NCBI RefSeq assembly: GCF_040546685.1
Contig: NZ_JBEPOH010000001.1
Location: 310,001-374,000, forward strand
Direction of reading: 5' to 3'
Origin: Variovorax sp. OAS795
GTDB taxonomy: Bacteria > Pseudomonadota > Gammaproteobacteria > Burkholderiales > Burkholderiaceae_C
DNA length: 64,000 bases
The notes beneath the pieces were generated by a model. That model was not told the origin of the DNA, did no database searches, and was given only the letters and a program-made list of their open reading frames with translations. The translations under genes were made by a program, and so were the position numbers. This document shows, in pieces, positions 1 through 64,000 of this stretch (the first letter of the stretch is position 1; each line of letters opens with the position of its first letter).

Positions 1-1220
1 TGCTCGTCGATGATCGCGAGCGCGAGGTTTTTGAAGCGCACCTTTTCCGAAATGACGGCATGCGTGCCGATCACCAGCGCCGCCTCGCCGCTTTCGACCG
101 CGGCCGACATGGTGTCGCGCTCCTTCTTCTTCTGGCTGCCCGTGAGCCAGGCCACGCGCAGGCCGCGCTCGGCCAGCAGCGGATCGAGCCATCCGACCAG
201 CTTGCCGAAGTGCTGGGCCGCGAGGATTTCGGTCGGTGCCATCAACGCGCATTGAAAGCCCGCATCGATGCAGCGCGCCGCCGCGAGCGCCGCCACCACC
301 GTCTTGCCCGAGCCCACGTCGCCTTGCAGCAGGCGGTGCATGGGAATCTCGCGGGCGAGGTCGTGCGAGATTTCCTCGCCCACGCGCTGCTGCGCACCCG
401 TGAGGCCGAAGGGCAGCACGGCAAGCAATTGGGCATGCAGCGACGTCGGCTTCGGCTTGGGTGAAAAAGGCAGCATCGGCGCACGCTGCGCCGCGCGCTC
501 CAGCCGCGCCTGCAGTTGCGACAGCTGCTGCGCCAGCAGTTCCTCGGCCTTGATGCGCTGCCAGGCCGGATGGCTGTGGTCTTCGAGCGTGGCCATCGCC
601 ACGTCGGGCGTGGGGTAGTGCAGGAAGGTCAGCGCGCTGCGCAGGTCCCATGCGCCGCGCAGGCCGATCTGCACGGGAATCGTCTCGTCGAGCACGGCGC
701 GCGCCAGGCCCGAGCGCACCTCGCGCCGGAGCACCGGCTGCGGCAGCCCGGCCACGGTCGAGTACACGGGCGTGAGCGCCTCGGGCAGCGCAGTGCCGGC
801 CGCCTTGACGGTGGGGTGCATCATCTGCCGCCCGACGAAGCCGCCACGCATTTCGCCGCGCACGCGCACCCGCGCACCGACCGCGAGCTGCTTCTGCTGC
901 GAGGGGTAGAAATTGAAGAAGCGCAGCTGGCAGGTGTCGCTGCCGTCGTCGATGGTGGCAATGAGCTGCCGGCGCGGGCGGAACACCACCTCGCATTCGG
1001 TCACCACGCCTTCGACCTGCGCCATGTCGCCGTCGCGCGTGTCGGCCAGCCGCACGATGCGCGTCTCGTCCTCGTAGCGCATCGGCAGGTAGAGTGCAAA
1101 GTCGATGTCGCGCACGAGGCCGAGCTTGCGCAGCGCGCGCTGCACAGCGCTCAGGCCGGCACCGGGCGGCTGCGGCGCGGCGGCCGGAACAGAAGGGGGC
1201 GGGGCTTTCCTGGCGGGCAC
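1..1220 (-). CDS. recG: ATP-dependent DNA helicase RecG (N-terminal part, runs off window)
   Basis: RecG is a branched-DNA translocase that remodels stalled forks and Holliday junctions. About 406 residues are visible. The N-terminal wedge/OB region reads LGLVRDIDFALYLPMRYED, then an OB-like stretch near residues 70-130, then the helicase domain with Walker A GDVGSGKT and motif Ia-like MAPTEILAAQH. Motif II (the DEQH-type box) begins exactly at the window edge (IIDEQ), so the C-terminal helicase lobe is missing. The GTG at 1220 starts the conserved part, but a TTG a few codons upstream is also in frame, so the exact start is open. The start lies about 12 bases beyond the stop of the upstream epimerase gene on the same strand, suggesting one transcript. 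Confidence 0.93.
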   Translation of the reverse strand, partial: MPARKAPPPSVPAAAPQPPGAGLSAVQRALRKLGLVRDIDFALYLPMRYEDETRIVRLADTRDGDMAQVEGVVTECEVVFRPRRQLIATIDDGSDTCQLRFFNFYPSQQKQLAVGARVRVRGEMRGGFVGRQMMHPTVKAAGTALPEALTPVYSTVAGLPQPVLRREVRSGLARAVLDETIPVQIGLRGAWDLRSALTFLHYPTPDVAMATLEDHSHPAWQRIKAEELLAQQLSQLQARLERAAQRAPMLPFSPKPKPTSLHAQLLAVLPFGLTGAQQRVGEEISHDLAREIPMHRLLQGDVGSGKTVVAALAAARCIDAGFQCALMAPTEILAAQHFGKLVGWLDPLLAERGLRVAWLTGSQKKKERDTMSAAVESGEAALVIGTHAVISEKVRFKNLALAIIDE

Positions 1221-1231
1221 GGGCAAAGCTT

Positions 1232-2728
1232 CTAGCGCGGCCTGCAAAGGTCCGTCAAGGCGGCGCGGGCATCGGCAAACGCAAAGCGGAAGCCGGTTTG
1301 CAGCAGGCGCGCCGGCACCACGCGCTGCCCCTCGAGCAGCAGGTCGGCCTGCTCGCCCAACAGCAGCCTGACCGGCCCGGCCGGGGTCGGCATCCAGCAC
1401 GGGCGGCGCAGCACGCTGGCGGCCACGCGGGTGAATTCTTCCTGGCTGAGCGCACCCGGCGCGGTGAAGTTGTAGGCCTGGGTGGTTGCAGGCTGGCCTG
1501 CGGGGGCCTCTTCGGCAAGGCCCCACACATGTGCGATTGCGCGGATCACGTCATGCACATGGACCCACGACAGCCACTGGCGTCCGCTGCCCAGCCGCCC
1601 GCCCATGCCGAGCGAAACCGGCAACAGCAGTTGCGGCAGCGAGCCCTGGTGGCCCAGCACGAAGCCGAAGCGCATGCAGGCCACGTTCACGCCATGCAAC
1701 GCGGCAACGTTGGCCGCTCGCTCCCATTCCTCGCACAGGCTCGACATGAAGATGTCCTGCGGCGGTGCATCCTCCGCCAGTTCGGTGGCGTCGCCTTGCG
1801 GCTGCACACCGTAGTAGCCAATGGCCGAGGCCGACAGCAAAAGCCATGGCTTGCGCGGGCGCGCGGCCATCCACGCGACCAGCGCGGCCGTGAGGCCTTC
1901 GCGGCTCTGGCGCAGCGCGCGTTGGCGCCGCGCGCTCCAGCGCCGGCCCAGGATGCGCGCTCCGGCCAGGTTGATCACCACGTCGCACGGATCGGCTTCG
2001 GGAATCTGGTCGAGCCGCTGCACGCAGCGCACGGCGCCCCCGAAGCCCCATGCGGCGGAGCGCGCATCGCGCGACCAGACCGTCACTGCGTGGCCGTCCG
2101 CCAGCAGGTGGCGCACCAGGGTTTGGCCGATGAAGCCCGTGCCGCCGGTCACCAGCACGCGCTGCGGCCTGGTGCCGAAGCGCACCGGCGCCTCGGTTGC
2201 GCGCGCCTCTTCGTTCGCCGCGCGGCGCAGCAGCGCCCGCGCCGCCAAAGCGTCGCGCAGCCCCGAGAGCCCCACACCCACGCCGCACAAGGCGAGGAAT
2301 GCGCCCAGCCAGCCTTGCGGCTGCCACGCCAGCGCCGTCGGCTGCACCGCCCAGTCGACCGCAGCGAGGGCCAGCAAAGCGATGAAGGCGCCGGCATTGA
2401 TGGCCAGCACGGTGTGCGTGACGCGCTCGGTGGGCGGCAGCAGGCGGCTGCGGTCTTCCACCACGAAGTCCCAGAGCGTGAGCACGATCTCGACCCCGAA
2501 CACCGCCAGCAGCACCCAGGCCCAGGCACCATGCCAGGCCCACGACGAGAGCCCGATGAACAGCGCGCAATAGAGGGACGAACGGACCGCGTGGATGGAC
2601 AGCTCGCGCCCTGCGGTGTCGCGCTGCGCCAGCGCCTCGGTCCCCTCGTGGTGATAGAGGGTGTCGAACGCGCCCAGCAGGCCCTGGGCCGCCATGAGCT
2701 GCAGCGCGAGCAGGTGCGTATCGATCAC
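1232..2728 (-). CDS. DoxX-like membrane domain fused to TIGR01777 NAD-dependent epimerase
   Basis: A 498-residue protein in two parts. Residues about 1-140 hold several hydrophobic segments resembling the DoxX-like family. The rest is an extended-SDR Rossmann fold of the TIGR01777 (YfcH/SulA-type) group, starting at VLVTGGTGFIGQTLVRHLL with the glycine-rich NAD(P) motif, followed by VINLAGA and the family signature SASAIGYYG. The reaction of this family is not firmly known. The start is a GTG (VIDTHLL) whose GTGA overlaps the stop of the DUF4166 gene by 4 bases, which argues for translational coupling and rules out longer starts. Membrane domain plus epimerase plus DUF4166 is a recurrent grouping, but the substrate is unknown. 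Confidence 0.88.
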   Translation of the reverse strand: MIDTHLLALQLMAAQGLLGAFDTLYHHEGTEALAQRDTAGRELSIHAVRSSLYCALFIGLSSWAWHGAWAWVLLAVFGVEIVLTLWDFVVEDRSRLLPPTERVTHTVLAINAGAFIALLALAAVDWAVQPTALAWQPQGWLGAFLALCGVGVGLSGLRDALAARALLRRAANEEARATEAPVRFGTRPQRVLVTGGTGFIGQTLVRHLLADGHAVTVWSRDARSAAWGFGGAVRCVQRLDQIPEADPCDVVINLAGARILGRRWSARRQRALRQSREGLTAALVAWMAARPRKPWLLLSASAIGYYGVQPQGDATELAEDAPPQDIFMSSLCEEWERAANVAALHGVNVACMRFGFVLGHQGSLPQLLLPVSLGMGGRLGSGRQWLSWVHVHDVIRAIAHVWGLAEEAPAGQPATTQAYNFTAPGALSQEEFTRVAASVLRRPCWMPTPAGPVRLLLGEQADLLLEGQRVVPARLLQTGFRFAFADARAALTDLCRPR

Positions 2729-3396
2729 GCGGCGGCCGCCTTCGGCTCGGCCGCTTCCTCGAACACGCCGACCTGCGTGAAGGTGGTGCCCATCAACCAG
2801 TGGCGGATCTCGATGCGGATGTTGAAGCGCTCGGGCGTCTCGTTGTGGTGCCAGAGAAAGGTCTTGCCGGGGGTGAACAGCCCCGGCAGCGGAATGCGGA
2901 AACCGAGCACCTCCCAGAAGTAGCCGTTGCTCTGGAAATGCAGGCTGCCGTTCTCCACGCTGAGCACCAGCTTCATGCCGAGTCCCATGCCCACGTATTC
3001 GAGCACTTCGCCCCGCTCGCTCTCGCGCATGAAGCTGGTGAAGCGGATCGGCCGGCGGCCATGCAGGCGGTAGATGCGCTGCTTGTAGATGGCCGGGTCC
3101 TGCGGCCGGGCGTAGACCTGGATCTCGACGGGAAAACCGGCGTCGCAGTAGGGAATCAGCGCGCCCTGGATCAAGGGCTGCGTCAGGTGCCCCAGCAGCT
3201 TGCCGAAGCGCGAGCAGCGCAGCTCGCTGAGCGCGCCGAGGTAGTGCAGCGCCTTGCCGGGCAGCGGGTTCTTGTCGAAGCGCCGGCGGATGTCGGGGTG
3301 GAGCCCCTGCCAGGCGCTGCCGAGTATCTTCTTGAAGAGCTCGCCTTCGGAGGGACCGGACCCGGGCGTGATGCGCGCGGCTAGTGAATCGACCAT
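2725..3396 (-). CDS. DUF4166 domain-containing protein
   Basis: A 223-residue soluble protein. It resembles DUF4166 proteins: [21 protein letters not shown] at the start, then a beta-rich region with [23 protein letters not shown] sequence and a C-terminal [22 protein letters not shown] segment. No signal peptide or membrane helix is obvious. It is the first gene of a minus-strand run with the DoxX-like/epimerase gene (4-base overlap) and recG, and it diverges from queA across about 128 bases that must hold both promoters. Members of this family are found fused to or beside TIGR01777 epimerases, so the two probably act together; the biochemical role is unknown. Confidence 0.85.
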
Positions 3397-3524
3397 TCAC
3401 CGATTCTGCCTTGGCCGACCCACCCGGGCGCGCCGGCTTTCGGGACATGGGACAATTCCGCCCGCTTCCCGTCAACCTTTTCTCACGCCTCCTTGGCACG
3501 GGGCCCGTCCGGCCCTCAAGCACC

Positions 3525-5755
<2,231 letters not shown>

Positions 5756-5775
5756 CCGCACGCACGGCGTGCCGT

Positions 5776-6159
5776 CTACTTGGCGGCGGCCGGCGCCTTG
5801 ACCGGCAGCGGCGTGGTGTAGGGCTCGATGCGCAGCAGTTCGTTCTTGAAGACCGCCACCTGCCGCAGCGGCGCCTGCACCAGCGCCCCGCTGGCGTCCT
5901 TCTGCGATGCGTATTGCCACAGCGTGAGCTGCCCCTGGGCCGCCAGCATTTCGGCCAGGCGCTGCACGGCGGGGCCCGCACCGCTGCCAAGTTGCGCGGC
6001 CTCCACGCCGACCACGATCTCGTCGCGCGGCGAGACGATCTTGAAGAGCTGGATGGGCGCCGCGGCCTGGGCCCGGACCGGGCGAGCGGCAAAGGCCAGG
6101 GGGACAAGCGCCAGGGCGGCGAGGCCGTTCATTGCACGGCGGCGGTAAAGGATGTTCAT
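5776..6159 (-). CDS. Small exported protein of unknown function
   Basis: A 127-residue protein that I do not recognise. The N-terminus MNILYRRRAMNGLAALALVPLAFAARPVRAQA looks like a cleavable Sec signal peptide with an AQA-type site. The mature part (QLFKIVSPRDEIVVGVEAAQLG...) is short and ends in an Ala/Pro/Lys tail. The ATG at 6159 is preferred over a TTG nine bases upstream. It converges on tgt with only 20 bases between the stops, and diverges from the SDR gene across 126 bases. A periplasmic location is inferred; nothing visible suggests an enzymatic role. Confidence 0.7.
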   Translation of the reverse strand: MNILYRRRAMNGLAALALVPLAFAARPVRAQAAAPIQLFKIVSPRDEIVVGVEAAQLGSGAGPAVQRLAEMLAAQGQLTLWQYASQKDASGALVQAPLRQVAVFKNELLRIEPYTTPLPVKAPAAAK

Positions 6160-6285
6160 GGGCGGCAAGCGTAGCCACGCGGGCGCCCGTTGCCCACATG
6201 CCGGAAGCCATACGCCACGTACGCCGGAGGTATGCAGAAGTAAACCGGGTGCACGCCGATGCGTTCATTTGCTACGCTGAAAGCC

Positions 6286-7074
6286 ATGACCACCGCTTCA
6301 TCTTCATCAACCGCCGCCTGCACCGCCCGCTACCCCTCGCTGGCCGGCCGCACCGTGTTCATCTCGGGCGGCGCCACCGGCATCGGCGAGGCGCTGGTGC
6401 GGGCGTTCCACGCGCAGGGCGCGAAAGTCGGCTTCTGCGATCTGGACGCCGCCGCGGGCCGCGCACTCGCGTCCCGGCTGCAGGGCGGCCACCCGGCGCT
6501 GTTCTGCGAATGCGACGTGACCGACACGGCCGCGCTCACCGCCGCCATCGGCGCGGTCCGCGCGCAGTTCGGGCCGGTCGGCGTTCTGCTGAACAACGCG
6601 GCCAACGACCGGCGCCACGAGATGGCCGACGTGACGAGCGAAGACTTCGACCGCCTGGTGGCCGTCAACTTCAAGCACCAGTTCTTCGCGGCGCAGGCGG
6701 TTGCGGAGGACATGCGCGCACTGGGCGGCGGCTCGATCATCAACTTCGGCTCGATCAGCTGGATGATCAAGGGCCGCGGCTACCCCGTCTACCAGGCCTG
6801 CAAGGCTGCGGCACGCGGCCTCACGCGCTCGCTGGCGCGCGACCTGGGCAAGGAGAACATCCGCGTCAATTCGATCGTGCCGGGCTGGGTCATGACCGAG
6901 CGGCAGCTCAAGCTCTGGGTCAAGCCGGAATCGGGTGCCGAGATCGATGCCGCCCAGTGCCTGCCGGGCCGCGTGATGGCCGAGGACATCGCCGCCATGG
7001 CGCTCTTCCTTGCGGCGGACGATTCGAGGATGTGCACCGCGCAAGACTTCGTCGTGGACGCCGGCTGGACCTGA
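6286..7074 (+). CDS. Short-chain dehydrogenase/reductase (SDR)
   Basis: A 262-residue classical SDR: cofactor motif SGGATGIG near residue 27, CDV (adenine-ring aspartate region), NNAAND, the catalytic serine region INFGSISW, and YxxxK as YQACK, followed by RVNSIVPGWVMTERQ and a C-terminal VVDAGWT. NNAANDxRH resembles sugar or polyol dehydrogenases such as L-arabinose or L-rhamnose 1-dehydrogenase-like SDRs, but the substrate is not determined. The start MTTASS is chosen because the upstream extension MRSFATLKA is not part of the fold. It stands alone, closed off by a hairpin terminator 27 bases after the stop. Confidence 0.9.
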   Translation: MTTASSSSTAACTARYPSLAGRTVFISGGATGIGEALVRAFHAQGAKVGFCDLDAAAGRALASRLQGGHPALFCECDVTDTAALTAAIGAVRAQFGPVGVLLNNAANDRRHEMADVTSEDFDRLVAVNFKHQFFAAQAVAEDMRALGGGSIINFGSISWMIKGRGYPVYQACKAAARGLTRSLARDLGKENIRVNSIVPGWVMTERQLKLWVKPESGAEIDAAQCLPGRVMAEDIAAMALFLAADDSRMCTAQDFVVDAGWT

Positions 7075-7100
7075 GCCCCCGCGCGCCATCGGCGTCGAAA

Positions 7101-7130
7101 AACAAAAAATCCCGGCATGCCGGGCTTTTT
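7101..7130. terminator. Bidirectional rho-independent terminator
   Basis: CCCGGCATGCCGGG (7111-7124) is a self-complementary stem flanked by an A-rich run on the left (7101-7109) and TTTTT on the right (7126-7130). It lies between the convergent SDR gene (ends 7074) and the DUF3597 gene (ends 7149), so it can serve both strands. Confidence 0.85.
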
Positions 7131-7148
7131 GCGTGCGCGCGGGACGAA

Positions 7149-7535
7149 TCAGTCGCGCAGTTCGGCCGGCACCTTGCCGCCGTTGGCCGCCAGCTTGGTC
7201 ATGACCTGCCGGTGCAGCCAGATGTTCATCTTGGCGCTGTCGCTGGTGTCGGCGCCATAGCTGAGCTCGGCGGCCAGCTGCTTGCGTGCGTCGAGGCTGC
7301 TGTCCAGGCCGAGCAGCTTCATCAGGTCGACGATGGAGGTGCGCCAGTTGAGGCTGCTCGCGCCGGGCATGCCGTCGAGCAGGGCCTCGACGTCGACCAC
7401 CGTGATGGCCGGCGGCGGTGCCGCGGCGGCCGGCGCGCCCGCGGGGGCGGGGGCGGGTGCCGGGGCAGCCGCAGGTGCGTTGGCGGCGTGTGCGGACGGG
7501 AAAATCTTGGAAAGAATGCTGCCGAAAATGCTCAT
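7149..7535 (-). CDS. DUF3597 domain-containing protein
   Basis: A 128-residue protein starting MSIFGSILSKIFP, the hallmark of DUF3597 proteins. An Ala/Pro-rich linker follows (residues about 18-43), then a compact helical domain VVDVEALLDGMPGASSLNWRTSIVDLMKLLGLDSSLDARKQLA. The N-terminal helix is amphipathic rather than a clear signal peptide. The domain resembles a small peptidoglycan-binding-like helical fold in the Pfam family; function is unknown. It shares its downstream terminator with the SDR gene. Coding sense is supported by the conserved domain end to end. Confidence 0.88.
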   Translation of the reverse strand: MSIFGSILSKIFPSAHAANAPAAAPAPAPAPAGAPAAAAPPPAITVVDVEALLDGMPGASSLNWRTSIVDLMKLLGLDSSLDARKQLAAELSYGADTSDSAKMNIWLHRQVMTKLAANGGKVPAELRD

Positions 7536-7625
7536 GCTGGTGCTCCGTCGAGGTTGGTAACTGAAAAGCCCGCGGTCACGTCAGTGGCGCAGCCGGACGT
7601 TGTAGCACGGCTGTGTGGCGCCCCG

Positions 7626-8735
7626 CTACACGGCAGGCAGGACCGGCGCGCCGGGTGTGAACGAATCCGCGGAGCTTCCCGGCGATGCGGGCGGCACGCG
7701 CGGCGCGGCGGAAGTCCCGCAGGCATGGCAGAACTTGGAGAACGCGCTCTTGCGGGTTTCGCATTGGCCGCAGTGGTCGAACAGGCCGATGCCGCAGTGC
7801 GGGCAGAAGTCGATCTCGTTGTTCTTCAGGTCGACCGGCCGCTCGCACCCGGGGCACACGTTCTTGCCGAGCCGCGTGAGCGCGGTGTCATAGCTGAGCT
7901 CCTCGCGCCGTACCTGGTCGGGCTGCTGCTCGGCCAGCTTCTGGCGTGCGAGGTAGCGGTTCAGCGCGACGATGGCGTAGCGCCCCACGAGCACCGTCGC
8001 CACGATGCCCACCACGTAGCGCACGTAGCCGCCGTAGCTCGGCAGGTAGGGCACCAGCTCGACGAAGAATGCGAACAGCGCAAAGAAGATGAAGCCCCAG
8101 ACAAAGGGCCAGTAGGTGCCCTTGCGCTTCTTCACGAACAGCCAGGCCGCAGCCACCAGCAGGGGCAGCGTGAGTGCGAGCCGGTAGAGGAACACGCGCA
8201 GTTCGACGCGGCGGTACTCGGCCTCCAGCTTCTCCTGGGCCGCGCGCTCCAGCACCGCGAGCGATTCGCGGGCACGCTGCTCGCCCTGCTGCGCATCGAG
8301 CACGATCTGGTGTTGCGCATCCACCTTGCGCTGCACCGCGTCTTCCTTGCTCTTGAGCGCGTCGAGCGCCTTGGTGCGCGCGATCAGCTCCGTGTCCTGG
8401 TCCGGTTGGGCGGTGGCGCGCCGGGTGGCAAGCCAGTTGCCGAAGGTCTCGCGGGCGTTTGCGCTCGCCTGCTGCGCGGTACCGAGCTGCAGGCTGATCT
8501 GCTCGAGCTCCCGTGACGCCGCCCGTTCGGCCTTTTCCGCCGCGTTGATCGTCTCGCGCAGCGGCGCGGCCGCAGTGCGGTCGATGAAATCGTCGAGCTG
8601 GAGCGCACGCTCGACCTTCGGCAGGTCGCCCACGACGGTGCCGCCGAGCCCGATCAGGAAGCTCGCGAACACCAGGGCCACCAGCCACAGGCCGCGACGG
8701 AACCACTTCTCTGACAGACGCAATGACTTGCTCAT
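7626..8735 (-). CDS. Membrane protein with coiled coil and C-terminal double zinc ribbon
   Basis: A 369-residue protein. An N-terminal membrane helix (WLVALVFASFLIGLGGTVV) is followed by a charged, probably coiled-coil region of about 150 residues rich in Glu, Lys, Gln and Ala, then two or three membrane helices (LALTLPLLVAAAWLFV, WPFVWGFIFFALFAFFV, YVVGIVATVLVG), and a C-terminal double zinc ribbon with CPGC, CPHC, CGQC and CHAC knuckles. I do not recognise a named family. The GAGG nine bases before the ATG fits a ribosome-binding site. It lies 47 bases after the DUF2145 gene; a 6-bp GC hairpin (8760-8775) sits in that gap. It probably belongs to the same membrane-linked operon. Confidence 0.8.
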   Translation of the reverse strand: MSKSLRLSEKWFRRGLWLVALVFASFLIGLGGTVVGDLPKVERALQLDDFIDRTAAAPLRETINAAEKAERAASRELEQISLQLGTAQQASANARETFGNWLATRRATAQPDQDTELIARTKALDALKSKEDAVQRKVDAQHQIVLDAQQGEQRARESLAVLERAAQEKLEAEYRRVELRVFLYRLALTLPLLVAAAWLFVKKRKGTYWPFVWGFIFFALFAFFVELVPYLPSYGGYVRYVVGIVATVLVGRYAIVALNRYLARQKLAEQQPDQVRREELSYDTALTRLGKNVCPGCERPVDLKNNEIDFCPHCGIGLFDHCGQCETRKSAFSKFCHACGTSAAPRVPPASPGSSADSFTPGAPVLPAV

Positions 8736-8782
8736 TTCTTTTTTCCTCTTTTTTCTTCTGGGGCGCGCACGCCCCGTTGCAG

Positions 8783-9577
8783 CTACAGCCTGAACGCCAC
8801 CGGCGCCGCACCCAGCCCTGCGCGCGGCAGCCAGGCGAACACGGAATCCACCGTGACCGTTTCGATCCGGTCCGAAAAGCGCTTGTCGCTCGGATGATCG
8901 TCGAAGGCCACGTTGGCCGAGCCCACGCGGCCTCCGAGGCGAGTCAATGGGCCGAGCCGCAGTGTCGTCGGTTCGTAGCCCTTGAACTGCATCCACGCCT
9001 GGGCCTGCGCGCGGCTGCCGACGGTGGCGGGCTCCATGGCGGCGGCCAGCGTCTCGACGGCCCACTGGTTCGACTGCTGGTACTTCTGGCCCCAGGCGTA
9101 GCTCACGATGCTGTAGGGCGCCACGTTCAGCCGGGTGATGCGCGCCGGCGATTCACGCAGCGCGGCCAGGAGCTGTGCCTGCACCTGCGGCGTGGGCACC
9201 GACCAGGCCGCTTCGTAGCGCCAGAGGTCGTCCAGGAAGAACTCCCCCAGCCCCTGCCGGTACACCGCGGCCTCGGCCGTGCCGCACTGGTTGAGCTTGT
9301 GCACCACGCGCCACGGGCCCTCGTCGGTCTTGTAGGCGATGCCCAGGTGCGAGTAGCGCAGGCCGTATTTGCTCAGGTCCTGCCCGGCCCTGGCCAGCAG
9401 CACCACGCGCGCGCCGCTCGCGTCCAGCTGCTGCGACGTGCGCTCGGCCAGCTGCATGCCCTTGACGATCAGCTCGGCGGTCGGCCTGGCCTGCTCGCAG
9501 GAGCGGCCGGCCTGCGCCTGCAGCGGCAGTGCGGCCACAAGCGCCAGCAGCAGCGCGGGAAAGCATGCGCGCTTCAT
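8783..9577 (-). CDS. DUF2145 domain-containing exported protein
   Basis: A 264-residue protein with a Sec signal peptide (MKRACFPALLLALVAALPLQAQA) and the DUF2145 body: ARVVLLARAGQDLSKYGLRYSHLGIAYK, WRVVHKLNQCGT, LGEFFLDDL and NVAPYSIVSYAWGQKYQQSNQWAVETLA. The SHLGI and NQC elements are reminiscent of NlpC/P60-like cysteine peptidases, with Cys, His and Asn/Gln residues at plausible places, but that is inference. Its start overlaps the stop of the upstream 153-residue gene by 4 bases, so the two are coupled. Periplasmic or cell-envelope localisation is likely. Confidence 0.87.
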   Translation of the reverse strand: MKRACFPALLLALVAALPLQAQAGRSCEQARPTAELIVKGMQLAERTSQQLDASGARVVLLARAGQDLSKYGLRYSHLGIAYKTDEGPWRVVHKLNQCGTAEAAVYRQGLGEFFLDDLWRYEAAWSVPTPQVQAQLLAALRESPARITRLNVAPYSIVSYAWGQKYQQSNQWAVETLAAAMEPATVGSRAQAQAWMQFKGYEPTTLRLGPLTRLGGRVGSANVAFDDHPSDKRFSDRIETVTVDSVFAWLPRAGLGAAPVAFRL

Positions 9578-10035
9578 GACAGCCTCTCGTTGTGCAACAG
9601 CGCACGGCCGATGGCGTTGGGCACGAAGGCCAGCACCTGGCCCGCGGCCGACAGCACGATGCCGGTGCCGATCACGCTGACCAGCACGCCCGTGCCCACC
9701 GCGGCGGACACGCCGTTGGCGGCGCGGCCCATTACCCTGACGCTGGCGCGGGCGCCGTCCGAGGCGCGCTCCAGCACATAGACGGTGCCATCGGCCGAAG
9801 CCTCGACCGCAATCACCGTGAGCACCGAGCCGCCCACCGACAGCGCGGCCGGCACCGCGACCACCGCGGTCGCGGAAGCGCCGACGGCGGACGCCGCCCC
9901 CACCACCGATGCCACGGGCAACAGGGAGAGCGCGGCCGAAGCCTCGGAACCCCGGGCCTGGGCCTGCAGGGGCAGCGCCGCGCCGGCGAACACGGTGCAG
10001 GCGGCGACCAGGAGAGAAGCAATGGACTTTTTCAT
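9574..10035 (-). CDS. Exported Ala/Val/Gly-rich protein, DUF2145 partner
   Basis: A 153-residue protein starting MKKSIASLLVAACTVFAGAALPLQAQA, a clear signal peptide. The mature part is composed largely of small hydrophobic residues with two glycine/alanine-rich hydrophobic stretches (VASVVGAASAVGASATAVVAV and VGTGVLVSVIGTGIVLSAAG) that could insert in a membrane. I do not recognise the family. The GTG/ATG codons upstream (to 10119) are rejected because the signal peptide begins at MKKS. The 4-base overlap with the DUF2145 gene suggests the products work together. Confidence 0.75.
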   Translation of the reverse strand: MKKSIASLLVAACTVFAGAALPLQAQARGSEASAALSLLPVASVVGAASAVGASATAVVAVPAALSVGGSVLTVIAVEASADGTVYVLERASDGARASVRVMGRAANGVSAAVGTGVLVSVIGTGIVLSAAGQVLAFVPNAIGRALLHNERLS

Positions 10036-10072
10036 GACGGTCTTTCGTTGATTGGATGCGAAAAAGAGGCGC

Positions 10073-10576
10073 TCACTCAGCCGATGCAGAGGAACCGGCC
10101 GCTTCCTGGCGGGCGGCACGTCTGCCTTGCAGGCGCGCTTCGATCAGGTCGGCTTCGTGGCGGTCGCGCAGCGTCTTGGCCAGCGTGAAGGCCGAGCTGA
10201 CGAGGAACATCCAGCTCACGCCCAGGAAGGCCTTGTACGCGTCGTTGATCTCCATCCGCACGAGGCCCCAGCCGGTCAGGCCCATGGCGGTGAAGAAGCT
10301 GCCCCAGACCACCAGGCGCCACATCGGCACGTCGCGGCCGGTGCCGCCCGCGTCCGCGTGCTGGCTGTCGCGCACGAACTTGGCCAGCATGAAGGCGGTG
10401 CTGAGGCAGAACACATAGCCCATCACCATGAACGCACGGTCCAGCGCCTCGCCCGGCAGCCAGCTCAGGCCGGTGGCGCAGAGGAACACGGCGACAGCGA
10501 AGGAAGCCCAGACCTGGAACTGCCAGGCCCGCGTGTCGCGCTGGATCGAGACGGTGGTGGATGAGAGGGGTTGCAT
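10073..10576 (-). CDS. YiaA/YiaB-type inner membrane protein
   Basis: A 167-residue protein with four predicted membrane helices arranged as two repeats. Each repeat ends in a similar element: CLSTAFMLAKFVRDSQ and LVSSAFTLAKTLRDRH. This duplicated two-helix pattern is that of the YiaA/YiaB (YiaAB) family, whose function is unknown. The C-terminus is an Ala/Arg-rich cytoplasmic tail. MQPLSST (10576) is preferred over an upstream ATG because the added residues are Arg-rich and unlike the family. It lies 37 bases before the exported-protein gene on the same strand and may head that operon. Confidence 0.82.
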   Translation of the reverse strand: MQPLSSTTVSIQRDTRAWQFQVWASFAVAVFLCATGLSWLPGEALDRAFMVMGYVFCLSTAFMLAKFVRDSQHADAGGTGRDVPMWRLVVWGSFFTAMGLTGWGLVRMEINDAYKAFLGVSWMFLVSSAFTLAKTLRDRHEADLIEARLQGRRAARQEAAGSSASAE

Positions 10577-10672
10577 GGAAGCCTCGCGGCGTAGTGAAGG
10601 TGAGCGAATGATGGTTCGCTTCCGCACCGCGGGGCTCGAATGCTTGGACCAGTTCTGGTTTGAGCCGCTACC

Positions 10673-10691
10673 AGTATCTTTAAAAGATACT
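10673..10691. promoter_or_regulatory. Perfect 19-bp palindrome, candidate operator
   Basis: AGTATCTTTAAAAGATACT has two 9-base arms around a central A and lies between the LplT-PlsC gene (ends 10725) and the YiaA/B-like gene (starts 10576). It is followed on the plus strand by TTTTT, but no plus-strand transcript would need a terminator here and the stem is A/T-rich, so an operator is likelier. A degenerate copy with identical spacing lies upstream of the HTH regulator at 13686-13704. Confidence 0.5.
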
Positions 10692-10724
10692 TTTTGGCGC
10701 CGTGAGCGCCAGCGCTGGCGCGCG

Positions 10725-12680
10725 TCAGGCCCCCAGCAGGCCGCTCACGCGCTGCTGCAGCGCCTCCGGCCGCACGTCGGACGGCGGCACGGGGTTGCCG
10801 ACACGCAGCCCGACACGGCTGAAGAAGCCGCGGCGGAAAGGCTTCGCCATGGCCACGTTCTCACCGCCGCGCAGCTCGATGCGGCTGAAGTAGGAGCCCC
10901 AGAGATTGGTCAGCGCCATCGGGATCACCGGCGGCTCGATGCCTTCGGCGCGCGCGCTTTCGATGATCTTCATCACGCCGCCCTTGAAGGGCTGCAGCTT
11001 GCCGTCGCGGGTGATGGCACCCTCGGGAAAGATCGCCAGCAGGTCGCCTTCGCGCAGCACCTGCAGCGCCCTGGCGAAGGCGGCTTCGTAGGCCGCCGGG
11101 TCTTCTTTTTGCGGCGCGATGGGGATGGCCTTGGCCAGCTTGAACAGCCAGCCGAGCACCGGCACCTTGAAGATCCGGTGGTCCATGATGAAGCGGATCG
11201 GGCGCGGGCTCGCGGCCATCAGCAGGATGGCGTCGATGAAGCTCACGTGGTTGCACACCAGCACCGCCGCGCCTTCGGTCGGGATGTGCTCGTCGCCCTT
11301 GATCTCGAAGCGGTAGACAAAGTGCGACAGCATCCACGCGATGAAGCGCAGCAGGTACTCCGGGACCAGCATGAAGATGTAGAACGCCACCACCGCGTTG
11401 GCGATGCCGGTGAAAAGGAAGATCTGCGGGATCGTGAAGCCGGCGCCGAGCAGCGCACCCGCAATGACCGAGCTGCCGATCATGAACAGCGCATTGAGGA
11501 TGTTGTTGGCCGCGATGATGCGCGCGCGGTGCGTGGGCTGGCTGCGCAGCTGGATCAGTGCGTACATCGGCACGCTGTACAGCCCCGCGAAGAGCGACAG
11601 CAGCGCCAGGTCGGCCATCACGCGCCAGTGCGCGGCCTGGCCCACGAAGGTGCCGAGCCCCATGACCGCCACGGGCGGCAGCGCGCGCGACGCAAAGTAC
11701 AGGTCGATGGCGAACACGCTCATGCCGATGGCGCCCAGCGGCACCAGGCCGATTTCCACCTGCCGGCGGCTCAGCGTCTCGCACAGCAGCGAGCCCACGC
11801 CGATGCCCACCGAGAACACCACCAGCAGCAGCGAGGCCACCTGCTCGTCGCCATGCAGCACTTCCTTCGCGAAGCTGGGGAACTGGCTCAGGAACACGGC
11901 ACCGAAGAACCACATCCACGAGATGCCCAGCAGCGAGCGGAACACCACGATGTTGCCGTGCGCGAGCTTGAGGTTGCGCCAGGTCTCGCTGAACGGGTTC
12001 CAGTTGATCACCAGCCCCGGGTCGGTGGCGGGCGCCGCCGGAATGGCCTGTGCCACCCCGCGCCCCACCAGTGCCAGCAGCACGCAGGCCACCGCCACCG
12101 TGGTATGGCCGACCTGCGGCAAGGCCACCAGCAGCCCGCCCGCGACCTGCCCGAGCAGGATGGCGACGAAGGTGCCCATCTCGACCATGCCGTTGCCGCC
12201 CGTGAGCTCGCGCGCATCGAGCACCTGCGGCAGGTAGGCGAACTTGACCGGCCCGAACAGCGTGGAATGCAGGCCCATGAGAAACACGCAGCCCAGCAGC
12301 ACCGGCGCGTCGGCCCGGACGAAGCCCCAGGCCGCCAGCAGCATGATCGCGATCTCGAGGTTCTTGACGAAGCGGATGATCTTCGTCTTGTCGAACTTGT
12401 CGGTGAGCTGCCCCGCCGTGGCGGAGAACAGCAGGAACGGCAGGATGAACAGCGCGCCGATCGCCAGGCCCGCCATGGCCGGCGGCATCCAGCTCAGCTG
12501 GAGCTGGTAGGTCACCATGACAGTGAAGGCGAACTTGAAGAGGTTGTCGTTCGCCGCGCCCGCGAACTGCGTCCAGAAGAAGGGTGCGAAGCGCCGCTGC
12601 CCGAGGAGCGCGAACTGGTTGGCGTGCGCGTTCGCTTCGTGAGGCGGCGTGGCGGCAGTGGCAGCGGCGGGGTTTGTCAT
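10725..12680 (-). CDS. MFS transporter fused to 1-acylglycerol-3-phosphate acyltransferase (LplT-PlsC type)
   Basis: A 651-residue two-domain membrane protein. Residues about 20-430 form a 12-helix MFS domain resembling lysophospholipid flippase LplT (FAPFFWTQFAGAANDNLFKFA, LFGPVKFAYLPQVL). The C-terminal PlsC domain carries the catalytic HX4D motif as NHVSFID, then FIMDH, FPEGAITRDGKL and VIPMAL. Together they would move lysophospholipid inward and re-acylate it. The third domain of full-length Aas-type fusions, an AMP-binding acyl-ACP synthetase, is absent. MTNPAAA is chosen as the start because AGGAG lies nine bases upstream; an in-frame ATG 11 codons earlier lacks such a site. Confidence 0.9.
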   Translation of the reverse strand: MTNPAAATAATPPHEANAHANQFALLGQRRFAPFFWTQFAGAANDNLFKFAFTVMVTYQLQLSWMPPAMAGLAIGALFILPFLLFSATAGQLTDKFDKTKIIRFVKNLEIAIMLLAAWGFVRADAPVLLGCVFLMGLHSTLFGPVKFAYLPQVLDARELTGGNGMVEMGTFVAILLGQVAGGLLVALPQVGHTTVAVACVLLALVGRGVAQAIPAAPATDPGLVINWNPFSETWRNLKLAHGNIVVFRSLLGISWMWFFGAVFLSQFPSFAKEVLHGDEQVASLLLVVFSVGIGVGSLLCETLSRRQVEIGLVPLGAIGMSVFAIDLYFASRALPPVAVMGLGTFVGQAAHWRVMADLALLSLFAGLYSVPMYALIQLRSQPTHRARIIAANNILNALFMIGSSVIAGALLGAGFTIPQIFLFTGIANAVVAFYIFMLVPEYLLRFIAWMLSHFVYRFEIKGDEHIPTEGAAVLVCNHVSFIDAILLMAASPRPIRFIMDHRIFKVPVLGWLFKLAKAIPIAPQKEDPAAYEAAFARALQVLREGDLLAIFPEGAITRDGKLQPFKGGVMKIIESARAEGIEPPVIPMALTNLWGSYFSRIELRGGENVAMAKPFRRGFFSRVGLRVGNPVPPSDVRPEALQQRVSGLLGA

Positions 12681-12732
12681 TCGAAGCAACTCCTCTTGTC
12701 TTGTTGTCTGCACGCTGCCCCGCAGAGCGAGC

Positions 12733-13599
12733 CTATGTCGTCAGGGCGGCGTCGGGATTGTGCCGCAGCAACGTGGCCCGCCAGCCGATATCGAGCTTCC
12801 TGAGTGCCGCGAGCACCGGCAGGCCGGCCAGCGATGCGGCCAGGTGCTTGAGGCTGTGGCCGGAAATCAGCTGCCCCGTCACCTCGTAGATCGCTTCGTC
12901 CGCCAGTTCGAAGCCCTTGGCCAGCGCATAGAAGAAGATCACCCAGCCGAGCCTGAGCCCGACCGCGCCGCGCATCGGCGTTGCCAGCGCCAGCGTCAGC
13001 ACCAGCGCCATGCCGCCGAACTGAACCACCGCCCAGGGCAGGACATTGCCGCTTTCATGGAACACCTCGGCTGCCAGCAGGCCGGCCGCCAGCACGAACC
13101 AGGCGGCGGGCCAGCCGGCGCGCTGGCTCACGCGCTCGCAGACCGCCACGCCGATCAGGCCCGCAAAGGCCACGGCCATGCCGGCCCGGTCGGCCGCGAG
13201 CCGCGACGCATCGGGCATCAGGTGGAAGAAGGCCGAGCCCGCGGCCGTGGCGATCAGCCCGGCGAAGAAGAGCCAGGCGCAGTCCAGGGTGTTGTCCGGC
13301 GGATCGCTGGCGGGCGGCGCCAACGGGAATTCCGCCAGCGCCTGCTGGTGGGCGCGATCGATCCGGTGCAGCCGGTACAGGCCCCAGCCGCCGACCAGCG
13401 CGAACGGCAGGTTGCTGAGCACGTCCATGGCGTTGGGCAGCCCGTTCCAGGCGCGCCCGTCGGCAAACACCGAGGCGATCGCGACGTCGGCGGCCGGGAG
13501 CTCGGGCCCGAAGAGGGCCACCAGCGCCAGCAGCGCAAAGGTGAAGAGCAATCCGCGTTCGCGGCGGCTGAGGGGGGGCGGGTGCATGGCGGGCCTCAT
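12733..13599 (-). CDS. Ceramidase-like (alkaline ceramidase/CREST family) membrane protein
   Basis: A 288-residue polytopic protein with about seven hydrophobic segments. Family-like elements are DVLSNLPFALVGGWGLYRL, then GSAFFHLMPDASRLAADRAGMAVAF (His and Asp in the positions used as metal ligands in alkaline ceramidases) and a C-terminal HSLKHLAAS histidine pair. Together these fit the CREST hydrolase superfamily. The substrate in bacteria is unknown; sphingolipid or another amide is possible. The start may be 13599 or the ATG four codons later (13587), which has GAGG seven bases upstream. It diverges from the HTH regulator gene across 126 bases. Confidence 0.75.
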   Translation of the reverse strand: MRPAMHPPPLSRRERGLLFTFALLALVALFGPELPAADVAIASVFADGRAWNGLPNAMDVLSNLPFALVGGWGLYRLHRIDRAHQQALAEFPLAPPASDPPDNTLDCAWLFFAGLIATAAGSAFFHLMPDASRLAADRAGMAVAFAGLIGVAVCERVSQRAGWPAAWFVLAAGLLAAEVFHESGNVLPWAVVQFGGMALVLTLALATPMRGAVGLRLGWVIFFYALAKGFELADEAIYEVTGQLISGHSLKHLAASLAGLPVLAALRKLDIGWRATLLRHNPDAALTT

Positions 13600-13685
13600 G
13601 GGTGGGTGGTACGAGCCGCGGAATTTAGTTGCCAGCCTCTCTGCAGGCATCCAGAATCGATACGAGACATGGATTCAACCCTTTG

Positions 13686-13704
13686 GGTATCTTTTTTTAA
13701 TACT
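13686..13704. promoter_or_regulatory. Degenerate copy of the GTATCTTT palindrome upstream of the HTH regulator
   Basis: GGTATCTTTTTTTAATACT aligns without gaps to the perfect palindrome at 10673-10691, matching 13 of 19 positions including the outer GTAT/ATACT at the same spacing. It lies 22 bases upstream of the regulator start (13726), where a repressor could block its own gene and the divergent ceramidase-like gene. Confidence 0.4.
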
Positions 13705-13725
13705 CTTTTTCTGCAAGCCACTTTC

Positions 13726-14460
13726 ATGAGCACCACGGTCGACCTCGTCCAAGCCCTCAAGAACGAACTCAAGAGCGCCCGAATGACCTATGCCGACCTC
13801 GCCCGGTCGCTCGACATGGCCGAGTCCAGCGTGAAGCGCATGCTGGCCAAGAGCGACATGCCGCTGTCGCGCGTCGACGCGATCTGCCGTGCGCTCAAGA
13901 TCGACTTTGCCGAACTCGCGCGCCGCGTGGCCGACGCCCAGCCGCTGCTCAAGGAGCTCACGCAGGAGCAGGAAAGGGCCGTGGTCAAGGACAAGAAGCT
14001 GCTGCTGGTGGCGATCAGCGTGCTGAGCCAGTGGACGCTGGAGCAGATCGTCTCCTCCTACCGGATCAGCGAGGCCGAATGCATCGGCTTCCTTGCGCAG
14101 CTGGACCGCATCGGCATCATCGAGCTGCGCCCGCTCAACCGCTACCGGCTGAAGCTGGCCAAGACCTTCCGCTGGCGGCCGCATGGGCCGGTGATGGAGT
14201 TCTTTCGCGAGAACGTGGTGCTCGACTACTACCGTGGCGGTTTCGACGGGCCGGCCGAAGGGCTGCTGCTGGTGCACGGCTCCATCAGCCGCTCGCTGGC
14301 GCCGGCGTTCCTGGAGCGCCTGCAGCGCGTGGCGCAGGACTTTGCGCAGCAGCACCAGACCGACCAGAAGCTCTCGGCCAAGGACCGCGAGGGCTACACG
14401 CTGCTCCTGGGCATGCGCAACTGGGAGTTCGAGGCTTTCACGCGCCTGCGCCGAGCCTGA
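13726..14460 (+). CDS. XRE-like helix-turn-helix transcriptional regulator
   Basis: A 244-residue regulator. The N-terminal domain is a Cro/C1-type HTH: LVQALKNELKSARMTYADLARSLDMAESSVKRMLAKSDMPLSRVDAICRALKIDFAELA. The long C-terminal part (about 170 residues) is not a recognisable ligand-binding domain, but contains a second helical segment LEQIVSSYRISEAECIGFLAQLDRIGIIELRPLNRYRL that looks like another winged helix. An in-frame ATG at 13668 would place the GTATC repeat inside the gene, so MSTTVD (13726) is preferred. It diverges from the ceramidase-like gene and may control it and itself. Confidence 0.82.
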   Translation: MSTTVDLVQALKNELKSARMTYADLARSLDMAESSVKRMLAKSDMPLSRVDAICRALKIDFAELARRVADAQPLLKELTQEQERAVVKDKKLLLVAISVLSQWTLEQIVSSYRISEAECIGFLAQLDRIGIIELRPLNRYRLKLAKTFRWRPHGPVMEFFRENVVLDYYRGGFDGPAEGLLLVHGSISRSLAPAFLERLQRVAQDFAQQHQTDQKLSAKDREGYTLLLGMRNWEFEAFTRLRRA

Positions 14461-14472
14461 ACCTGCGGGTTT

Positions 14473-15297
14473 TCAGGCCTTGGCTTCTTCCAATGCGTCG
14501 CGCGTAGCGCGCGCGGCGTTCTTTGCCGCTGCGGCAAAGTCGTCGCCCGACGACGCATAGATGATGGCGCGCGACGAGTTCACGATGATCGGCGCGTCAG
14601 GGCGCCAGCCGGCACGCACCGTGGCCACCGCATCGCCGCCCTGCGCGCCGACGCCGGGAATGAGCAGCGGCACCGTGGGCGCGAGTTCGCGCACGCGTTC
14701 GATCTCCGCCGGATAGGTGGCGCCCACCACCAGGCCGAGCTGGCCGTTGAGGTTCCATGGGCCCTGCGCCAGCTTGGCGACATGCTCGTAGAGGAAAGGC
14801 TGGCCTTCGATGCCCGCCAGCCGCTGGCCCTGCAGGTCGGCGCCGCCGGGGTTGCTGGTGCGGCACAACAGGAAGGCGCCCTTGCCCTGGTGCTTGAGGT
14901 ACGGCGCCACCGAGTCGAAGCCCATGAAGGGCGACAGCGTCACCGCGTCGGCGCCATAGCGCTCGAAGGCCTCGATGGCGTACTGCTCGGCCGTGGAGCC
15001 GATGTCGCCGCGCTTGGCATCCAGGATCACGGGCACATGGGGCGCGTTGCGGCGCATGTGCTCCATGAGCTGTTCGAGCTGGGCTTCGGCGCGGTGGGCC
15101 GCGAAATAGGCGATCTGCGGCTTGAAGGCGATGACCAGGCCGGCGGTCGCATCGACGATGCGCGCGCAGAAGTCATAGATGCGGCCCGCATCGTTCTTGA
15201 GCTGCCCCGGGAACCTGGCTGGCTCCGGATCGAGCCCCACGCAGAGCAACGAACCGTTTTTTTGCTGTGCGGTGGCCAGCTTGTCGAGGAAAGTCAT
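14473..15297 (-). CDS. pyrF: Orotidine 5'-phosphate decarboxylase
   Basis: A 274-residue enzyme of the last step of UMP synthesis. It belongs to the longer type-2 OMP decarboxylases: [10 protein letters not shown] at the start, [11 protein letters not shown], the catalytic stretch [18 protein letters not shown] with the Asp-Lys pair, [24 protein letters not shown] and [12 protein letters not shown] for phosphate binding. Normal length. It converges on the HTH regulator gene with 12 bases between stops. Its ATG lies 33 bases after the UDG-like gene stop, so it may be the distal gene of the tsaB-rimI operon. Confidence 0.97.
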
Positions 15298-15330
15298 GGG
15301 GTCCGATTTTACGGACCCGGCCGCCGGCCC

Positions 15331-16077
15331 TCAGTTCGGCGTCGTTTGCTGTTCAGCGGCCAGGCACAAATCGGCCCAGGCACGCGCCTTGTCCGCGGGG
15401 TTTCGCAGCAGGTAGGCCGGGTGGTAGGTCGCCACGACCGCGACTCCCTCGATCGACGCCAGCGGCACGGCGCGGCCGCGCAGCCTGCCGAGCGGGTCGA
15501 CGCTTTGCATCAGGCTTTGGGCGGCCAGCGGGCCCATGGCGAGCACCAGCGCCGGTGCGAGCGCCGCGGCCTGCGCCTGGAAGGCCTCGGCCATGGGACG
15601 CGGACTGCCGGGCTGGCCGGCCGCCACGCCGCGGTGCGTGCGCATCAGGTGCACCGGCGTGCTGCCGTCGTGCAGCTTCAGGGCGCGCAGCATGTTGTCG
15701 AGCAGCTTGCCGGCGTCGCCCGCGAAGGGCTCGCCGTGGCGGCCGTCGGCTTCGGGCGGCATGTCGGCAACGACCAGCCAGCCGCCCTGGACCGGTGCGG
15801 CGCCGGCCTCGGCGTAAAGGCGGCGGGGCGCGTCGACCAGCACGGCGGCACCATGGGACAGCGGCGCGGGCGCAGGGCGTGCGGCGAGGGCGGGGGCCGG
15901 TGCCACGGCGGTGGGCCTTTCGGCCGCAAGCGGCTCCGCGACCACGGCCTTCGCCTCGACGGCGGGCACGGCGGCGGCTTCCACCACCTCGGGCATCGGC
16001 CACCAGACCTTCACGCCCATCTCGTCGAGCATCGCGCGCTGCCGCGCATCGAGCTTCAATGTCTGTACCGCGCTCAT
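15331..16077 (-). CDS. Uracil-DNA glycosylase superfamily protein (family-4-like, no Fe-S cysteines)
   Basis: A 248-residue protein. After an Ala/Pro-rich N-terminal 85 residues comes a UDG fold: GWLVVADMPPEADGRHGEPFAGDAGKLLDNML, which matches the GEPFVG/AGxLL element of family-4 UDGs, then LVLAMGPLAAQSLM and a C-terminal YHPAYLLRNPADKARAW with the conserved HP(A/S). The four cysteines that hold the 4Fe-4S cluster in family-4 enzymes are missing; the only cysteine is near the end (DLCLAA). It may be a diverged glycosylase or inactive paralogue. Its ATGA overlaps the rimI stop by 4 bases. Confidence 0.82.
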   Translation of the reverse strand: MSAVQTLKLDARQRAMLDEMGVKVWWPMPEVVEAAAVPAVEAKAVVAEPLAAERPTAVAPAPALAARPAPAPLSHGAAVLVDAPRRLYAEAGAAPVQGGWLVVADMPPEADGRHGEPFAGDAGKLLDNMLRALKLHDGSTPVHLMRTHRGVAAGQPGSPRPMAEAFQAQAAALAPALVLAMGPLAAQSLMQSVDPLGRLRGRAVPLASIEGVAVVATYHPAYLLRNPADKARAWADLCLAAEQQTTPN

Positions 16078-16616
16078 CGCAAGGCTCCCCAGGCGGTGCC
16101 TGTCTCGTTCAATCTCAGGCTCATGACGACCGCGTCTTCGCGCCTGCCGTCATGGGCCGGGTAGTAGCCCTTGCGCACGCCCACGCTGCGGAAGCCCTGG
16201 CGCACATAGACGTCCAGCGCACGCTGGTTGCTCTGGCGAACCTCGAGCCAGAGCCACTGGGCGCCCTCGGCGCGCGACCATCCGGTCAGCGCCGCCAGCA
16301 TCAGCGGCGCCCATCCCTGGCGCTGGAAAGCCGGCGCCACGGTGAAGTTGAGCAGGTGCACTTCGTCCACGCCCTTCATGGCGACGAAGTAGCCGATCAG
16401 CGTTTCGCCGAGGCCTGTCACCGGCGTCGCCAGGCCGGGCACGGAGACCGGCGCCAGCAGGCATTGGCAGTGGTAGCCCACAGCCATGGAATCGATGAAG
16501 TTGGCCCGTGTCCAGGGGTGGCTGTAGGCCGTCGGCTCGACCGCGCAGACCGCATCGAGCCGCTCGACGGTGAGCGGTTCGAGGCGGGCTTCGACGGGCT
16601 GGAGCACGGCGCTCAT
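16074..16616 (-). CDS. rimI: Ribosomal protein S18-alanine N-acetyltransferase RimI
   Basis: A 180-residue GNAT acetyltransferase. It carries the acetyl-CoA pyrophosphate loop as FQRQGWAP (the usual form is R/QxxGxG/A), the preceding strand VHLLNFTVAPA, WLEVRQSNQRALDVYVRQGF typical of RimI, and RKGYYP as the C-terminal signature. It is slightly longer than E. coli RimI because of an insertion around residues 55-70. The position directly after tsaB, with 4-base overlaps on both sides, is the widespread tsaB-rimI arrangement. Confidence 0.93.
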   Translation of the reverse strand: MSAVLQPVEARLEPLTVERLDAVCAVEPTAYSHPWTRANFIDSMAVGYHCQCLLAPVSVPGLATPVTGLGETLIGYFVAMKGVDEVHLLNFTVAPAFQRQGWAPLMLAALTGWSRAEGAQWLWLEVRQSNQRALDVYVRQGFRSVGVRKGYYPAHDGRREDAVVMSLRLNETGTAWGALR

Positions 16617-17341
16617 GGGCTGCTGGCAGGTGAAATCGCGGCCGCGGCCGCAGCCTTGATGGCGGCGCGCTCGTCGGTCGTTTGCGCCACTTTATCGCGA
16701 ACATAGAGCGGCCAGGCATGCGCCGCATCCACCGTGCGGCCGGCCGCCAGCAGCGCAGGCGCAAGTCGGAGCATGGCGGTGGCGGTCGGCAGCACCTCGA
16801 GGCGTGCGGCGGCCGGCGCCAGGCGCGGCCCGTAGGCGGCAAAGGCGTTGCCGGCCAGCGACCAGCCGGCGGGCACGTCCAAGGCTTCGGGCGCGATCAG
16901 CAGCGGCTCGCCGGCGTCGCCTGGCAGCGCGCCGAGCGCACCCCCGGCATCGAAGTCGTACCGGGCTGCGTAGAGCTGGTCCATGCGGGCGTCGAGCGCG
17001 GCCACCACCTGGCGCGCGCCGAAGGCGTGGCGGGCTTCCTCCGCCACGGCCAGCAGCGTATCGACCGGCAGCAGCGGCACGCCGGCGCCGAAGGCCAGGC
17101 CCTGCGCCACCGAGCAGGCGGTGCGCAGGCCCGTGAACGAACCCGGACCGCGGCCGAACGCGATGGCGTCGAGCGCTGCCAATGGGAGCCCGGCCTCGGC
17201 CAGCAATTGCAGGATGAGCGGGATCAGCGTGCCCGACGCCTGCGCGCCGCCGGCGCCGCTGTGCGTGAACACGCGCTCGCCATGGCGGACCGCCACCGAC
17301 AGGTGTTCGGTGCTGGTGTCGAAAGCCAGGAGCCTAGGCAT
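16613..17341 (-). CDS. tsaB: tRNA threonylcarbamoyladenosine biosynthesis protein TsaB
   Basis: A 242-residue ASKHA-fold protein, the dimerisation partner of TsaD in making t6A at position 37 of ANN-decoding tRNAs. Recognisable stretches are LLAFDTSTEHLSVAV at the N-terminus and AIAFGRGPGSFTGLRTACSVAQGLAFG, the signature of TsaB, then PVDTLLAVAEEA. It overlaps rimI by 4 bases downstream, and its start overlaps the stop of the DMT-transporter gene by 8 bases. A second t6A gene (sua5) lies at 23-24 kb. Confidence 0.95.
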   Translation of the reverse strand: MPRLLAFDTSTEHLSVAVRHGERVFTHSGAGGAQASGTLIPLILQLLAEAGLPLAALDAIAFGRGPGSFTGLRTACSVAQGLAFGAGVPLLPVDTLLAVAEEARHAFGARQVVAALDARMDQLYAARYDFDAGGALGALPGDAGEPLLIAPEALDVPAGWSLAGNAFAAYGPRLAPAAARLEVLPTATAMLRLAPALLAAGRTVDAAHAWPLYVRDKVAQTTDERAAIKAAAAAAISPASSP

Positions 17342-18350
17342 CGCGCCGTCCCAGGGCGGTGGCAGGCACCGCGGGCATCACGGCCGGGCGCGCGCCAGCT
17401 TGTTTCTGCACGCCGAACAGGATGCCGGCGGTCACCAGCAGCAGCCCGGCAACGAGGTTCCAGTACAGCGGTTCGCCGAGCCAGATCACCGCGCCGAAGG
17501 CCGAGAGGCCAGGCACCAGCGCCGTGATCATGGTGCTGCGCACCGGGCCGAAGTACTGGATCATCTTCGTGAAGGTGATGCCCGAGATGACAACGGAGCC
17601 TACGCCCTGGAACAGCATCTGGAACGCCACCTCGCCCCAGGGCGCGGAGCCGATGCGGCTCACGACCGCGCCGCCCGCCACCAGGAGGCCGTACACGGGC
17701 ACGTAGGCCAGGAGCGCGAACACCGTGATGGCGATGGTCGCGCGCACCGCGTCCAGGCCATGCCGGCGCGCCACCACGCTGTAGCAGGCCCAGCAGAAGG
17801 CGGCCGACATGAAGAGCAGGTCGCCCTTCCAGACCTCGCCGCCCTCAAACGCATGCAGCAGGCTGCGCCCGCCGACCACGAGGTCGCCGGCCACGATCAG
17901 CGCCAGCCCGAAGGCACGGCCCGGCGTGATGCGGTCGCGCAGCACCAGCGCGGCCAGCAGCGTGGTCCACAGCGGCAGGCTGCCGGGCATCAGCACCGAG
18001 GCATGGCCCGCGGGCGCGAAGAAGAAGCCGCTGTAGGCCAGCGCGGCATACGCCACGCCGCCGAAGATGCCGGCGATGGCGGTCACGCGCAGCGACAGGG
18101 GCGAGAGGCCGAACAGCGAGGAGGCGGTGCTGCCGTCCTTTTGCCGCAGGTCCTTCATGACCATCCAGGCACCCCAGGGCACCAGCACCAGGCTGGCGCC
18201 GCAGATGCGCGCCAGCGCCAGGTCGAACGGGGTGAGCGAGCGTCCGGCCGACGCCCGGGCGATCACGATGAAGGCGGTCCAGACCAGCACGGTGACCACG
18301 GCCGCGCCGATGCCGAGCGTGCGGGGCGAAAAACGGGGCGTGGCGGGCAT
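17334..18350 (-). CDS. DMT-superfamily transporter (EamA type)
   Basis: A 338-residue protein with about ten hydrophobic helices in two EamA repeats: LGIGAAVVTVLVWTAFIVIAR at the start and the second repeat beginning near GDLLFMSAAFCWACYSVVAR. The helix before the mid-point (FFFAPAGHASVLMPGSLPLWTTLLAALVL) matches the EamA core. Such proteins export amino acids or other metabolites; the substrate is not predictable. It overlaps tsaB by 8 bases and lies 57 bases downstream of the DeoR-type regulator gene on the same strand. Confidence 0.9.
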   Translation of the reverse strand: MPATPRFSPRTLGIGAAVVTVLVWTAFIVIARASAGRSLTPFDLALARICGASLVLVPWGAWMVMKDLRQKDGSTASSLFGLSPLSLRVTAIAGIFGGVAYAALAYSGFFFAPAGHASVLMPGSLPLWTTLLAALVLRDRITPGRAFGLALIVAGDLVVGGRSLLHAFEGGEVWKGDLLFMSAAFCWACYSVVARRHGLDAVRATIAITVFALLAYVPVYGLLVAGGAVVSRIGSAPWGEVAFQMLFQGVGSVVISGITFTKMIQYFGPVRSTMITALVPGLSAFGAVIWLGEPLYWNLVAGLLLVTAGILFGVQKQAGARPAVMPAVPATALGRRDA

Positions 18351-18407
18351 CCGCCGATTATCGAGGGGTCGCCCGGGCCGCGCGCGCGCAGGGCGAATGC
18401 GGCGCCT

Positions 18408-19172
18408 TCAGCCGCCGTCGCTGCGCACGATGGCAAGCCCGGCCTTGCGCAGCGACGCCAGCGCCGCGGGGGGCGCTTCCGGCGACACCAGCAGGCTGGT
18501 CGCGGCCGACACGGGGTTGACCACCCACGCCGAGGCGGCGCCGATCTTTTCCGACGAGGCCAGCACCACCGTCTCGGCCGCGGCCGCCATGAGCGCGCGC
18601 TTGATCGCCGCCTCTTCGGCATCGCCGGTGGTCAGCCCGGCCTCGGCATGGACGCCGGTGACGCCCAGGAAGCAGATGTCGGCATGGATGCGCGAGATGG
18701 CGTCCATGGCCGACGCGCCCACCGCCACCATCGAATGCCTGAAGAGACGCCCGCCGATCAGCACCACCTCGACGTCGGCATGCCCCACCAGCTCGACCGC
18801 GACCGACGGGCTGTGCGTGACCACCGTGGCGCGCAGGCTCTTCGGCAGGTGCCGTGCCAGCTGGACCGCGGTGGTGCCGCCGTCCACGAACACCACCTGC
18901 CCCGGCCGGACCAGGCGCGCCGCGGCCCGGCCGATGGCGACCTTCTCCGCGGTGGCCAGTTGCAGGCGGCCCGCGAAGTCGGCCTCGGCCCGGGCGAGCG
19001 GCAGCGCGCCGCCGTGCACGCGCCGCAGCAGGCCCTCGGCCGCCAGCTCGCGAAGGTCGCGGCGGATGGTGTCTTCCGACAGCGCCAGGGCCTCGCTGAG
19101 CGACTTGGCGACGACGTTGCCGTCGCGCTGCAGGACCGAGAGGATGTGTTGCTTGCGCTGGCTGGTGAGCAT
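18408..19172 (-). CDS. DeoR/GlpR-family transcriptional regulator
   Basis: A 254-residue repressor. The N-terminal winged HTH is RKQHILSVLQRDGNVVAKSLSEALALSEDTIRRDLRELAAEGLLRRVHGGAL, the canonical DeoR signature. The C-terminal sugar-phosphate sensor domain follows: VFVDGGTTAVQLARHL, VVTHSPSVAVEL, VVLIGGRL and DICFLGVTGVHAEAGLTTGDAEEAAIKRAL. MLTSQRKQ is chosen over an upstream ATG because the family begins there. It diverges from the NudK-like gene; the 80-base gap holds two direct repeats (19204-19234) likely to be its operator. A GDP-sugar or sugar-phosphate ligand would fit the neighbour, but this is inference. Confidence 0.93.
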   Translation of the reverse strand: MLTSQRKQHILSVLQRDGNVVAKSLSEALALSEDTIRRDLRELAAEGLLRRVHGGALPLARAEADFAGRLQLATAEKVAIGRAAARLVRPGQVVFVDGGTTAVQLARHLPKSLRATVVTHSPSVAVELVGHADVEVVLIGGRLFRHSMVAVGASAMDAISRIHADICFLGVTGVHAEAGLTTGDAEEAAIKRALMAAAAETVVLASSEKIGAASAWVVNPVSAATSLLVSPEAPPAALASLRKAGLAIVRSDGG

Positions 19173-19203
19173 GGCCGCGATGGTAGCGGGACGGATCGGG
19201 ATG

Positions 19204-19234
19204 TGCACGAATTTTCTTGTTTATGCACGAATTT
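19204..19234. repeat. Two direct repeats TGCACGAATTT, candidate DeoR operator
   Basis: TGCACGAATTT occurs at 19204-19214 and 19224-19234, exactly 20 bases apart (two helical turns, same DNA face), in the gap between the divergent DeoR-type gene and the NudK-like gene. The spacing and position suit binding of an oligomeric regulator controlling both. Confidence 0.5.
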
Positions 19235-19252
19235 ACGCATAAGCTCGGCGCC

Positions 19253-19840
19253 ATGACGATCCACGACCGCGTCCGGGTGCACGAAGTCACCCTGCTCTCC
19301 GACAACTGGTACACGCTGAAGACGACCGCCTTCGACTGGCGCCGCAACGACGGCCAGTGGCAGCGCATGCACCGCGAAACCTACGACCGCGGCAACGGCG
19401 CCACGCTGCTGCCTTGCAACCTGGCGCAGCGCACGGTGCTGCTGACCCGCCAGTTCCGCTACCCGGCCTTCGTCAACGGGCATGACGACCTGCTGATCGA
19501 GGCGGCGGCGGGGCTGCTGGACAACGCCGCGCCCGAAGACCGCATTCGTGCCGAGGTGGAAGAAGAACTCGGCTATCGGCTGGGCGCGGTGCAGAAGATC
19601 TTCGAAGCCTTCATGAGCCCGGGTTCGGTCACCGAGAAGCTGCACTTCTTCATCGCCGAGTACGACCCTTCGATGCGCATCGGCGAAGGCGGCGGCCTGG
19701 CGGACGAGGGCGAGGACATCGAGGTGCTCGAACTCGGCATCGGCGAGGCGCTGGCCATGGTGGCCGACGGGCGCATCGTCGATGCGAAGACGGTCATGCT
19801 GCTGTATCACGCGCAACTGCATGTTTTCGGGCCGGGATAA
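19253..19840 (+). CDS. NUDIX hydrolase, NudK/GDP-mannose pyrophosphatase-like
   Basis: A 195-residue NUDIX protein. N-terminal LLSDNWYTLKTTAFDW and QWQRMHRETYDRGNGATLLPCN resemble E. coli NudK; the NUDIX box is GLLDNAAPEDRIRAEVEEELGY, in which the arginine of the general motif is replaced by alanine (E. coli NudK has lysine there). SPGSVTEKLHFFIAEYD follows, typical of ADP-ribose/GDP-mannose hydrolases. It probably hydrolyses a nucleoside-diphosphate sugar. An in-frame start 12 codons earlier would run through the direct repeats, so MTIHDR is preferred. dacB starts only 7 bases after its stop. Confidence 0.85.
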   Translation: MTIHDRVRVHEVTLLSDNWYTLKTTAFDWRRNDGQWQRMHRETYDRGNGATLLPCNLAQRTVLLTRQFRYPAFVNGHDDLLIEAAAGLLDNAAPEDRIRAEVEEELGYRLGAVQKIFEAFMSPGSVTEKLHFFIAEYDPSMRIGEGGGLADEGEDIEVLELGIGEALAMVADGRIVDAKTVMLLYHAQLHVFGPG

Positions 19841-19847
19841 TCGGGCG

Positions 19848-21281
19848 ATGCCCGTTCTTCTTCGCCGCTCCTTCGTTCATTGCGCCTGCGCACTCTCCCT
19901 CGCCGCGGGGGCCGTTTCATCCGCCTTGGCGCAGCAGGCCTTCCCTCCCGAAGTCGAGAGCGCCCTCGCGCGCGCCAAGGTGCCGCGCGACTCGGTGACG
20001 ATGCTGGTGGCCGACGCCGACGGCACGCGCCCGCCGCGGCTGGCCTGGCGCACGCAGGTGCCGGTCAATCCGGCGTCGATCATGAAGGTGGTGACCACTT
20101 ACGCGGCGCTCGACATGCTGGGCGCGGCCTACAGCTGGAGCACGCCGGTCTACGTGGACGGCACGGTGAGCAACGGCGTGCTCAACGGCAACCTCTACAT
20201 CAAGGGCCAGGGCGATCCCAAGCTGGTGCTGGAACGCGCCTGGCTGCTGCTGCGGCGCGTGCAGGGCCTGGGCATCACCACGGTGAGCGGCGACATCGTG
20301 CTCGACCGCAGCGCCTTCGAGAACACGATCGAGAACGATCCGGCCGCGTTCGACGGCGAGCCGCTGCGCCCCTACAACGCCTCGCCCGACGCGCTGCTGG
20401 TCAACTTCAAGTCGGTCAACATGATCTTCACGCCCGAGCGCGGCGGCCAGCAGGCGCGCGTGAGCTACGAGCCGCCGCTGGCCAGCGTGTCGATGCAGCC
20501 CGCCGTGGCGCTCGCGCCCGGCGAATGCGGTGACTGGCGCGCGGCGATCAAGCCGGACTTCAGCGATCCGAACCGCATCCGCTTCCTGGGCGCACTTCCA
20601 ACGGCCTGCGGCGAGAAAAGCTGGGCCGTGGCGTATGCCGACCCGCGCACCTACGGCCTGCGCGCGATCGGCGGCCTGTGGGCCGAGATGGGCGGCCGCG
20701 TGGGCGGGCAGATGCGCGACGGACGGGTGCCGGCGGGCCTGCGCCCGGCGTTCGAATTCGGCTCGCCGCCGCTCTCGGAGGTGGTGCGCGACATCAACAA
20801 GTACAGCAACAACGTGATGGCGCAGCAGGTGTTCCTGACGATCGGGCTCACGCAGAAGAACCGCGGCAGCTTCGAGGCCTCGCGCAGCGCGCTGGGCCAA
20901 TGGTGGCGCGACCGCATCGGCACCGGCGAGGCGCCGCCGGTGTTCGACAACGGCTCGGGCCTGTCGCGCGAGGAACGCATCAGCGCTGCGGCGCTCGGCA
21001 GGATGCTGCAGGTGGCCTGGCGCTCGCCGGTGATGCCGGAACTGGTCTCGTCGCTGCCCGCCACGGGCGTGGATGGCACGCTCAGGAAGCGCGCGCTGCG
21101 ATCGGGCGGCGCGGCCCACCTGAAGACCGGCTCGCTGCGCGATTCGGCGGGGGTCGCCGGCTACGTGCACGGCGCGAGCGGCCGGCGCTACGTGCTGGTG
21201 GCCATTGCCAACGGCGAGAACGCAGCGGCGGCGCGCACGGCGTTCGACGCGCTGGTCGACTGGGCCTCGCAGGACAACTGA
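19848..21281 (+). CDS. dacB: D-alanyl-D-alanine carboxypeptidase/endopeptidase (PBP4, DacB)
   Basis: A 477-residue periplasmic class C penicillin-binding protein that trims peptidoglycan cross-links. It has a signal peptide (CACALSLAAGAVSSALAQQ), the active-site SxxK as SIMK near residue 82, SxN as YSNN, and KTG as HLKTGS close to the C-terminus. A long insert between SxxK and SxN (about 200 residues) with NGNLYIKGQGDPKL and GDIVLDRSAF is normal for PBP4. It follows the NUDIX gene by 7 bases and is probably co-transcribed. Confidence 0.96.
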   Translation: MPVLLRRSFVHCACALSLAAGAVSSALAQQAFPPEVESALARAKVPRDSVTMLVADADGTRPPRLAWRTQVPVNPASIMKVVTTYAALDMLGAAYSWSTPVYVDGTVSNGVLNGNLYIKGQGDPKLVLERAWLLLRRVQGLGITTVSGDIVLDRSAFENTIENDPAAFDGEPLRPYNASPDALLVNFKSVNMIFTPERGGQQARVSYEPPLASVSMQPAVALAPGECGDWRAAIKPDFSDPNRIRFLGALPTACGEKSWAVAYADPRTYGLRAIGGLWAEMGGRVGGQMRDGRVPAGLRPAFEFGSPPLSEVVRDINKYSNNVMAQQVFLTIGLTQKNRGSFEASRSALGQWWRDRIGTGEAPPVFDNGSGLSREERISAAALGRMLQVAWRSPVMPELVSSLPATGVDGTLRKRALRSGGAAHLKTGSLRDSAGVAGYVHGASGRRYVLVAIANGENAAAARTAFDALVDWASQDN

Positions 21282-21302
21282 GCCGGCGGGCGGCCTGGTT
21301 CA

Positions 21303-21328
21303 CTAGGTAGACGCGCTAGGTAGACGCG
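21303..21328. repeat. 13-bp tandem duplication
   Basis: CTAGGTAGACGCG occurs twice in direct succession (21303-21315 and 21316-21328) in the gap between dacB and the lipoprotein hydrolase gene. It may be a replication slippage product; no function is apparent. Confidence 0.6.
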
Positions 21329-21398
21329 CCGCTTGCGCGCGGGCGGGGCCCTGCACAGAATCGGACGCCCGTTCGATTCGACGACAAGCAACCCACGC

Positions 21399-21413
21399 AG
21401 GAGGCACGCCTTG
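21399..21413 (+). promoter_or_regulatory. Strong ribosome-binding site before a TTG start
   Basis: AGGAGG (21399-21404) lies six bases before TTG at 21411. This spacing fixes the start of the lipoprotein hydrolase at the TTG, which also begins the signal peptide. Confidence 0.75.
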
Positions 21414-22997
21414 AACCAGCTCCAGAAAAATACATTCACGCCGCTGCGCCGGTTCGGCGTTCTCGCCGGCGCCGCGTTGCTGCTGGCCGCCTGCGGTGGT
21501 GGCGGCGGCGGCGGCGGCGGGATCGGCGTGGGCTTTCCGCTGCCAGCCGGCGACACCGGCCGCGGAACGGTCGTGACGGACCCGCCCCCGCAAACCGCCA
21601 AGCTGACCGCCGACCAGTTCAGGTCCAGCCTCCAGGCCAGCGACCAGGGCAAGGCCCTGCTGCAGGTGGCCGGCACGCCCCGGTGCGGGGTCGAGGTGCG
21701 TTATCTCGAATACCGCACCGTCGGCGGCAAGGGCGAGGCCACCAACGCGACGGCCGCCGTCATGCTGCCCTCGGGCACCGACGTGGCCTGCAACGGCGCG
21801 CGGCCCGTGGTGCTGTATGCGCACGGCACCACCGCGGCGCGCAACTACAACCTCGCCGCCTGGACCGATTCCACCCAGCCGGCCGCCGGGGAGGGGCTGA
21901 CGGTCGCCGCGATGTTCGCGGCGCAGGGCTACATCGTGGTGGCGCCCAACTACGCGGGCTACGACAAGTCGACGCTGCCCTATCACCCGTACCTCAACGG
22001 CGACCAGCAGGGCAAGGACATGGTCGATGCGCTGGCCGCGGCGCGCAAGACCTTGCCGGGCATCGGCGCGGAGGACGCGGGCTCGCTGCTGATCACCGGC
22101 TATTCGCAGGGCGGGTACGTGGCGATGGCAGCGCACCGCGAGATGCAGGCCACGGGCAAGGCGGTGACGGCGTCGGCGCCGCTCTCCGCGCCGTCGGCCA
22201 TCAGCCTCTTGGTGGACTACAACTTCCAGGGCTGGCCGGCCCTCGGCAGCACGCTCTTCGTGCCGCTGCTCTCGACCAGCTGGCAGCGGCAGTTCGGCGA
22301 CGTGTACGCCAGCACAACCGACGTCTACGAGGCGCAGTACGCCACCGGCATCGACACCCTGCTGCCGAGCCTGACGCCCCTCACCACCTTGTATGCCAAT
22401 GGCAAATTGCCGCAGCTCGCGCTCTTTCCGGCCGGCGCGACGCCGGGCCCGGTGACCCCGGAGCTGTCGATCTTCTACGGCGCCAACAACCTGATCCGCC
22501 AGAGCTATCTCACGCAGGCGGCCGGCGACGCGCAGGCCAACCCCTGCCCGGGCAATGCGCTGCCCGCAACGGCCGCCTCGCTCAGCACGACCTCACCGCT
22601 CGACTGCAGGCCGGCACTCGGCTTCCGCAAGGCCGCGCGCGCCAACGACCTTCGCAACTGGCTGCCGGCCCGGCCGGTGCTCATGTGCGGCGGCGCCAAC
22701 GATCCGACGGTGAATTTCCTCAGCACCCGTGCCACCGCCGGCTACTTCCGCGCCCGCGGCATGCCCGCCGCCGCGCTGACCGTGATCGACCTGGAAGACA
22801 CGGCCGCCACCGATGCCTATTCCGCCGCCCGTGCGGGCTTTGCGCAGGCCAGGAGCACGCTGGCGCAGAACACCGCCGGCAGCGACGCCGACAAGCGGCA
22901 GGCTGTCACCCAGGCCTACCACGGCACGCTGGTGCCGCCGTTCTGCCTGGCCTCGGCCCGGGGCTTCTTCCAGGGCGTGCTGGCTGCGGGCGGCTGA
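21411..22997 (+). CDS. Secreted lipoprotein alpha/beta hydrolase
   Basis: A 528-residue protein starting at TTG. The signal peptide ends in a lipobox LAAC (Cys near residue 28), followed by a run of nine glycines that acts as a flexible tether. The mature part is an alpha/beta hydrolase: oxyanion-region VVLYAHGTT, IVVAPNYAGYDKS, nucleophile GYSQGG, a candidate acid in MCGGANDPTVN and a histidine in AYHGTLVPPF near the C-terminus. It resembles secretory lipases and esterases of the bacterial prolyl-oligopeptidase-like group. Substrate unknown; outer-membrane anchoring is inferred from the lipobox. It converges with sua5 38 bases downstream. Confidence 0.88.
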   Translation: MNQLQKNTFTPLRRFGVLAGAALLLAACGGGGGGGGGIGVGFPLPAGDTGRGTVVTDPPPQTAKLTADQFRSSLQASDQGKALLQVAGTPRCGVEVRYLEYRTVGGKGEATNATAAVMLPSGTDVACNGARPVVLYAHGTTAARNYNLAAWTDSTQPAAGEGLTVAAMFAAQGYIVVAPNYAGYDKSTLPYHPYLNGDQQGKDMVDALAAARKTLPGIGAEDAGSLLITGYSQGGYVAMAAHREMQATGKAVTASAPLSAPSAISLLVDYNFQGWPALGSTLFVPLLSTSWQRQFGDVYASTTDVYEAQYATGIDTLLPSLTPLTTLYANGKLPQLALFPAGATPGPVTPELSIFYGANNLIRQSYLTQAAGDAQANPCPGNALPATAASLSTTSPLDCRPALGFRKAARANDLRNWLPARPVLMCGGANDPTVNFLSTRATAGYFRARGMPAAALTVIDLEDTAATDAYSAARAGFAQARSTLAQNTAGSDADKRQAVTQAYHGTLVPPFCLASARGFFQGVLAAGG

Positions 22998-23035
22998 GGC
23001 TGCCCGGACCGCTCAAGCCGCGGCCGCCCTGAAGC

Positions 23036-24037
23036 TCAGGCCGCGGCCGCCCGGTGCAGGCGGTCGCGCACGCCTTCCCACTCGGGCGTGTCGGGCGGCG
23101 TCTCGACCCAGATCAGCTTGACGCCCTCTGCGTCGAACGCGCGCAGCACCGCGAACAGCTGGTGCGCGCTGGCGGCCGCGTCGTCGGGCATGCGCCGCTG
23201 CAGCACGCGCTGCGACGGACTGCGCAATTCGGCGCGCGACCACACCGCGATGTTGGCGGCGCCCGCGCCGAGCACGTCGAGCCCGGTCTGGATGGCCTTG
23301 GCGTCCATCAACCGCAGCTTGGCGTTGGGTGCGTAGTGCGCCTCCAGCGTGCCGGAAGCGCGCGGGTCGGGCGTCTCGAGCACTTCGCGGTCGCGCAGGC
23401 GCTCGCCCGCGGCGGCCTCGATCTGGGCGCGCGTGATCACGCCGGGGCGCAGCAGCACGGGCGCGCCGCGGCTGCAATCGACGATGGTCGATTCGATGCC
23501 GACTTCGCAGGCACCCCCGTCGATCACGGGCACGGCGTCGCCGAATTCGTCGAACACATGCTGCGCGGTGGTCGGGCTGACGCGGCCGAAGCGATTGGCG
23601 CTGGGGCCCGCGAGGCCCGGCACCCCCTGCTCGGCACAGGCCTCGAGCAGCGCCTGCGCGAGCGGATGCGAAGGACAGCGCAGGCCGATCGTGTCCTGCC
23701 CGCCGGCGGCCGCGGCCGCCACGCCAGGCTGGCGCGTGACGATCAGCGTCAAGGGGCCAGGCCAGAAGGCCTGCACCAGCTTCTGTGCGAACAACGGCAG
23801 CGGCTGCGCAAAGCGCGACAGCGCCTCGGTGCCCTTGATGCCGGCCGCGACGTGGACGATCAGCGGATGGTCGGCCGGCCGGCCCTTGGCCTTGAAGATG
23901 CCGCCCACCGCCATGTCGCTGGTGGCGTCGGCACCCAGGCCGTAGACGGTCTCGGTGGGGAACGCGACCAGTCCGCCCGCGCGCAGCACGCGCGCCGCCT
24001 CGGCGATGGCATGGGGATCCTGCCCGTCGAGGATCAT
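23036..24037 (-). CDS. sua5: L-threonylcarbamoyladenylate synthase (Sua5/TsaC type)
   Basis: A 333-residue enzyme that makes threonylcarbamoyl-AMP for tRNA t6A. The YrdC domain (residues about 1-200) has FPTETVYGLGADA, KAKGRPADHPLIVHV, FWPGPLTLIV, IGLRCPSHPLA, GPSANRFGRVSPTTA and GIESTIVDCS. A C-terminal Sua5 domain of about 100 residues (RASGTLEAHYAPNAKLRLM) makes it Sua5-like rather than short TsaC. Its ATGA overlaps the purK stop by 4 bases, so it is translated with the purine genes. Confidence 0.95.
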   Translation of the reverse strand: MILDGQDPHAIAEAARVLRAGGLVAFPTETVYGLGADATSDMAVGGIFKAKGRPADHPLIVHVAAGIKGTEALSRFAQPLPLFAQKLVQAFWPGPLTLIVTRQPGVAAAAAGGQDTIGLRCPSHPLAQALLEACAEQGVPGLAGPSANRFGRVSPTTAQHVFDEFGDAVPVIDGGACEVGIESTIVDCSRGAPVLLRPGVITRAQIEAAAGERLRDREVLETPDPRASGTLEAHYAPNAKLRLMDAKAIQTGLDVLGAGAANIAVWSRAELRSPSQRVLQRRMPDDAAASAHQLFAVLRAFDAEGVKLIWVETPPDTPEWEGVRDRLHRAAAA

Positions 24038-25224
24038 GCGAAGTCCGCCGCCGACAACGGCAGCAGGCCGAGCAGCGCGGCGGCCTCGGAGGCCGTGGCG
24101 CGCACGCTCTCGAGCGTGGCGCCGGTGAGCGTCAGGTGGCCCATCTTGCGGCCGCGTCGCGGTTCGATCTTGCCGTACAGGTGCAGGTGAGCGCCGGGCA
24201 GCGCGAGCACCTCGCTCCATCGCGGCGAGGCCGGCTTGGTGCCGCCCGCGGTGAACCACAGGTCGCCCAGCAGGTTCAGCATGATCGCCGGGCTGTGCTG
24301 GCGCGGCGGTGCCAGCGGCAGGCCCGCGAGCGTGCGCACCTGCAGCTCGAACTGCGACACGTCGCAGGCTTCCATGGTGTAGTGGCCGCTGTTGTGCGGC
24401 CGCGGCGCCATTTCGTTCACCACCAGCGAGCCGTCGGTCAGGACGAAGAATTCGACGCACAGCACGCCGACATAGTTGAGCCCGGTGGCGATGCTCCTGG
24501 CGGAATTGATGGCCGCCTGCGCCACGGTCTTGGGCATGTTCTGCGCATGCACCTCGGTCATGGCCAGGATGCCGTCCCGGTGCAGGTTGCGCTGCGGCGG
24601 AAAGTGCACCATCTGCCCGTCGCGCCCGCGCGCCACGATCACCGAGCATTCGAATTCGAGCGGCAGCATCTTCTCGAGCACGCAGGGCACGCAGTGCGCG
24701 GCCTGCCAGGCATCGACCAGCTCGGCGCGCGTGGTCACGCGCTGCTGCCCCTTGCCGTCGTAGCCCAGGCGCGCGGTCTTCAGGATGCCGGGCAGCAGCC
24801 CGTCCTCGCCCGCGGCGAGCTGGGCCGCCGTCTCGATGACGGCGTACGGCGCGCAGGCCACGCCGCAGCGCGTGAAATGGGCCTTTTCGGCGATGCGGTC
24901 CTGCGCGATGGCAATGGCGGCCGCATCGGGCGACACCGGCCGGGCCGCCGAGAGCTTGTCCAGCGAAGGCGCCGGCACGTTCTCGAATTCGGTCGTGACG
25001 GCATCGGCCAGGCCCGCTAGCCGCGCGAGGCCGTCGACATCGGCATAGTCGGTGTGGATGTGGTGATGGCTCACGCGTCCGGCCGGGCTGTCGGCGTCGG
25101 GGTCGAGCACGGCGGTGAAATAGCCCATGCGCTGGGCGGCATGGGCGAACATGCGGCCGAGCTGGCCGCCGCCGAGCACGCCGAGCGTGGCGCCGGGAAG
25201 GATGGGCAGGCCGTTGCTGCTCAC
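24034..25224 (-). CDS. purK: 5-(carboxyamino)imidazole ribonucleotide synthase PurK
   Basis: A 396-residue ATP-grasp enzyme that carboxylates AIR with bicarbonate and ATP in purine synthesis. It shows [88 protein letters not shown] and LNLLGD. The start is a GTG at 25224 that overlaps the purE stop by 4 bases (GTGA). It is followed by sua5, again with a 4-base overlap. Confidence 0.97.
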
Positions 25225-25769
25225 AGCGCACCCCCGCCCTGGGGCGAAAAGGGGGACACGGCGCCGCCGTCCGCCGCGGGCGGCGGCAGGCTCATGGCCT
25301 CGGCCGCGGCGGTCTGCGCGGTACGGAAGGCATCGAGCCGGGCCCGCAGCGCGGGATCGTTCACCGCCAGCATCGCCACCGCGAACAGCGCCGCGTTGGC
25401 CGCGCCCGCATTGCCGATGGCAAAGGTGGCCACCGGCACGCCCTTGGGCATCTGCACGATGCTGTAGAGCGAATCGACCCCCTGCAGGTGGCGGCTGGCC
25501 ACCGGCACGCCAAGCACCGGCACCGTGGTTTTCGAGGCCAGCATGCCCGGCAGGTGGGCTGCGCCGCCGGCGCCGGCGATGATCGCGGCAAGCCCGCGCC
25601 CCGCGGCGCTTTCGGCGTACGCGAAGAGCGCATCGGGCATCCGGTGGGCCGAGACCACCTTCGCTTCGTGCTGGATCCCGAATTGCTGGAGAATCTCGAC
25701 CGCGTTGCGCATCGTCTCCCAATCGGAGCTCGAGCCCATCACTACACCGACCTGAATGGTTTCGTTCAT
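25221..25769 (-). CDS. purE: 5-(carboxyamino)imidazole ribonucleotide mutase PurE
   Basis: A 182-residue class I PurE that rearranges N5-CAIR to CAIR. It has [44 protein letters not shown] and [24 protein letters not shown]. The C-terminal extension of about 20 residues ([21 protein letters not shown]) is not part of the fold. The gene starts only 36 bases from the divergent cnoX, so the two promoters must overlap each other or the coding regions. purK is coupled by a 4-base overlap. Confidence 0.97.
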
Positions 25770-25805
25770 GGTTTCAATTTTACGTTTCACCCCCAGCTGG
25801 TTCCG

Positions 25806-26726
25806 ATGATCGACATCACTCTCGAAAATTTTCAGGCCGAACTGATCGAAGGCTCGGTCGCCACGCCGGTGCTGCTGGACATCTGGGCCGAGTGGTGCGG
25901 GCCGTGCAAGCAGCTCGGGCCGGTGCTCGAAAAGCTCGAAGTCGAGTACGCCGGCCGCTTCACGCTGGCCAAGCTCGATGCCGACAAGGTGCCGCAGATC
26001 TCGACCCAGCTGTCCGAGATGTTCGGCGTGCGCAGCATCCCGTTCTGCGTGATGTTCAAGGACGGCCAGCCGGTCGACGGCTTCGTCGGCGCCATTCCGG
26101 CCGACAAGATCCGCGAGTTCCTCGACAAGCACGTGCCCGGTGCCGAGGAAGCCGAGGCCGCTTCGGAGGAAGCGGCGGCGCAGGAGGCCCTGGCCGAAGG
26201 GGACACCGAGGGCGCGCTGGAGCGGCTGCAGCATGCCGTGGCCACCGACCCCGCCAACGACGACGCACGCTTCGACTACGTCAAGCTGCTGCTGCAGGCC
26301 GGCCGGATCGACGAGGCCAAGGTGGCGTTCGCGCCGGTGATCGCCAAGACCACGCTGGTGCGCCGCTTCGATTCGCTGCAGCGCTGGATGGACGCGATCG
26401 ATTTTGCGGCCCCGGTGTCGGGCCCCGCGCCCACGCTGGACGGGTTCGACGCGAAGATTGCCGCCGGCAAGCGCGATTTCGATGCGCGTTTTGGCCGCGC
26501 GCGCCTGCTGATGCACGCCCAGCGCTGGACCGACGCGATGGACGAGCTGCTCGAGATCCTGATGCGCGACAAGAGCTGGAACGAGGATCTCGCGCGCAAG
26601 ACCTACATCGCGATCCTCGATGTGATCGAGCCGCCGCGGGTGAAGGTGGCCGACGGGCAGATTCCGCCGGACGACCCGGTCGTGGCCACCTACCGCCGCC
26701 GCCTGAGCAGCGTGGTATTGAGCTGA
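25806..26726 (+). CDS. cnoX: Thioredoxin-TPR co-chaperone CnoX (YbbN)
   Basis: A 306-residue protein with an N-terminal thioredoxin domain ([18 protein letters not shown], cis-proline region [10 protein letters not shown]) and a C-terminal helical TPR-like region ([38 protein letters not shown] and two further repeats). This is the CnoX/YbbN architecture: a holdase that protects clients from oxidation and passes them to GroEL. The redox motif WCGPC is complete here, unlike the SxxC of E. coli CnoX, so this version may be redox active. It ends in a strong terminator. Confidence 0.93.
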
Positions 26727-26762
26727 GCAGAATTTCTGCGCACCCCGATGCGCAATTTCATT

Positions 26763-26789
26763 AAAAAGCGACTTTCCAGTCGCTTTTTT
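26763..26789 (+). terminator. Rho-independent terminator of cnoX
   Basis: An 11-base arm AAAAAGCGACT (26763-26773), loop TTCC, complementary arm AGTCGCTTTTT (26778-26788) and a final T. It lies 37 bases after the cnoX stop and isolates it from the hipBA pair. Confidence 0.92.
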
Positions 26790-26814
26790 GTTTGCATGCT
26801 TGATCTCAAATAGA

Positions 26815-26825
26815 TAGCATTGCTA
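26815..26825. promoter_or_regulatory. Short palindrome upstream of hipB-like gene
   Basis: TAGCATTGCTA has 5-base arms around a central T and lies 21 bases before the hipB-like start. HipB antitoxins repress their own operon by binding palindromes near the promoter, so this is a candidate operator; the arms are short, so chance is possible. Confidence 0.3.
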
Positions 26826-26846
26826 CTCAATACCGGGGAAAAGCGT

Positions 26847-27161
26847 ATGGCAATGATCCAACTCACCGAAGAACTTGAAAAGGCCCGCAAGGCGGCCGCC
26901 CTGAGCCAGGAGGCGCTGGCCACGCGTGCGGGGCTCTCGCGCATGACGGTGCAGCGCATCGAGAGCGGCCAGATCGATCCGCGGCTTTCGACACTGCTCG
27001 AAATGGCGCGCGTGCTGGGGCTCGAACTCATGACGGTGCCCGCCGCGCTGCGCCCGCAGCTCGAAGACTTCGTGCGCTCCGGCGGGCGGCTGCTCGGCCA
27101 GCCCGCGGGTTCGGGCGCACCGCCTTCCATCGCGCAGAGCCTGGCCAACGAGGGCCGGTGA
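26847..27161 (+). CDS. HipB-like XRE-family antitoxin
   Basis: A 104-residue HTH protein: ELEKARKAAALSQEALATRAGLSRMTVQRIESGQIDPRLSTLLEMARVLGLELMTVP is a classical Cro/C1 domain with the HipB spacing. A C-terminal tail (GRLLGQPAGSGAPPSIAQSLANEGR) could contact the toxin. The ATG at 26847 follows GGGGAA by five bases. Its stop overlaps the start of the HipA-like gene by 4 bases (GTGA), the usual antitoxin-first coupling. Confidence 0.88.
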   Translation: MAMIQLTEELEKARKAAALSQEALATRAGLSRMTVQRIESGQIDPRLSTLLEMARVLGLELMTVPAALRPQLEDFVRSGGRLLGQPAGSGAPPSIAQSLANEGR

Positions 27162-28483
27162 GCACCAGCGCCGCGTTCAACACCGGCATCCGCTACCTGC
27201 GGATGTACCTGCACGCGCCCGGCGGAGGGCGGCGCGCCATCGGCCATCTCTCGCAATACGGCGACATCCTCCGTGTCTCGTTCGACGAGGCCTACATGGC
27301 CGATCCGGCGCGCCCCACGCTGTCGCTGGCCTACCGCGGCGCCGACGAGGCCGCCACCCGCGCGATCCTGGCTTCGGCCCGCGACGCCCGGGTGTCGCGC
27401 GGCGACGGCCACTGGCCGAGCTACTTCCAGAACCTGCTGCCCGAAGGGCACAACCGCGAGCGCCTGGCCCAGCAGCGGGGCTGCAGCGCGGACGACGAGT
27501 TCGAACTGCTGGCCGCCGCCGGCCACGACCTGATGGGCGCGCTCGAGGTCGAGCCCGTGCCCGCAGCCGAAGGCATTCCCGACACGGTCCGGCACTGGCA
27601 CACCGCGCTCGGGCTGGACGTGCTCGAACCCGGCTTCGTCGAGCTGCCGGTCGAGGACGCGGCCGCCATCCCCGGCGTGGTGACCAAGTTCTCGGCCGTG
27701 CAGGACGGCCGCCGCTACGTGGTGCGGCGCCACGGCGCGGCCGGCTCCTTCATCCTCAAGCTGCCGACCACGCGCCACCCCGACCTGGTCGCCAACGAGC
27801 ACACCGGCTACCGCCTGTGCGGCGCGCTCGGTCTCGACTGCGCCGAGGCCAGCGTGATCGAGCGCAGCGAGGCCGACCTGCCCGAGCAGGTGCCCTTTGG
27901 GCAGATTCTTGCCGTGCGCCGCTTCGACCGCACGGCCGGCGGCGGCCGCATCCACATGGAGGAATTCGCCCAGGTGCTGCAGTACGAGCCGCGCCAGAAG
28001 TACGGCCGCGGGCTCAATGTCGACTGGCCCGCCATGCTGCGCGTGCTGGACCGGCTGTCGCCCAACCCGGTGGCCGACGTGCGCGAATGCGTGCGGCGCA
28101 TCGTCGCATTCATCCTGCTGGGCAACAGCGACGCTCACCTGAAGAACTGGGCGCTGCGCTATCCGGACGGCATCGCGCCGGTGCTGGCGCCGCTCTACGA
28201 TCCCGTGTGCGTGGCGGCATTCTTCGAAGACGTGCCGTCCACCGACTACGCGGTCAACCGCGCCATCGATGCGCGCCTTCGCGCGTTCGACTGGCCCGCG
28301 CTGGAAGCGCTGCTGCGCGCCGCGGGCCTGCTGCGCCCCGGCCGGCTCATGGCCATTGCGCGCGATACCGTGCGGCAGGCGCAGGCCGCCTGGCCCGCGC
28401 TGCTCGACGACGCGGCCACGCCCGCCAGCGTGCGCCATTGCGTGCGCGCCCGGCTGGCCGGCGGCACGGCCTTGGCGGGCTAG
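27158..28483 (+). CDS. HipA-like serine/threonine kinase toxin
   Basis: A 441-residue protein of the HipA family, which phosphorylates aminoacyl-tRNA synthetases and halts growth. The N-terminal HipA_N-like domain covers residues about 12-135. The kinase part has a Gly-rich loop IPGVVTKFSAV (171-181), lysine in FILKLP (201), RFDR (255-258), the catalytic loop GNSDAHLKN (322-330) and LYDPV (346-350). In E. coli HipA a serine three residues before the loop glycine (Ser150) is autophosphorylated; here that place is an alanine, and QEK/QPK is replaced by VTK. It may be a diverged or differently regulated kinase. Start is GTG, overlapping hipB. Confidence 0.85.
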   Translation: MSTSAAFNTGIRYLRMYLHAPGGGRRAIGHLSQYGDILRVSFDEAYMADPARPTLSLAYRGADEAATRAILASARDARVSRGDGHWPSYFQNLLPEGHNRERLAQQRGCSADDEFELLAAAGHDLMGALEVEPVPAAEGIPDTVRHWHTALGLDVLEPGFVELPVEDAAAIPGVVTKFSAVQDGRRYVVRRHGAAGSFILKLPTTRHPDLVANEHTGYRLCGALGLDCAEASVIERSEADLPEQVPFGQILAVRRFDRTAGGGRIHMEEFAQVLQYEPRQKYGRGLNVDWPAMLRVLDRLSPNPVADVRECVRRIVAFILLGNSDAHLKNWALRYPDGIAPVLAPLYDPVCVAAFFEDVPSTDYAVNRAIDARLRAFDWPALEALLRAAGLLRPGRLMAIARDTVRQAQAAWPALLDDAATPASVRHCVRARLAGGTALAG

Positions 28484-28545
28484 GCCGGCGTCGCATACGA
28501 TTGGCGCCGATTCAACTTGTTGCAATTCAGAAGGAAGAACCGGCC

Positions 28546-28986
28546 ATGCGTTTCCCCGCCCGCCTCGCGCTCCCCGTCCTCGCGACCGCACTGCTGGCGG
28601 GCGCGCTGTCCGCCTGCGGCAGCGGCATCAGCCTCGACGAGCCGATCGAAGGTCCGGTCTGGCGCCTCGTGCAGCTGGGCAGCGAACCCGTGGCGCCCGG
28701 CGGCGAAGCGCAGGTGCAGTTCGATCGCAGCAGTGGCCGCGTCAGTGGATCGGGCGGCTGCAACCGCGTGTCGGGTTCGTTCACGCGCAGCGGCGTTGCG
28801 CTGCGCATCGGCCAGCTGGCATCGACCCGCATGGCTTGCGCCGACCCGGTGCGCGGCGCCAATGAGGCGCAGTTCATTTCGGCGCTCCAGGCCACCGCAA
28901 GCTATCGGCTCGCCGGCCCTGGCCAACTCGCGCTGCTCGACGCGACCGGGCGAACCGTCGCGACGCTGAACGCGGCAGGCCGCTGA
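28546..28986 (+). CDS. META domain lipoprotein (HslJ-like)
   Basis: A 146-residue protein with a lipoprotein signal peptide (ALPVLATALLAGALSAC, lipobox LSAC near residue 25). The mature META domain has the typical WRLVQLG start, QVQFDRSSGRVSGSGGCNRVSGSF (the GCN element of META/HslJ proteins) and LASTRMACADP. Such proteins are linked to heat shock and antibiotic resistance in E. coli, but the biochemical role is unknown. AAGGAAGA precedes the ATG. It lies 62 bases after the hipA-like gene and converges on purC. Confidence 0.85.
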   Translation: MRFPARLALPVLATALLAGALSACGSGISLDEPIEGPVWRLVQLGSEPVAPGGEAQVQFDRSSGRVSGSGGCNRVSGSFTRSGVALRIGQLASTRMACADPVRGANEAQFISALQATASYRLAGPGQLALLDATGRTVATLNAAGR

Positions 28987-29011
28987 CGCAGGCGGCCGGG
29001 GCCACCCGGCC

Positions 29012-29917
29012 TCAGCCGGTCAGGCGCTCCAGCGCCTCGCGGTACTTGGCCGCGGTCTTCTCGATCACTTCGGCCGGCAGGCGGGGCGCGGGCGGCGTCT
29101 TGTCCCAGGGCTTGCCGTTGATCCTGGTGGCTTCGAGCCAGTCGCGCACGAACTGCTTGTCATAGCTCGGCGGATTGGTGCCGGCGGCCAGCGCGGCCTG
29201 GTAGCCCTCGACCGGCCAGTAGCGCGAACTGTCGGGCGTGAGCACTTCGTCCATCAGCACCAGCGTGCCGGCCTCGTCCAGGCCGAACTCGAACTTGGTG
29301 TCGGCAATGATCATTCCCTTGGCCAATGCGATCTGCGCGGCGGTTTCGTAGATCTCCAGGCTGGTTTCGCGGATTTGCTGCGCCAGCTTGGGCCCGACGA
29401 TCTCGACCACGCGGTCGTAGCTGATGTTCTCGTCGTGCTCGCCGGCCGCGGCCTTGGCGGCGGGCGTGAAGATCGGGCGCGGCAGCTTGCTGGCGTTGGT
29501 GAGGCCCTCGGGCAGCGGCACGCCGCAGACCGAGCGGCTTTCCTGGTATTCCTTCCAGCCGCTTCCGGCCAGGTAGCCGCGCACGACGGCCTCGACCGGG
29601 ATCGGCGTCAGGCGCTTGACCAGCATCGAGCGGCCCGTGACCTGCGGCACTTCTTCCGGCGTGACCACGCTCTCGGGCGCTTCGCCCGTCAGGTGGTTGG
29701 GGCACAGCTGCCCCAGGCGGTCGAACCACCACAGCGCCATTTGCGTGAGGATCTCGCCCTTGCCCGGGATCGGCTCGCCCATGATCACGTCGAAGGCGCT
29801 GAGCCGGTCGCTCGCGACCATCAGGATGCGGTCGTTGCCGACGGCGTAGTTGTCGCGCACCTTGCCGCGCGCAAGCAGGGGCAGGCTCTGGATGGAGGAG
29901 GTGTGGACGGTGGTCAT
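29012..29917 (-). CDS. purC: Phosphoribosylaminoimidazole-succinocarboxamide synthase PurC
   Basis: A 301-residue SAICAR synthase joining aspartate to CAIR. It shows [75 protein letters not shown] and [16 protein letters not shown]. The length matches the longer yeast-like SAICAR synthases common in betaproteobacteria. It lies downstream of fbaA, but a hairpin terminator (29974-29997) separates them, so purC probably has its own promoter as well as read-through. Confidence 0.97.
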
Positions 29918-29973
29918 GGGGCGTGCTGTACGGAAACGGGTGGCGTGACGGGAAAAACGGATTGTGCGCGCAG

Positions 29974-29997
29974 AAAAAAGCCACCGCGAACGGTGGC
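29974..29997 (-). terminator. Rho-independent terminator of fbaA
   Basis: On the minus strand GCCACCG, loop TTCG, CGGTGGC is followed by TTTTTT. The stable UUCG tetraloop and U-tract, 22 bases past the fbaA stop, make this a strong terminator between fbaA and purC. Confidence 0.93.
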
Positions 29998-30019
29998 CTG
30001 CGAATCGCCGGAAAAAGTT

Positions 30020-31084
30020 TCAGCGCACTTCTTGCGCGAGCTCGCCCTTGGCGTACTTGGCGGCGACGACCTGGAGCGTCTCGCCCTTGATCTTGGGCGC
30101 CTGGCCTTCGCAGCCGAACTCGATGTAGCGCTGCTTGCAGATCAGCCGGGCGGCTTCGCGCGCGGGCTTGAGCCATTCGCGGGCATCGAACTTCTCGGGG
30201 TTCTCGGCCAGGAACTTGCGCACCGCGCCGGTCATGGCCAGGCGGATGTCGGTGTCGATGTTGATCTTGCGCACGCCGTGCTTGATGGCTTCCTGGATTT
30301 CCTTCACCGGCACGCCGTAGGTTTCCTTCATGTTGCCGCCGTACTGGCGGATGATGGCCAGGAGTTCCTGCGGCACGCTCGACGAGCCGTGCATCACCAG
30401 GTGGGTGTTGGGAATGCGGCGGTGGATTTCCTTGATGCGGTCGATCGCCAGGATGTCGCCGGTGGGCTCGCGCGTGAACTTGTAGGCGCCGTGGCTGGTG
30501 CCGATGGCAATGGCCAGCGCGTCGATCTGGGTGCGCTTGACGAAGTCGGCGGCCTGCTCGGGGTCGGTCAGCAGCTGCTCGCGCGTCATGGTGTCGTCGG
30601 TGCCGTGGCCGTCTTCCTTGTCGCCCTTCATGGTTTCCAGCGAGCCGAGGCAGCCGAGTTCGCCTTCGACCGTCACGCCGACCTTGTGCGCCATGTCGGC
30701 CACCTTGCGGGTGACCTCGACGTTGTAGTCGTAGCTGGCGATGGTCTTGCCATCGGCCTCGAGCGAGCCGTCCATCATCACCGAGCTGAAGCCCAGGTCG
30801 ATGGCGCCGCGGCACACGTCGGGGCTCTGGCCGTGGTCCTGGTGCATCACGAGCGGAACGGACGGATAGGCTTCGATCGCGGCCGAGATCAGGTGCTTGA
30901 TGAACGCCTCGCCGGCGTATTTGCGCGCACCGGCGCTGGCCTGCAGGATGACCGGCGCGCCGACTTCCTTCGCGGCCTCCATGACGGCCTGGACCTGCTC
31001 CAGGTTGTTGACGTTGAAAGCCGGAATGCCGTAGCCGTTGGCGGCTGCGTGGTCCAGCAGTTCGCGCATCGAGACGAGTGCCAT
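30020..31084 (-). CDS. fbaA: Class II fructose-bisphosphate aldolase
   Basis: A 354-residue zinc-dependent aldolase cleaving fructose 1,6-bisphosphate. Features are [29 protein letters not shown], the zinc site [42 protein letters not shown] (zinc-binding histidine), [10 protein letters not shown] and [11 protein letters not shown]. It is of the CbbA/type-B kind used in glycolysis and the Calvin cycle in Burkholderiales. It lies downstream of an esterase gene with 64 bases between, and ends in a strong terminator. Confidence 0.97.
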
Positions 31085-31148
31085 GGGAAATACCTCGCGG
31101 AAATTGGGGGAAAAGAAGGCAGAAAGACGAGAGAAAACTGCCCCAATT

Positions 31149-32087
31149 CTATCGAGCCCCCTTGTGGGACGGCACCGACACCAGCTGGAGGAACTCCAGA
31201 AGCGGCGGCAGCACCGGTCCGCCGATCCACTGGATGGGGGTCGCGACCGCCCCGATCAGCGTGGCATGGCCCAGGTTGTCGAACTCGCGCAGCTGCACTT
31301 CGGCGCCCGCTTGGCGCAGGGCCGCGGCGAGTTGCGCGCTGTTGCGCGCCGGGTTGACCAGCTCGTCCTTCGAGGCGACCAGCAGCAGCGTGCGCGGCGC
31401 CGCGGAAGACGCATGCACCAGCGGCTGGGAATCGGACGGGGTGCGGGGCCAGTTGAAGGCGGCACGCGCGTCGCGGTCGCCGATGGGCAGGAAGTCGTAG
31501 GGGCCCGCAAGGCCGATCCAGCCCGCGAGCTGCGAGGGTGCGGCGCCGACCTCGCCGAGCCAGCGTTCGTCCAGCGCCACCATCGCGGCGTTGTAGGCGC
31601 CCGAACTGTGCCCCATGACATAGACCTGCCGCGGGTCCGCGCCGAGCCGCGCGGCGTTGTCGAGCGCCCACCTGACCGCCTGCGCGCTGTCGCGCAGGAA
31701 GGCCGGGTACGTGAAAGCCGGCGACAGCCCGTAGTCCGGCACCACCACGACGGCGCCGCGCGCGGCCAGCGCCTCGCCGACGAACCGGTAGCTCGCGCGG
31801 TCGCCGTGGGTCCAGGTGCCGCCGAAGAAGAACACCACCAGCGGGCGCCCGCCCTGGGCCTGGCGCGCGGCAGGCAGCGGCTGGTAGACGTCCAGCCGTT
31901 GGCGCGGTGCCCCGCCGTAGGCGATGCCGCCCTGGAACTGGTAGGTATCGCCCGGCACCAGTCCGTTGAGCAGCTTGACCGGGGAACAGGCTGCCAGGAC
32001 CATGCCCGCAAGCGCGGGGGCCACGGAGGCGGCGCCGCGGCGCAAGCGGCGCACACGGCGGAAGGCCGTATTGATAAGGAATTGCAT
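31149..32087 (-). CDS. Exported alpha/beta hydrolase (carboxylesterase-like lipoprotein)
   Basis: A 312-residue protein with an N-terminal signal sequence containing a lipobox-like LAAC ([10 protein letters not shown] near residue 34). The hydrolase body resembles the hormone-sensitive lipase/kynurenine-formamidase group: LDVYQP, the oxyanion [15 protein letters not shown], nucleophile [16 protein letters not shown] with the acid and a late histidine in [10 protein letters not shown]. Substrate not known. It sits between the acdR-like gene and fbaA on the same strand, with 57-64 bases on each side. Confidence 0.87.
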
Positions 32088-32144
32088 CGACGCTGTACGC
32101 AGTCCGGAGGACTTCGGTTTTGCGCCGCAGCCGCAGCGGCGTTT

Positions 32145-32651
32145 TCAGATCGGCAGCTGGGTGGTCGACAGGACCTGCTTGAGCACCACGAAAGTCCGGA
32201 TCTGCCGCACACCGGGCAAGTACAGCAACTGCTCGGCGTGCAGCCGGTTGAAGCTGTCGTTGTCGTGCGTGCGAACGAGCATGAAATAGTCGAATTCGCC
32301 CGTGACCACATGGCATTCGAGGCAGCCCGACACCTTCTGCGCGGCCTTCTCGAAATCGGCGAACGAATCGGGCGTGGAGCGGTCGAGCACCACGCCGATC
32401 ATCACCAGCATGCCGAGTTCGAGCGCCTTCGCATCGAGCAGCGCGACGATGCCCCGGATGAGCCCCGCCGCCTTGAGCCGCTCGACCCGGCGCAGGCACG
32501 CGGGCGCGCTGAGGTTGACCTTGGCCGCGAGCGCCACGTTGGACACCGACGCATCGCGCTGCAGCGCGCGCAGGATGGCGCGATCCGTCCGGTCCAGGGC
32601 CGGTGCCTCGGCCGGCTGCGCCGGGGCGGCGCGCAACTTTGTTGTGCTCAT
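32145..32651 (-). CDS. acdR: Lrp/AsnC-family regulator, AcdR-like
   Basis: A 168-residue regulator. The winged HTH ([49 protein letters not shown]) is followed by the RAM ligand-sensing domain ([43 protein letters not shown]). It diverges from acdS, exactly as the Lrp-type AcdR regulator does in Pseudomonas, where it activates acdS in response to ACC. The symbol is assigned by this context rather than by a close sequence match. MSTTKLR is chosen over an ATG 26 codons upstream that would run into the regulatory gap. Confidence 0.85.
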
Positions 32652-32706
32652 TGGCTGTTCTGCAAAACGGGAATCTCCGAATTGCCGATCTTGCCTTTGT
32701 TTCGGC

Positions 32707-32726
32707 CGAACTTCCACCAAAGTTCG
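32707..32726. promoter_or_regulatory. Inverted repeat between acdR-like gene and acdS
   Basis: CGAACTT, a six-base spacer, then AAGTTCG: 7-base perfect arms inside the 146-base divergent gap, 71 bases before the acdS ATG. Its place fits an operator for the Lrp-type regulator. Confidence 0.5.
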
Positions 32727-32797
32727 CAAGCACGTTTCGCGGGCTTCTTCCTACGATCGATGCCATTCCTCCCTTCAATTTCCACTGGAGCGCATCG

Positions 32798-33814
32798 ATG
32801 AACCTGAAGAAATTTCCCCGACATGCCCTGACCTTCGGCCCCACGCCGATCCATCCGCTCAAGCGCCTCAGCGCCCACCTGGGCGGCGAAGTCGAGCTCT
32901 ACGCCAAGCGCGAGGACTGCAACAGCGGCCTGGCCTTCGGCGGCAACAAGACCCGCAAGCTCGAGTACCTGATTCCCGAGGCGCTCGCGGGCGGCTACGA
33001 CACACTGGTGTCGATCGGCGGCATCCAGTCGAACCAGACGCGCCAAGTGGCCGCCGTGGCCGCGCACCTGGGCCTGAAGTGCGTGCTGGTGCAGGAGAAC
33101 TGGGTCAACTATTCGGACGCGGTGTACGACCGGGTCGGCAACATCGAGATGTCGCGCATCTTGGGCGCCGACGTGCGGCTGGACAGCGCGGGCTTCGACA
33201 TCGGCATCCGCAAGAGCTGGGAAGGCGCCATGGACGACGTGCGCAAGGCCGGCGGCAAGCCCTTTCCGATACCCGCGGGCTGCTCGGAGCACCGCTACGG
33301 CGGCCTCGGCTTCGTCGGCTTTGCCGAGGAGGTGCGGCAGCAGGAGGCCGAGCTCGGCTTCAAGTTCGACTACATCGTGACCTGCTCGGTCACGGGCAGC
33401 ACGCAGGCCGGCATGGTGGTGGGCTTCGCGGCCGACGGCCGGGCCGACCGCGTGATCGGCATCGACGCCTCGGCCAAGCCGCAGCAGACCTTCGAGCAGA
33501 TCGTGCGCATCGCCCGGAACACGGCCGAACTGGTCGAACTGGGCCGCGACATCACCGACCAGGACGTGGTGCTCGACCGCCGGTTCGGCGGGCCCGAGTA
33601 CGGCCTGCCGAACGAAGGCACGCTGGAATCGATCCGCCTCTGCGCGCGCCTGGAAGGCATGCTGACCGACCCCGTGTACGAGGGCAAGTCGATGCACGGG
33701 ATGATCGAGAAGGTGCGCCTGGGCGAATTCCCCGCCGGCTCGAAGGTGCTGTATGCGCACCTGGGCGGCGTGCCGGCGCTGAACGCCTACAGCTTCCTGT
33801 TCCGCAATGGCTGA
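32798..33814 (+). CDS. acdS: 1-aminocyclopropane-1-carboxylate deaminase
   Basis: A 338-residue PLP enzyme that cleaves ACC, the plant ethylene precursor, to 2-oxobutyrate and ammonia. The length and sequence match known AcdS closely: [78 protein letters not shown]. All four residues that separate true ACC deaminase from D-cysteine desulfhydrase are present at the standard positions: Lys51 (PLP), Tyr294, Glu295 and Leu322. It is divergent from the acdR-like gene and converges on pyk with 6 bases between stops, on the opposite strand to the glycolytic backbone. Confidence 0.97.
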
Positions 33815-33820
33815 GCGAAT

Positions 33821-35269
33821 TCAGCTTGCCCGGCAAATTTTCAGCATGTTGGTGCCGCCGGGGGCACCCATCGGCTCGCCGCAGGTAATGGCGTAGACGT
33901 CGCCGGTCTGCACGATGCCGCGCTTCTTCAGGTGGGCCTCGGCCTGCTCGAGCGCGGTGTCGCGGTCGCTCTCCGAATCCATCAGCAGCGGGCGCACGTT
34001 GCGGTACAGCGCCATGCGGCGCTGCGTGGCAAGGCGCGAGGTCAGCGCGTACATCGGGATGTGCGCACGGTGGCGGCTCATCCACAGCGGCGTGGAGCCC
34101 GACTCGGTGAGCGCCACGATGGCCTTGGCACCCAGGTGATGGGCGGTGAACAGCGCGCCCATGGCAATCGACTGGTCGATGCGGCTGTAGGTCTTGCCGC
34201 TGAAGTCGGCGTCCAGCATCTTGTCCTCGGCCGATTCGGCCGCTTCGCAGATGCGGCTCATCTCCTGCACGGTTTCGAGCGGGTAGCGGCCCGAGGCGGT
34301 TTCGGCCGAGAGCATCACGGCATCGGTGCCGTCCAGCACGGCGTTGGCCACGTCGCTGACCTCGGCGCGCGTGGGCACGGGGTTGGTGATCATCGACTCC
34401 ATCATCTGGGTCGCGGTGATCACCACCTTGTCCATGTCGCGCGCCATGCGGATCATCTTCTTCTGCAGCGCCGGTACGGCGGCGTTGCCCACTTCGACGG
34501 CCAGGTCGCCGCGCGCCACCATGATGCCGTCGCTGGCGCGCAGGATTTCCTCCAGCTTGGGAATCGCCTCGGCACGCTCGATCTTGGCGATCAGCCCCGG
34601 CTTGTGGCCATACTCGGCCGCGGCCACGTTGCACAGCTGGCGCGCCATTTCCATGTCGGTGGCGTTCTTGGGAAAGCTCACCGCCACGTAGTCGGCCTGG
34701 AAGCTCATCGCGGTCTTGATGTCTTCCATGTCCTTGGCCGTGAGCGCCGGCGCCGTGAGGCCGCCGCCCTGCTTGTTGATGCCCTTGTTGTTGGAGAGCT
34801 CGCCGCCCAGCCGGACCGTGGTGTGCACCGCCTCGCCGCGCACCGCATCGACCGTGAGCACGATGAGGCCGTCGTTCAGCAGCAGCCTGTCGCCGGGACG
34901 CACGTCGCGGGGCAGGTCCTTGTAGTCGAGCCCGACCGCGTCGGTGTCGCCGGGTTCGGTGCGCGAGGCGTCGAGCACGAACTTGGCACCGGGCTCGAGC
35001 CACACCTTGCCTTGCGCGAACTTGCCGACACGGATCTTGGGGCCCTGCAGGTCGGCCATGATCGCCACTTCACGGCCCGTCTTGCGGGCGGCTTCCCGCA
35101 CCATGGCCGCGCGGTCGATGTGATCCTGCGCCGTGCCGTGGCTGAAATTGAGCCGCACCACGCTGACCTTGTTCAGGATCATCTGCTCCAGCAGCTCGGG
35201 CGTGTTGGACGCCGGGCCGAGCGTGGCGACAATCTTGGTGGCGTGGCGGGGAAGGCGATCCGTGATCAT
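33821..35269 (-). CDS. pyk: Pyruvate kinase
   Basis: A 482-residue enzyme converting phosphoenolpyruvate and ADP to pyruvate and ATP. It shows KIVATLGPASNTPELLEQM, VVRLNFSHGT, IMADLQGPKIRVG, LLNDGLIVLTV, VSFPKNATDME, IAKIERAEAI, IMVARGDLAVEVG, TATQMMESMITNPVPTRAEVSDVANAVLDGTDAVMLSAETA and a C-terminal effector domain. MITDRLPRH is preferred over an upstream ATG. It lies 84 bases after pgk on the same strand and is probably co-transcribed with it. Confidence 0.97.
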   Translation of the reverse strand: MITDRLPRHATKIVATLGPASNTPELLEQMILNKVSVVRLNFSHGTAQDHIDRAAMVREAARKTGREVAIMADLQGPKIRVGKFAQGKVWLEPGAKFVLDASRTEPGDTDAVGLDYKDLPRDVRPGDRLLLNDGLIVLTVDAVRGEAVHTTVRLGGELSNNKGINKQGGGLTAPALTAKDMEDIKTAMSFQADYVAVSFPKNATDMEMARQLCNVAAAEYGHKPGLIAKIERAEAIPKLEEILRASDGIMVARGDLAVEVGNAAVPALQKKMIRMARDMDKVVITATQMMESMITNPVPTRAEVSDVANAVLDGTDAVMLSAETASGRYPLETVQEMSRICEAAESAEDKMLDADFSGKTYSRIDQSIAMGALFTAHHLGAKAIVALTESGSTPLWMSRHRAHIPMYALTSRLATQRRMALYRNVRPLLMDSESDRDTALEQAEAHLKKRGIVQTGDVYAITCGEPMGAPGGTNMLKICRAS

Positions 35270-35353
35270 TGAAGAAGTCTCCGTTTTTGTATCCGCTACT
35301 GTATACACTTTGTGTCGCTACAGGAAGCGGGCGCGCCAGGCGCGCAAGAAAAA

Positions 35354-36547
35354 TCAGCCCGCGGCACGCCTGGAAAGGATCTCGAAGGCCGGCAGCGTCT
35401 TGCCCTCGAGCACTTCGAGGAAGGCGCCGCCGCCGGTCGAGATGTAGCCGACCTGCTTCTCGATGCCGTACTTGGCGATGGCCGCGAGCGTGTCGCCGCC
35501 GCCGGCAATCGAGAAGGCGCTGCTTTCGGCGATGGCTTGCGCGATGGCCTTGGTGCCGCCCGCGAAGGCATCGAACTCGAACACGCCCACCGGACCGTTC
35601 CAGACGATGGTGCCGGCTTCGCGCAGCTGCGCGGCCAGTTGCGCGGCGGTCTTCGGGCCGATGTCCAGGATCAGGTCGTCATCGGCCACGTCGTTCGCGT
35701 CCTTCACCGTGGCGGGCGCATCGGCCGCGAAGGTCTTGGCCGTCACCACGTCCACCGGAATCGGCACGTCGGCACCGCGGGCGCGCATGGATTCGATCAC
35801 CGCCTTGGCCTGGTCGATCAGGTCGGGCTCGGCCAGCGACTTGCCGATCTTGAGGCCGGCCGCGAGCATGAAGGTGTTGGCAATGCCGCCGCCGACGATC
35901 AGCTGGTCGACGTTGGCCGACAGGCTCTTGAGGATGGTGAGCTTCGTGCTCACCTTGGAGCCCGCCACGATGGCCACCAGCGGCCGCTTGGGCAATGCCA
36001 GCGCCTTGGAGATGGCGTCGATCTCGGCCGCCAGCAGCGGGCCGGCCGCCGCGATCTTGGCGAACTGCGCGATGCCGTAGGTGGTGGCTTCGGCGCGGTG
36101 CGCGGTGCCGAAGGCATCGTTCACGTAGATGTCGGTGAGCGCGGCGAGCTTGCGCGCCAGCGCTTCGTCGTTCTTCTTCTCGCCCTTGTTCACGCGGCAG
36201 TTCTCGAGCAGCACGACCTGGCCGGGCTTCACGTCGACGCCGTCGACCCAGTCGGCCACCAGCGGAACCTCGCGCCCCAGCAGTTCGCCCAGTCGCTTGG
36301 CCACGGGCGCCAGAGAGTCCTCGGGCTTGAACGCGCCTTCGGTCGGGCGGCCCAGGTGCGAGGTGACCATCACGGCCGCGCCGGAATCGAGCGCCAGCTG
36401 GATGCAGGGCACCGAGGCGCGGATGCGCGTGTCCTCGGTGATGTTGCCGGCATCGTCCTGCGGCACGTTGAGGTCGGCACGGATGAAGACGCGCTGGCCG
36501 GCGGCCTTGCCCTGTGCGCACAGGTCGGTGAATCGAATGACGTTCAT
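35354..36547 (-). CDS. pgk: Phosphoglycerate kinase
   Basis: A 397-residue glycolytic enzyme: [11 protein letters not shown] at the start, [87 protein letters not shown] and the ATP-binding tail [13 protein letters not shown] followed by [15 protein letters not shown]. Normal length. It is followed by pyk and preceded on the same strand by a LysR gene 91 bases upstream. Confidence 0.98.
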
Positions 36548-36638
36548 GGGGGTCTGGTGTGGTGGAAGACAGGTCGCACGCATTGTAGGTTTCGCCCCGC
36601 GGCGGCTCCATACGCGCCCGACCGCGCACCGATGCTTT

Positions 36639-37547
36639 TCAGCCGCCCTTGTGCTGCGCCCGCGCAAATCGCTCGAGGACTTCGACGAAGCTCGCGGCGG
36701 CCGGCGAGAGGGTGCGGCGCGCGGCGCTGTAGACGCAGACTTCGCGGTGGAAGTCGGGCGACTCCAGCCGCACCATCTGCAGGCCATGCGCGCGCACCAG
36801 CGGCGCCGAATAGGTCGGGCACACGGTGAGCCCGAGGCCCGAAGCGACCATGCCGAGCGCGGTGGTCATGTACGACACCTCCTGCGTCTCGGGGCGCAGC
36901 ATGTACGCGCGCTCCGCCGGCCCCAGTTCGGGCAGCACGCGCTGGCGAAAGTCGCGCGTGGGCGCAATGAAGGTGTAGGGCGCGAGTTCATGCCAGCGCA
37001 ACTTGCGGCGCCCGGCAAACGCATGGCCGGGCGGGCAGATCAGCCAGTGCCTGTCGCGAAACAGCGTCCGGCGCTCGATGGCACCGTCCACCGCCACGTC
37101 CTGCCCCACCGCCAACTCCACATCGCCGGCCATGACGCCGGCGAGCAGGTGCTCCGGCAGGGTGTCGGCCAGGCGCACGTCGACGTCGGGATAGGCCTTG
37201 CGGTAGACCGCGATCACGCGCGGCATCAGCGTGCAGGCCATCAGTTGCGGCGCTGCAAGACGCAACAGACCTTTCTTCTTGTCACGTAAATCCGTCACGC
37301 CGGCCACCGCACTCGCAAGGTCGCCCAGCAGCCTGTGCACCGACGGCAAAAATTCGCGGCCGGCCTCGGAGAGCTGCACGCGGCGCGTGTGGCGGTCGAG
37401 CAGTTGCACGCCCATCTCGCGCTCGAGCTCGCGCACCAGCACGCTGAGCGCGGACTGCGTGAGATGCAGTTGCTGCGCGGCGGCCGTGAAGCCGCCGGCC
37501 TCGGCCACGGCCTTGAAGGCGCGCAATTGGCGCAGGGTCAGATTCAT
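36639..37547 (-). CDS. LysR-family transcriptional regulator
   Basis: A 302-residue regulator. N-terminal winged [64 protein letters not shown]. The effector-binding domain covers residues about 90-295, with [22 protein letters not shown] and [15 protein letters not shown]. It diverges from the VOC-hydrolase-monooxygenase operon across 87 bases, so it is the probable regulator of that operon, with an aromatic or related intermediate as inducer. pgk lies downstream on the same strand, but co-regulation is not implied. Confidence 0.93.
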
Positions 37548-37634
37548 ATGTCTATTTCATCAATGAATGAATTAATTTCGATTGCATCATAGGACGCGGC
37601 ATTGCCCAATCACGGCTCACCGGAGACAAAGCCA

Positions 37635-38183
37635 ATGCCGACGACCGCCCCCACGGCCCCCGCAGTTCGCGGGCTGCACCATTTCGCCTGGCGCTGCCGC
37701 GACAGCGAGGAAACGCGCCGCTTCTACGAGGACCTGCTGGGCCTGCCGCTCGCCCACGTGATCAAGAGCGACCACGTGCCGAGCACCGGCGAGTACTGCC
37801 CGTACGTGCACATCTTTTTCCAGATGCGCGACGGCTCGTACATCGCCTTCTTCGACCTGGGCGACGACGTGGCCGCGCTGCCTTCACCCAACACCCCCGC
37901 GTGGGTGAACCACATCGCGCTGCGCGTGGATTCGGTCGAGGACCTGCTCGCGGCCAAGGCGAGACTCGAAGCCGCGGGCGTCGAAGTGCTGGGCGTGACC
38001 GACCACCACATCATCGAGTCGATCTATTTCTTCGACCCCAACGGCATCCGGCTGGAGCTCACCACGCCGACCGTGCCGCAGGCCGAGATGGACGCGCATG
38101 CGAAGCGCGCCCGCGCAGACCTCGACGCATGGACCGAGCGCAAGGCGCAGCTTCGTGCAGCGAAAGGCGGTACCAATGCCTGA
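37635..38183 (+). CDS. VOC-family (glyoxalase/extradiol dioxygenase-like) protein
   Basis: A 182-residue metal-dependent VOC protein: RGLHHFAWRCRDSEETRRFYEDLLGLPL with the first metal histidine, VHIFFQMRDGSYIAFFDLGDD, WVNHIALRV with the second histidine, and YFFDPNGIRLELTT with the metal glutamate. The reaction could be dioxygenation, isomerisation or hydrolysis of a ring-derived compound. GGAG lies nine bases before the ATG at 37635. It is the first gene of the operon and its stop lies inside the start of the next gene (8-base overlap). Confidence 0.88.
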   Translation: MPTTAPTAPAVRGLHHFAWRCRDSEETRRFYEDLLGLPLAHVIKSDHVPSTGEYCPYVHIFFQMRDGSYIAFFDLGDDVAALPSPNTPAWVNHIALRVDSVEDLLAAKARLEAAGVEVLGVTDHHIIESIYFFDPNGIRLELTTPTVPQAEMDAHAKRARADLDAWTERKAQLRAAKGGTNA

Positions 38184-39297
38184 GCTGCAACTCGCCGTCA
38201 TCGACGTGAAGCCCGGGGCGGCGATGGAAAGCCAGTCGGGGCTGCAGATGCTGCGTCCGCGCATCTACGGCGCCTTTCGCGCGCCGACAGGCCCCAAGAA
38301 GATCGCAGCCATCGTGATGCACCCGACCAGCAACTTCATGGGGCACTACCTGATCGCACCGCTGGCCGAACGCGGCATCTGCTGCATGGGGCTGAACTCG
38401 CGCTACGTGGGCAACGACACGGTGCTGCTCATGGAGCGCGCCATCCAGGACCTGGGCGCGGGGGTGCAGTACCTGCGCGCAGCCGGCTACGAGAAGGTGT
38501 TCCTCGTCGGCAACTCGGGCGGCGCCGCGCTCGCGAGCTTCTACCAGGCGCAGGCCGAGAAGCTCACGGCCACGCACCTGCCCGACGGCGACCCGACCCA
38601 CCTGCACCCGGACGACCTGCCGCCGGTGGACGGCATTGCACTGTGCGCCGCCCACCTGGGCCGCACGCGGCTGATGCGCGACTGGATCGACCCCTCGGTG
38701 ACCGACGAGCACGATCCGCTGTCGGTGGACCCCGCGCTCGACATGTACGACCCGCGCCACCGCCCGCCCTACGAGGCCGAATTTCTCGCACGCTTCAGCG
38801 CGGCGCAGCAGGCGCGGCTCGACCGCATCGAGCAGTGGTGCATGGACCGGCTCGCGCAGCTGCGCAGCACGCCCGGTGCGCCGCGCGACCAGGCCTTCGT
38901 CATCTACCGCACGCACGCCGATCCGCGCTGCGTGGACCTTTCGCTCGACCCCAACGACCGCCTGCCGGGCAGCGTGTGGGGCGATGCGCGGCAGGTGAAC
39001 TACTCGGCCAATGCGATGGGGCGCACCACCTCGCTCACGGCGTTCCTGTCGCAATGGTCGTCGCGCTCGCAGGCCGACGGACCGACCAACCTGGCGCGCA
39101 CCACGGTGCCCAAGCTGCTGCTCACCTACACGGGCGACCAGTCGACCTTCCCGAGCACGCGCGATGCATGGATGGCCGCGGGCGGTGCGCGCATCCGCAA
39201 TGTCGACATCGTGGGCGGCAACCACTATCTCGCGGGCCAGCCCGAGCTGGTGCCCCGGGCGGCGGATGCCATCGCCGAATTCGCCCACGCGCTCTAG
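38176..39297 (+). CDS. Alpha/beta hydrolase of the catabolic operon
   Basis: A 373-residue protein with an alpha/beta-hydrolase pattern: IAAIVMHPTSNFMGHYLIAPLAERGICCMGLNSRYVGND, nucleophile elbow VGNSGGAAL, and late VGGNHYLAGQPELV with the catalytic histidine. An extended middle region (residues about 150-280) forms a lid. The family is that of hydrolases encoded beside FAD monooxygenases in Bordetella and Variovorax clusters; the substrate is unknown. It overlaps the VOC gene by 8 bases and the monooxygenase starts 7 bases after it. Confidence 0.85.
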   Translation: MPELQLAVIDVKPGAAMESQSGLQMLRPRIYGAFRAPTGPKKIAAIVMHPTSNFMGHYLIAPLAERGICCMGLNSRYVGNDTVLLMERAIQDLGAGVQYLRAAGYEKVFLVGNSGGAALASFYQAQAEKLTATHLPDGDPTHLHPDDLPPVDGIALCAAHLGRTRLMRDWIDPSVTDEHDPLSVDPALDMYDPRHRPPYEAEFLARFSAAQQARLDRIEQWCMDRLAQLRSTPGAPRDQAFVIYRTHADPRCVDLSLDPNDRLPGSVWGDARQVNYSANAMGRTTSLTAFLSQWSSRSQADGPTNLARTTVPKLLLTYTGDQSTFPSTRDAWMAAGGARIRNVDIVGGNHYLAGQPELVPRAADAIAEFAHAL

Positions 39298-39304
39298 AAA
39301 AGAC

Positions 39305-40955
39305 ATGGAAAGCTTTGCATTCGCGCCGGCCTACGCGCTTCCGAGCTGGCCCTTCACGACGCCGCCCGAACTGGGCAGCAGCCAGACCGTGCGCCACCCC
39401 ATCGTGATCGTCGGCGCCGGGCCTTCGGGCCTGACGCTGGCCTGCGACCTGGCCCGACGCGGCGTGCGCGCCGTGCTGCTCGACGAGGACGACACCGTCG
39501 GCGTTCGCGGCGCCTCGTCGCGCGGCATCTGCTATGCGCAGAAGAGCCTGGAGATCTTCGAGCGCCTCGGCATCTACGAGCGCATTGCGGCCAAGGGCAT
39601 CACCTGGTCGTTCGGGCGCACCTTCTCGGGCGAGCAGGAGGTCTACAACTTCAACCTGCAGGCGAACAGCGTTTCGGCACAGCCGCCGTTCATCAACCTG
39701 CAGCAGTTCTACGTCGAGTGGTTCCTGGTCGAGCGCATTATCGAGCTCGGCCTCACCGACCTGCGGTGGAAGAGCCGGGTGACGCGCGTGGAGCCGCTCG
39801 GCGATGGCGCGCGCATCGAAGTCGAAACACCGGCGGGCCGCTACACGATCGAGGCCGACCGGCTGATCGACGCCACCGGCGCGAACAGCGCGATCCGCAC
39901 GCAGCTCGGCATCGACGCGCATTCGTCGCGCAGCACCGACCGCTGGTGCATCAGCGACGTGCGCTTCAAGAAGCCGCTGCCCGTCGAGCGGTGGACCTGG
40001 GTCGATGCCCCGTTCAACGAAGGACGCGGCGTGTGGCAGCACCTGATGGCCGATGGTGTCTGGCGCATCGACTACCAGATGCCTGAAGACTGCGACACCG
40101 CCGCCATCAGCCGGCCCGAAGTGGCGGGCGCGCGGCTGCGGGAACAGCTCGGGCCGGACGTGGAATTCGAGTTCGTGTGGATCGGCCCGTATGGCTACCG
40201 CGACCACCTGCTCGACAGTTTCCGCCACGGCCAGGTGTTCTTCATCGGCGATGCCGCGCACGTGGTGAGCCCCTTCGGCGCACGCGGCGGCAACAGCGGC
40301 ATCCAGGATGCCGTCAACCTCGGGTGGAAGCTCGCGCTGGTGGCGCAAGGGCAGGCCGGCGATGCGCTGCTCGACAGCTACGACGCCGAGCGCCAGCCCG
40401 CCGCAAGGCAGAACCTGGAAGTGACGAGCCGCTCGGCGCGCTTCCTGGCGCCGCGTTCGCCGGCCGAGCACACGCTGCGGCGCGCAGTGGTGTCGCTGGC
40501 CCGCGCGCCATCCGTTCGCGCGAGCGCTGGTGAACACGGGCCGCATGTCGGTCGCCAACGACTACCCGCCCGCGCCGCTGCTGCCCGAAGGCGGCCGCAG
40601 CGTGCAGAACCTGCCGCTGCGCTGGGCCGACGGGCGCCAGACGACGCTGATGCAGCTGCTGGCCGAGGACACCGGGTGCATCGGGCTCTGGCTGGCGCCG
40701 ACACGCGCCGAAGCCGACGCGGCACTGGCAGCGACCGCGTCGCTTGCGTTGCGCCTGATGGCCATTGGCGGCGACAGCGGCCTGCCCACGCTGCACGCCG
40801 ACGACCAGCTCACCGGCCACCTGGGCCTTCGCGAGCCGGGCAGCTTCGCGCTCGTGCGCCCCGATGCCTACCGCGCCGTGATGCTCGCGCACGCCACCCC
40901 CGATGCGATCGCGGCCGCGCTGCGCACGGCCCTTGCCAAGGACGCCGCCCCATGA
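39305..40955 (+). pseudogene. FAD-dependent aromatic monooxygenase, interrupted by a one-base frameshift
   Basis: A class A flavoprotein hydroxylase of the UbiH/MhpA kind: FAD motif IVIVGAGPSGLTLACDLARRG near residue 35, RLIDATGANSAIRTQLG, and the second FAD motif FFIGDAAHVVSPFGARGGNSGIQDAVNLGWKLA. The frame is intact to residue about 400, then shifts at GCGCGCC (40503-40509). Deleting one C there restores RAHPFARALVNTGRMSVANDYPP and a normal thioredoxin-like C-terminal domain running to 40955, giving a 549-residue protein. Without correction the frame would run on into DUF2783, producing a chimeric tail. It is either a real disruption or a sequencing error; the rest shows no decay. Confidence 0.87.
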
Positions 40956-41155
40956 TCACCGAGCCCCGCATTCCCGATCCCGACGGCTTCTATGCCGCCC
41001 TGCTTGCCGCGCACGAGGGCCTGGACGAAGCCCGCAGCGCCGACCTGAACGCGCGGCTCGTGCTGCTGCTGGCCAACCAGTGCGGCGACCAGCAGGTGCT
41101 GCTGGAGTGCATCCGAGCGGCGGCCGAAGACTCTCGAACAAGCAAGGCCACATGA
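40952..41155 (+). CDS. DUF2783 domain-containing small protein
   Basis: A 67-residue soluble protein: IPDPDGFYAALLAAHEGLDEARSADLNARLVLLLANQCGD. It matches the DUF2783 pattern. The family is characteristically encoded between an FAD monooxygenase and an MBL-fold gene, as here, with ATGA overlaps of 4 bases at both ends. It may be a small accessory subunit; no catalytic motif is visible. Confidence 0.85.
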   Translation: MITEPRIPDPDGFYAALLAAHEGLDEARSADLNARLVLLLANQCGDQQVLLECIRAAAEDSRTSKAT

Positions 41156-42129
41156 ACACCAACGTCTCCTTCGCCTCCGCTTCCGACATGCGCGAGCAGA
41201 AGCCGCGGCTGCACGAACTCGCGCCCGATGTGTACGGCTACATCAGCGACTTCGATCCGAACTGCGGCTTCGTGGTCGGCGACGACCAGGTGGTGCTGAT
41301 CGACACGCGGCCCACGCCGCGCATGGCGCGCGACTTTCTCGCCGCCATCCGCACCGTGACCGACAAGCCGATCAAGACCATCGTGCTCACGCACTACCAC
41401 GCGGTGCGCGTGATGGGCGCCAGCGCCTTCGGCGAGGTCGAGGCCATCATCGCGAGCCACGGCACGCTGGACTGGATCCGTACGCGCGGGCAGGCCGACT
41501 TCGACTCGGAGGTCGGCCGCTTTCCGCGCCTGTTCGCGGGCGTCGAAGAGATCCCCGGCCTCACGTTCCCCACGATGAGCTTCGAGCGCCAGATGAGCCT
41601 GTGGCTCGGTCCCCGCGAAGGCGCGGGCCGCGAATTGCGCCTCATGGCGCTGGGCCGCGGGCATTCGAGCGGCGACACGGTGGCGTGGCTGCCCGGCTGC
41701 GGGGTGCTGTTCTCGGGCGACGTGGTGGAGAACCATTGCGGCGTCTACGCGGGCGATGCCTACATCGGCGACTGGACCGGCACGCTCGACGCCGTGCTCG
41801 CGCTCGAGCCGCGCGTGCTGGTGCCGGGACGCGGCGCGGTGCTGCAGGACGAAGCCGCCTGCGCCGAGGCCATCGGGCTCACCAAGGCGTTTCTCGGGAC
41901 GCTGCTCGGCAGCGTGAAGGCGGGCATCGACGCCGGCGAAACGCTCAAGGGCTGCTTCGCACGGGCCGAGGCCGCGATGGCGCCGCGCTTCGGCAGCTGG
42001 CCGGTGTTCCAGCATGTGCTGCCCTTCGACGTTTCGCGCGCCTATGACGAGCTGCGCGGCATCGAGCATCCCAAGGTGTGGACGGCGGAGCGGGACCGCG
42101 AACTGTGGCAGACGCTGCGCGGCGGATGA
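41152..42129 (+). CDS. MBL-fold hydrolase-like protein with degenerate zinc motif
   Basis: A 325-residue metallo-beta-lactamase-fold protein. The canonical HxHxDH is HYHAVR (His81, His83, then Val85 and Arg86 in place of Asp and His), so one zinc site is lost. Other ligands remain: His171 in GRGHSSGD and Asp190 in LFSGDVVENH. It could bind one metal or work differently. The C-terminal half is helical. It overlaps DUF2783 by 4 bases and belongs to the monooxygenase operon, where a ring-cleavage or hydrolysis step would be expected. Confidence 0.85.
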   Translation: MNTNVSFASASDMREQKPRLHELAPDVYGYISDFDPNCGFVVGDDQVVLIDTRPTPRMARDFLAAIRTVTDKPIKTIVLTHYHAVRVMGASAFGEVEAIIASHGTLDWIRTRGQADFDSEVGRFPRLFAGVEEIPGLTFPTMSFERQMSLWLGPREGAGRELRLMALGRGHSSGDTVAWLPGCGVLFSGDVVENHCGVYAGDAYIGDWTGTLDAVLALEPRVLVPGRGAVLQDEAACAEAIGLTKAFLGTLLGSVKAGIDAGETLKGCFARAEAAMAPRFGSWPVFQHVLPFDVSRAYDELRGIEHPKVWTAERDRELWQTLRGG

Positions 42130-42166
42130 ACCCTCAGATTTCAAGCAAGCAACGGAGACAAAGACG

Positions 42167-43141
42167 ATGAAACGCTTCCTTCCCCTGTTGGCCGCAGCCC
42201 TCGCGCTGGCCGCCAGCCCCTTCGCCTCCGCGCAGCCGGCGGCCTACCCGAGCCAGCCGGTGAAATGGATCGTGCCCTACGTGGCCGGCGGCGGCACCGA
42301 CAACCTGGCACGCGCGCTGGCCGAGGCCATGCAGCCGTCGCTCGGACAGCCGCTGATCATCGACAACCGGCCCGGCGCGTCCACCAACATCGGCGTGTCC
42401 GTGCTGATGCAGGCCAAGCCCGACGGCTACACCATCATGCAGGCCGAGAACGCGGCACTGCTCTTCAACGAGCACATGTTCGCCAAGCTGCCCTACAAGC
42501 CGGCGACCGACTTCACCTACATCGGCGCGATCGGCCGCTTTCCGGTGGCGCTGGTGGTGCATCCGGACTTTCCCGCGAAGAACGTGGCCGAGTTCGTGCG
42601 CTACGTGAAGGCGAACCCCGAGAAGGTGAGCTACGCCTCGCCGGGCAACGGCTCGCCGCACCACATGGCGATGGAGCTCTTCAAGCAGAAGGCCGGCCTC
42701 AGCATCACGCACGTGCCCTACAAGGGCGCCGCGCCCGCGATGACCGACGTGATGGGCGGGCAGGTGCCGACGATGATGCTCGACCTCGCTTCGGGCCTGC
42801 CGATCATCAAGGCCGGCAAGGTGCGCGTGCTCGCGATCGCCCTGCCCCAGCGTGCGGGCGCGCTGCCCGAGGTGCCCACCTTCGTCGAGGCTGGCTTCAG
42901 CGACGTCAACGCCTACGCCTTCCATGGCCTGATCGGCCCGGCCGGCATGCCGCCGGAGGCAGTGGCGCGCATCAACAGCGAACTGCACAAGGCCATGAAG
43001 GCGCCGAAGGTGGTGAAGCTGTTCTCGGAATTCGGCTTCGAGGCGCTGCCGGGCACGCCCCAGGAGTTCTACAAGCTCTCGCGCGCGGAGAGCGATCGCT
43101 GGGGCAAGATCATCCAGGCCGCGGGCGTGAAGCTGGACTGA
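42167..43141 (+). CDS. Bug/TctC-type tripartite tricarboxylate transporter substrate-binding protein
   Basis: A 324-residue periplasmic binding protein with a signal peptide (MKRFLPLLAAALALAASPFASAQP) and the Bug signature: YPSQPVKWIVPYVAGGGTDNLAR, IIDNRPGASTNIGV, DGYT, SYASPGNGSPHHMAMELF, HVPYKGAAPAMTDVMGGQVPTMM, RVLAIAL and LPEVPTFVEAG. Such proteins bind carboxylates, often aromatic. No TctA/TctB permease genes are nearby, as is common for these proteins. GGAG lies nine bases before the start. It is the last gene of the operon and its likely ligand is the pathway substrate. Confidence 0.93.
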   Translation: MKRFLPLLAAALALAASPFASAQPAAYPSQPVKWIVPYVAGGGTDNLARALAEAMQPSLGQPLIIDNRPGASTNIGVSVLMQAKPDGYTIMQAENAALLFNEHMFAKLPYKPATDFTYIGAIGRFPVALVVHPDFPAKNVAEFVRYVKANPEKVSYASPGNGSPHHMAMELFKQKAGLSITHVPYKGAAPAMTDVMGGQVPTMMLDLASGLPIIKAGKVRVLAIALPQRAGALPEVPTFVEAGFSDVNAYAFHGLIGPAGMPPEAVARINSELHKAMKAPKVVKLFSEFGFEALPGTPQEFYKLSRAESDRWGKIIQAAGVKLD

Positions 43142-43150
43142 CCGGCCACG

Positions 43151-43489
43151 CTACCAGCCAAGCCCCAGGTGCAGCGGCAGGTACACCGCCATGCCTGCCA
43201 GCATCGTGCCCAGCACGCCGCGCCGCCAGTAGTAGTAAGCGGCACCCACGGCCGCGGCATACAGCCGCGCGTCGTGCAGCGTGGTGACCAGGTGGCCCTG
43301 GGTCATGACGATCTCGGGCGCGATCACCCCCGCGAGCGCAGCGGCCGGTGCGTAGTGCAAGGCACGGTGCGCCCACTCGGGCAGGCCCCAGGGGCGGTCG
43401 AGAATGAAGAAGAAGCAGCGCGTGAGCACCGTGACCGCCGCCAGCCCGACGATCACGCCCAGCGTCCACCAGTCGGTGGTGGCGCTCAC
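43151..43489 (-). CDS. azlD: AzlD-family branched-chain amino acid exporter subunit
   Basis: A 112-residue membrane protein with three to four helices (GVIVGLAAVTVLTRCFFFIL, ALAGVIAPEIVM, YAAAVGAAYYYWRRGVLGTMLAGMAVYLPLHL), the size and pattern of AzlD. AzlCD pairs export branched-chain amino acids or azaleucine. Its ATGA overlaps the azlC stop by 4 bases. It converges on the TctC-type gene with 9 bases between stops. Confidence 0.9.
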   Translation of the reverse strand: MSATTDWWTLGVIVGLAAVTVLTRCFFFILDRPWGLPEWAHRALHYAPAAALAGVIAPEIVMTQGHLVTTLHDARLYAAAVGAAYYYWRRGVLGTMLAGMAVYLPLHLGLGW

Positions 43490-44226
43490 TTGTCGTCCTC
43501 CGCGTCAGGATCGAGCCCGAACTGTTTCTCGAGCCAGAAGCACAGCAGCACCGCGGCGCCGATGGCCACCACGATGTTGAGCTTGAGCGGCAGCGCATAG
43601 GCGGCCACGGCGGTGACGCTGGCAATGAGCGCGGCCAGCACGCGCAGCCGCGTGGTCGCCATCGAGCAGACGATGGCGACGAGGCTCAGCACGCCGGCAA
43701 AGCCCAGGCCCCAGGTCTGCGGGATGAAATTGGCCAGTGCGATGCCCAGCAGGCTCATGCCCATCCACGAGCACCAGGTCACGAAGTAGTTGCCGGTGAG
43801 ATAGGCCTCCTGCGCCTTCTGCGCATCGCCGGCGAGCGGCGGCGAAGGGTACTTCCTGGTGAAGAGCGCGTAGCTGAGGTCGGCCGTGAGATAGCCGTGC
43901 GTCATGCGGCGCCAGCGCGGCATGTGCATCAGGTAGGGCCGCAGGTGCAGGCTGAACACCACGAAGCGCAGGTTGACGCAGAACCCCGTCGCCAGGATCA
44001 CCCAGGCCGGCGCGCCCGCGAACAGCAGCGGAATGGCCGCGAGCTGGGAGCTGCCGGCATAGACCAGCAGCGTCATGGCCACCGACTCGAGCACGCTCAT
44101 GTTCGACTTGACCATGGCCACGCCCGTCATGAGGCCCCAGGCGCCGATGCCCAGGGCGGCCGAGGACATGTCGCGCATGCCCATGCGGAATTCGGGCCGG
44201 CGGCGGATGGCGGCGGACAGGAACAT
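43486..44226 (-). CDS. azlC: AzlC-family branched-chain amino acid exporter subunit
   Basis: A 246-residue polytopic protein: AALGIGAWGLMTGVAM, AMTLLVYAGSSQLAAIPLLFAGAPAWVILATGFCVNLRFVVFSLHLRPYL (the AzlC core), GYLTADLSYALF and LLGIALANFIP. Together with AzlD it forms an inner-membrane exporter. The start ATG shares one base with the fmt stop (TGATG), so translation is coupled to fmt. Confidence 0.93.
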   Translation of the reverse strand: MFLSAAIRRRPEFRMGMRDMSSAALGIGAWGLMTGVAMVKSNMSVLESVAMTLLVYAGSSQLAAIPLLFAGAPAWVILATGFCVNLRFVVFSLHLRPYLMHMPRWRRMTHGYLTADLSYALFTRKYPSPPLAGDAQKAQEAYLTGNYFVTWCSWMGMSLLGIALANFIPQTWGLGFAGVLSLVAIVCSMATTRLRVLAALIASVTAVAAYALPLKLNIVVAIGAAVLLCFWLEKQFGLDPDAEDDK

Positions 44227-45191
44227 CAGCCGAAGCGCTGCCCGGGCTTCAGGTCGAAGCCGCGCAGGAAATCGGCCACGGCCAGGCGCTTGCCGCCGGG
44301 ACGCTGGAGCTCGGTGACCATCACGATGGAGCCCGCCGCCGCCACCGCCACACCGGTGTCGGCCACGGCCAGGAGCGTGCCCGGCGCGGCCGACACTTCG
44401 GCCGGCACCTCCGCGGGCACCGCATGCGCGGACCAGAGCTTGACGGTCTCGCCGTCGAGCGGGCTGTTGGCGCCCGGAAAGGGATCGAAGGCGCGAATGC
44501 GCCGCACGATGGCTTCTGCCGGCTGGTTCCAGTCGATCTGGGCCTCGTGCTTCTCGACCTTGCTGGCATAGGTGACGCCCTCTGCCGGCTGCGGCGTGCG
44601 CGCCAGCTGGCCGACGCGGGCCAGCGCGTGGACGATCATCCGGCCGCCCAGTTCGGCCAGCCGGTCGTGCAGGCGCGCGGTGTTGTCGCCGCCGATGTCG
44701 ACCGCTTCGCGCAGCAGCATGTCGCCCGTGTCCAGGCCCGCGTCCATCTGCATGATGGTGATGCCGGTCTGCGCGTCGCCGGCCTCGATGGCACGGTGGA
44801 TCGGCGCCGCGCCGCGCCAGCGCGGCAGCAGGCTGGCGTGGATGTTGAGGCAGCCGGATGCCGGCAGGTCGAGCACCCATTGCGGCAGGATGAGCCCGTA
44901 CGCGGCGACCACCATCACGTCGGGCCGTGCCGCTGCGAGGGCCGCGCGCGCGGCCGCGGCGTCTTCGGGGTACTTGCCGTCGAGCCTGAGGCTGCGGGGC
45001 TGGGCCACGGGCCAGCCGTGCGCCACGGCGCATTGCTTGACCGGCGAAGCCTGCAGCTTCATGCCCCGGCCCGCGGGCCGGTCGGGCTGGCTCAGCACCA
45101 GCGCGATGTCATGCCCGGCGGCGGCAATGGCTTCGAGCGCGACGCGCGCGAACTCGGGCGTGCCCGCGAAAACAACTCTGAGCGGATTCAA
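44226..45191 (-). CDS. fmt: Methionyl-tRNA formyltransferase
   Basis: A 321-residue enzyme formylating initiator Met-tRNA. It shows [96 protein letters not shown] and the C-terminal tRNA-binding OB domain [20 protein letters not shown]. It lies in the order def, lipoprotein, fmt, azlC, azlD, with a 4-base overlap to the lipoprotein gene upstream. Confidence 0.98.
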
Positions 45192-45694
45192 TCGCGGATC
45201 CGATCGAGCTCGAGATCGTCCCCCGTGTGATAGCGCCGGACCACGCCCATCGGATCGATGTAGATATAGAGCATGCGGCGCTCGTTCACCGCCTTGTAGC
45301 GCCAGGTCCAGACGGCGCCGTCGAAGGAGCTGACGCGGCTGACTTCATACGGACGGCCGTAGAAGGCGATCACGTCGTTCTGGCGCCACTGGTCGACCTT
45401 GATGTCGTGGCCGAAGCGCGCTTCGTTGAGCACCTGGGTCACGGAAACCACCTTGCCGGAGGCATCGACGTCGATGTCCGTGACCTCGAAGCCCGCGGGC
45501 ATGCGCGAATACTGGAGCCGCTCGCCCCCTCCGTTGAGCGGGTAGCGGCCGGTGGGCGCGCCCAGGCGCTGCAGGGTTTCAGCGGCCGTGGTCCCCGGGA
45601 CGATGCGCGTCGGCTCGCTGACGCAGCCGGCCACGACGAGCACGAGCCCCGAGGCGAGCACGGAGGCCCAGGGCCGCGGCGCCGGAAATTTCAC
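45188..45694 (-). CDS. SmpA/OmlA-like outer membrane lipoprotein
   Basis: A 168-residue lipoprotein, GTG start. The signal peptide ends in VAGC near residue 23. The mature part has [24 protein letters not shown] and repeats a [13 protein letters not shown] / [26 protein letters not shown] beta pattern similar to BamE/SmpA small lipoproteins. It lies between def and fmt with 4-base overlaps on both sides (GTGA and ATGA). A role in the envelope is inferred; a functional link to formylation is not evident. Confidence 0.78.
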
Positions 45695-46212
45695 GCCCGG
45701 CCCTCCTTGGCCTCTTCCCGCTGCTGCTTGAGCAGCTTGCTCTTGATGCGGTTGCGCTTGAGCGGCGACAGGTATTCGACGAACACCTTTCCCAGCAAGT
45801 GGTCGAGCTCGTGCTGGATGCAGACGGCCAGCAGCCCATCGGCCTCGATGATGCGCATTTCGCCGTGCTCGTCCAGCGCCTGGACCTTGACCGACGTGGA
45901 GCGCATGACGCCGTCGTAGATGCCGGGGACCGACAGGCAGCCTTCCTCGTTGAGCACTTTCTCGTCGCTGGCCCAGATAATCTCCGGATTGATCAGGACG
46001 ATGGGCTCGTTGCGCTCCTCGGAGACGTCGATGACGACCAGCCGTTCGTGCACGTCGACCTGGGTCGCGGCCAAGCCGATGCCGCTGGCGTCGTACATGG
46101 TCTCCAGCATGTCGGCAACCAGCGCCTTGATGCGCGCGTCCACGCCCTGCACGGGCTTGGCCACCGTGTGCAGGCGCTTGTCCGGGTAACTCAGAATGAT
46201 TCGTTTGGCCAT
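45691..46212 (-). CDS. def: Peptide deformylase
   Basis: A 173-residue metalloenzyme removing the N-formyl group from nascent proteins. It has the three motifs [17 protein letters not shown] and [10 protein letters not shown] (metal ligands Cys and two His). Start MAKRIIL. It heads the def-lipoprotein-fmt chain and diverges from the LysM gene across 160 bases. Confidence 0.97.
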
Positions 46213-46339
46213 GAAAAAGGGGAAAAGTTGTGGCTATTTTCGCCAATTCCGCGACGCCATGAGCCGCGATTGCCTGAAAACGTTGCCCTCCCAAGGGCTT
46301 CGGGCGCAGAATTCGTAGCAAATTGTGAGATTCGTATGT

Positions 46340-46356
46340 GCACCGATACTCGGTGC
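46340..46356 (+). other. Hairpin in the 5' region of the LysM gene
   Basis: GCACCGA, TAC, TCGGTGC: a 7-base stem with a 3-base loop, ending 16 bases before the LysM ATG (46373). It could mask the ribosome-binding site or stabilise the messenger; no named riboswitch is recognised. Confidence 0.4.
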
Positions 46357-46372
46357 GCTCACCCATCCAGAC

Positions 46373-47587
46373 ATGAAAATGCTCCGAACCCCTGCCCGCC
46401 AGCGCACGCCTCTATTCGCCACGTTGGCTGCCCTTGCGGTCATCAGCGGCGGCTCGACGGCGTGGGCGCAAAACTACCCTGTCACGCCGCAGCAGCGCGC
46501 CACGGCCCAGCAAACGGCCCAGAACGGCGTGCCGCTGAGCGAGCTGGCGCCCAACGCGCCGGACGAATACACGGTCAGGCCCGGCGACACGCTCTGGGGC
46601 ATCTCGCGCCTGTTCCTGCTGCGCCCGTGGCGCTGGCCGGAGCTCTGGGGCATGAACATCAGCGAGATCGCCAACCCGCACCGCATCTACCCGGGCCAGG
46701 TGCTTTACCTGGACAAGAGCGGCGGCCGCGCCCGCCTCACCCTGCGCCGCGGCATGGGCGGCAGTGCCGACGGCGGCACCATCAAGCTGTCGCCGCGCAC
46801 GCGCTTCGACTCGCTGGCCGGCATGGCGCTGCCCACGCTCAACCCGAGCGTCATCGAGCCTTTCCTCAGCGAGCCGATCGTGGTGGACGCCGACACACTG
46901 CAAGCGGCGCCGCGCATCGTCGCGGGCAACGACAGCCGCGTGCTGCTGTCGCGCGGCGACCGCGCCTATGCGCGCGGCAATGCCGATACGCCGCTGCTCG
47001 AGGCCCCGGGCCCGCTGCAGAATTTCCGGGTGTTCCGCACCGCCACGCCGCTGAAGGACCCGGGCACCGGCGAAATCCTCGGCTACGAGGCGCAGTACCT
47101 GGGCAAGGCCCAGCTCAAGCGCGGCGAATCGACCACGGTCGAGACCCAGAAGGACAAGGACGTCATCACGGTGGTGCCGGCCAGCCTGGACATCATCGCG
47201 GCGCGCGAGGAAATCCGCGCCGGCGACCGCCTGCTGCCTGAACCGCCGCGCCAGTTGCTCAGCTACGTGCCGCGCGCACCGTCCACGCAGGTCGAGGGCC
47301 GCATCATTTCGGTCTATGGCAACGCGGTTCAGTTCGCGGCCCAGAACCAGGTGGTGGCCATCAACAGGGGCACCCGCGACGGCATCGACAGCGGCCATGT
47401 GCTGGCCATCCTGAAGAATGGCGAAACCATTCTCGACCGGACCGGCGAGCGCAAGGAAACCATCAAGCTGCCGAATGAACGCATCGGCCTGCTGATGGTG
47501 TTCCGGACCTTCGAAAAAGTCTCGTACGCGCTGGTGCTCGAAATTACCGACACCCCGCGTGCCGGCGACTTCCTCGTCAATCCCTGA
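46373..47587 (+). CDS. LysM peptidoglycan-binding domain protein
   Basis: A 404-residue exported protein. A signal peptide (PLFATLAALAVISGGSTAWAQN) precedes a LysM domain at residues about 65-115 (YTVRPGDTLWGISRLFLLRPWRWPELWGMN, with IYPGQVLYL). The remainder is a long beta-rich region of unknown fold (residues about 120-404). It is commonly encoded just before dprA in Burkholderiales, as here, 18 bases upstream. LysM places it in the periplasm on peptidoglycan. Confidence 0.9.
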   Translation: MKMLRTPARQRTPLFATLAALAVISGGSTAWAQNYPVTPQQRATAQQTAQNGVPLSELAPNAPDEYTVRPGDTLWGISRLFLLRPWRWPELWGMNISEIANPHRIYPGQVLYLDKSGGRARLTLRRGMGGSADGGTIKLSPRTRFDSLAGMALPTLNPSVIEPFLSEPIVVDADTLQAAPRIVAGNDSRVLLSRGDRAYARGNADTPLLEAPGPLQNFRVFRTATPLKDPGTGEILGYEAQYLGKAQLKRGESTTVETQKDKDVITVVPASLDIIAAREEIRAGDRLLPEPPRQLLSYVPRAPSTQVEGRIISVYGNAVQFAAQNQVVAINRGTRDGIDSGHVLAILKNGETILDRTGERKETIKLPNERIGLLMVFRTFEKVSYALVLEITDTPRAGDFLVNP

Positions 47588-47605
47588 CGCTTTTCCCGCT
47601 GTCGT

Positions 47606-48766
47606 TTGGAACGCGCAGAACTCGCAGGCTGGCTGCGGCTTTCACTGACGCCGGGCATCGGCGACGGCGGCGCGCGCCGGCTGCTGGCGGCCTTCGGCCT
47701 GCCAGAGAAAATCTTTGCGCAGGGCGCAGCGGCGCTGCGGCAAGTCGTCTCGCCGGCACAGGCCGAGGCCTTGCAGCAGGCACCCCATGGCCTGCAGGCC
47801 CAGGTCGACCAGACCTGGCAATGGCTGCAACCCGCCGCCGATGACAGCGCCGCCACCCGCCGCCTGGTGACGCTGGGCGATGCGGGCTATCCCGCGTCGC
47901 TGCTCGAGATGGCCGACCCGCCGCTGATGCTCTACGTGCTCGGCGCCGCGGCCTTCGACCTGACGCAGCTCGAACACAGCATAGCCGTGGTGGGCAGCCG
48001 CAACCCCACGCCGCAGGGCGCGGCCAATGCCCGCGCCTTCGGGCGGGCACTGGGCGAAGCGGGCTTGCCGGTGGTGTCGGGGCTGGCGCTGGGCGTCGAC
48101 GGCGCCGCGCACCAGGGCGCGCTCGACGCAGTCGGCCAGACGCCGCGGCTTGCCACCGTGGCGGTGGTGGGAACCGGCCTGGACCGCGTCTATCCCGCGC
48201 GGCACCGCGACCTCGCGCACCGCATCATGTCGAACGGCCTGATCGTGAGCGAACTGCCGCTCGGCACGCCCCCGCTCACGCAGAATTTCCCGAAGCGCAA
48301 CCGCCTGATCGCCGGCCTGGCGCGCGGCACGCTGGTGGTCGAGGCGGCGCTGCAATCGGGCTCGCTCATCACCGCGCGGCTCACCTCGGAACAGGGCAAG
48401 GAAGTGTTCGCCATTCCCGGGTCGATCCATTCGCCGCAATCGCGCGGCTGCCATGCACTGATCCGGCAGGGCGCGAAACTGGTCGAGTCGGTGAACGACA
48501 TCCTCGAAGAGTTGCCTGCCTTGCGCAGCGCGGGCGGCGCGTCTGCGGGTCTTTTCGGGAACGAGGGCGACGGCAACGCGGAGTCCGCCACGCCGGAGAA
48601 CCCGCTGCTCGAGGCGATCGGCTTCGACCCCGTGAGCCTCGATGCACTGAGCGCGCGCACCGGCTGGAGCGCCGCGGCGCTGCAGGCCAAGATGCTCGAA
48701 CTCGAGCTCGACGGCCATGTCGCGCGGCTGCCCGGCGGCCTGTTTCAAAGAGCGGCGGCGGCGTAG
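47606..48766 (+). CDS. dprA: DNA-processing protein DprA
   Basis: A 386-residue protein that loads RecA on incoming single-stranded DNA in natural transformation. It starts at TTG. It shows SLTPGIGDGGARRLLAAFGLP (HhH-like N-terminus), Rossmann core IAVVGSRNPTPQGAANA, VVSGLALGVDGAAHQGAL, PKRNRLIAGLARGTLVVEAALQSGSLITARLTSEQGKEVFAIPG, and a C-terminal winged-helix domain (LEAIGFDPVSLDALSARTG). It sits between the LysM gene and smg, the usual Burkholderiales order. Confidence 0.95.
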   Translation: MERAELAGWLRLSLTPGIGDGGARRLLAAFGLPEKIFAQGAAALRQVVSPAQAEALQQAPHGLQAQVDQTWQWLQPAADDSAATRRLVTLGDAGYPASLLEMADPPLMLYVLGAAAFDLTQLEHSIAVVGSRNPTPQGAANARAFGRALGEAGLPVVSGLALGVDGAAHQGALDAVGQTPRLATVAVVGTGLDRVYPARHRDLAHRIMSNGLIVSELPLGTPPLTQNFPKRNRLIAGLARGTLVVEAALQSGSLITARLTSEQGKEVFAIPGSIHSPQSRGCHALIRQGAKLVESVNDILEELPALRSAGGASAGLFGNEGDGNAESATPENPLLEAIGFDPVSLDALSARTGWSAAALQAKMLELELDGHVARLPGGLFQRAAAA

Positions 48767-48839
48767 GCACTCGCAGCGAATTGCACGCACAGCGTGCGAA
48801 GCCGGTGGACGGGCGACCCGCTTCGGCTATATTGGGCCC

Positions 48840-49358
48840 ATGTTCGAAGTGCTCGTGTTTGTCTACGAAAACTATTGGCGCGGCGATGCCTGTCCCGAAC
48901 CCGAACAACTGGGCCGCAAGCTCAGCGCACACGGCTTCGAGGCGGAGGAAATCCGCGATGCACTGCAATGGCTCGACGGGCTGAGCCTGGCGACCCAGGG
49001 CCTGCAGTTCGAGCGAAGTCCCACGGATGCGGCGGTGGCCACGGTCACGCTGCAGGGCGCGCCGGAGCCGGCGCTGCCGCAATCGGCCAATGCCATGCGG
49101 GTCTATTCGCAGGCCGAGCAGGAGCACCTGGGCGCCGACTGCCTCGGCTTCATCCGCTTTCTCGAGTCGTCGGACGTGCTGTCCTGCGGCTTGCGCGAGG
49201 TCGTCATCGAACGCGCCATGGCGGCGCCGGGCGACCCGGTCGCGCTGGACGAGCTCAAGATCATCGTGTTGATGGTTCACTGGAGCACGGGCATCGAGCC
49301 CGACGCGCTGGTGCTCGATGAACTCTGCGAAAGCCGCGAGGGCCGCCTGGCCCATTAG
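48840..49358 (+). CDS. smg: Smg family protein (DUF494)
   Basis: A 172-residue protein: MFEVLVFVYENYWRGDACPEPEQLGRKLSAHGF at the start, QSANAMRVYSQAEQEHLGADCLGFIRFLES in the middle and DELKIIVLMVHWSTG at the C-terminus, the Smg signature. Function is unknown, though it is persistently found next to dprA, as here. The start is ATG at 48840; it lies 73 bases after dprA. The usual topA does not follow; DUF1631 on the other strand does. Confidence 0.92.
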   Translation: MFEVLVFVYENYWRGDACPEPEQLGRKLSAHGFEAEEIRDALQWLDGLSLATQGLQFERSPTDAAVATVTLQGAPEPALPQSANAMRVYSQAEQEHLGADCLGFIRFLESSDVLSCGLREVVIERAMAAPGDPVALDELKIIVLMVHWSTGIEPDALVLDELCESREGRLAH

Positions 49359-49376
49359 CCTGGCTGGCCGGACAGG

Positions 49377-51728
49377 CTAGTTCAGCAGCCGCTCCGGATT
49401 CGCATCGAGCTTGGCCAGCGCCTCGCGCGTGGCGCGCACGGTCAAGGTCTCTTCCTCGGCGGGCACCAGCAGGCCGGCCTGAAGGTAGTTGGCCAGCCGG
49501 CCGACCTGGATTAGGAAGCTGCGGCCGTCGGCGGTTGCAAACAGGTGCAGCTGCTTGCGGTCGCTGCGCCAGACGAACTGCACCTGGCTCACGCGCTCGT
49601 TGTGGTCGAGCATGAACCAGTTGCCCACTTCCAGTTCGTGGGCCCAGGCCAGCATGTCCTCGGCCGGGGCGCCGCCGGCGATATCGGCCACGACCTCGAT
49701 CGAGGCCGCATCCACGCCCAGCAGCAGTTCGATGCTGTTCGCGTCGAGCGGCAGGCTGGAGGCACTGCCGTCGTCGCTGACGAAATCTTCCAGGTGCGCC
49801 AGGTGCGCGGCCATGGCTTCGATCTTGGCTGCCGGAATGGCTTCGGTCTTGGACAGGAAGGCATCGGACAAGGTCGCGCCGATGGTCTTGATGTGGGCCT
49901 CCTGCGGTTCGTCGATGACACCGAGCAGGTTCATGCCCAGGCGCAGGCGCTGCAACAGCTGCGGCAGGTCCTGGATCACGCGCGTGCGGTCCGCGCGGTT
50001 GGGCTTTGCGCTCGCGGCCCACACCAGTTCGGACGCCACGCGCTTGAGCATGACGGTCTGCTCGCCCTGCGCGCCGTAGCGCAAGGCGGCAATCGCCAGC
50101 ACCTCGGCCCAGACCTTGAACAGGAACTCGCGGATCTCGTCGCGCACCGGCATGTCGTTGAGCATCTTGCGCAGCTCGATGGTGTACTGGATCGCCATCG
50201 TCTCCTTTTGCTCGACCTGCTGCGCCACGCTCATGACGCGCTGGGTGGCGTCGCTCTGCGTGAGATAGCGGTTCAGGAACGCGACGAACTCGTCGAACAC
50301 CAGCTTGAACACGCGCTGCCCGGTTTCCGGGTATTGCTCGATCACCTGCACCACGCGCCGGATCTCGCCCTCGAGCGCACTGCCCGAGATCGCCGCCGCA
50401 TCGAAACCCATCACGCAGGAGCCCATGCGGTCGATCAGCATGCGCGCGGGGTGCTGCAGCGTGCCGAAGAATTCGGGTTCGGCGATGGCCACCCGCAGCA
50501 CGGGCATCTGCAGCCGCGCAAACCAGACGCGCGCCGAAAACGGAATGCGCTCCTCGGCAAGGATGGCCTGGAACATGAGCGCCACGATCTCGACCGTGGC
50601 CTTGTCGGCGGTGGTGGGCGCCCTTTTCTTAAGCTCGGCGCTGCGCCGCCGCAGGTCGACCGATGCCTGCTGGATGATGGTGGCCTGCTCTTCGGAGCCC
50701 TCCATGTACTGCGTGGCGGCCATCCGGTAGGCAGCCTCGGCCTCGGCGATGACGTTGGCAAAGGTCTTGGACGCGGCACGGGAAGTGGCGCCGCCGGCAC
50801 CGGCATCCTGCACCCGGCCGTCCAGTCCTGTCGTCGTTGGCGAGGAGGAGACGTTGGAGAGGTCCGCGCCGATGCGGGCCGCAACGAAGCGCTTCAGGCT
50901 CAGGAGCGCGGTCTGCGCGCGCTGGCGCGCCACCAGGAGCGGCGAGCCGCCGGTGGTCGCGGCGGGCCCGGTAGCGCCGGAAGCCCGCGGCTGCGAGGGC
51001 GCCTCGAAGGCTTGCCGCTGCACGGCGCCGGTGGTGTTCACCGACGCCGGGACCGTCGACGGTCCGCTGCCTGAAGCGCCGGTTCGCCGGACGAAGCTCT
51101 TGAGATCGATCTCCGGCATCACGTCCCTGGAAATCAGGAAGGCGTTGGCATCTTCGTAGGCTTTGACGATCACGCCCACGAGCAGCTGCTGAACGGTGTC
51201 CTGCACGCGCGCCCAGAGCGTGCGGCTCAGGCCGGCCGCCAGCCACTGGTCGACCAGCAGCTTGGCCAGCGTTTCGGGCCGGAGCACGTCATGGGCGTCC
51301 AGTTCGCTGGAGCCCTCCAGATGCTGGATGCGCAGCCGCAGGTCGCTGAGCTCGAAGCTGGCCTTGTCGTGGATCACCTGTGCCAGCCGCGACGAAAGAA
51401 TGCTGCTTTCCATCGCGTCGTCGTCGATGAGCTCCAGCCGCAGCTTGGCGTTCGACGACATGCCCGCCGTGGTGGACACGGTGTCGATCGATTTGCGCCA
51501 GCCGGTCTGCGCGAGCGCCACCCAATGCGAAGCCTGGCCCTGGAAAGCGACGAAGTCGTCGCGGCTCTCCTGCATGGCGCGGGCATTGCTCATTTCCGAA
51601 GCCTGTTGCGTCAGGCGGTCCCGGATGGCTTGTGCCAGCGGGGCGATCACGCCCCCGGTTGCCAGGACGAAACGCTCGCGCGTCTCGCGTGCGAGCTGCA
51701 GGGAAGAGGCGGACCGCGCAATGCTCAT
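49377..51728 (-). CDS. DUF1631 family protein
   Basis: A 783-residue, largely helical soluble protein. It matches the DUF1631 family of Burkholderiales: KLRLELIDDDAMESSILSSRLAQVIHDKASFELSDLRLRI and VVRVIEQYPETGQRVFKLVFDEF-like segments, with low-complexity Ser/Thr/Pro linkers near residues 240-300. The C-terminal ELEVGNWFMLDHNERVSQVQFVWRSDRKQLHLF resembles a PilZ-like beta barrel, which would bind cyclic di-GMP, but its signature residues cannot be confirmed by eye. MSIARSA is preferred over an upstream ATG; no strong ribosome-binding site is seen. Confidence 0.87.
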   Translation of the reverse strand: MSIARSASSLQLARETRERFVLATGGVIAPLAQAIRDRLTQQASEMSNARAMQESRDDFVAFQGQASHWVALAQTGWRKSIDTVSTTAGMSSNAKLRLELIDDDAMESSILSSRLAQVIHDKASFELSDLRLRIQHLEGSSELDAHDVLRPETLAKLLVDQWLAAGLSRTLWARVQDTVQQLLVGVIVKAYEDANAFLISRDVMPEIDLKSFVRRTGASGSGPSTVPASVNTTGAVQRQAFEAPSQPRASGATGPAATTGGSPLLVARQRAQTALLSLKRFVAARIGADLSNVSSSPTTTGLDGRVQDAGAGGATSRAASKTFANVIAEAEAAYRMAATQYMEGSEEQATIIQQASVDLRRRSAELKKRAPTTADKATVEIVALMFQAILAEERIPFSARVWFARLQMPVLRVAIAEPEFFGTLQHPARMLIDRMGSCVMGFDAAAISGSALEGEIRRVVQVIEQYPETGQRVFKLVFDEFVAFLNRYLTQSDATQRVMSVAQQVEQKETMAIQYTIELRKMLNDMPVRDEIREFLFKVWAEVLAIAALRYGAQGEQTVMLKRVASELVWAASAKPNRADRTRVIQDLPQLLQRLRLGMNLLGVIDEPQEAHIKTIGATLSDAFLSKTEAIPAAKIEAMAAHLAHLEDFVSDDGSASSLPLDANSIELLLGVDAASIEVVADIAGGAPAEDMLAWAHELEVGNWFMLDHNERVSQVQFVWRSDRKQLHLFATADGRSFLIQVGRLANYLQAGLLVPAEEETLTVRATREALAKLDANPERLLN

Positions 51729-51866
51729 TGAAGGATCGGGAAGACCTGGGGGGCTCTGTGGGTTGGCAATGACCGAGAGCTTGCATCGGGAAACGCAACC
51801 GCACAAGTGTGCATTACCTTCGGCATTCTCGCTGGTCCCCGCCGCGCTCTTCTGCGATCCCCGGCT

Positions 51867-52820
51867 TCAGACCACCGCGCCCGCGTTCGGGTCGTCCGGA
51901 CCGCCGTCGCGCTTGACCGGGCCCTTGACCAGATCCTCGCGCTTGACGCCCAGCCACATCGCGATGGCCGCCGCCACGAAGGCCGACGAGTAGATGCCGA
52001 AGCAGATGCCGATGGTCAGTGCGAGCGCGAAGTAGTGCAGCGTCGGACCGCCGAAGAAGAACATCGAGAGCACCACCAGCTGGGTGGATCCGTGCGTGAT
52101 GATGGTCCGGCTGATGGTCGAGGTGATGGCGTTGTCGATGATTTCGACGGTGTTCATCTTGCGGTATCGGCGGAAATTCTCGCGCACCCGGTCGAAGATC
52201 ACGACCGACTCGTTGACCGAATAGCCCAGCACCGCCAGCACGGCTGCCAGCACCGCCAGCGAGAACTCCCACTGGAAGAAGGCGAAGAACCCCAGGATGA
52301 TGATCACGTCGTGCAGGTTGGCCAGCACCGTGGCCACGGCGAACTTCCATTCGAAGCGGAACGCCAGGTAGATCATGATGCCCACCACCACCATGCCCAG
52401 CGCCTTGAGGCCGTTGGTGGTGAGCTCGTCGCCCACCTGCGGACCGACCACCTCGATGCCGCGCTGCGTGGCCGACGGGTCGACCGCCTTGAGAGCCTGC
52501 ATCACTTGCGCGCTCTGCTGGTCGGAGTTCATGCCCTTCTGGGCCGGCAGGCGGATCTGAACGTCGCGCGAAGTGCCGTAGCTCTGCACCTGCACGTCCG
52601 GATAGCCGAGCTTGCCGACAGCCTCGCGCACCTTGCCGATGTCGGCGGACTGCTGGTAGGCCACTTCCATCACGGTGCCGCCCGTGAACTCGACCGACAG
52701 GTGCAGCCCGCGGTGCAGCAGGAAGAACACCGCCAGCGCGAAGGTGACGAAAGAGATGATGTTCAGCACCAGCGCGTGGCGCATGAACGGGATGGTCTTG
52801 TGGATGCGGAAGAATTCCAT
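51867..52820 (-). CDS. secF: Protein translocase subunit SecF
   Basis: A 317-residue inner membrane protein with one N-terminal and five C-terminal helices, part of the SecDF-YajC complex that uses proton motive force to pull proteins across the Sec channel. It has LSVEFTGGTVMEV, GPQVGDELTTNGLKALGMVVVGIMIYLAFRFEWKFAVATVLANLHDVI, SVNESVVIFDRVREN and ITHGSTQLVVLSMFFFGG. It follows secD by 18 bases. Confidence 0.97.
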   Translation of the reverse strand: MEFFRIHKTIPFMRHALVLNIISFVTFALAVFFLLHRGLHLSVEFTGGTVMEVAYQQSADIGKVREAVGKLGYPDVQVQSYGTSRDVQIRLPAQKGMNSDQQSAQVMQALKAVDPSATQRGIEVVGPQVGDELTTNGLKALGMVVVGIMIYLAFRFEWKFAVATVLANLHDVIIILGFFAFFQWEFSLAVLAAVLAVLGYSVNESVVIFDRVRENFRRYRKMNTVEIIDNAITSTISRTIITHGSTQLVVLSMFFFGGPTLHYFALALTIGICFGIYSSAFVAAAIAMWLGVKREDLVKGPVKRDGGPDDPNAGAVV

Positions 52821-52838
52821 GGCGCTTGTCCTTGACCT

Positions 52839-54722
52839 TTACTTGCCTTCGGCCACGGCGGTGCCGTCGGTCTTGGGACGCCAGACCGTGCCGATCGACA
52901 CCGTCTTGAGCTTTTTCTTCTGGCCGTACCAGAAGTTGACGAGGCCGCGCGAGAAGAACACGGCGGAGAACATCGAGGTGACGATGCCGATGCAGTGCAC
53001 CACCGCGAAGCCGCGGATCGGCCCGGAGCCGAAGGCCAGCAAGGCGATGCCGGCGATCAGCGTGGTCACGTTGGAGTCCAGGATCGTGCCCCAGGCGCGG
53101 TCGTAGCCGGCATGGATGGCGGCCTGCGGCGAGGCGCCGTTGCGCAGTTCTTCGCGCACGCGCTCGTTGATCAGCACGTTGGAGTCGATCGCCACGCCGA
53201 TGGCCAGCGCCATGGCGGCGATGCCGGGCAGCGTGAGCGTGGCCTGCAGCATCGAGAGAATGGCCACCAGCAGCATCAGGTTGACGGCCAGCGCGATGGA
53301 CGAGAACAGGCCGAACAGCGCGTAGTAGGCGCACATGAACACCATGATGGCCAGGAAGCCATACATCACGCTCTTGAAGCCCTTCTCGATGTTGTCGGCG
53401 CCCAGGCTCGGGCCGATGGTGCGTTCCTGGATGATTTCCATCGGTGCGGCCAGCGAGCCGGCGCGCAGCAGCAGCGCGAGGTCGGCGGCTTCGGCCACAT
53501 TCATCGAACCCGAGATCTGGAAGCGGTTGCCGAGCTCGCCGTTGATCGACGGGGCCGTGAGCACTTCGCCCTTGCCCTTCTCGAAGATCAGCATGGCCAT
53601 GCGCTTCTTGAAGTTCTCGCGGCTCACGTCGCGCATGATGCGGCCGCCCTTGGCGTCCATGGTCAAGTCGACCTTGGGCTGGTTGCTCTGCTGGTCGAAG
53701 CCGGGCTGCGCATCGGTGAGGTTCTCGCCGGTGACCAGCACCTGCTTCTTCACGATCACCGGGCGGCCGTTGCGCTCGAGGAATTTCTCCGAGCCGAAGG
53801 GCACCGGCCCGCCGCTCAGTTCGGCCGCGCGGCCTTCGGGGCTTTCGTCCACCAGGCGCATTTCGAGCGTGGCGGTGCGCCCGAGGATGTCCTTGGCCTT
53901 GGCGGTGTCCTGCACGCCGGGCAGCTGCACCACGATGCGGTCGAGTCCCTGCTGCTGGATCACCGGCTCGGCCACGCCGAGTTCGTTGATCCGGTTGTGC
54001 AGGGTGGTGATGTTCTGCTTCAGGGCCGCGTCCTGCAGCCGGCGCGCGGCCTCGGGCTTGATGGTGGCCGTGAGGCGCCAGAGGTTGCCTTCCTGGCTGT
54101 CGGTGGTGGAGAGATCCGGGAACTGGTCCTGGATCAGCTGCTTGGCCGACTGCAGTGCGGCGGCGTCGCGGAACGACACCTCGATGGCCTGGCCGTTGCG
54201 GTTCACCGAGGTGCCGCGGATGCCCTTGTCGCGGAAGGTGGTGCGCAGGTCGCCCGCGAACGATTCCGCCTTCTTGTCGATGGCGCCCTTCATGTCGACC
54301 TGCAGCAGGAAGTCGACCCCGCCGCGCAGGTCGAGGCCCAGGTACATCGGGAACGCATGAAGCGCCGTCAGCCACGACGGGGAGCGCGACACCAGGTTCA
54401 GCGCCACCACGTACGACGGGTCCGCCGGATCGGGCACCAGCGCGCGCTGCACCGCATCGCGCGCCTTCAGCTGCTCGTCGGTGCTGGCGAAGCGCGCGCG
54501 CAGCGAACCGCCTTCGAGGGTGAACAGGTCGGGCGTGACCCCGGCTGTCTTCAGCGCCTCCTCGACCCGGCTCTGGGTGGCGGCGTCGACCTTGACGGTC
54601 GACTTGGCCGCGGAGACCTGCACCGCAGGCGCCTCGCCGAAGAAATTGGGCAGGGAATAGATCAACCCCACAAGCAGCACGATCACGATGATCGCGTACT
54701 TCCAGACCGGGTAACGGTTCAT
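52839..54722 (-). CDS. secD: Protein translocase subunit SecD
   Basis: A 627-residue membrane protein: an N-terminal helix (WKYAIIVIVLLVGLIYSLPNFF), the large periplasmic P1 domain with DLRGGVDFLLQVDM and ELGVAEPVIQQQGLDRIVVQLPGVQD, then five helices with ANIEKGFKSVMYGFLAIM, MALAIGVAIDSNVLINERVREELRNG and VTTLIAGIALLAFG. The order yajC, secD, secF with short gaps indicates one operon. Confidence 0.98.
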   Translation of the reverse strand: MNRYPVWKYAIIVIVLLVGLIYSLPNFFGEAPAVQVSAAKSTVKVDAATQSRVEEALKTAGVTPDLFTLEGGSLRARFASTDEQLKARDAVQRALVPDPADPSYVVALNLVSRSPSWLTALHAFPMYLGLDLRGGVDFLLQVDMKGAIDKKAESFAGDLRTTFRDKGIRGTSVNRNGQAIEVSFRDAAALQSAKQLIQDQFPDLSTTDSQEGNLWRLTATIKPEAARRLQDAALKQNITTLHNRINELGVAEPVIQQQGLDRIVVQLPGVQDTAKAKDILGRTATLEMRLVDESPEGRAAELSGGPVPFGSEKFLERNGRPVIVKKQVLVTGENLTDAQPGFDQQSNQPKVDLTMDAKGGRIMRDVSRENFKKRMAMLIFEKGKGEVLTAPSINGELGNRFQISGSMNVAEAADLALLLRAGSLAAPMEIIQERTIGPSLGADNIEKGFKSVMYGFLAIMVFMCAYYALFGLFSSIALAVNLMLLVAILSMLQATLTLPGIAAMALAIGVAIDSNVLINERVREELRNGASPQAAIHAGYDRAWGTILDSNVTTLIAGIALLAFGSGPIRGFAVVHCIGIVTSMFSAVFFSRGLVNFWYGQKKKLKTVSIGTVWRPKTDGTAVAEGK

Positions 54723-54804
54723 GAGAAAGCGCTTTTAGAAACGGGACACCGCGTGACCTGGGGCCTTGCGCCGCGAAGCGCAAGGCCGGCCGCGCCTTGG
54801 TTGG

Positions 54805-55140
54805 TTACTGCTTGACGGCGCCCTTGGGCAGGACCTGGACCACAGCGCTGCGCTGGATCTTGATCTCCACGCCATTGGCGATTTCAAGGCCGAGGTACTG
54901 GTCGCCCAGCGAGGTGATCTTGCCGAGGACGCCGCCGGCCGTCGCCACTTCATCGCCCTTGGCCAGCGCTTCGATCATGGCGCGGGCTTCCTTCTGGCGC
55001 TTCATCTGCGGACGGATCATGACGAAATACAGCACCACGAACATCAGCACCAGGGGCAGCATGCTGCCCAGCGAGGACAACATGTCGCCACCACCGGAAG
55101 CAGCGGGCGCGGTTTGGGCGAAAGCAGAGGAAATGAACAA
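54805..55140 (-). CDS. yajC: Preprotein translocase subunit YajC
   Basis: A 111-residue single-span membrane protein: PLVLMFVVLYFVMIRPQMKRQKEARAMIEALAKGDEVATAGGVLGKITSLGDQYLGLEIANGVEIKIQRSAVVQVLPKG, which is diagnostic. First gene of the yajC-secD-secF operon, 82 bases before secD. The 272 bases upstream to 55412 hold no gene, only GC-rich inverted repeats (around 55184-55206 and 55327-55350) without U-tracts. Confidence 0.97.
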   Translation of the reverse strand: MFISSAFAQTAPAASGGGDMLSSLGSMLPLVLMFVVLYFVMIRPQMKRQKEARAMIEALAKGDEVATAGGVLGKITSLGDQYLGLEIANGVEIKIQRSAVVQVLPKGAVKQ

Positions 55141-55412
55141 GAGAGTCTCCAGCAGAGAGAAGAGGAATGTCAGAAGCGCGAGCCGGGCCCGCGGTTCCGC
55201 GGCCCCGTGAAAAAGGCCGCGAGCCAGAGCGCGGCGCGGCGTGGGCCACGCACGGCAGCGGGCATTGTATTCGTGGCAAGGCCCTGCCCCGTGCGCTTAT
55301 CCGGCGCCGGGGACAGGGCTTTCCAGGCAAGCCGGCCGCGGCTGGCTTGCTCTGCTTTGAATAGCAGCCCCGCGAGCGGGCGAGCCGCCAGAGGCCGGGC
55401 CGCCCGCGAAAC

Positions 55413-58400
55413 TCAGGCCGCCGAGCGCTGGGCCGGCTGCGGGTTGCGCCACTTGGCGAGCAGTTCGCTCCAGCGGGTGCGGGCCGCCGCCAGGTTGCGC
55501 TCCTTCACGTGGCCGTAGCCGCGGATCTGCTCGGGCAGGCTCGCAATTTCGAGCGCCAGGGCGTGGTTGTCGCCGTTCAGGCGCGACACCACCTCCTCGA
55601 TGGCTGCCCGGTACTCGCCGATCAGTGCGCGCTCGGTCTTGCGCTCGTCGGTGCGCCCGAAGATGTCCAGCGCCGTGCCGCGCAGGCCCTTGAAGCGGGC
55701 CAGCAGCCTGAAGCCGGTGAGCATCCAGGGGCCGAACTTCTGCTTCTGCAGCTCGCCCTTGGCGTTCTTCTTCGCGATGAGGGGCGGTGCCAGGTGGTAG
55801 TTGAGCTTGAAGTCCTTGCCCATCTGGCCTTCGAACATGCCCTCGACACGGTCCAGGAACGCGCGGTCGGTGTGCAGGCGCGCCACCTCGTACTCGTCCT
55901 TGTAGGCCATGAGCTTGAACAGGTAGCGGGCGACGGTTTCTGTGAGCGCGGTCTTGCCCAGCACCGATTCGGCCTGCCGCACCTTGCCCACGAACTGCCG
56001 GTATTCGTCGGCATAGGCCGCGTTCTGGTAGCCCGTGAGGAACTCGGCGCGGCGCGCCACCAGGCTCTCGACGCTCTCGCGCTTCTTGAACTCGATCACC
56101 TGGCCCGGGCGCACGCGCTTTTGCAGCGCGGCCGGATTCGCGGCCGCCTGGCGGCCCCATGCGAAGGCGGCCTTGTTGTTGTCGATGGCCACGGCATTGA
56201 GTTCGATGGCGCGCATCAGCGATTCCAGCGCCAGCGGGATCCAGCCCTTTTGCCAGGCAAAGCCGAGCAGCATCGGATTGGCGTAGAGGCTGTCGCCCAT
56301 CAGCGTGGTGGCGGCGGCATCGGCGTCGAAGGTGCCGAGCGCTTCCGGGCCGACGACCCGCGCGATCTGGTTCGCGCAGTCGTCCTGCGGATTGACCCAG
56401 TTGGCGTTGCGCACGAAGGCGGCCGTGGGCGTGCTGTGGGTATTGAGCGCCACGTGCGTGCGGCCTTCGCGCATGCGCGCCAGGGTTTCCGCGTTGACGG
56501 CCACCAGCGGATCGGCCGCCAGGATCAGGTCGGCCGCGGCGGTGCCCACGCGGGTGGTGCGGATCGCGTCCTGGGAGGCGCCGATGAGCGCATGGCTCCA
56601 GGTGGCGCCGCCCTTCTGCGCGAGCCCGGCGGCGTCTTGCGTGACGATGCCCTTGCCCTCGATGTGCGCCGCCATGCCCAGCAGCTGGCCGATGGTGATG
56701 ACGCCCGTGCCGCCGACGCCGGCGACCACGATGCCCCAGACCTGGTCTTCGGCCAGCGCCGGCACGACCGGGTCGGCCAGCGGACCGAGTTCGAACGGCG
56801 AATCGGCCTTGTTCCTGGACTTTTTCTTGAGCTGGCCGCCTTCGACCGTGACGAAGCTGGGGCAGAAGCCCTTGAGGCAGCTCATGTCCTTGTTGCAGCT
56901 GCTCTGGTTGATGGTGCGCTTGCGGCCGAACTCGGTCTCGAGCGGCTCCACCGACAGGCAGTTGCTCTTCACGCTGCAGTCGCCGCAGCCTTCGCAGACC
57001 AGGTCGTTGATGACCACGCGCTTGGCGGGATCGACGGCCGTGCCCCGCTTGCGGCGGCGGCGCTTCTCGGTGGCGCAGGTCTGGTCGTAGATGATGGCCG
57101 TGGTGCCGGCGATCTCGCGGAACTCGCGCTGGATCTCGTCGAGCAGGTCGCGATGCTTCACCGCCACATGGTCGCCGGGGATGGTCACGCCTTCGTATTT
57201 CTCGGGCTCGTCGGTCACGATGACGACCTTCTTCGCGCCTTCGGCATGCAGGCTCTCGGCAATCTGCAGCACCGAGTGGCCCTCGGGCCGCTCGCCGACC
57301 TGCTGGCCACCGGTCATGGCGACGGCGTCGTTGTAGAGGATCTTGTAGGTGATGTTCACGCCCGCGGCAATGCTCTGCCGGATGGCGAGCAGCCCGCTGT
57401 GGAAGTAGGTGCCGTCGCCCAGGTTCGCAAAGATGTGCTGGTCGGTGGTGAAAGGCTGCTGGCCGACCCATGGCACGCCCTCGCCGCCCATCTGCGTGAA
57501 GCCGATGGTGGAGCGGTCCATCCAGGTCGCCATGAAGTGGCAGCCGATGCCGCCCATGGCACGCGAGCCTTCGGGCACCACGGTGCTGGTGTTGTGCGGG
57601 CAGCCCGAGCAGAACCAGGGCTGGCGGTCGGCGCCCTGCACGCCACCCACCTTGAGCACTTCCATCGAGCGCTCCTTGGCTTCGAGGATGGCGATCTGCG
57701 CATCGATGCGCGCATGCATGTCGGCGCCGGCCTGGTCCAGGATGCCGAGCTTGCGCAGGCGCTGCGCAATGGCCTTGGCGATGAGCGCCGGGTTCAGGTC
57801 GGCGTTGGCGCGCAGCAGCGTGTTGGCCGTGGGGTTGGGCATGGCCCATTCGCCGCCAGAGAAATCGCCGTCGAGCTCGTTGAACTTGCCCAGAACGTTG
57901 GGCCGCACGTCGGCGCGCCAGTTGTAGAGCTCTTCCTTCAGCTGGTATTCGATGACCTGCCGCTTTTCTTCCACCACCAGGATCTCTTGCAGGCCGGTGG
58001 CGAAGTCGCGCGTGAGCTGCGCCTCCAGCGGCCACACCACGCCCACCTTGTGCAGCCGGATGCCCAGTTGGCGGCAGGTGGCGTCGTCCAGGCCCAGGTC
58101 GATCAGGGCCTGGCGCGTGTCGTTGTAGGCCTTGCCGCTGGCCATGATGCCGAAGCGGTCGTTCGGGCCTTCGATCACGTTGTGGTTGAGCCGGTTGGCG
58201 CGGATGTAGGCCAGCGCGGCATACCACTTGTAGTGCATGAGCCGCGCCTCCTGCTCGAGCGCGTGGTCCGGCCAGCGGATGTGCAGGCCGCCGGGCGGCA
58301 TCTGGAAATCGGTGGGAATGACGATCTCGACACGGTCCGGGTCGATCATCGCCGTGGCGCTCGACTCGACGATTTCCTGGATCGTCTTCATGCCCGACCA

Positions 58401-59021
58401 CACGCCCGAGAAGCGGCTCATGGCGAAGGCGTGGATGCCCAGGTCCAGGATCTCCTGCACGTTCGTCGGAAAGAACACCGGCGTGCCGCAGGCCTTGAAG
58501 ATGTGGTCGCTCTGGTGCGCCGCCGTGCTGCTCTTGGAGATGTGGTCGTCGCCCGCCACCGCGATCACGCCGCCCCATTCGGTCGTGCCGGCCATGTTGG
58601 CGTGCTTGAAGACGTCGGAGCAGCGGTCCACGCCCGGGCCCTTGCCATACCAGATGCCGAAGACGCCGTCGAACTTGTTGGTGCCCGCGGGCGAGAAGCC
58701 CAGCTGCTGCGTGCCCCATAGCGCCGTGGCGGCCAGCTCTTCGTTCACGCCCGGCTGGAAGACGATGTTCTGTTCCTTCAGGAACTTGCTGGCCTTCCAC
58801 AGCGCCTGGTCGTAGCCGCCAAGCGGCGAGCCCCGGTAGCCGCTGATGAAGCCCGCCGTGTTCTTGCCGGCCTGCTTGTCGCGCAGGCGCTGCAGCATCG
58901 GCAGCTTGACCAGCGCCTGCACCCCGCTCATGAAGGCCCGGCCGTAGTCGAGGCTGTATTTGTCGTCGAGCGTGACGGTTTCCAGCGCCTTGCGGATGTG
59001 CTCGGGCAGCGGTGCGTTCAT
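55413..59021 (-). CDS. Fused indolepyruvate ferredoxin oxidoreductase (TPP/4Fe-4S)
   Basis: A 1202-residue enzyme fusing all parts of an indolepyruvate:ferredoxin oxidoreductase, which decarboxylates aryl-2-oxo acids from aromatic amino acids to aryl-CoA. It has a pyruvate-oxidoreductase-like alpha region (FISGYRGSPLGGYDQALW), a TPP-binding segment ANLGDGTYFHSGLLAIRQS, cysteine clusters VCEGCGDCSVKSNC (near residue 675) and CNKDMSCLKGFCP (near 705), and a C-terminal gamma domain VAGVGGTGVITIGQLLG. A cytosolic homodimer is likely. It diverges from an Lrp-type regulator across 186 bases. Confidence 0.94.
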   Translation of the reverse strand: MNAPLPEHIRKALETVTLDDKYSLDYGRAFMSGVQALVKLPMLQRLRDKQAGKNTAGFISGYRGSPLGGYDQALWKASKFLKEQNIVFQPGVNEELAATALWGTQQLGFSPAGTNKFDGVFGIWYGKGPGVDRCSDVFKHANMAGTTEWGGVIAVAGDDHISKSSTAAHQSDHIFKACGTPVFFPTNVQEILDLGIHAFAMSRFSGVWSGMKTIQEIVESSATAMIDPDRVEIVIPTDFQMPPGGLHIRWPDHALEQEARLMHYKWYAALAYIRANRLNHNVIEGPNDRFGIMASGKAYNDTRQALIDLGLDDATCRQLGIRLHKVGVVWPLEAQLTRDFATGLQEILVVEEKRQVIEYQLKEELYNWRADVRPNVLGKFNELDGDFSGGEWAMPNPTANTLLRANADLNPALIAKAIAQRLRKLGILDQAGADMHARIDAQIAILEAKERSMEVLKVGGVQGADRQPWFCSGCPHNTSTVVPEGSRAMGGIGCHFMATWMDRSTIGFTQMGGEGVPWVGQQPFTTDQHIFANLGDGTYFHSGLLAIRQSIAAGVNITYKILYNDAVAMTGGQQVGERPEGHSVLQIAESLHAEGAKKVVIVTDEPEKYEGVTIPGDHVAVKHRDLLDEIQREFREIAGTTAIIYDQTCATEKRRRRKRGTAVDPAKRVVINDLVCEGCGDCSVKSNCLSVEPLETEFGRKRTINQSSCNKDMSCLKGFCPSFVTVEGGQLKKKSRNKADSPFELGPLADPVVPALAEDQVWGIVVAGVGGTGVITIGQLLGMAAHIEGKGIVTQDAAGLAQKGGATWSHALIGASQDAIRTTRVGTAAADLILAADPLVAVNAETLARMREGRTHVALNTHSTPTAAFVRNANWVNPQDDCANQIARVVGPEALGTFDADAAATTLMGDSLYANPMLLGFAWQKGWIPLALESLMRAIELNAVAIDNNKAAFAWGRQAAANPAALQKRVRPGQVIEFKKRESVESLVARRAEFLTGYQNAAYADEYRQFVGKVRQAESVLGKTALTETVARYLFKLMAYKDEYEVARLHTDRAFLDRVEGMFEGQMGKDFKLNYHLAPPLIAKKNAKGELQKQKFGPWMLTGFRLLARFKGLRGTALDIFGRTDERKTERALIGEYRAAIEEVVSRLNGDNHALALEIASLPEQIRGYGHVKERNLAAARTRWSELLAKWRNPQPAQRSAA

Positions 59022-59185
59022 ATCTGTCGTCTCCTGGTGGCGGGGCCTCGTGGGCCTGGCTGTCTGGCTGATGCCTGTGGGTCTGTGCCCGGGTAGGGCG
59101 CGAGCCCATGATCACGCAAAGTGTATGCCGGGGCTCGCGACAGGTGTTTGCGTTCTTTGCCCCTGGAAAGCGGCTTTCAGAAAGA

Positions 59186-59199
59186 ATCTTGCTTAAGAT
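59186..59199. promoter_or_regulatory. Inverted repeat before the Lrp-type gene
   Basis: ATCTT, GCTT, AAGAT: short perfect arms nine bases before the ATG of the regulator and about 165 bases from the oxidoreductase start. It could be an autoregulatory site for the Lrp-type protein. Confidence 0.35.
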
Positions 59200-59207
59200 A
59201 GGCTCTT

Positions 59208-59687
59208 ATGGAAAGCATTGACAAGTTCGACCTGTCCATCCTGCAAGAACTGCAGGCCGATGGCCGCCTGACCAACGCCGAGCTTGCGCAGCGCGTGGGG
59301 CTTTCTGCCGCACCCTGCTGGCGCCGCGTGCGCGCGCTGGAAGAGGCCGGCTTCATCAAGGGCTACCACGCCGAGATCGACCGCCACAAGATCGGGCTCG
59401 GCGTGCTCGCTTTCGTGCGCGTGGACACCGAACGCGTCACCAACGACGCCACCCTGAAGCTGGAAGACGCGATCCGCAAGCTGCCTGAAGTGGTGGCCTG
59501 CCACTACATCAGCGGCACCGGCACCTTCGAGCTGCAGGTGGTGGCGCAGGACCTGGACAGCTTTTCGGCGTTCGCGCGGCGGCACCTCATGAACCTGCCC
59601 AACGTGAAAGACCTGCACACCAGCTTCTCGCTGGGCGAGGTGAAGGCCAGCAGCGCGCTGCCGCTGGCGCACCTGTCGGCCAGGTAG
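59208..59687 (+). CDS. Lrp/AsnC-family transcriptional regulator
   Basis: A 159-residue regulator: FDLSILQELQADGRLTNAELAQRVGLSAAPCWRRVRALEEAGFIKGYHAEIDRHKIG is the HTH, and VVACHYISGTGTFELQVVAQDLDSFSAFARRHLMNLPNVKDLHTSFSLGEVK the RAM domain. It diverges from the indolepyruvate oxidoreductase, so aromatic or other amino acids are the probable ligand (inference from context). The MFS gene follows in the same direction after 11 bases and may be co-transcribed. Confidence 0.93.
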   Translation: MESIDKFDLSILQELQADGRLTNAELAQRVGLSAAPCWRRVRALEEAGFIKGYHAEIDRHKIGLGVLAFVRVDTERVTNDATLKLEDAIRKLPEVVACHYISGTGTFELQVVAQDLDSFSAFARRHLMNLPNVKDLHTSFSLGEVKASSALPLAHLSAR

Positions 59688-59698
59688 CGTCGGCGACA

Positions 59699-61339
59699 AT
59701 GGCGGACCCGATGCCACCGATATCGCCCGAAGAGACACCCATCCCCCCCGCGCGGCCGCAACCGCCGAAGTTCGCCGCGCTCGTGCCGCTCAAGCTGCCC
59801 GTGTTCCGCATGCTGTGGAGCACCTGGCTCATCGCCAACATCTGCATGTGGATGAACGACGTGGCGGCGGCATGGATGATGACCTCGCTCACCACCTCGC
59901 CCATCTGGGTGGCGCTGGTGCAGTCGGCCTCCACCCTGCCGGTGTTCCTGCTCGGGCTGCCCAGCGGGGCGCTGGCCGACATCCTCGACCGCCGGCGCTG
60001 GCTCGTGGCCACGCAGTTCTGGCTGGCGGGCACGGCCATCGTGCTGTGCGCGGCCATCGCGCTGGAGATGATGACCGCGCCGCTCCTGCTGGCGCTCACC
60101 TTCGCCAACGGCATCGGCCTGGCGCTGCGCTGGCCGGTGTTCTCGGCCATCGTGCCCGAGCTGGTGCCGCGGCCGCAGCTGCCGGCGGCCCTGGGGCTGA
60201 ACGGCATCGCGATGAACGCCTCGCGCATCATCGGCCCGCTCACGGCCGGCATGCTGATCGCCAGCGCGGGCAGCGTCTGGGTGTTCGCGCTCAACGCGGT
60301 GCTGTCGGTCGCCTCGGGCTTCGTGGTGCTGCGCTGGCGGCGCGAGCACACGCCCAACCCCCTGGGCCGCGAGAAGCTCATCAGTGCGATGCGCGTAGGC
60401 GTGCAGTTCGTCTGGCAGTCGCAGCGCATGCGCGCGGTGCTCTCGCGCATCACCATCTTCTTCTTCCATTCCACGGCCCTGCTCGCGCTGCTGCCGCTGC
60501 TGGCACGCAACCTCAAGGGCGGGGGCGCCGGCACCTTCACGCTGCTGTTGGCCGCCATGGGCGCGGGCGCGATCGTCGCGGTGCTGTTCCTGCCGCGGCT
60601 GCGCCAGGCGCTGGGCCGCGACCAGCTGGTGCTGCGCGGCACCGTGCTGCAATCGCTCGCCACCGGCGTGATGGCCTTTGCGCCCAACGCATGGGTTGCG
60701 GTGCCCGCGATGTTCTTCGGCGGCATGGCGTGGATCACGGTGGCCAACTCGCTCTCGGTCTCGGCGCAGCTCGCGCTGCCCGACTGGGTGCGCGCGCGCG
60801 GCATGTCGACCTACCAGATGGCGATCATGGGCGCGAGCGCGATCGGCGCGGCGCTCTGGGGCCAGGTGGCCACGGTCTCCGACCTGCGTTCGAGCCTCGA
60901 GATCGCCGCGCTGAGCGGCACGCTGCTGATGCTCGCGGCGCTGCGCTGGGTGACCGACGTCTCGGGCGAGGAAGCCGACATGAGCCCGGCACGCGCCGGC
61001 TGGGCGGCAGGCCCGCCGGCCGAGACACCGGAAGAAAACGGCCGCGTGGTCATCACGATCGAATACATGATCGACCCCGCGCGCGCGGCCGCCTTCCACC
61101 TGGTGATGCACCAGACCCGCCGCGCCCGCCTCGGGCAAGGCGCCGTCGGCTGGGAGCTGCTGCACGACATCTCGGAGCCGGCGCGCTACGTGGAACAGAT
61201 CGTGGACGAAAGCTGGACCGACCACCTGCGCCGCTTCAACCGCGCCACCGCCGCCGACATGGCGTTGCGCGAGCGGCGGCTGGCGTTCCATGTCGGCGAA
61301 TCGCCGCCGGTGGTCACGCGATACGTCGTCAGGCGCTGA
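59699..61339 (+). CDS. MFS exporter with C-terminal ABM-like extension
   Basis: A 546-residue protein. Residues about 30-415 form a 12-helix MFS domain of the enterobactin-exporter-like/PF05977 group (FRMLWSTWLIANICMWMNDVAAAWMMTSLT, LPSGALADILDRRRWL, GLALRWPVFSAIVPELVPR). The last 130 residues are soluble: VVITIEYMIDPARAAAFHLVMHQTRRARLGQGAVGWELLHDISEPARYVEQIVDESW has the look of an antibiotic-biosynthesis-monooxygenase (ABM) ferredoxin-like fold. Substrate unknown; drug, siderophore or amino-acid export is possible. Confidence 0.87.
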   Translation: MADPMPPISPEETPIPPARPQPPKFAALVPLKLPVFRMLWSTWLIANICMWMNDVAAAWMMTSLTTSPIWVALVQSASTLPVFLLGLPSGALADILDRRRWLVATQFWLAGTAIVLCAAIALEMMTAPLLLALTFANGIGLALRWPVFSAIVPELVPRPQLPAALGLNGIAMNASRIIGPLTAGMLIASAGSVWVFALNAVLSVASGFVVLRWRREHTPNPLGREKLISAMRVGVQFVWQSQRMRAVLSRITIFFFHSTALLALLPLLARNLKGGGAGTFTLLLAAMGAGAIVAVLFLPRLRQALGRDQLVLRGTVLQSLATGVMAFAPNAWVAVPAMFFGGMAWITVANSLSVSAQLALPDWVRARGMSTYQMAIMGASAIGAALWGQVATVSDLRSSLEIAALSGTLLMLAALRWVTDVSGEEADMSPARAGWAAGPPAETPEENGRVVITIEYMIDPARAAAFHLVMHQTRRARLGQGAVGWELLHDISEPARYVEQIVDESWTDHLRRFNRATAADMALRERRLAFHVGESPPVVTRYVVRR

Positions 61340-61425
61340 ACCGTCCGGCTGCCCCGGCTACCCCCAAGGCAGCGCCCTGGGTACTGCGGCCGGCCGCATG
61401 TGGGTATCTACCGAGTCATCTTTTT

Positions 61426-61454
61426 TTGACCGATTGGATAATTTAGCTCATCAT
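61426..61454 (+). promoter_or_regulatory. Candidate promoter of the creatininase-ABC operon
   Basis: TTGACC (61426-61431) is followed after 17 bases by CATCAT (61449-61454), and a second -10-like GATAAT lies at 61437-61442. The A/T-rich patch stands out in the GC-rich gap before the gene at 61490. Confidence 0.35.
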
Positions 61455-61489
61455 CCCGCCTGATTGCCCCCACCACGAGGTACGCCACG

Positions 61490-62311
61490 ATGAACCCGGT
61501 CCCCTTGCGAAGCCGCTTCTGGTCCGACCTGACCAGCGAAGAGTTCTCCCGCCTCGACCGCGAACGGCTCATCGCGGTCCTGCCCGTGGGCGCCACCGAG
61601 CAGCACGGTCCGCACCTGCCGATGTCCACCGACACCGCCACCATCGACGGCATGGTGCGCGCCACGCTCCCTCACCTGCCGGACGACCTGCCGGTGCTCT
61701 TCTTGCCCACCGTGCCGTATGGCAAGAGCAACGAGCATTCGCGCTACCCGGGCACGCTCACCGTGTCGGCCACCACGCTGATCTCGCTGTGGACGGACAT
61801 CGGCGCCTGCGTTGCCAGGGCGGGCGTGCGCAAGCTGGTGCTCTACAACAGCCATGGTGGCCAGATGAGCGTGATGGACATCGTCGCGCGCGACCTGCGC
61901 GAGGCGCACGGCATGATGGTCGTGGCCGCCAACTGGTACACGCTGGGGCTCCCCGAAGGGCTTTTCACCGCGCACGAGGGCAGGCACGGCATCCACGCCG
62001 GCGACCTCGAAAGCTCGGTGATGCTGCATCTCGCGCCCGACTACGTGCGCAAGGACCGGTTCCAGAACTTCAGCTCGATGACCGAGCAACTGGCCGCCGA
62101 GAACAAGTTTCTCTCCATCACCCCCACCGGCAAGCTCGGCTGGCAGATGCACGACATCAACCCCGAGGGCGCGGCCGGCGACGCCACCCGCGCCACCGCC
62201 GAGAAGGGCGCCGCGGTGCTCGAGCACGTGGGCCGCCGCTTCGCCCTACTGCTGCAAGAGGTCGACCGCTTCCCGCTCTCGCGACTTGCCAACGAGCCGG
62301 CCTGGAAATGA
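61490..62311 (+). CDS. Creatininase-family amidohydrolase
   Basis: A 273-residue metalloenzyme of the creatininase/ArfB/MftE superfamily. The metal ligands are visible: VGATEQHGPHLPMSTDT (Glu, His, Asp), LYNSHGGQ (for the usual NGHGGN) and GIHAGDLESSVMLHLAP (His, Glu). The family opens lactams or removes formyl groups from purine or pterin precursors, or acts in peptide-cofactor pathways. Context with an ABC importer suggests hydrolysis of an imported cyclic amide (inference). Its stop overlaps the ABC gene by 4 bases. Confidence 0.88.
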   Translation: MNPVPLRSRFWSDLTSEEFSRLDRERLIAVLPVGATEQHGPHLPMSTDTATIDGMVRATLPHLPDDLPVLFLPTVPYGKSNEHSRYPGTLTVSATTLISLWTDIGACVARAGVRKLVLYNSHGGQMSVMDIVARDLREAHGMMVVAANWYTLGLPEGLFTAHEGRHGIHAGDLESSVMLHLAPDYVRKDRFQNFSSMTEQLAAENKFLSITPTGKLGWQMHDINPEGAAGDATRATAEKGAAVLEHVGRRFALLLQEVDRFPLSRLANEPAWK

Positions 62312-63096
62312 GCGCCGCCGCCACCCCGCCGCTGGTCAGCCTGCGCCACGTCAGCAAGCGCTTTGCCAACGGCACGCTGGCGCTGCAGGGCATGACGCTC
62401 GACATCGGCGAGCACGACTTCATCAGCTTTCTCGGCCCCTCGGGCTGCGGCAAGAGCACGGCGCTGCGGCTCATCGCCGGGCTCACGCGGCTCAGCTCGG
62501 GCGAGATGCAGTGGTCCGGCGCCAACACCGGCCAGACGCAGAGCGACCGCGACCTGGGCTTCGTGTTCCAGGAGCCCACGCTCATGCCATGGGCCAAGGT
62601 GTTCGACAACGTGTGGCTGCCGCTCAAGCTGGCGGGCCAGAGCCGCGACGCGGCCGCGCCCGTCGTGCGGCAGGTGCTCGAGATGGTGGGCCTCTCGCGC
62701 TTCGCCGACGTGTATCCGCGCGAACTTTCCGGCGGCATGAAGATGCGCGTGTCGATCGCGCGCGCGCTGGTCACGCATCCGCGGCTCCTGCTGATGGACG
62801 AGCCCTTTGCCGCCCTCGACGAGATGACGCGCATCAAGCTCAACAACGACCTGTTGGCCATCTGGCGCGAACACCGCTTCTCGGTGGTGTTCGTCACGCA
62901 CAGCGTCTACGAGTCGGTGTACCTCTCGAACCGCATCGTGGTGATGGCCGCGCGGCCGGGCCGCGTGATCGACGAGATCCGCATCGACGAGCCGTACCCG
63001 CGCGGCGAGGACTTCCGCACCTCGAGCCGCTACAACGCGCACTGCACCGCGGTGTCGCGGTCCCTGCATGGAGCGCTGCATGACGTCGATCACTGA
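62308..63096 (+). CDS. ABC transporter ATP-binding protein (SsuB/TauB-like)
   Basis: A 262-residue ATPase: Walker A GPSGCGKST, Q-loop FVFQEPTLMPW, signature LSGGMKMRVSIARAL, Walker B LLLMDEPFAALDEMT and the switch VTHSVYESVYL. It groups with nitrate/sulfonate/taurine/pyrimidine-precursor importers. It overlaps the creatininase gene by 4 bases and the permease by 17 bases. Confidence 0.96.
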   Translation: MSAAATPPLVSLRHVSKRFANGTLALQGMTLDIGEHDFISFLGPSGCGKSTALRLIAGLTRLSSGEMQWSGANTGQTQSDRDLGFVFQEPTLMPWAKVFDNVWLPLKLAGQSRDAAAPVVRQVLEMVGLSRFADVYPRELSGGMKMRVSIARALVTHPRLLLMDEPFAALDEMTRIKLNNDLLAIWREHRFSVVFVTHSVYESVYLSNRIVVMAARPGRVIDEIRIDEPYPRGEDFRTSSRYNAHCTAVSRSLHGALHDVDH

Positions 63097-63970
63097 GCCT
63101 GCAGCGGCGTCCGAGCTGCCGATGGATGCGGCCGACGTGGCCCCCTCCGAAGCGATGCTGCGCGCGCATGAAGACAGGCTGCGCCGTCGCGAATCGATGC
63201 TGCGCATCGTGGTGCCCGCCGCCATCGTCATGGTTCTGTTGCTGGCGTGGGAATGGATGGTCCGCGCCAACAACATCCCGCACTACATCCTGCCCGCGCC
63301 CTCGCTCATCCTGCGGACGCTGTTCGACAACTGGGGCTCGCTGTCCAGCGCGCTGTGGTTCACGGTGAAGCTCACGCTGCTGGCGCTCGGCGCGGCCATC
63401 GTGGGCGGCGTGCTGCTGGCGATCGCGTTCGCGCTCTTCAAGTGGGTGGAGATCGGGCTGTTCCCGATCGCGGTGATCCTGCAGGTGACGCCGATCATCG
63501 CGATCGCGCCGCTGATCCTCATCTATGTGTCGAGCACCACCGCCGCATTGCTGCTGTGCGCGTGGATCGTGGCGTTCTTTCCGATCCTGTCGAACACCGT
63601 CATCGGGCTCAAGAGCGCCGACAGCAACCTGCGCGACCTGTTCCAGCTCTACAAGGCCTCGCCATGGCAGACCTTCCGCTACCTGCTCGCACCCAGCGCG
63701 CTGCCCTATTTCATGGCGGGCCTGAAGATCGCGGGCGGGTTGAGCCTGATCGGCGCCGTGGTGGCCGAGTTCACGGCCGGCACCGCGGGCAAGGAAACCG
63801 GACTGGCTTCGCGCATCCTCGAATCGAGCTTCCGCACCGAAATCCCGATGATGTTCGCGGCGCTGCTGCTGGTGTCCCTGCTCGGGATCGTGATCTTCAT
63901 CGTGTTCGCCGCCCTGTCGCGGCTCGTGCTCGGCCACTGGCACGAGAGTGAGATGCGCCGTGAACGCTAG
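63080..63970 (+). CDS. ABC transporter permease (SsuC/TauC-like)
   Basis: A 296-residue inner-membrane permease with six hydrophobic spans starting at MLRIVVPAAIVMVLLLAWEWMV. The EAA-loop region is NLRDLFQLYKASPWQTFRYLLAPSALPYFMAGLKI, typical of the BPD_transp_1 family. GGAG six bases before the ATG at 63080 favours this start over the ATG 12 bases upstream. A substrate-binding protein is not seen in the window and may lie beyond the edge. Confidence 0.95.
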   Translation: MTSITEPAAASELPMDAADVAPSEAMLRAHEDRLRRRESMLRIVVPAAIVMVLLLAWEWMVRANNIPHYILPAPSLILRTLFDNWGSLSSALWFTVKLTLLALGAAIVGGVLLAIAFALFKWVEIGLFPIAVILQVTPIIAIAPLILIYVSSTTAALLLCAWIVAFFPILSNTVIGLKSADSNLRDLFQLYKASPWQTFRYLLAPSALPYFMAGLKIAGGLSLIGAVVAEFTAGTAGKETGLASRILESSFRTEIPMMFAALLLVSLLGIVIFIVFAALSRLVLGHWHESEMRRER

Positions 63971-64000
63971 GACCCTCGCGCCTGTTGTCGACTGGGACGC
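63960..64000 (+). CDS. Start of the next gene (truncated by window edge)
   Basis: A GTG at 63960 overlaps the permease stop by 11 bases and opens a frame reading VNARTLAPVVDWD to the edge. The overlap style matches the operon, so another member probably starts here, but only 13 codons are visible and no family can be named. Confidence 0.35.
   Translation, partial: MNARTLAPVVDWD

Follow-up and report, generated by a model that had tools for sequence, protein, structure and literature searches.

Gene content and layout of the locus

The window (the whole 64,000-nucleotide stretch of Variovorax sp. OAS795 that was analysed) contains a LysR gene and, diverging from it, six closely packed plus-strand genes, with the following features:

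36639..37547, minus strand: divergent LysR-type regulator (Pfam HTH_1 and LysR_substrate)
37556..37591, no strand: conserved element with an imperfect palindrome, TTCATC-N4-GATGAA, and ATTTCGATTG-ATCATA; probable LysR operator
37635..38183, plus strand: VOC protein of 182 aa, a candidate ring-cleavage dioxygenase with a single domain, type I extradiol-like (PF00903; VOC-B profile 165 bits, E 3.9e-48)
38176..39297, plus strand: alpha/beta hydrolase of 373 aa that may act on the ring-cleavage product (weak Abhydrolase_6; fold model)
39305..40510, plus strand: N-terminal FAD domain of an FAD monooxygenase, MhaA-like (FAD_binding_3 E 4e-62; PRK08132/NF006002 475.6 bits, cut-off 416)
40530..40955, plus strand: C-terminal domain of the FAD monooxygenase, in a different frame (Rng_hyd_C E 6e-4, below cut-off; PRK08132 positions 404-550)
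40952..41155, plus strand: DUF2783 protein of 67 aa, probably an MhaB-like small coupling partner of the hydroxylase (PF10932 E 2e-25)
41152..42129, plus strand: MBL-fold protein, 325 aa, with a non-canonical HxHAVR motif (Lactamase_B; solved relative 8d2z)
42167..43141, plus strand: TctC/Bug-type periplasmic solute-binding protein (PF03401 E 4e-82)

The spacings and coordinates given in the first-pass annotation for these seven genes were borne out on re-measurement: the VOC and hydrolase genes overlap by 8 bases, 7 bases separate the hydrolase from the FAD gene (beginning at 39305), 4-base overlaps lie at 40952-40955 and 41152-41155, the TctC gene begins at 42167 after a gap of 37 bases from the MBL gene, and the LysR start (37547) is 87 bases from the VOC gene. 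A domain search confirmed the family calls for LysR, Glyoxalase/VOC, FAD_binding_3, DUF2783, Lactamase_B and TctC, while the alpha/beta hydrolase call held only in part, with a weak match to Abhydrolase_6 which falls below the curated cut-off. The FAD gene is not the single intact gene it had been taken for: its 1,651 bases (39305-40955) do not divide by three and do not form a single open reading frame, a frame break near 40,500 having been missed, and the end of the N-terminal piece at 40510 was set by us. The frame with the FAD domain stays open, running into the DUF2783 frame.

The gene set is one of soil bacteria and its order is conserved far beyond chance, with all seven genes (LysR/VOC–hydrolase–FAD–DUF2783–MBL–TctC) kept in 44 of 80 named loci located via relatives of the window alpha/beta hydrolase. 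The VOC gene lies immediately 5' of the hydrolase gene in 70 of these loci, the divergent LysR gene is in place in 60, and TctC in 48. A search for the same order in other Burkholderiales, as the first-pass annotation had proposed, found it kept beyond the genus: the whole order is present in Variovorax, Xenophilus and Pseudacidovorax, Caldimonas has the entire set minus TctC, and Massilia and Rhizobacter have parts of it. When 22 intergenic regions were aligned (that of the window and those from 21 of the 60 loci that keep both LysR and VOC), an element at 37556..37591 proved nearly invariant out to Caldimonas, with variable flanks; on this pattern it is probably the LysR operator. The initial reading of a LysR-controlled aromatic catabolic operon is well supported, and the conservation of this palindromic element upstream of VOC is part of that support.

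The flavin hydroxylase and its neighbours

MhpA had been named as a family into which the monooxygenase might fall, and it lies outside it: MhpA models score far below their cut-offs on the N-terminal piece (NF004829 162 bits vs 390, NF004828 154 vs 853), whereas PRK08132 scores above. In a flavoprotein tree, which lacks MhaA of P. putida U itself, the window enzyme belongs to clade A (35 of 84 rows), sister to clade B (46 rows) which holds the hmgA-linked proteins. It is approximately 45% identical over the aligned part to a second copy in its own genome, located in a separate IclR-MBL-FAD-DUF2783-hmgA-fahA cluster in which hmgA and fahA score above curated cut-offs.

The first-pass view of DUF2783 as a protein without a known role is probably wrong. 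MhaAB of P. putida U is described in PMC3053370 as a two-component 3-hydroxyphenylacetate 6-hydroxylase, made up of a 566-aa flavoprotein and the 60-aa coupling protein MhaB, and is proposed there for Burkholderia xenovorans LB400 as well, where mhaAB adjoins hmgA. Likened to MhaB by size, order and partner rather than by MhaB sequence, DUF2783 is probably an MhaB-like coupling component. A flavoprotein gene lies beside DUF2783 in 50 of the 51 DUF2783 loci examined, and DUF2783 is adjacent in 55 of 63 window-type flavoprotein loci; in the other eight, neither DUF2783 nor MBL was found within 6 kb after the hydrolase. Each of these eight genomes carries DUF2783 at some other place, which would allow for a shared partner, but the two genes need not be neighbours. 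Counting against the pairing, DUF2783 adjoins hmgA on a Sphingobium plasmid without an intact flavoprotein gene.

The MBL protein had been considered as a second hydrolase, which is unsupported, as it belongs to a subfamily in which HxHAVR replaces the usual HxHxDH motif (97/97 rows). Neither it nor the TctC protein has a step in the scheme proposed below, an observation which counts against that scheme.

The VOC protein and its relatives in place of hmgA

Five residues of the VOC protein (H16, H93, H124, Y131 and E141) are invariant in 29 rows and align with a catechol 2,3-dioxygenase (L231); we take H16, H93 and E141 to be the 2-His-1-Glu metal site, and H124 and Y131 the second-shell His and Tyr. 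No VOC residue aligned with His199, the catalytic histidine in catechol 2,3-dioxygenase numbering; an invariant H59 sits earlier in the sequence, and the predicted VOC structure is too poor to be of use here. The protein misses the cut-off of the two-domain extradiol model TIGR03211 (38.8 bits vs 320.2) and matches glyoxalase models only, with no HgmA cupin domain; the two HgmA matches of its own genome lie elsewhere (C1:812411 and C2:821654). Ring opening by the VOC protein, as first suggested, is supported, but the ring is probably a para-diol and not a catechol.

The 51 DUF2783 loci divide into 14 with hmgA, seven with a distant HgmA-like gene, 18 with VOC and 12 with none of these, and hmgA and VOC occur together in none of the 51. 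Searched genome-wide, 14 of the 18 genomes that have a VOC locus lack any HgmA domain and four contain one; the domain is absent from all nine genomes whose VOC gene adjoins FAH. A sample of 250 genomes included 65 with HPPD (28 without an HgmA match, 31 with one, six with a weak HgmA-like match), and VOC-B was present in 19/28, 6/31 and 0/6 of these, respectively. HPPD-VOC-FAH clusters, with family checks made on three, were found in nine of the 19 HgmA-less genomes with HPPD and VOC-B, eight of them also with MaiA. This VOC family seems to stand in for the missing tyrosine-degradation enzyme in other bacteria, and the VOC protein is the strongest lead of the locus. Counting against the para-diol reading of the window operon given below, three HgmA-less genomes with HPPD (G027, G156 and G223) have VOC-B without any queried pathway gene nearby, the window VOC is only approximately 43-50% identical to the hmgA-replacing proteins, and none of the loci examined has a clade-A-type VOC beside HPPD or FAH. 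Taken further, the one-domain VOC family, now annotated 'VOC family protein' or 'lactoylglutathione lyase', may be an unrecognised second homogentisate 1,2-dioxygenase which replaces the cupin HgmA in many members of the order. The window operon would then be a side branch of it, where a sister VOC joins an MhaAB-like hydroxylase and a new alpha/beta hydrolase in a para-diol pathway that is complete, runs in parallel and dispenses with MaiA and FAH; we give this wider reading slightly less than even odds.

Proposed pathway, alternatives and known systems

Our main reading, with a probability of about 0.5, is that the operon encodes a self-contained para-diol (homogentisate-type) pathway with a meta-hydroxylated aryl acid as putative substrate. 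LysR would induce the operon, and the TctC protein would bind a carboxylated aromatic outside the membrane. The flavoprotein and DUF2783 may then add a hydroxyl to the meta-hydroxylated aryl acid, para to the one it already has, in the manner of MhaAB, as judged from the family and from the pairing of the two proteins. The one-domain VOC dioxygenase would cleave the hydroquinone so formed beside its side chain, as its active-site residues and the replacement of hmgA by its relatives suggest. From its position, the alpha/beta hydrolase could cut the diketone acid in one step in place of MaiA and FAH, while the MBL protein would be auxiliary. As substrate we expect a relative of 3-hydroxyphenylacetate and probably not that acid itself, which the separate MhaAB-like/hmgA/fahA cluster of the same genome fits. 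The reading draws on gene content, conservation, family placement, motifs and co-occurrence. The hydrolase has a predicted alpha/beta-hydrolase fold and conserved S114, D321 and H350 (106/106, 106/106 and 105/106 rows, some rows being the same gene fetched twice), and the domain search found no FAA_hydrolase domain in it. Counting against the reading, some clade-A loci have no hydrolase (L202, L209 and L199, the last with ketopantoate-reductase-like and class II aldolase genes), and so do the lack of a residue aligned with His199, the frame break in this genome, and the 10 of 80 loci that have the hydrolase but not VOC or FAD, since its job may be more general.

A VOC protein paired with an alpha/beta hydrolase is classical for meta-cleavage, and the operon might instead break down a catechol in the style of MhpABC/BphCD: hydroxylation would be ortho to a hydroxyl, the VOC protein would be a normal extradiol dioxygenase of catechols, and the hydrolase would act on the meta-cleavage product. 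While the extradiol residues are present and meta-cleavage-product hydrolases make up two of the seven weak PDB matches found with the hydrolase (non-significant E of 0.18 and 0.46), this is rather improbable, as the flavoprotein groups with mostly DUF2783-partnered proteins and not with MhpA, the VOC relatives replace hmgA and not a catechol dioxygenase, and the 50 matches listed from a hydrolase fold search, which had 974 at an E of at most 0.001, include no meta-cleavage-product hydrolase. Cinnamoyl, feruloyl and chlorogenic acid esterases do rank high among those listed, although such rankings are coarse given a mean pLDDT of 75 and TM-scores near 0.5, and they would fit a hydrolase acting upstream, where it would free a phenolic acid bound as an ester or an amide, with VOC-FAD-DUF2783 as the working para-diol unit. 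The clade-A trios without a hydrolase (L202 and L209) point the same way, as do the 10 of 80 loci where neither VOC nor FAD accompanies the hydrolase. We nevertheless consider an upstream role unlikely, since the hydrolase gene overlaps and directly follows the VOC gene, distant relatives follow an HgmA-like cupin gene on two Rhodococcus plasmids, and the window operon would have no FAH or MaiA left to finish the pathway.

Whatever relatives do, the operon could be decaying in this strain, with a monooxygenase pseudogene and an idle pathway: the break makes the copy in this genome doubtful, and both pieces are in a single frame in all 63 relatives which have them. Decay is less likely than not; the remaining genes are well conserved, each an open reading frame that carries its family domain, and a single break in a GC-rich stretch of one assembly can be a sequencing error.

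If the para-diol reading is true, the window operon is a new self-contained phenolic acid route in Variovorax, genes labelled lactoylglutathione lyase (as some sources name VOC-B relatives) are ring-cleaving dioxygenases, and tyrosine degradation is to be reannotated in genomes with VOC for HgmA. DUF2783 gains a concrete, testable job as coupling partner of a flavin hydroxylase, and a candidate is named for the step missing from the 28 HPPD-bearing genomes without an HgmA match.

Type I extradiol dioxygenases, among which PcpA/LinE are hydroquinone dioxygenases, share with the VOC protein the fold family, the 2-His-1-Glu site and the aligned second-shell His and Tyr, whereas it has one 182-aa domain instead of two and no aligned equivalent of His199. 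Its closest solved relative by sequence, PDB 9u42 (182 aa, E 8e-40), also resembles the VOC proteins which replace hmgA, but is labelled 'Glyoxalase' only, and a search of the available literature found no paper naming it. With hmgABC (cupin HgmA, MaiA and FAH) the operon shares para-diol ring cleavage followed by hydrolysis and FAD-DUF2783-MBL neighbours, but has VOC for HgmA and an alpha/beta hydrolase for MaiA and FAH. As described for MhaAB (PMC3053370), a flavoprotein of approximately 550 aa is encoded next to a partner of 60-70 aa, and the second FAD-DUF2783 pair of the genome lies beside hmgA as in LB400; by contrast, the window enzyme falls in a separate clade outside the hmgA-linked MhaA-type clade, and its operon has VOC and alpha/beta hydrolase genes instead of any hmgA, FAH or MaiA domain. 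The VOC-FAD-DUF2783 trio itself recurs in the alphaproteobacterial Bradyrhizobium diazoefficiens, where bll2330-bll2329-bsl2328 (VOC, FAD oxidoreductase and DUF2783) are listed in PMC6710368 as one operon, in that listing without alpha/beta hydrolase or MBL genes, with reduced expression in an nnrR mutant.

Operon layout, reading frame and conservation

The six plus-strand genes of the operon (37635..43141), which overlap or nearly touch, and the LysR gene diverging from them were rechecked by coordinate, and their positions, overlaps and gaps are as the first-pass annotation had described them. Most of its gene families also stand, with Pfam matches to LysR, Glyoxalase (the VOC protein), FAD_binding_3, DUF2783, Lactamase_B (the MBL protein) and TctC and a weak match to Abhydrolase_6, but the monooxygenase is not a single reading frame:

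39305 to ~40510, plus strand: FAD domain of the monooxygenase
40500-40545, plus strand: region in which the monooxygenase frame breaks
40530-40955, plus strand: C-terminal domain of the monooxygenase, in a different frame from the FAD domain

The monooxygenase spans 1,651 bases, which is no multiple of three, and its first frame continues open into DUF2783. This long open frame hinted at an FAD-DUF2783 fusion or a programmed frameshift, both of which were ruled out, as the two FAD pieces share one frame in 63/63 named relatives having both (one further locus, the 64th with an FAD match, lacks a match to the C-terminal part); relatives thus have intact copies. Since all 63 keep one frame, the break is a property of this strain or this assembly, and hardly a programmed event. 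The genome itself comprises 6.09 Mb in two contigs; by hydrolase identity (93-95%), its closest named relatives belong to Variovorax.

Scanning the named-genome collection with the hydrolase alignment gave 159 loci; the analysis retained the best 80 of them, some of which stop at contig edges. LysR, VOC, hydrolase, FAD monooxygenase, DUF2783, MBL and TctC are all in place in 44 of these best 80, and only LysR is missing from four more; the VOC gene is directly upstream of the hydrolase gene in 70, and 10 have the hydrolase without the other genes. The gene order, for which a search in other Burkholderiales had been proposed, was indeed found beyond the own genus, with the full set in Variovorax, Xenophilus and Pseudacidovorax, the whole set except TctC in Caldimonas, and parts of it in Massilia, Rhizobacter, Hydrogenophaga and Pigmentiphaga, the flavoprotein of the latter falling in a different clade of the FAD tree. 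An aconitase-family gene is inserted between the hydrolase and FAD genes in Massilia niastensis (locus L158:11133-12539). The LysR-VOC intergenic region contains a stretch of ~36 bases that hardly changes in the 22 regions aligned, in contrast to its variable surroundings; it includes an imperfect TTCATC-N4-GATGAA palindrome and is the likely LysR operator.

VOC and HgmA-type genes at DUF2783 loci and across the order

We read the operon as a para-diol pathway for a meta-hydroxylated aryl acid, with the VOC protein as candidate ring-cleaving dioxygenase. DUF2783 is present in 50/300 genomes in an order-wide search, and its flanks were surveyed at 51 loci, i.e. 50 places with wide flanks and the hmgA-linked second copy of the own genome, with the exclusion of five weak matches, one duplicate (G029:C24) and the copy in the window. 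Of these loci, 14 carry hmgA (homogentisate dioxygenase), 7 a distant HgmA-like gene (24-26% identity) and 18 a VOC gene, the remaining 12 having no gene of these three kinds, and hmgA and VOC occur together in 0/51. Genome-wide, the 18 genomes whose DUF2783 locus includes VOC divide into 14 without any HgmA domain and four with one (G002, G294, G179, G102). VOC is accompanied by FAH in nine DUF2783 loci, two of which also have MaiA, both being later enzymes of the homogentisate pathway, and a tenth VOC locus (G288) is interrupted by the contig end; HgmA was found in 0/10 of these genomes, and HPPD, the enzyme producing homogentisate, in 7/10. An annotated Sphaerotilus plasmid carries the order MBL-FAD-DUF2783-TctC-VOC-fahA.

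The association was tested away from DUF2783 by searching 250 genomes of the order for HPPD, HgmA (by its C-terminal Pfam domain only) and the window-like (VOC-A) and putatively hmgA-replacing (VOC-B) types. Classes were chosen from score gaps (strong and weak HgmA; VOC-B at least 290 bits with profile A3; VOC-A ~150-177 bits), with VOC scoring in some genomes limited to 13 first-look candidates. HPPD was above cut-off in 65/250 genomes, HgmA was found in 52 (41 strong, 11 weak) and VOC-B in 30. Among the 28 HPPD-positive genomes without HgmA, 19 have VOC-B, five only a VOC-A-like protein and four neither; VOC-B is present in 6 of the 31 HPPD-positive genomes with strong HgmA, in none of the six with weak HgmA, and in 5 of the 185 without HPPD. 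The Fisher value of this comparison (3e-5) is only nominal, since the genomes are related by descent; counted by genus, VOC-B occurs in 11/16 HPPD-positive, HgmA-negative genera.

The surroundings of VOC-B were viewed in 18 of these 19 genomes (all but G175, where the VOC-B copy has an internal stop). FAH is in the VOC-B locus in 14 of the 18, nine of them also with HPPD: eight HPPD-VOC-FAH-MaiA clusters (G061, G105, G151, G188, G068, G112, G219, G058) and a ninth without MaiA (G130). These nine clusters would represent the tyrosine route, with VOC apparently occupying the place of HmgA. VOC-B lies with FAH outside HPPD clusters in G074, G038, G163, G187 and G147 and in a locus with FAD-DUF2783 in G234, and none of the queried pathway genes surrounds it in G027, G156 and G223, which belong to one genus. 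A family-model check in three of the clusters placed MaiA over its cut-off in 3/3 and identified fumarylacetoacetase in G058, while in the other two clusters the FAH-type protein had no NCBIfam match at E 1e-30 and takes its label from resemblance to a protein annotated as FAH family. A possible role of the clade-A VOC itself as the homogentisate enzyme was considered from the five HPPD-positive, HgmA-negative genomes with only VOC-A-like matches, and in the three of them whose loci were viewed (G204, G093, G133) the VOC gene has no queried pathway gene near it. The distant HgmA-like type, also seen with DUF2783 in 7 of the 51 loci, forms a third alternative, and lies within ~2.1 kb of HPPD in six genomes without ordinary HgmA (G032, G077, G120, G235, G117, G021).

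In all 29 VOC rows, which cover both types, residues H16, H93, H124, Y131 and E141 are invariant, and a profile alignment places them on the corresponding residues of a catechol 2,3-dioxygenase, which we take to be three ligands of the metal and two residues of the second shell; this pattern fits ring-cleavage chemistry. That all six extradiol residues are kept was rejected, as the profile alignment supports five: the catalytic His199 of catechol 2,3-dioxygenase has no aligned VOC partner, and H59, also invariant, is at an earlier position in the chain. The solved proteins 1zsw and 2p25, named only as glyoxalase family, lack an equivalent of H124, and 2p25 also of Y131. The predicted VOC structure, with a mean pLDDT of 49.7, is too poor to draw on, and the nearest solved structure (9u42) is named only Glyoxalase; no protein paper naming PDB code 9U42, or 8D2Z of a solved relative of the MBL protein, was found in the open-licence literature. 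Among the 120 matches listed of 8,000 scored, the names in the sources are VOC family protein, lactoylglutathione lyase and catechol-dioxygenase-like lyase, and "homogentisate dioxygenase" is never the name of a VOC-B protein. No VOC-type homogentisate dioxygenase was recognised among the papers listed from the open-licence literature, where absence proves little; our reading of the VOC protein may be new, and a published account may exist elsewhere.

The hydrolase, the MBL protein and the proposed pathway

The following features bear on the steps after ring cleavage:

L168:6816-9143: HgmA-like cupin gene and hydrolase relative, Rhodococcus plasmid
L221:4716-7035: HgmA-like cupin gene and hydrolase relative, Rhodococcus plasmid
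41389-41412 of the window, plus strand: HxHAVR motif of the MBL protein (residues 80-87)

Hydrolase residues S114, D321 and H350 are kept in 106, 106 and 105 of 106 rows, respectively, and are the inferred catalytic triad; the 106 rows, like the 97 MBL rows, include some genes fetched twice. The structural model resembles an alpha/beta hydrolase; its closest folds include esterases and dehalogenases, and the fold search returned many alpha/beta hydrolases, none of them specific, which is weak evidence. On the two Rhodococcus plasmids, hydrolase relatives (40-44% identity) come directly after a cupin gene that matches HgmA_N, and this pairing with either VOC or an HgmA-like cupin suggests that the hydrolase acts on the ring-cleavage product. 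The L168 pair adjoins styrene-degradation genes. The MBL gene accompanies hmgA-type and VOC-type clusters alike among the 51 DUF2783 loci, and in 97/97 rows, including MBL beside hmgA, its protein carries HxHAVR instead of HxHxDH, the usual metal motif of the superfamily, making ordinary two-metal hydrolysis doubtful. No transporter membrane genes for TctC are found in the operon.

In the proposed pathway, the operon would be induced through LysR, the FAD monooxygenase with DUF2783 would hydroxylate the substrate in para position, the VOC protein would open the ring, and the alpha/beta hydrolase would act hydrolytically thereafter. None of the operon's neighbours identifies the substrate. Because the own genome already has an MhaAB/hmgA/fahA-type cluster, two HgmA matches and HPPD, the substrate is probably a meta-hydroxylated aryl acid other than that of this cluster. 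The first HgmA match lies in the MhaAB-like cluster and the second on the other contig (G000:C2:821654-822100).

The flavoprotein, DUF2783 and the MhaAB pair

A same-family FAD monooxygenase adjoins DUF2783 in 50 of the 51 loci, the sole exception being L198 (G084:C89), where DUF2783 follows MBL and the flavoprotein gene is missing. The flavoprotein also adjoins DUF2783 in nine of the ten annotated plasmid loci examined; in the tenth, from Sphingobium herbicidovorans, DUF2783 is beside hmgA and the flavoprotein is annotated only as a fragment further off. A rule that DUF2783 always lies beside the flavoprotein was rejected, with 8/63 window-type flavoprotein loci lacking an adjoining DUF2783. 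In these eight, which have VOC, hydrolase and flavoprotein (L093, L097, L132, L133, L136, L138, L143, L145), neither DUF2783 nor MBL lies in the 6 kb that follow the hydrolase, and all eight genomes contain a DUF2783 gene elsewhere.

In a tree of 84 FAD rows (81 different, out of 129 collected plus the window piece, with Variovorax rows thinned), the window protein falls in clade A, which has 35 rows and a support of 100; its sister is clade B, with 46 rows and a support of 96. Clade B contains the hmgA-linked proteins, including the second copy of the own genome, from the cluster IclR-MBL-FAD-DUF2783-hmgA-fahA in which hmgA and fahA pass curated cut-offs. Both this placement and the model scores put the monooxygenase outside MhpA, a family raised in the first-pass annotation, as the MhpA models are far under their cut-offs and PRK08132 is above its own. 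At one clade A locus (L199:11295-13094), ketopantoate-reductase-like and class II aldolase genes stand in place of the hydrolase, with transporter-like genes (labelled by eye) near its FAD-DUF2783 pair.

In the open-licence literature, nothing on DUF2783 was recognised except a table entry (PMC6710368), where a VOC-FAD-DUF2783 trio of Bradyrhizobium appears with other genes whose expression drops when nnrR is mutated; in this genus, the wider class may have a connection to low oxygen. The MhaAB pair of Pseudomonas putida U, a 566-aa flavoprotein and a 60-aa coupling protein, converts 3-hydroxyphenylacetate to homogentisate, and the proteins of 560 and 60 aa encoded next to hmgA in B. xenovorans LB400 were proposed as its MhaAB (PMC3053370); PMC10983741 is a further source on MhaAB, and a review table lists this 3-hydroxyphenylacetate 6-hydroxylase (PMC6165268). 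The Pfam DUF2783 model has 59 positions, and by analogy of size, order and partner DUF2783 is probably an MhaB-type coupling protein. The hydroxylase is a new clade of an already known two-component kind, its flavoprotein-DUF2783 pairing agreeing in these same three respects with MhaAB of P. putida U.
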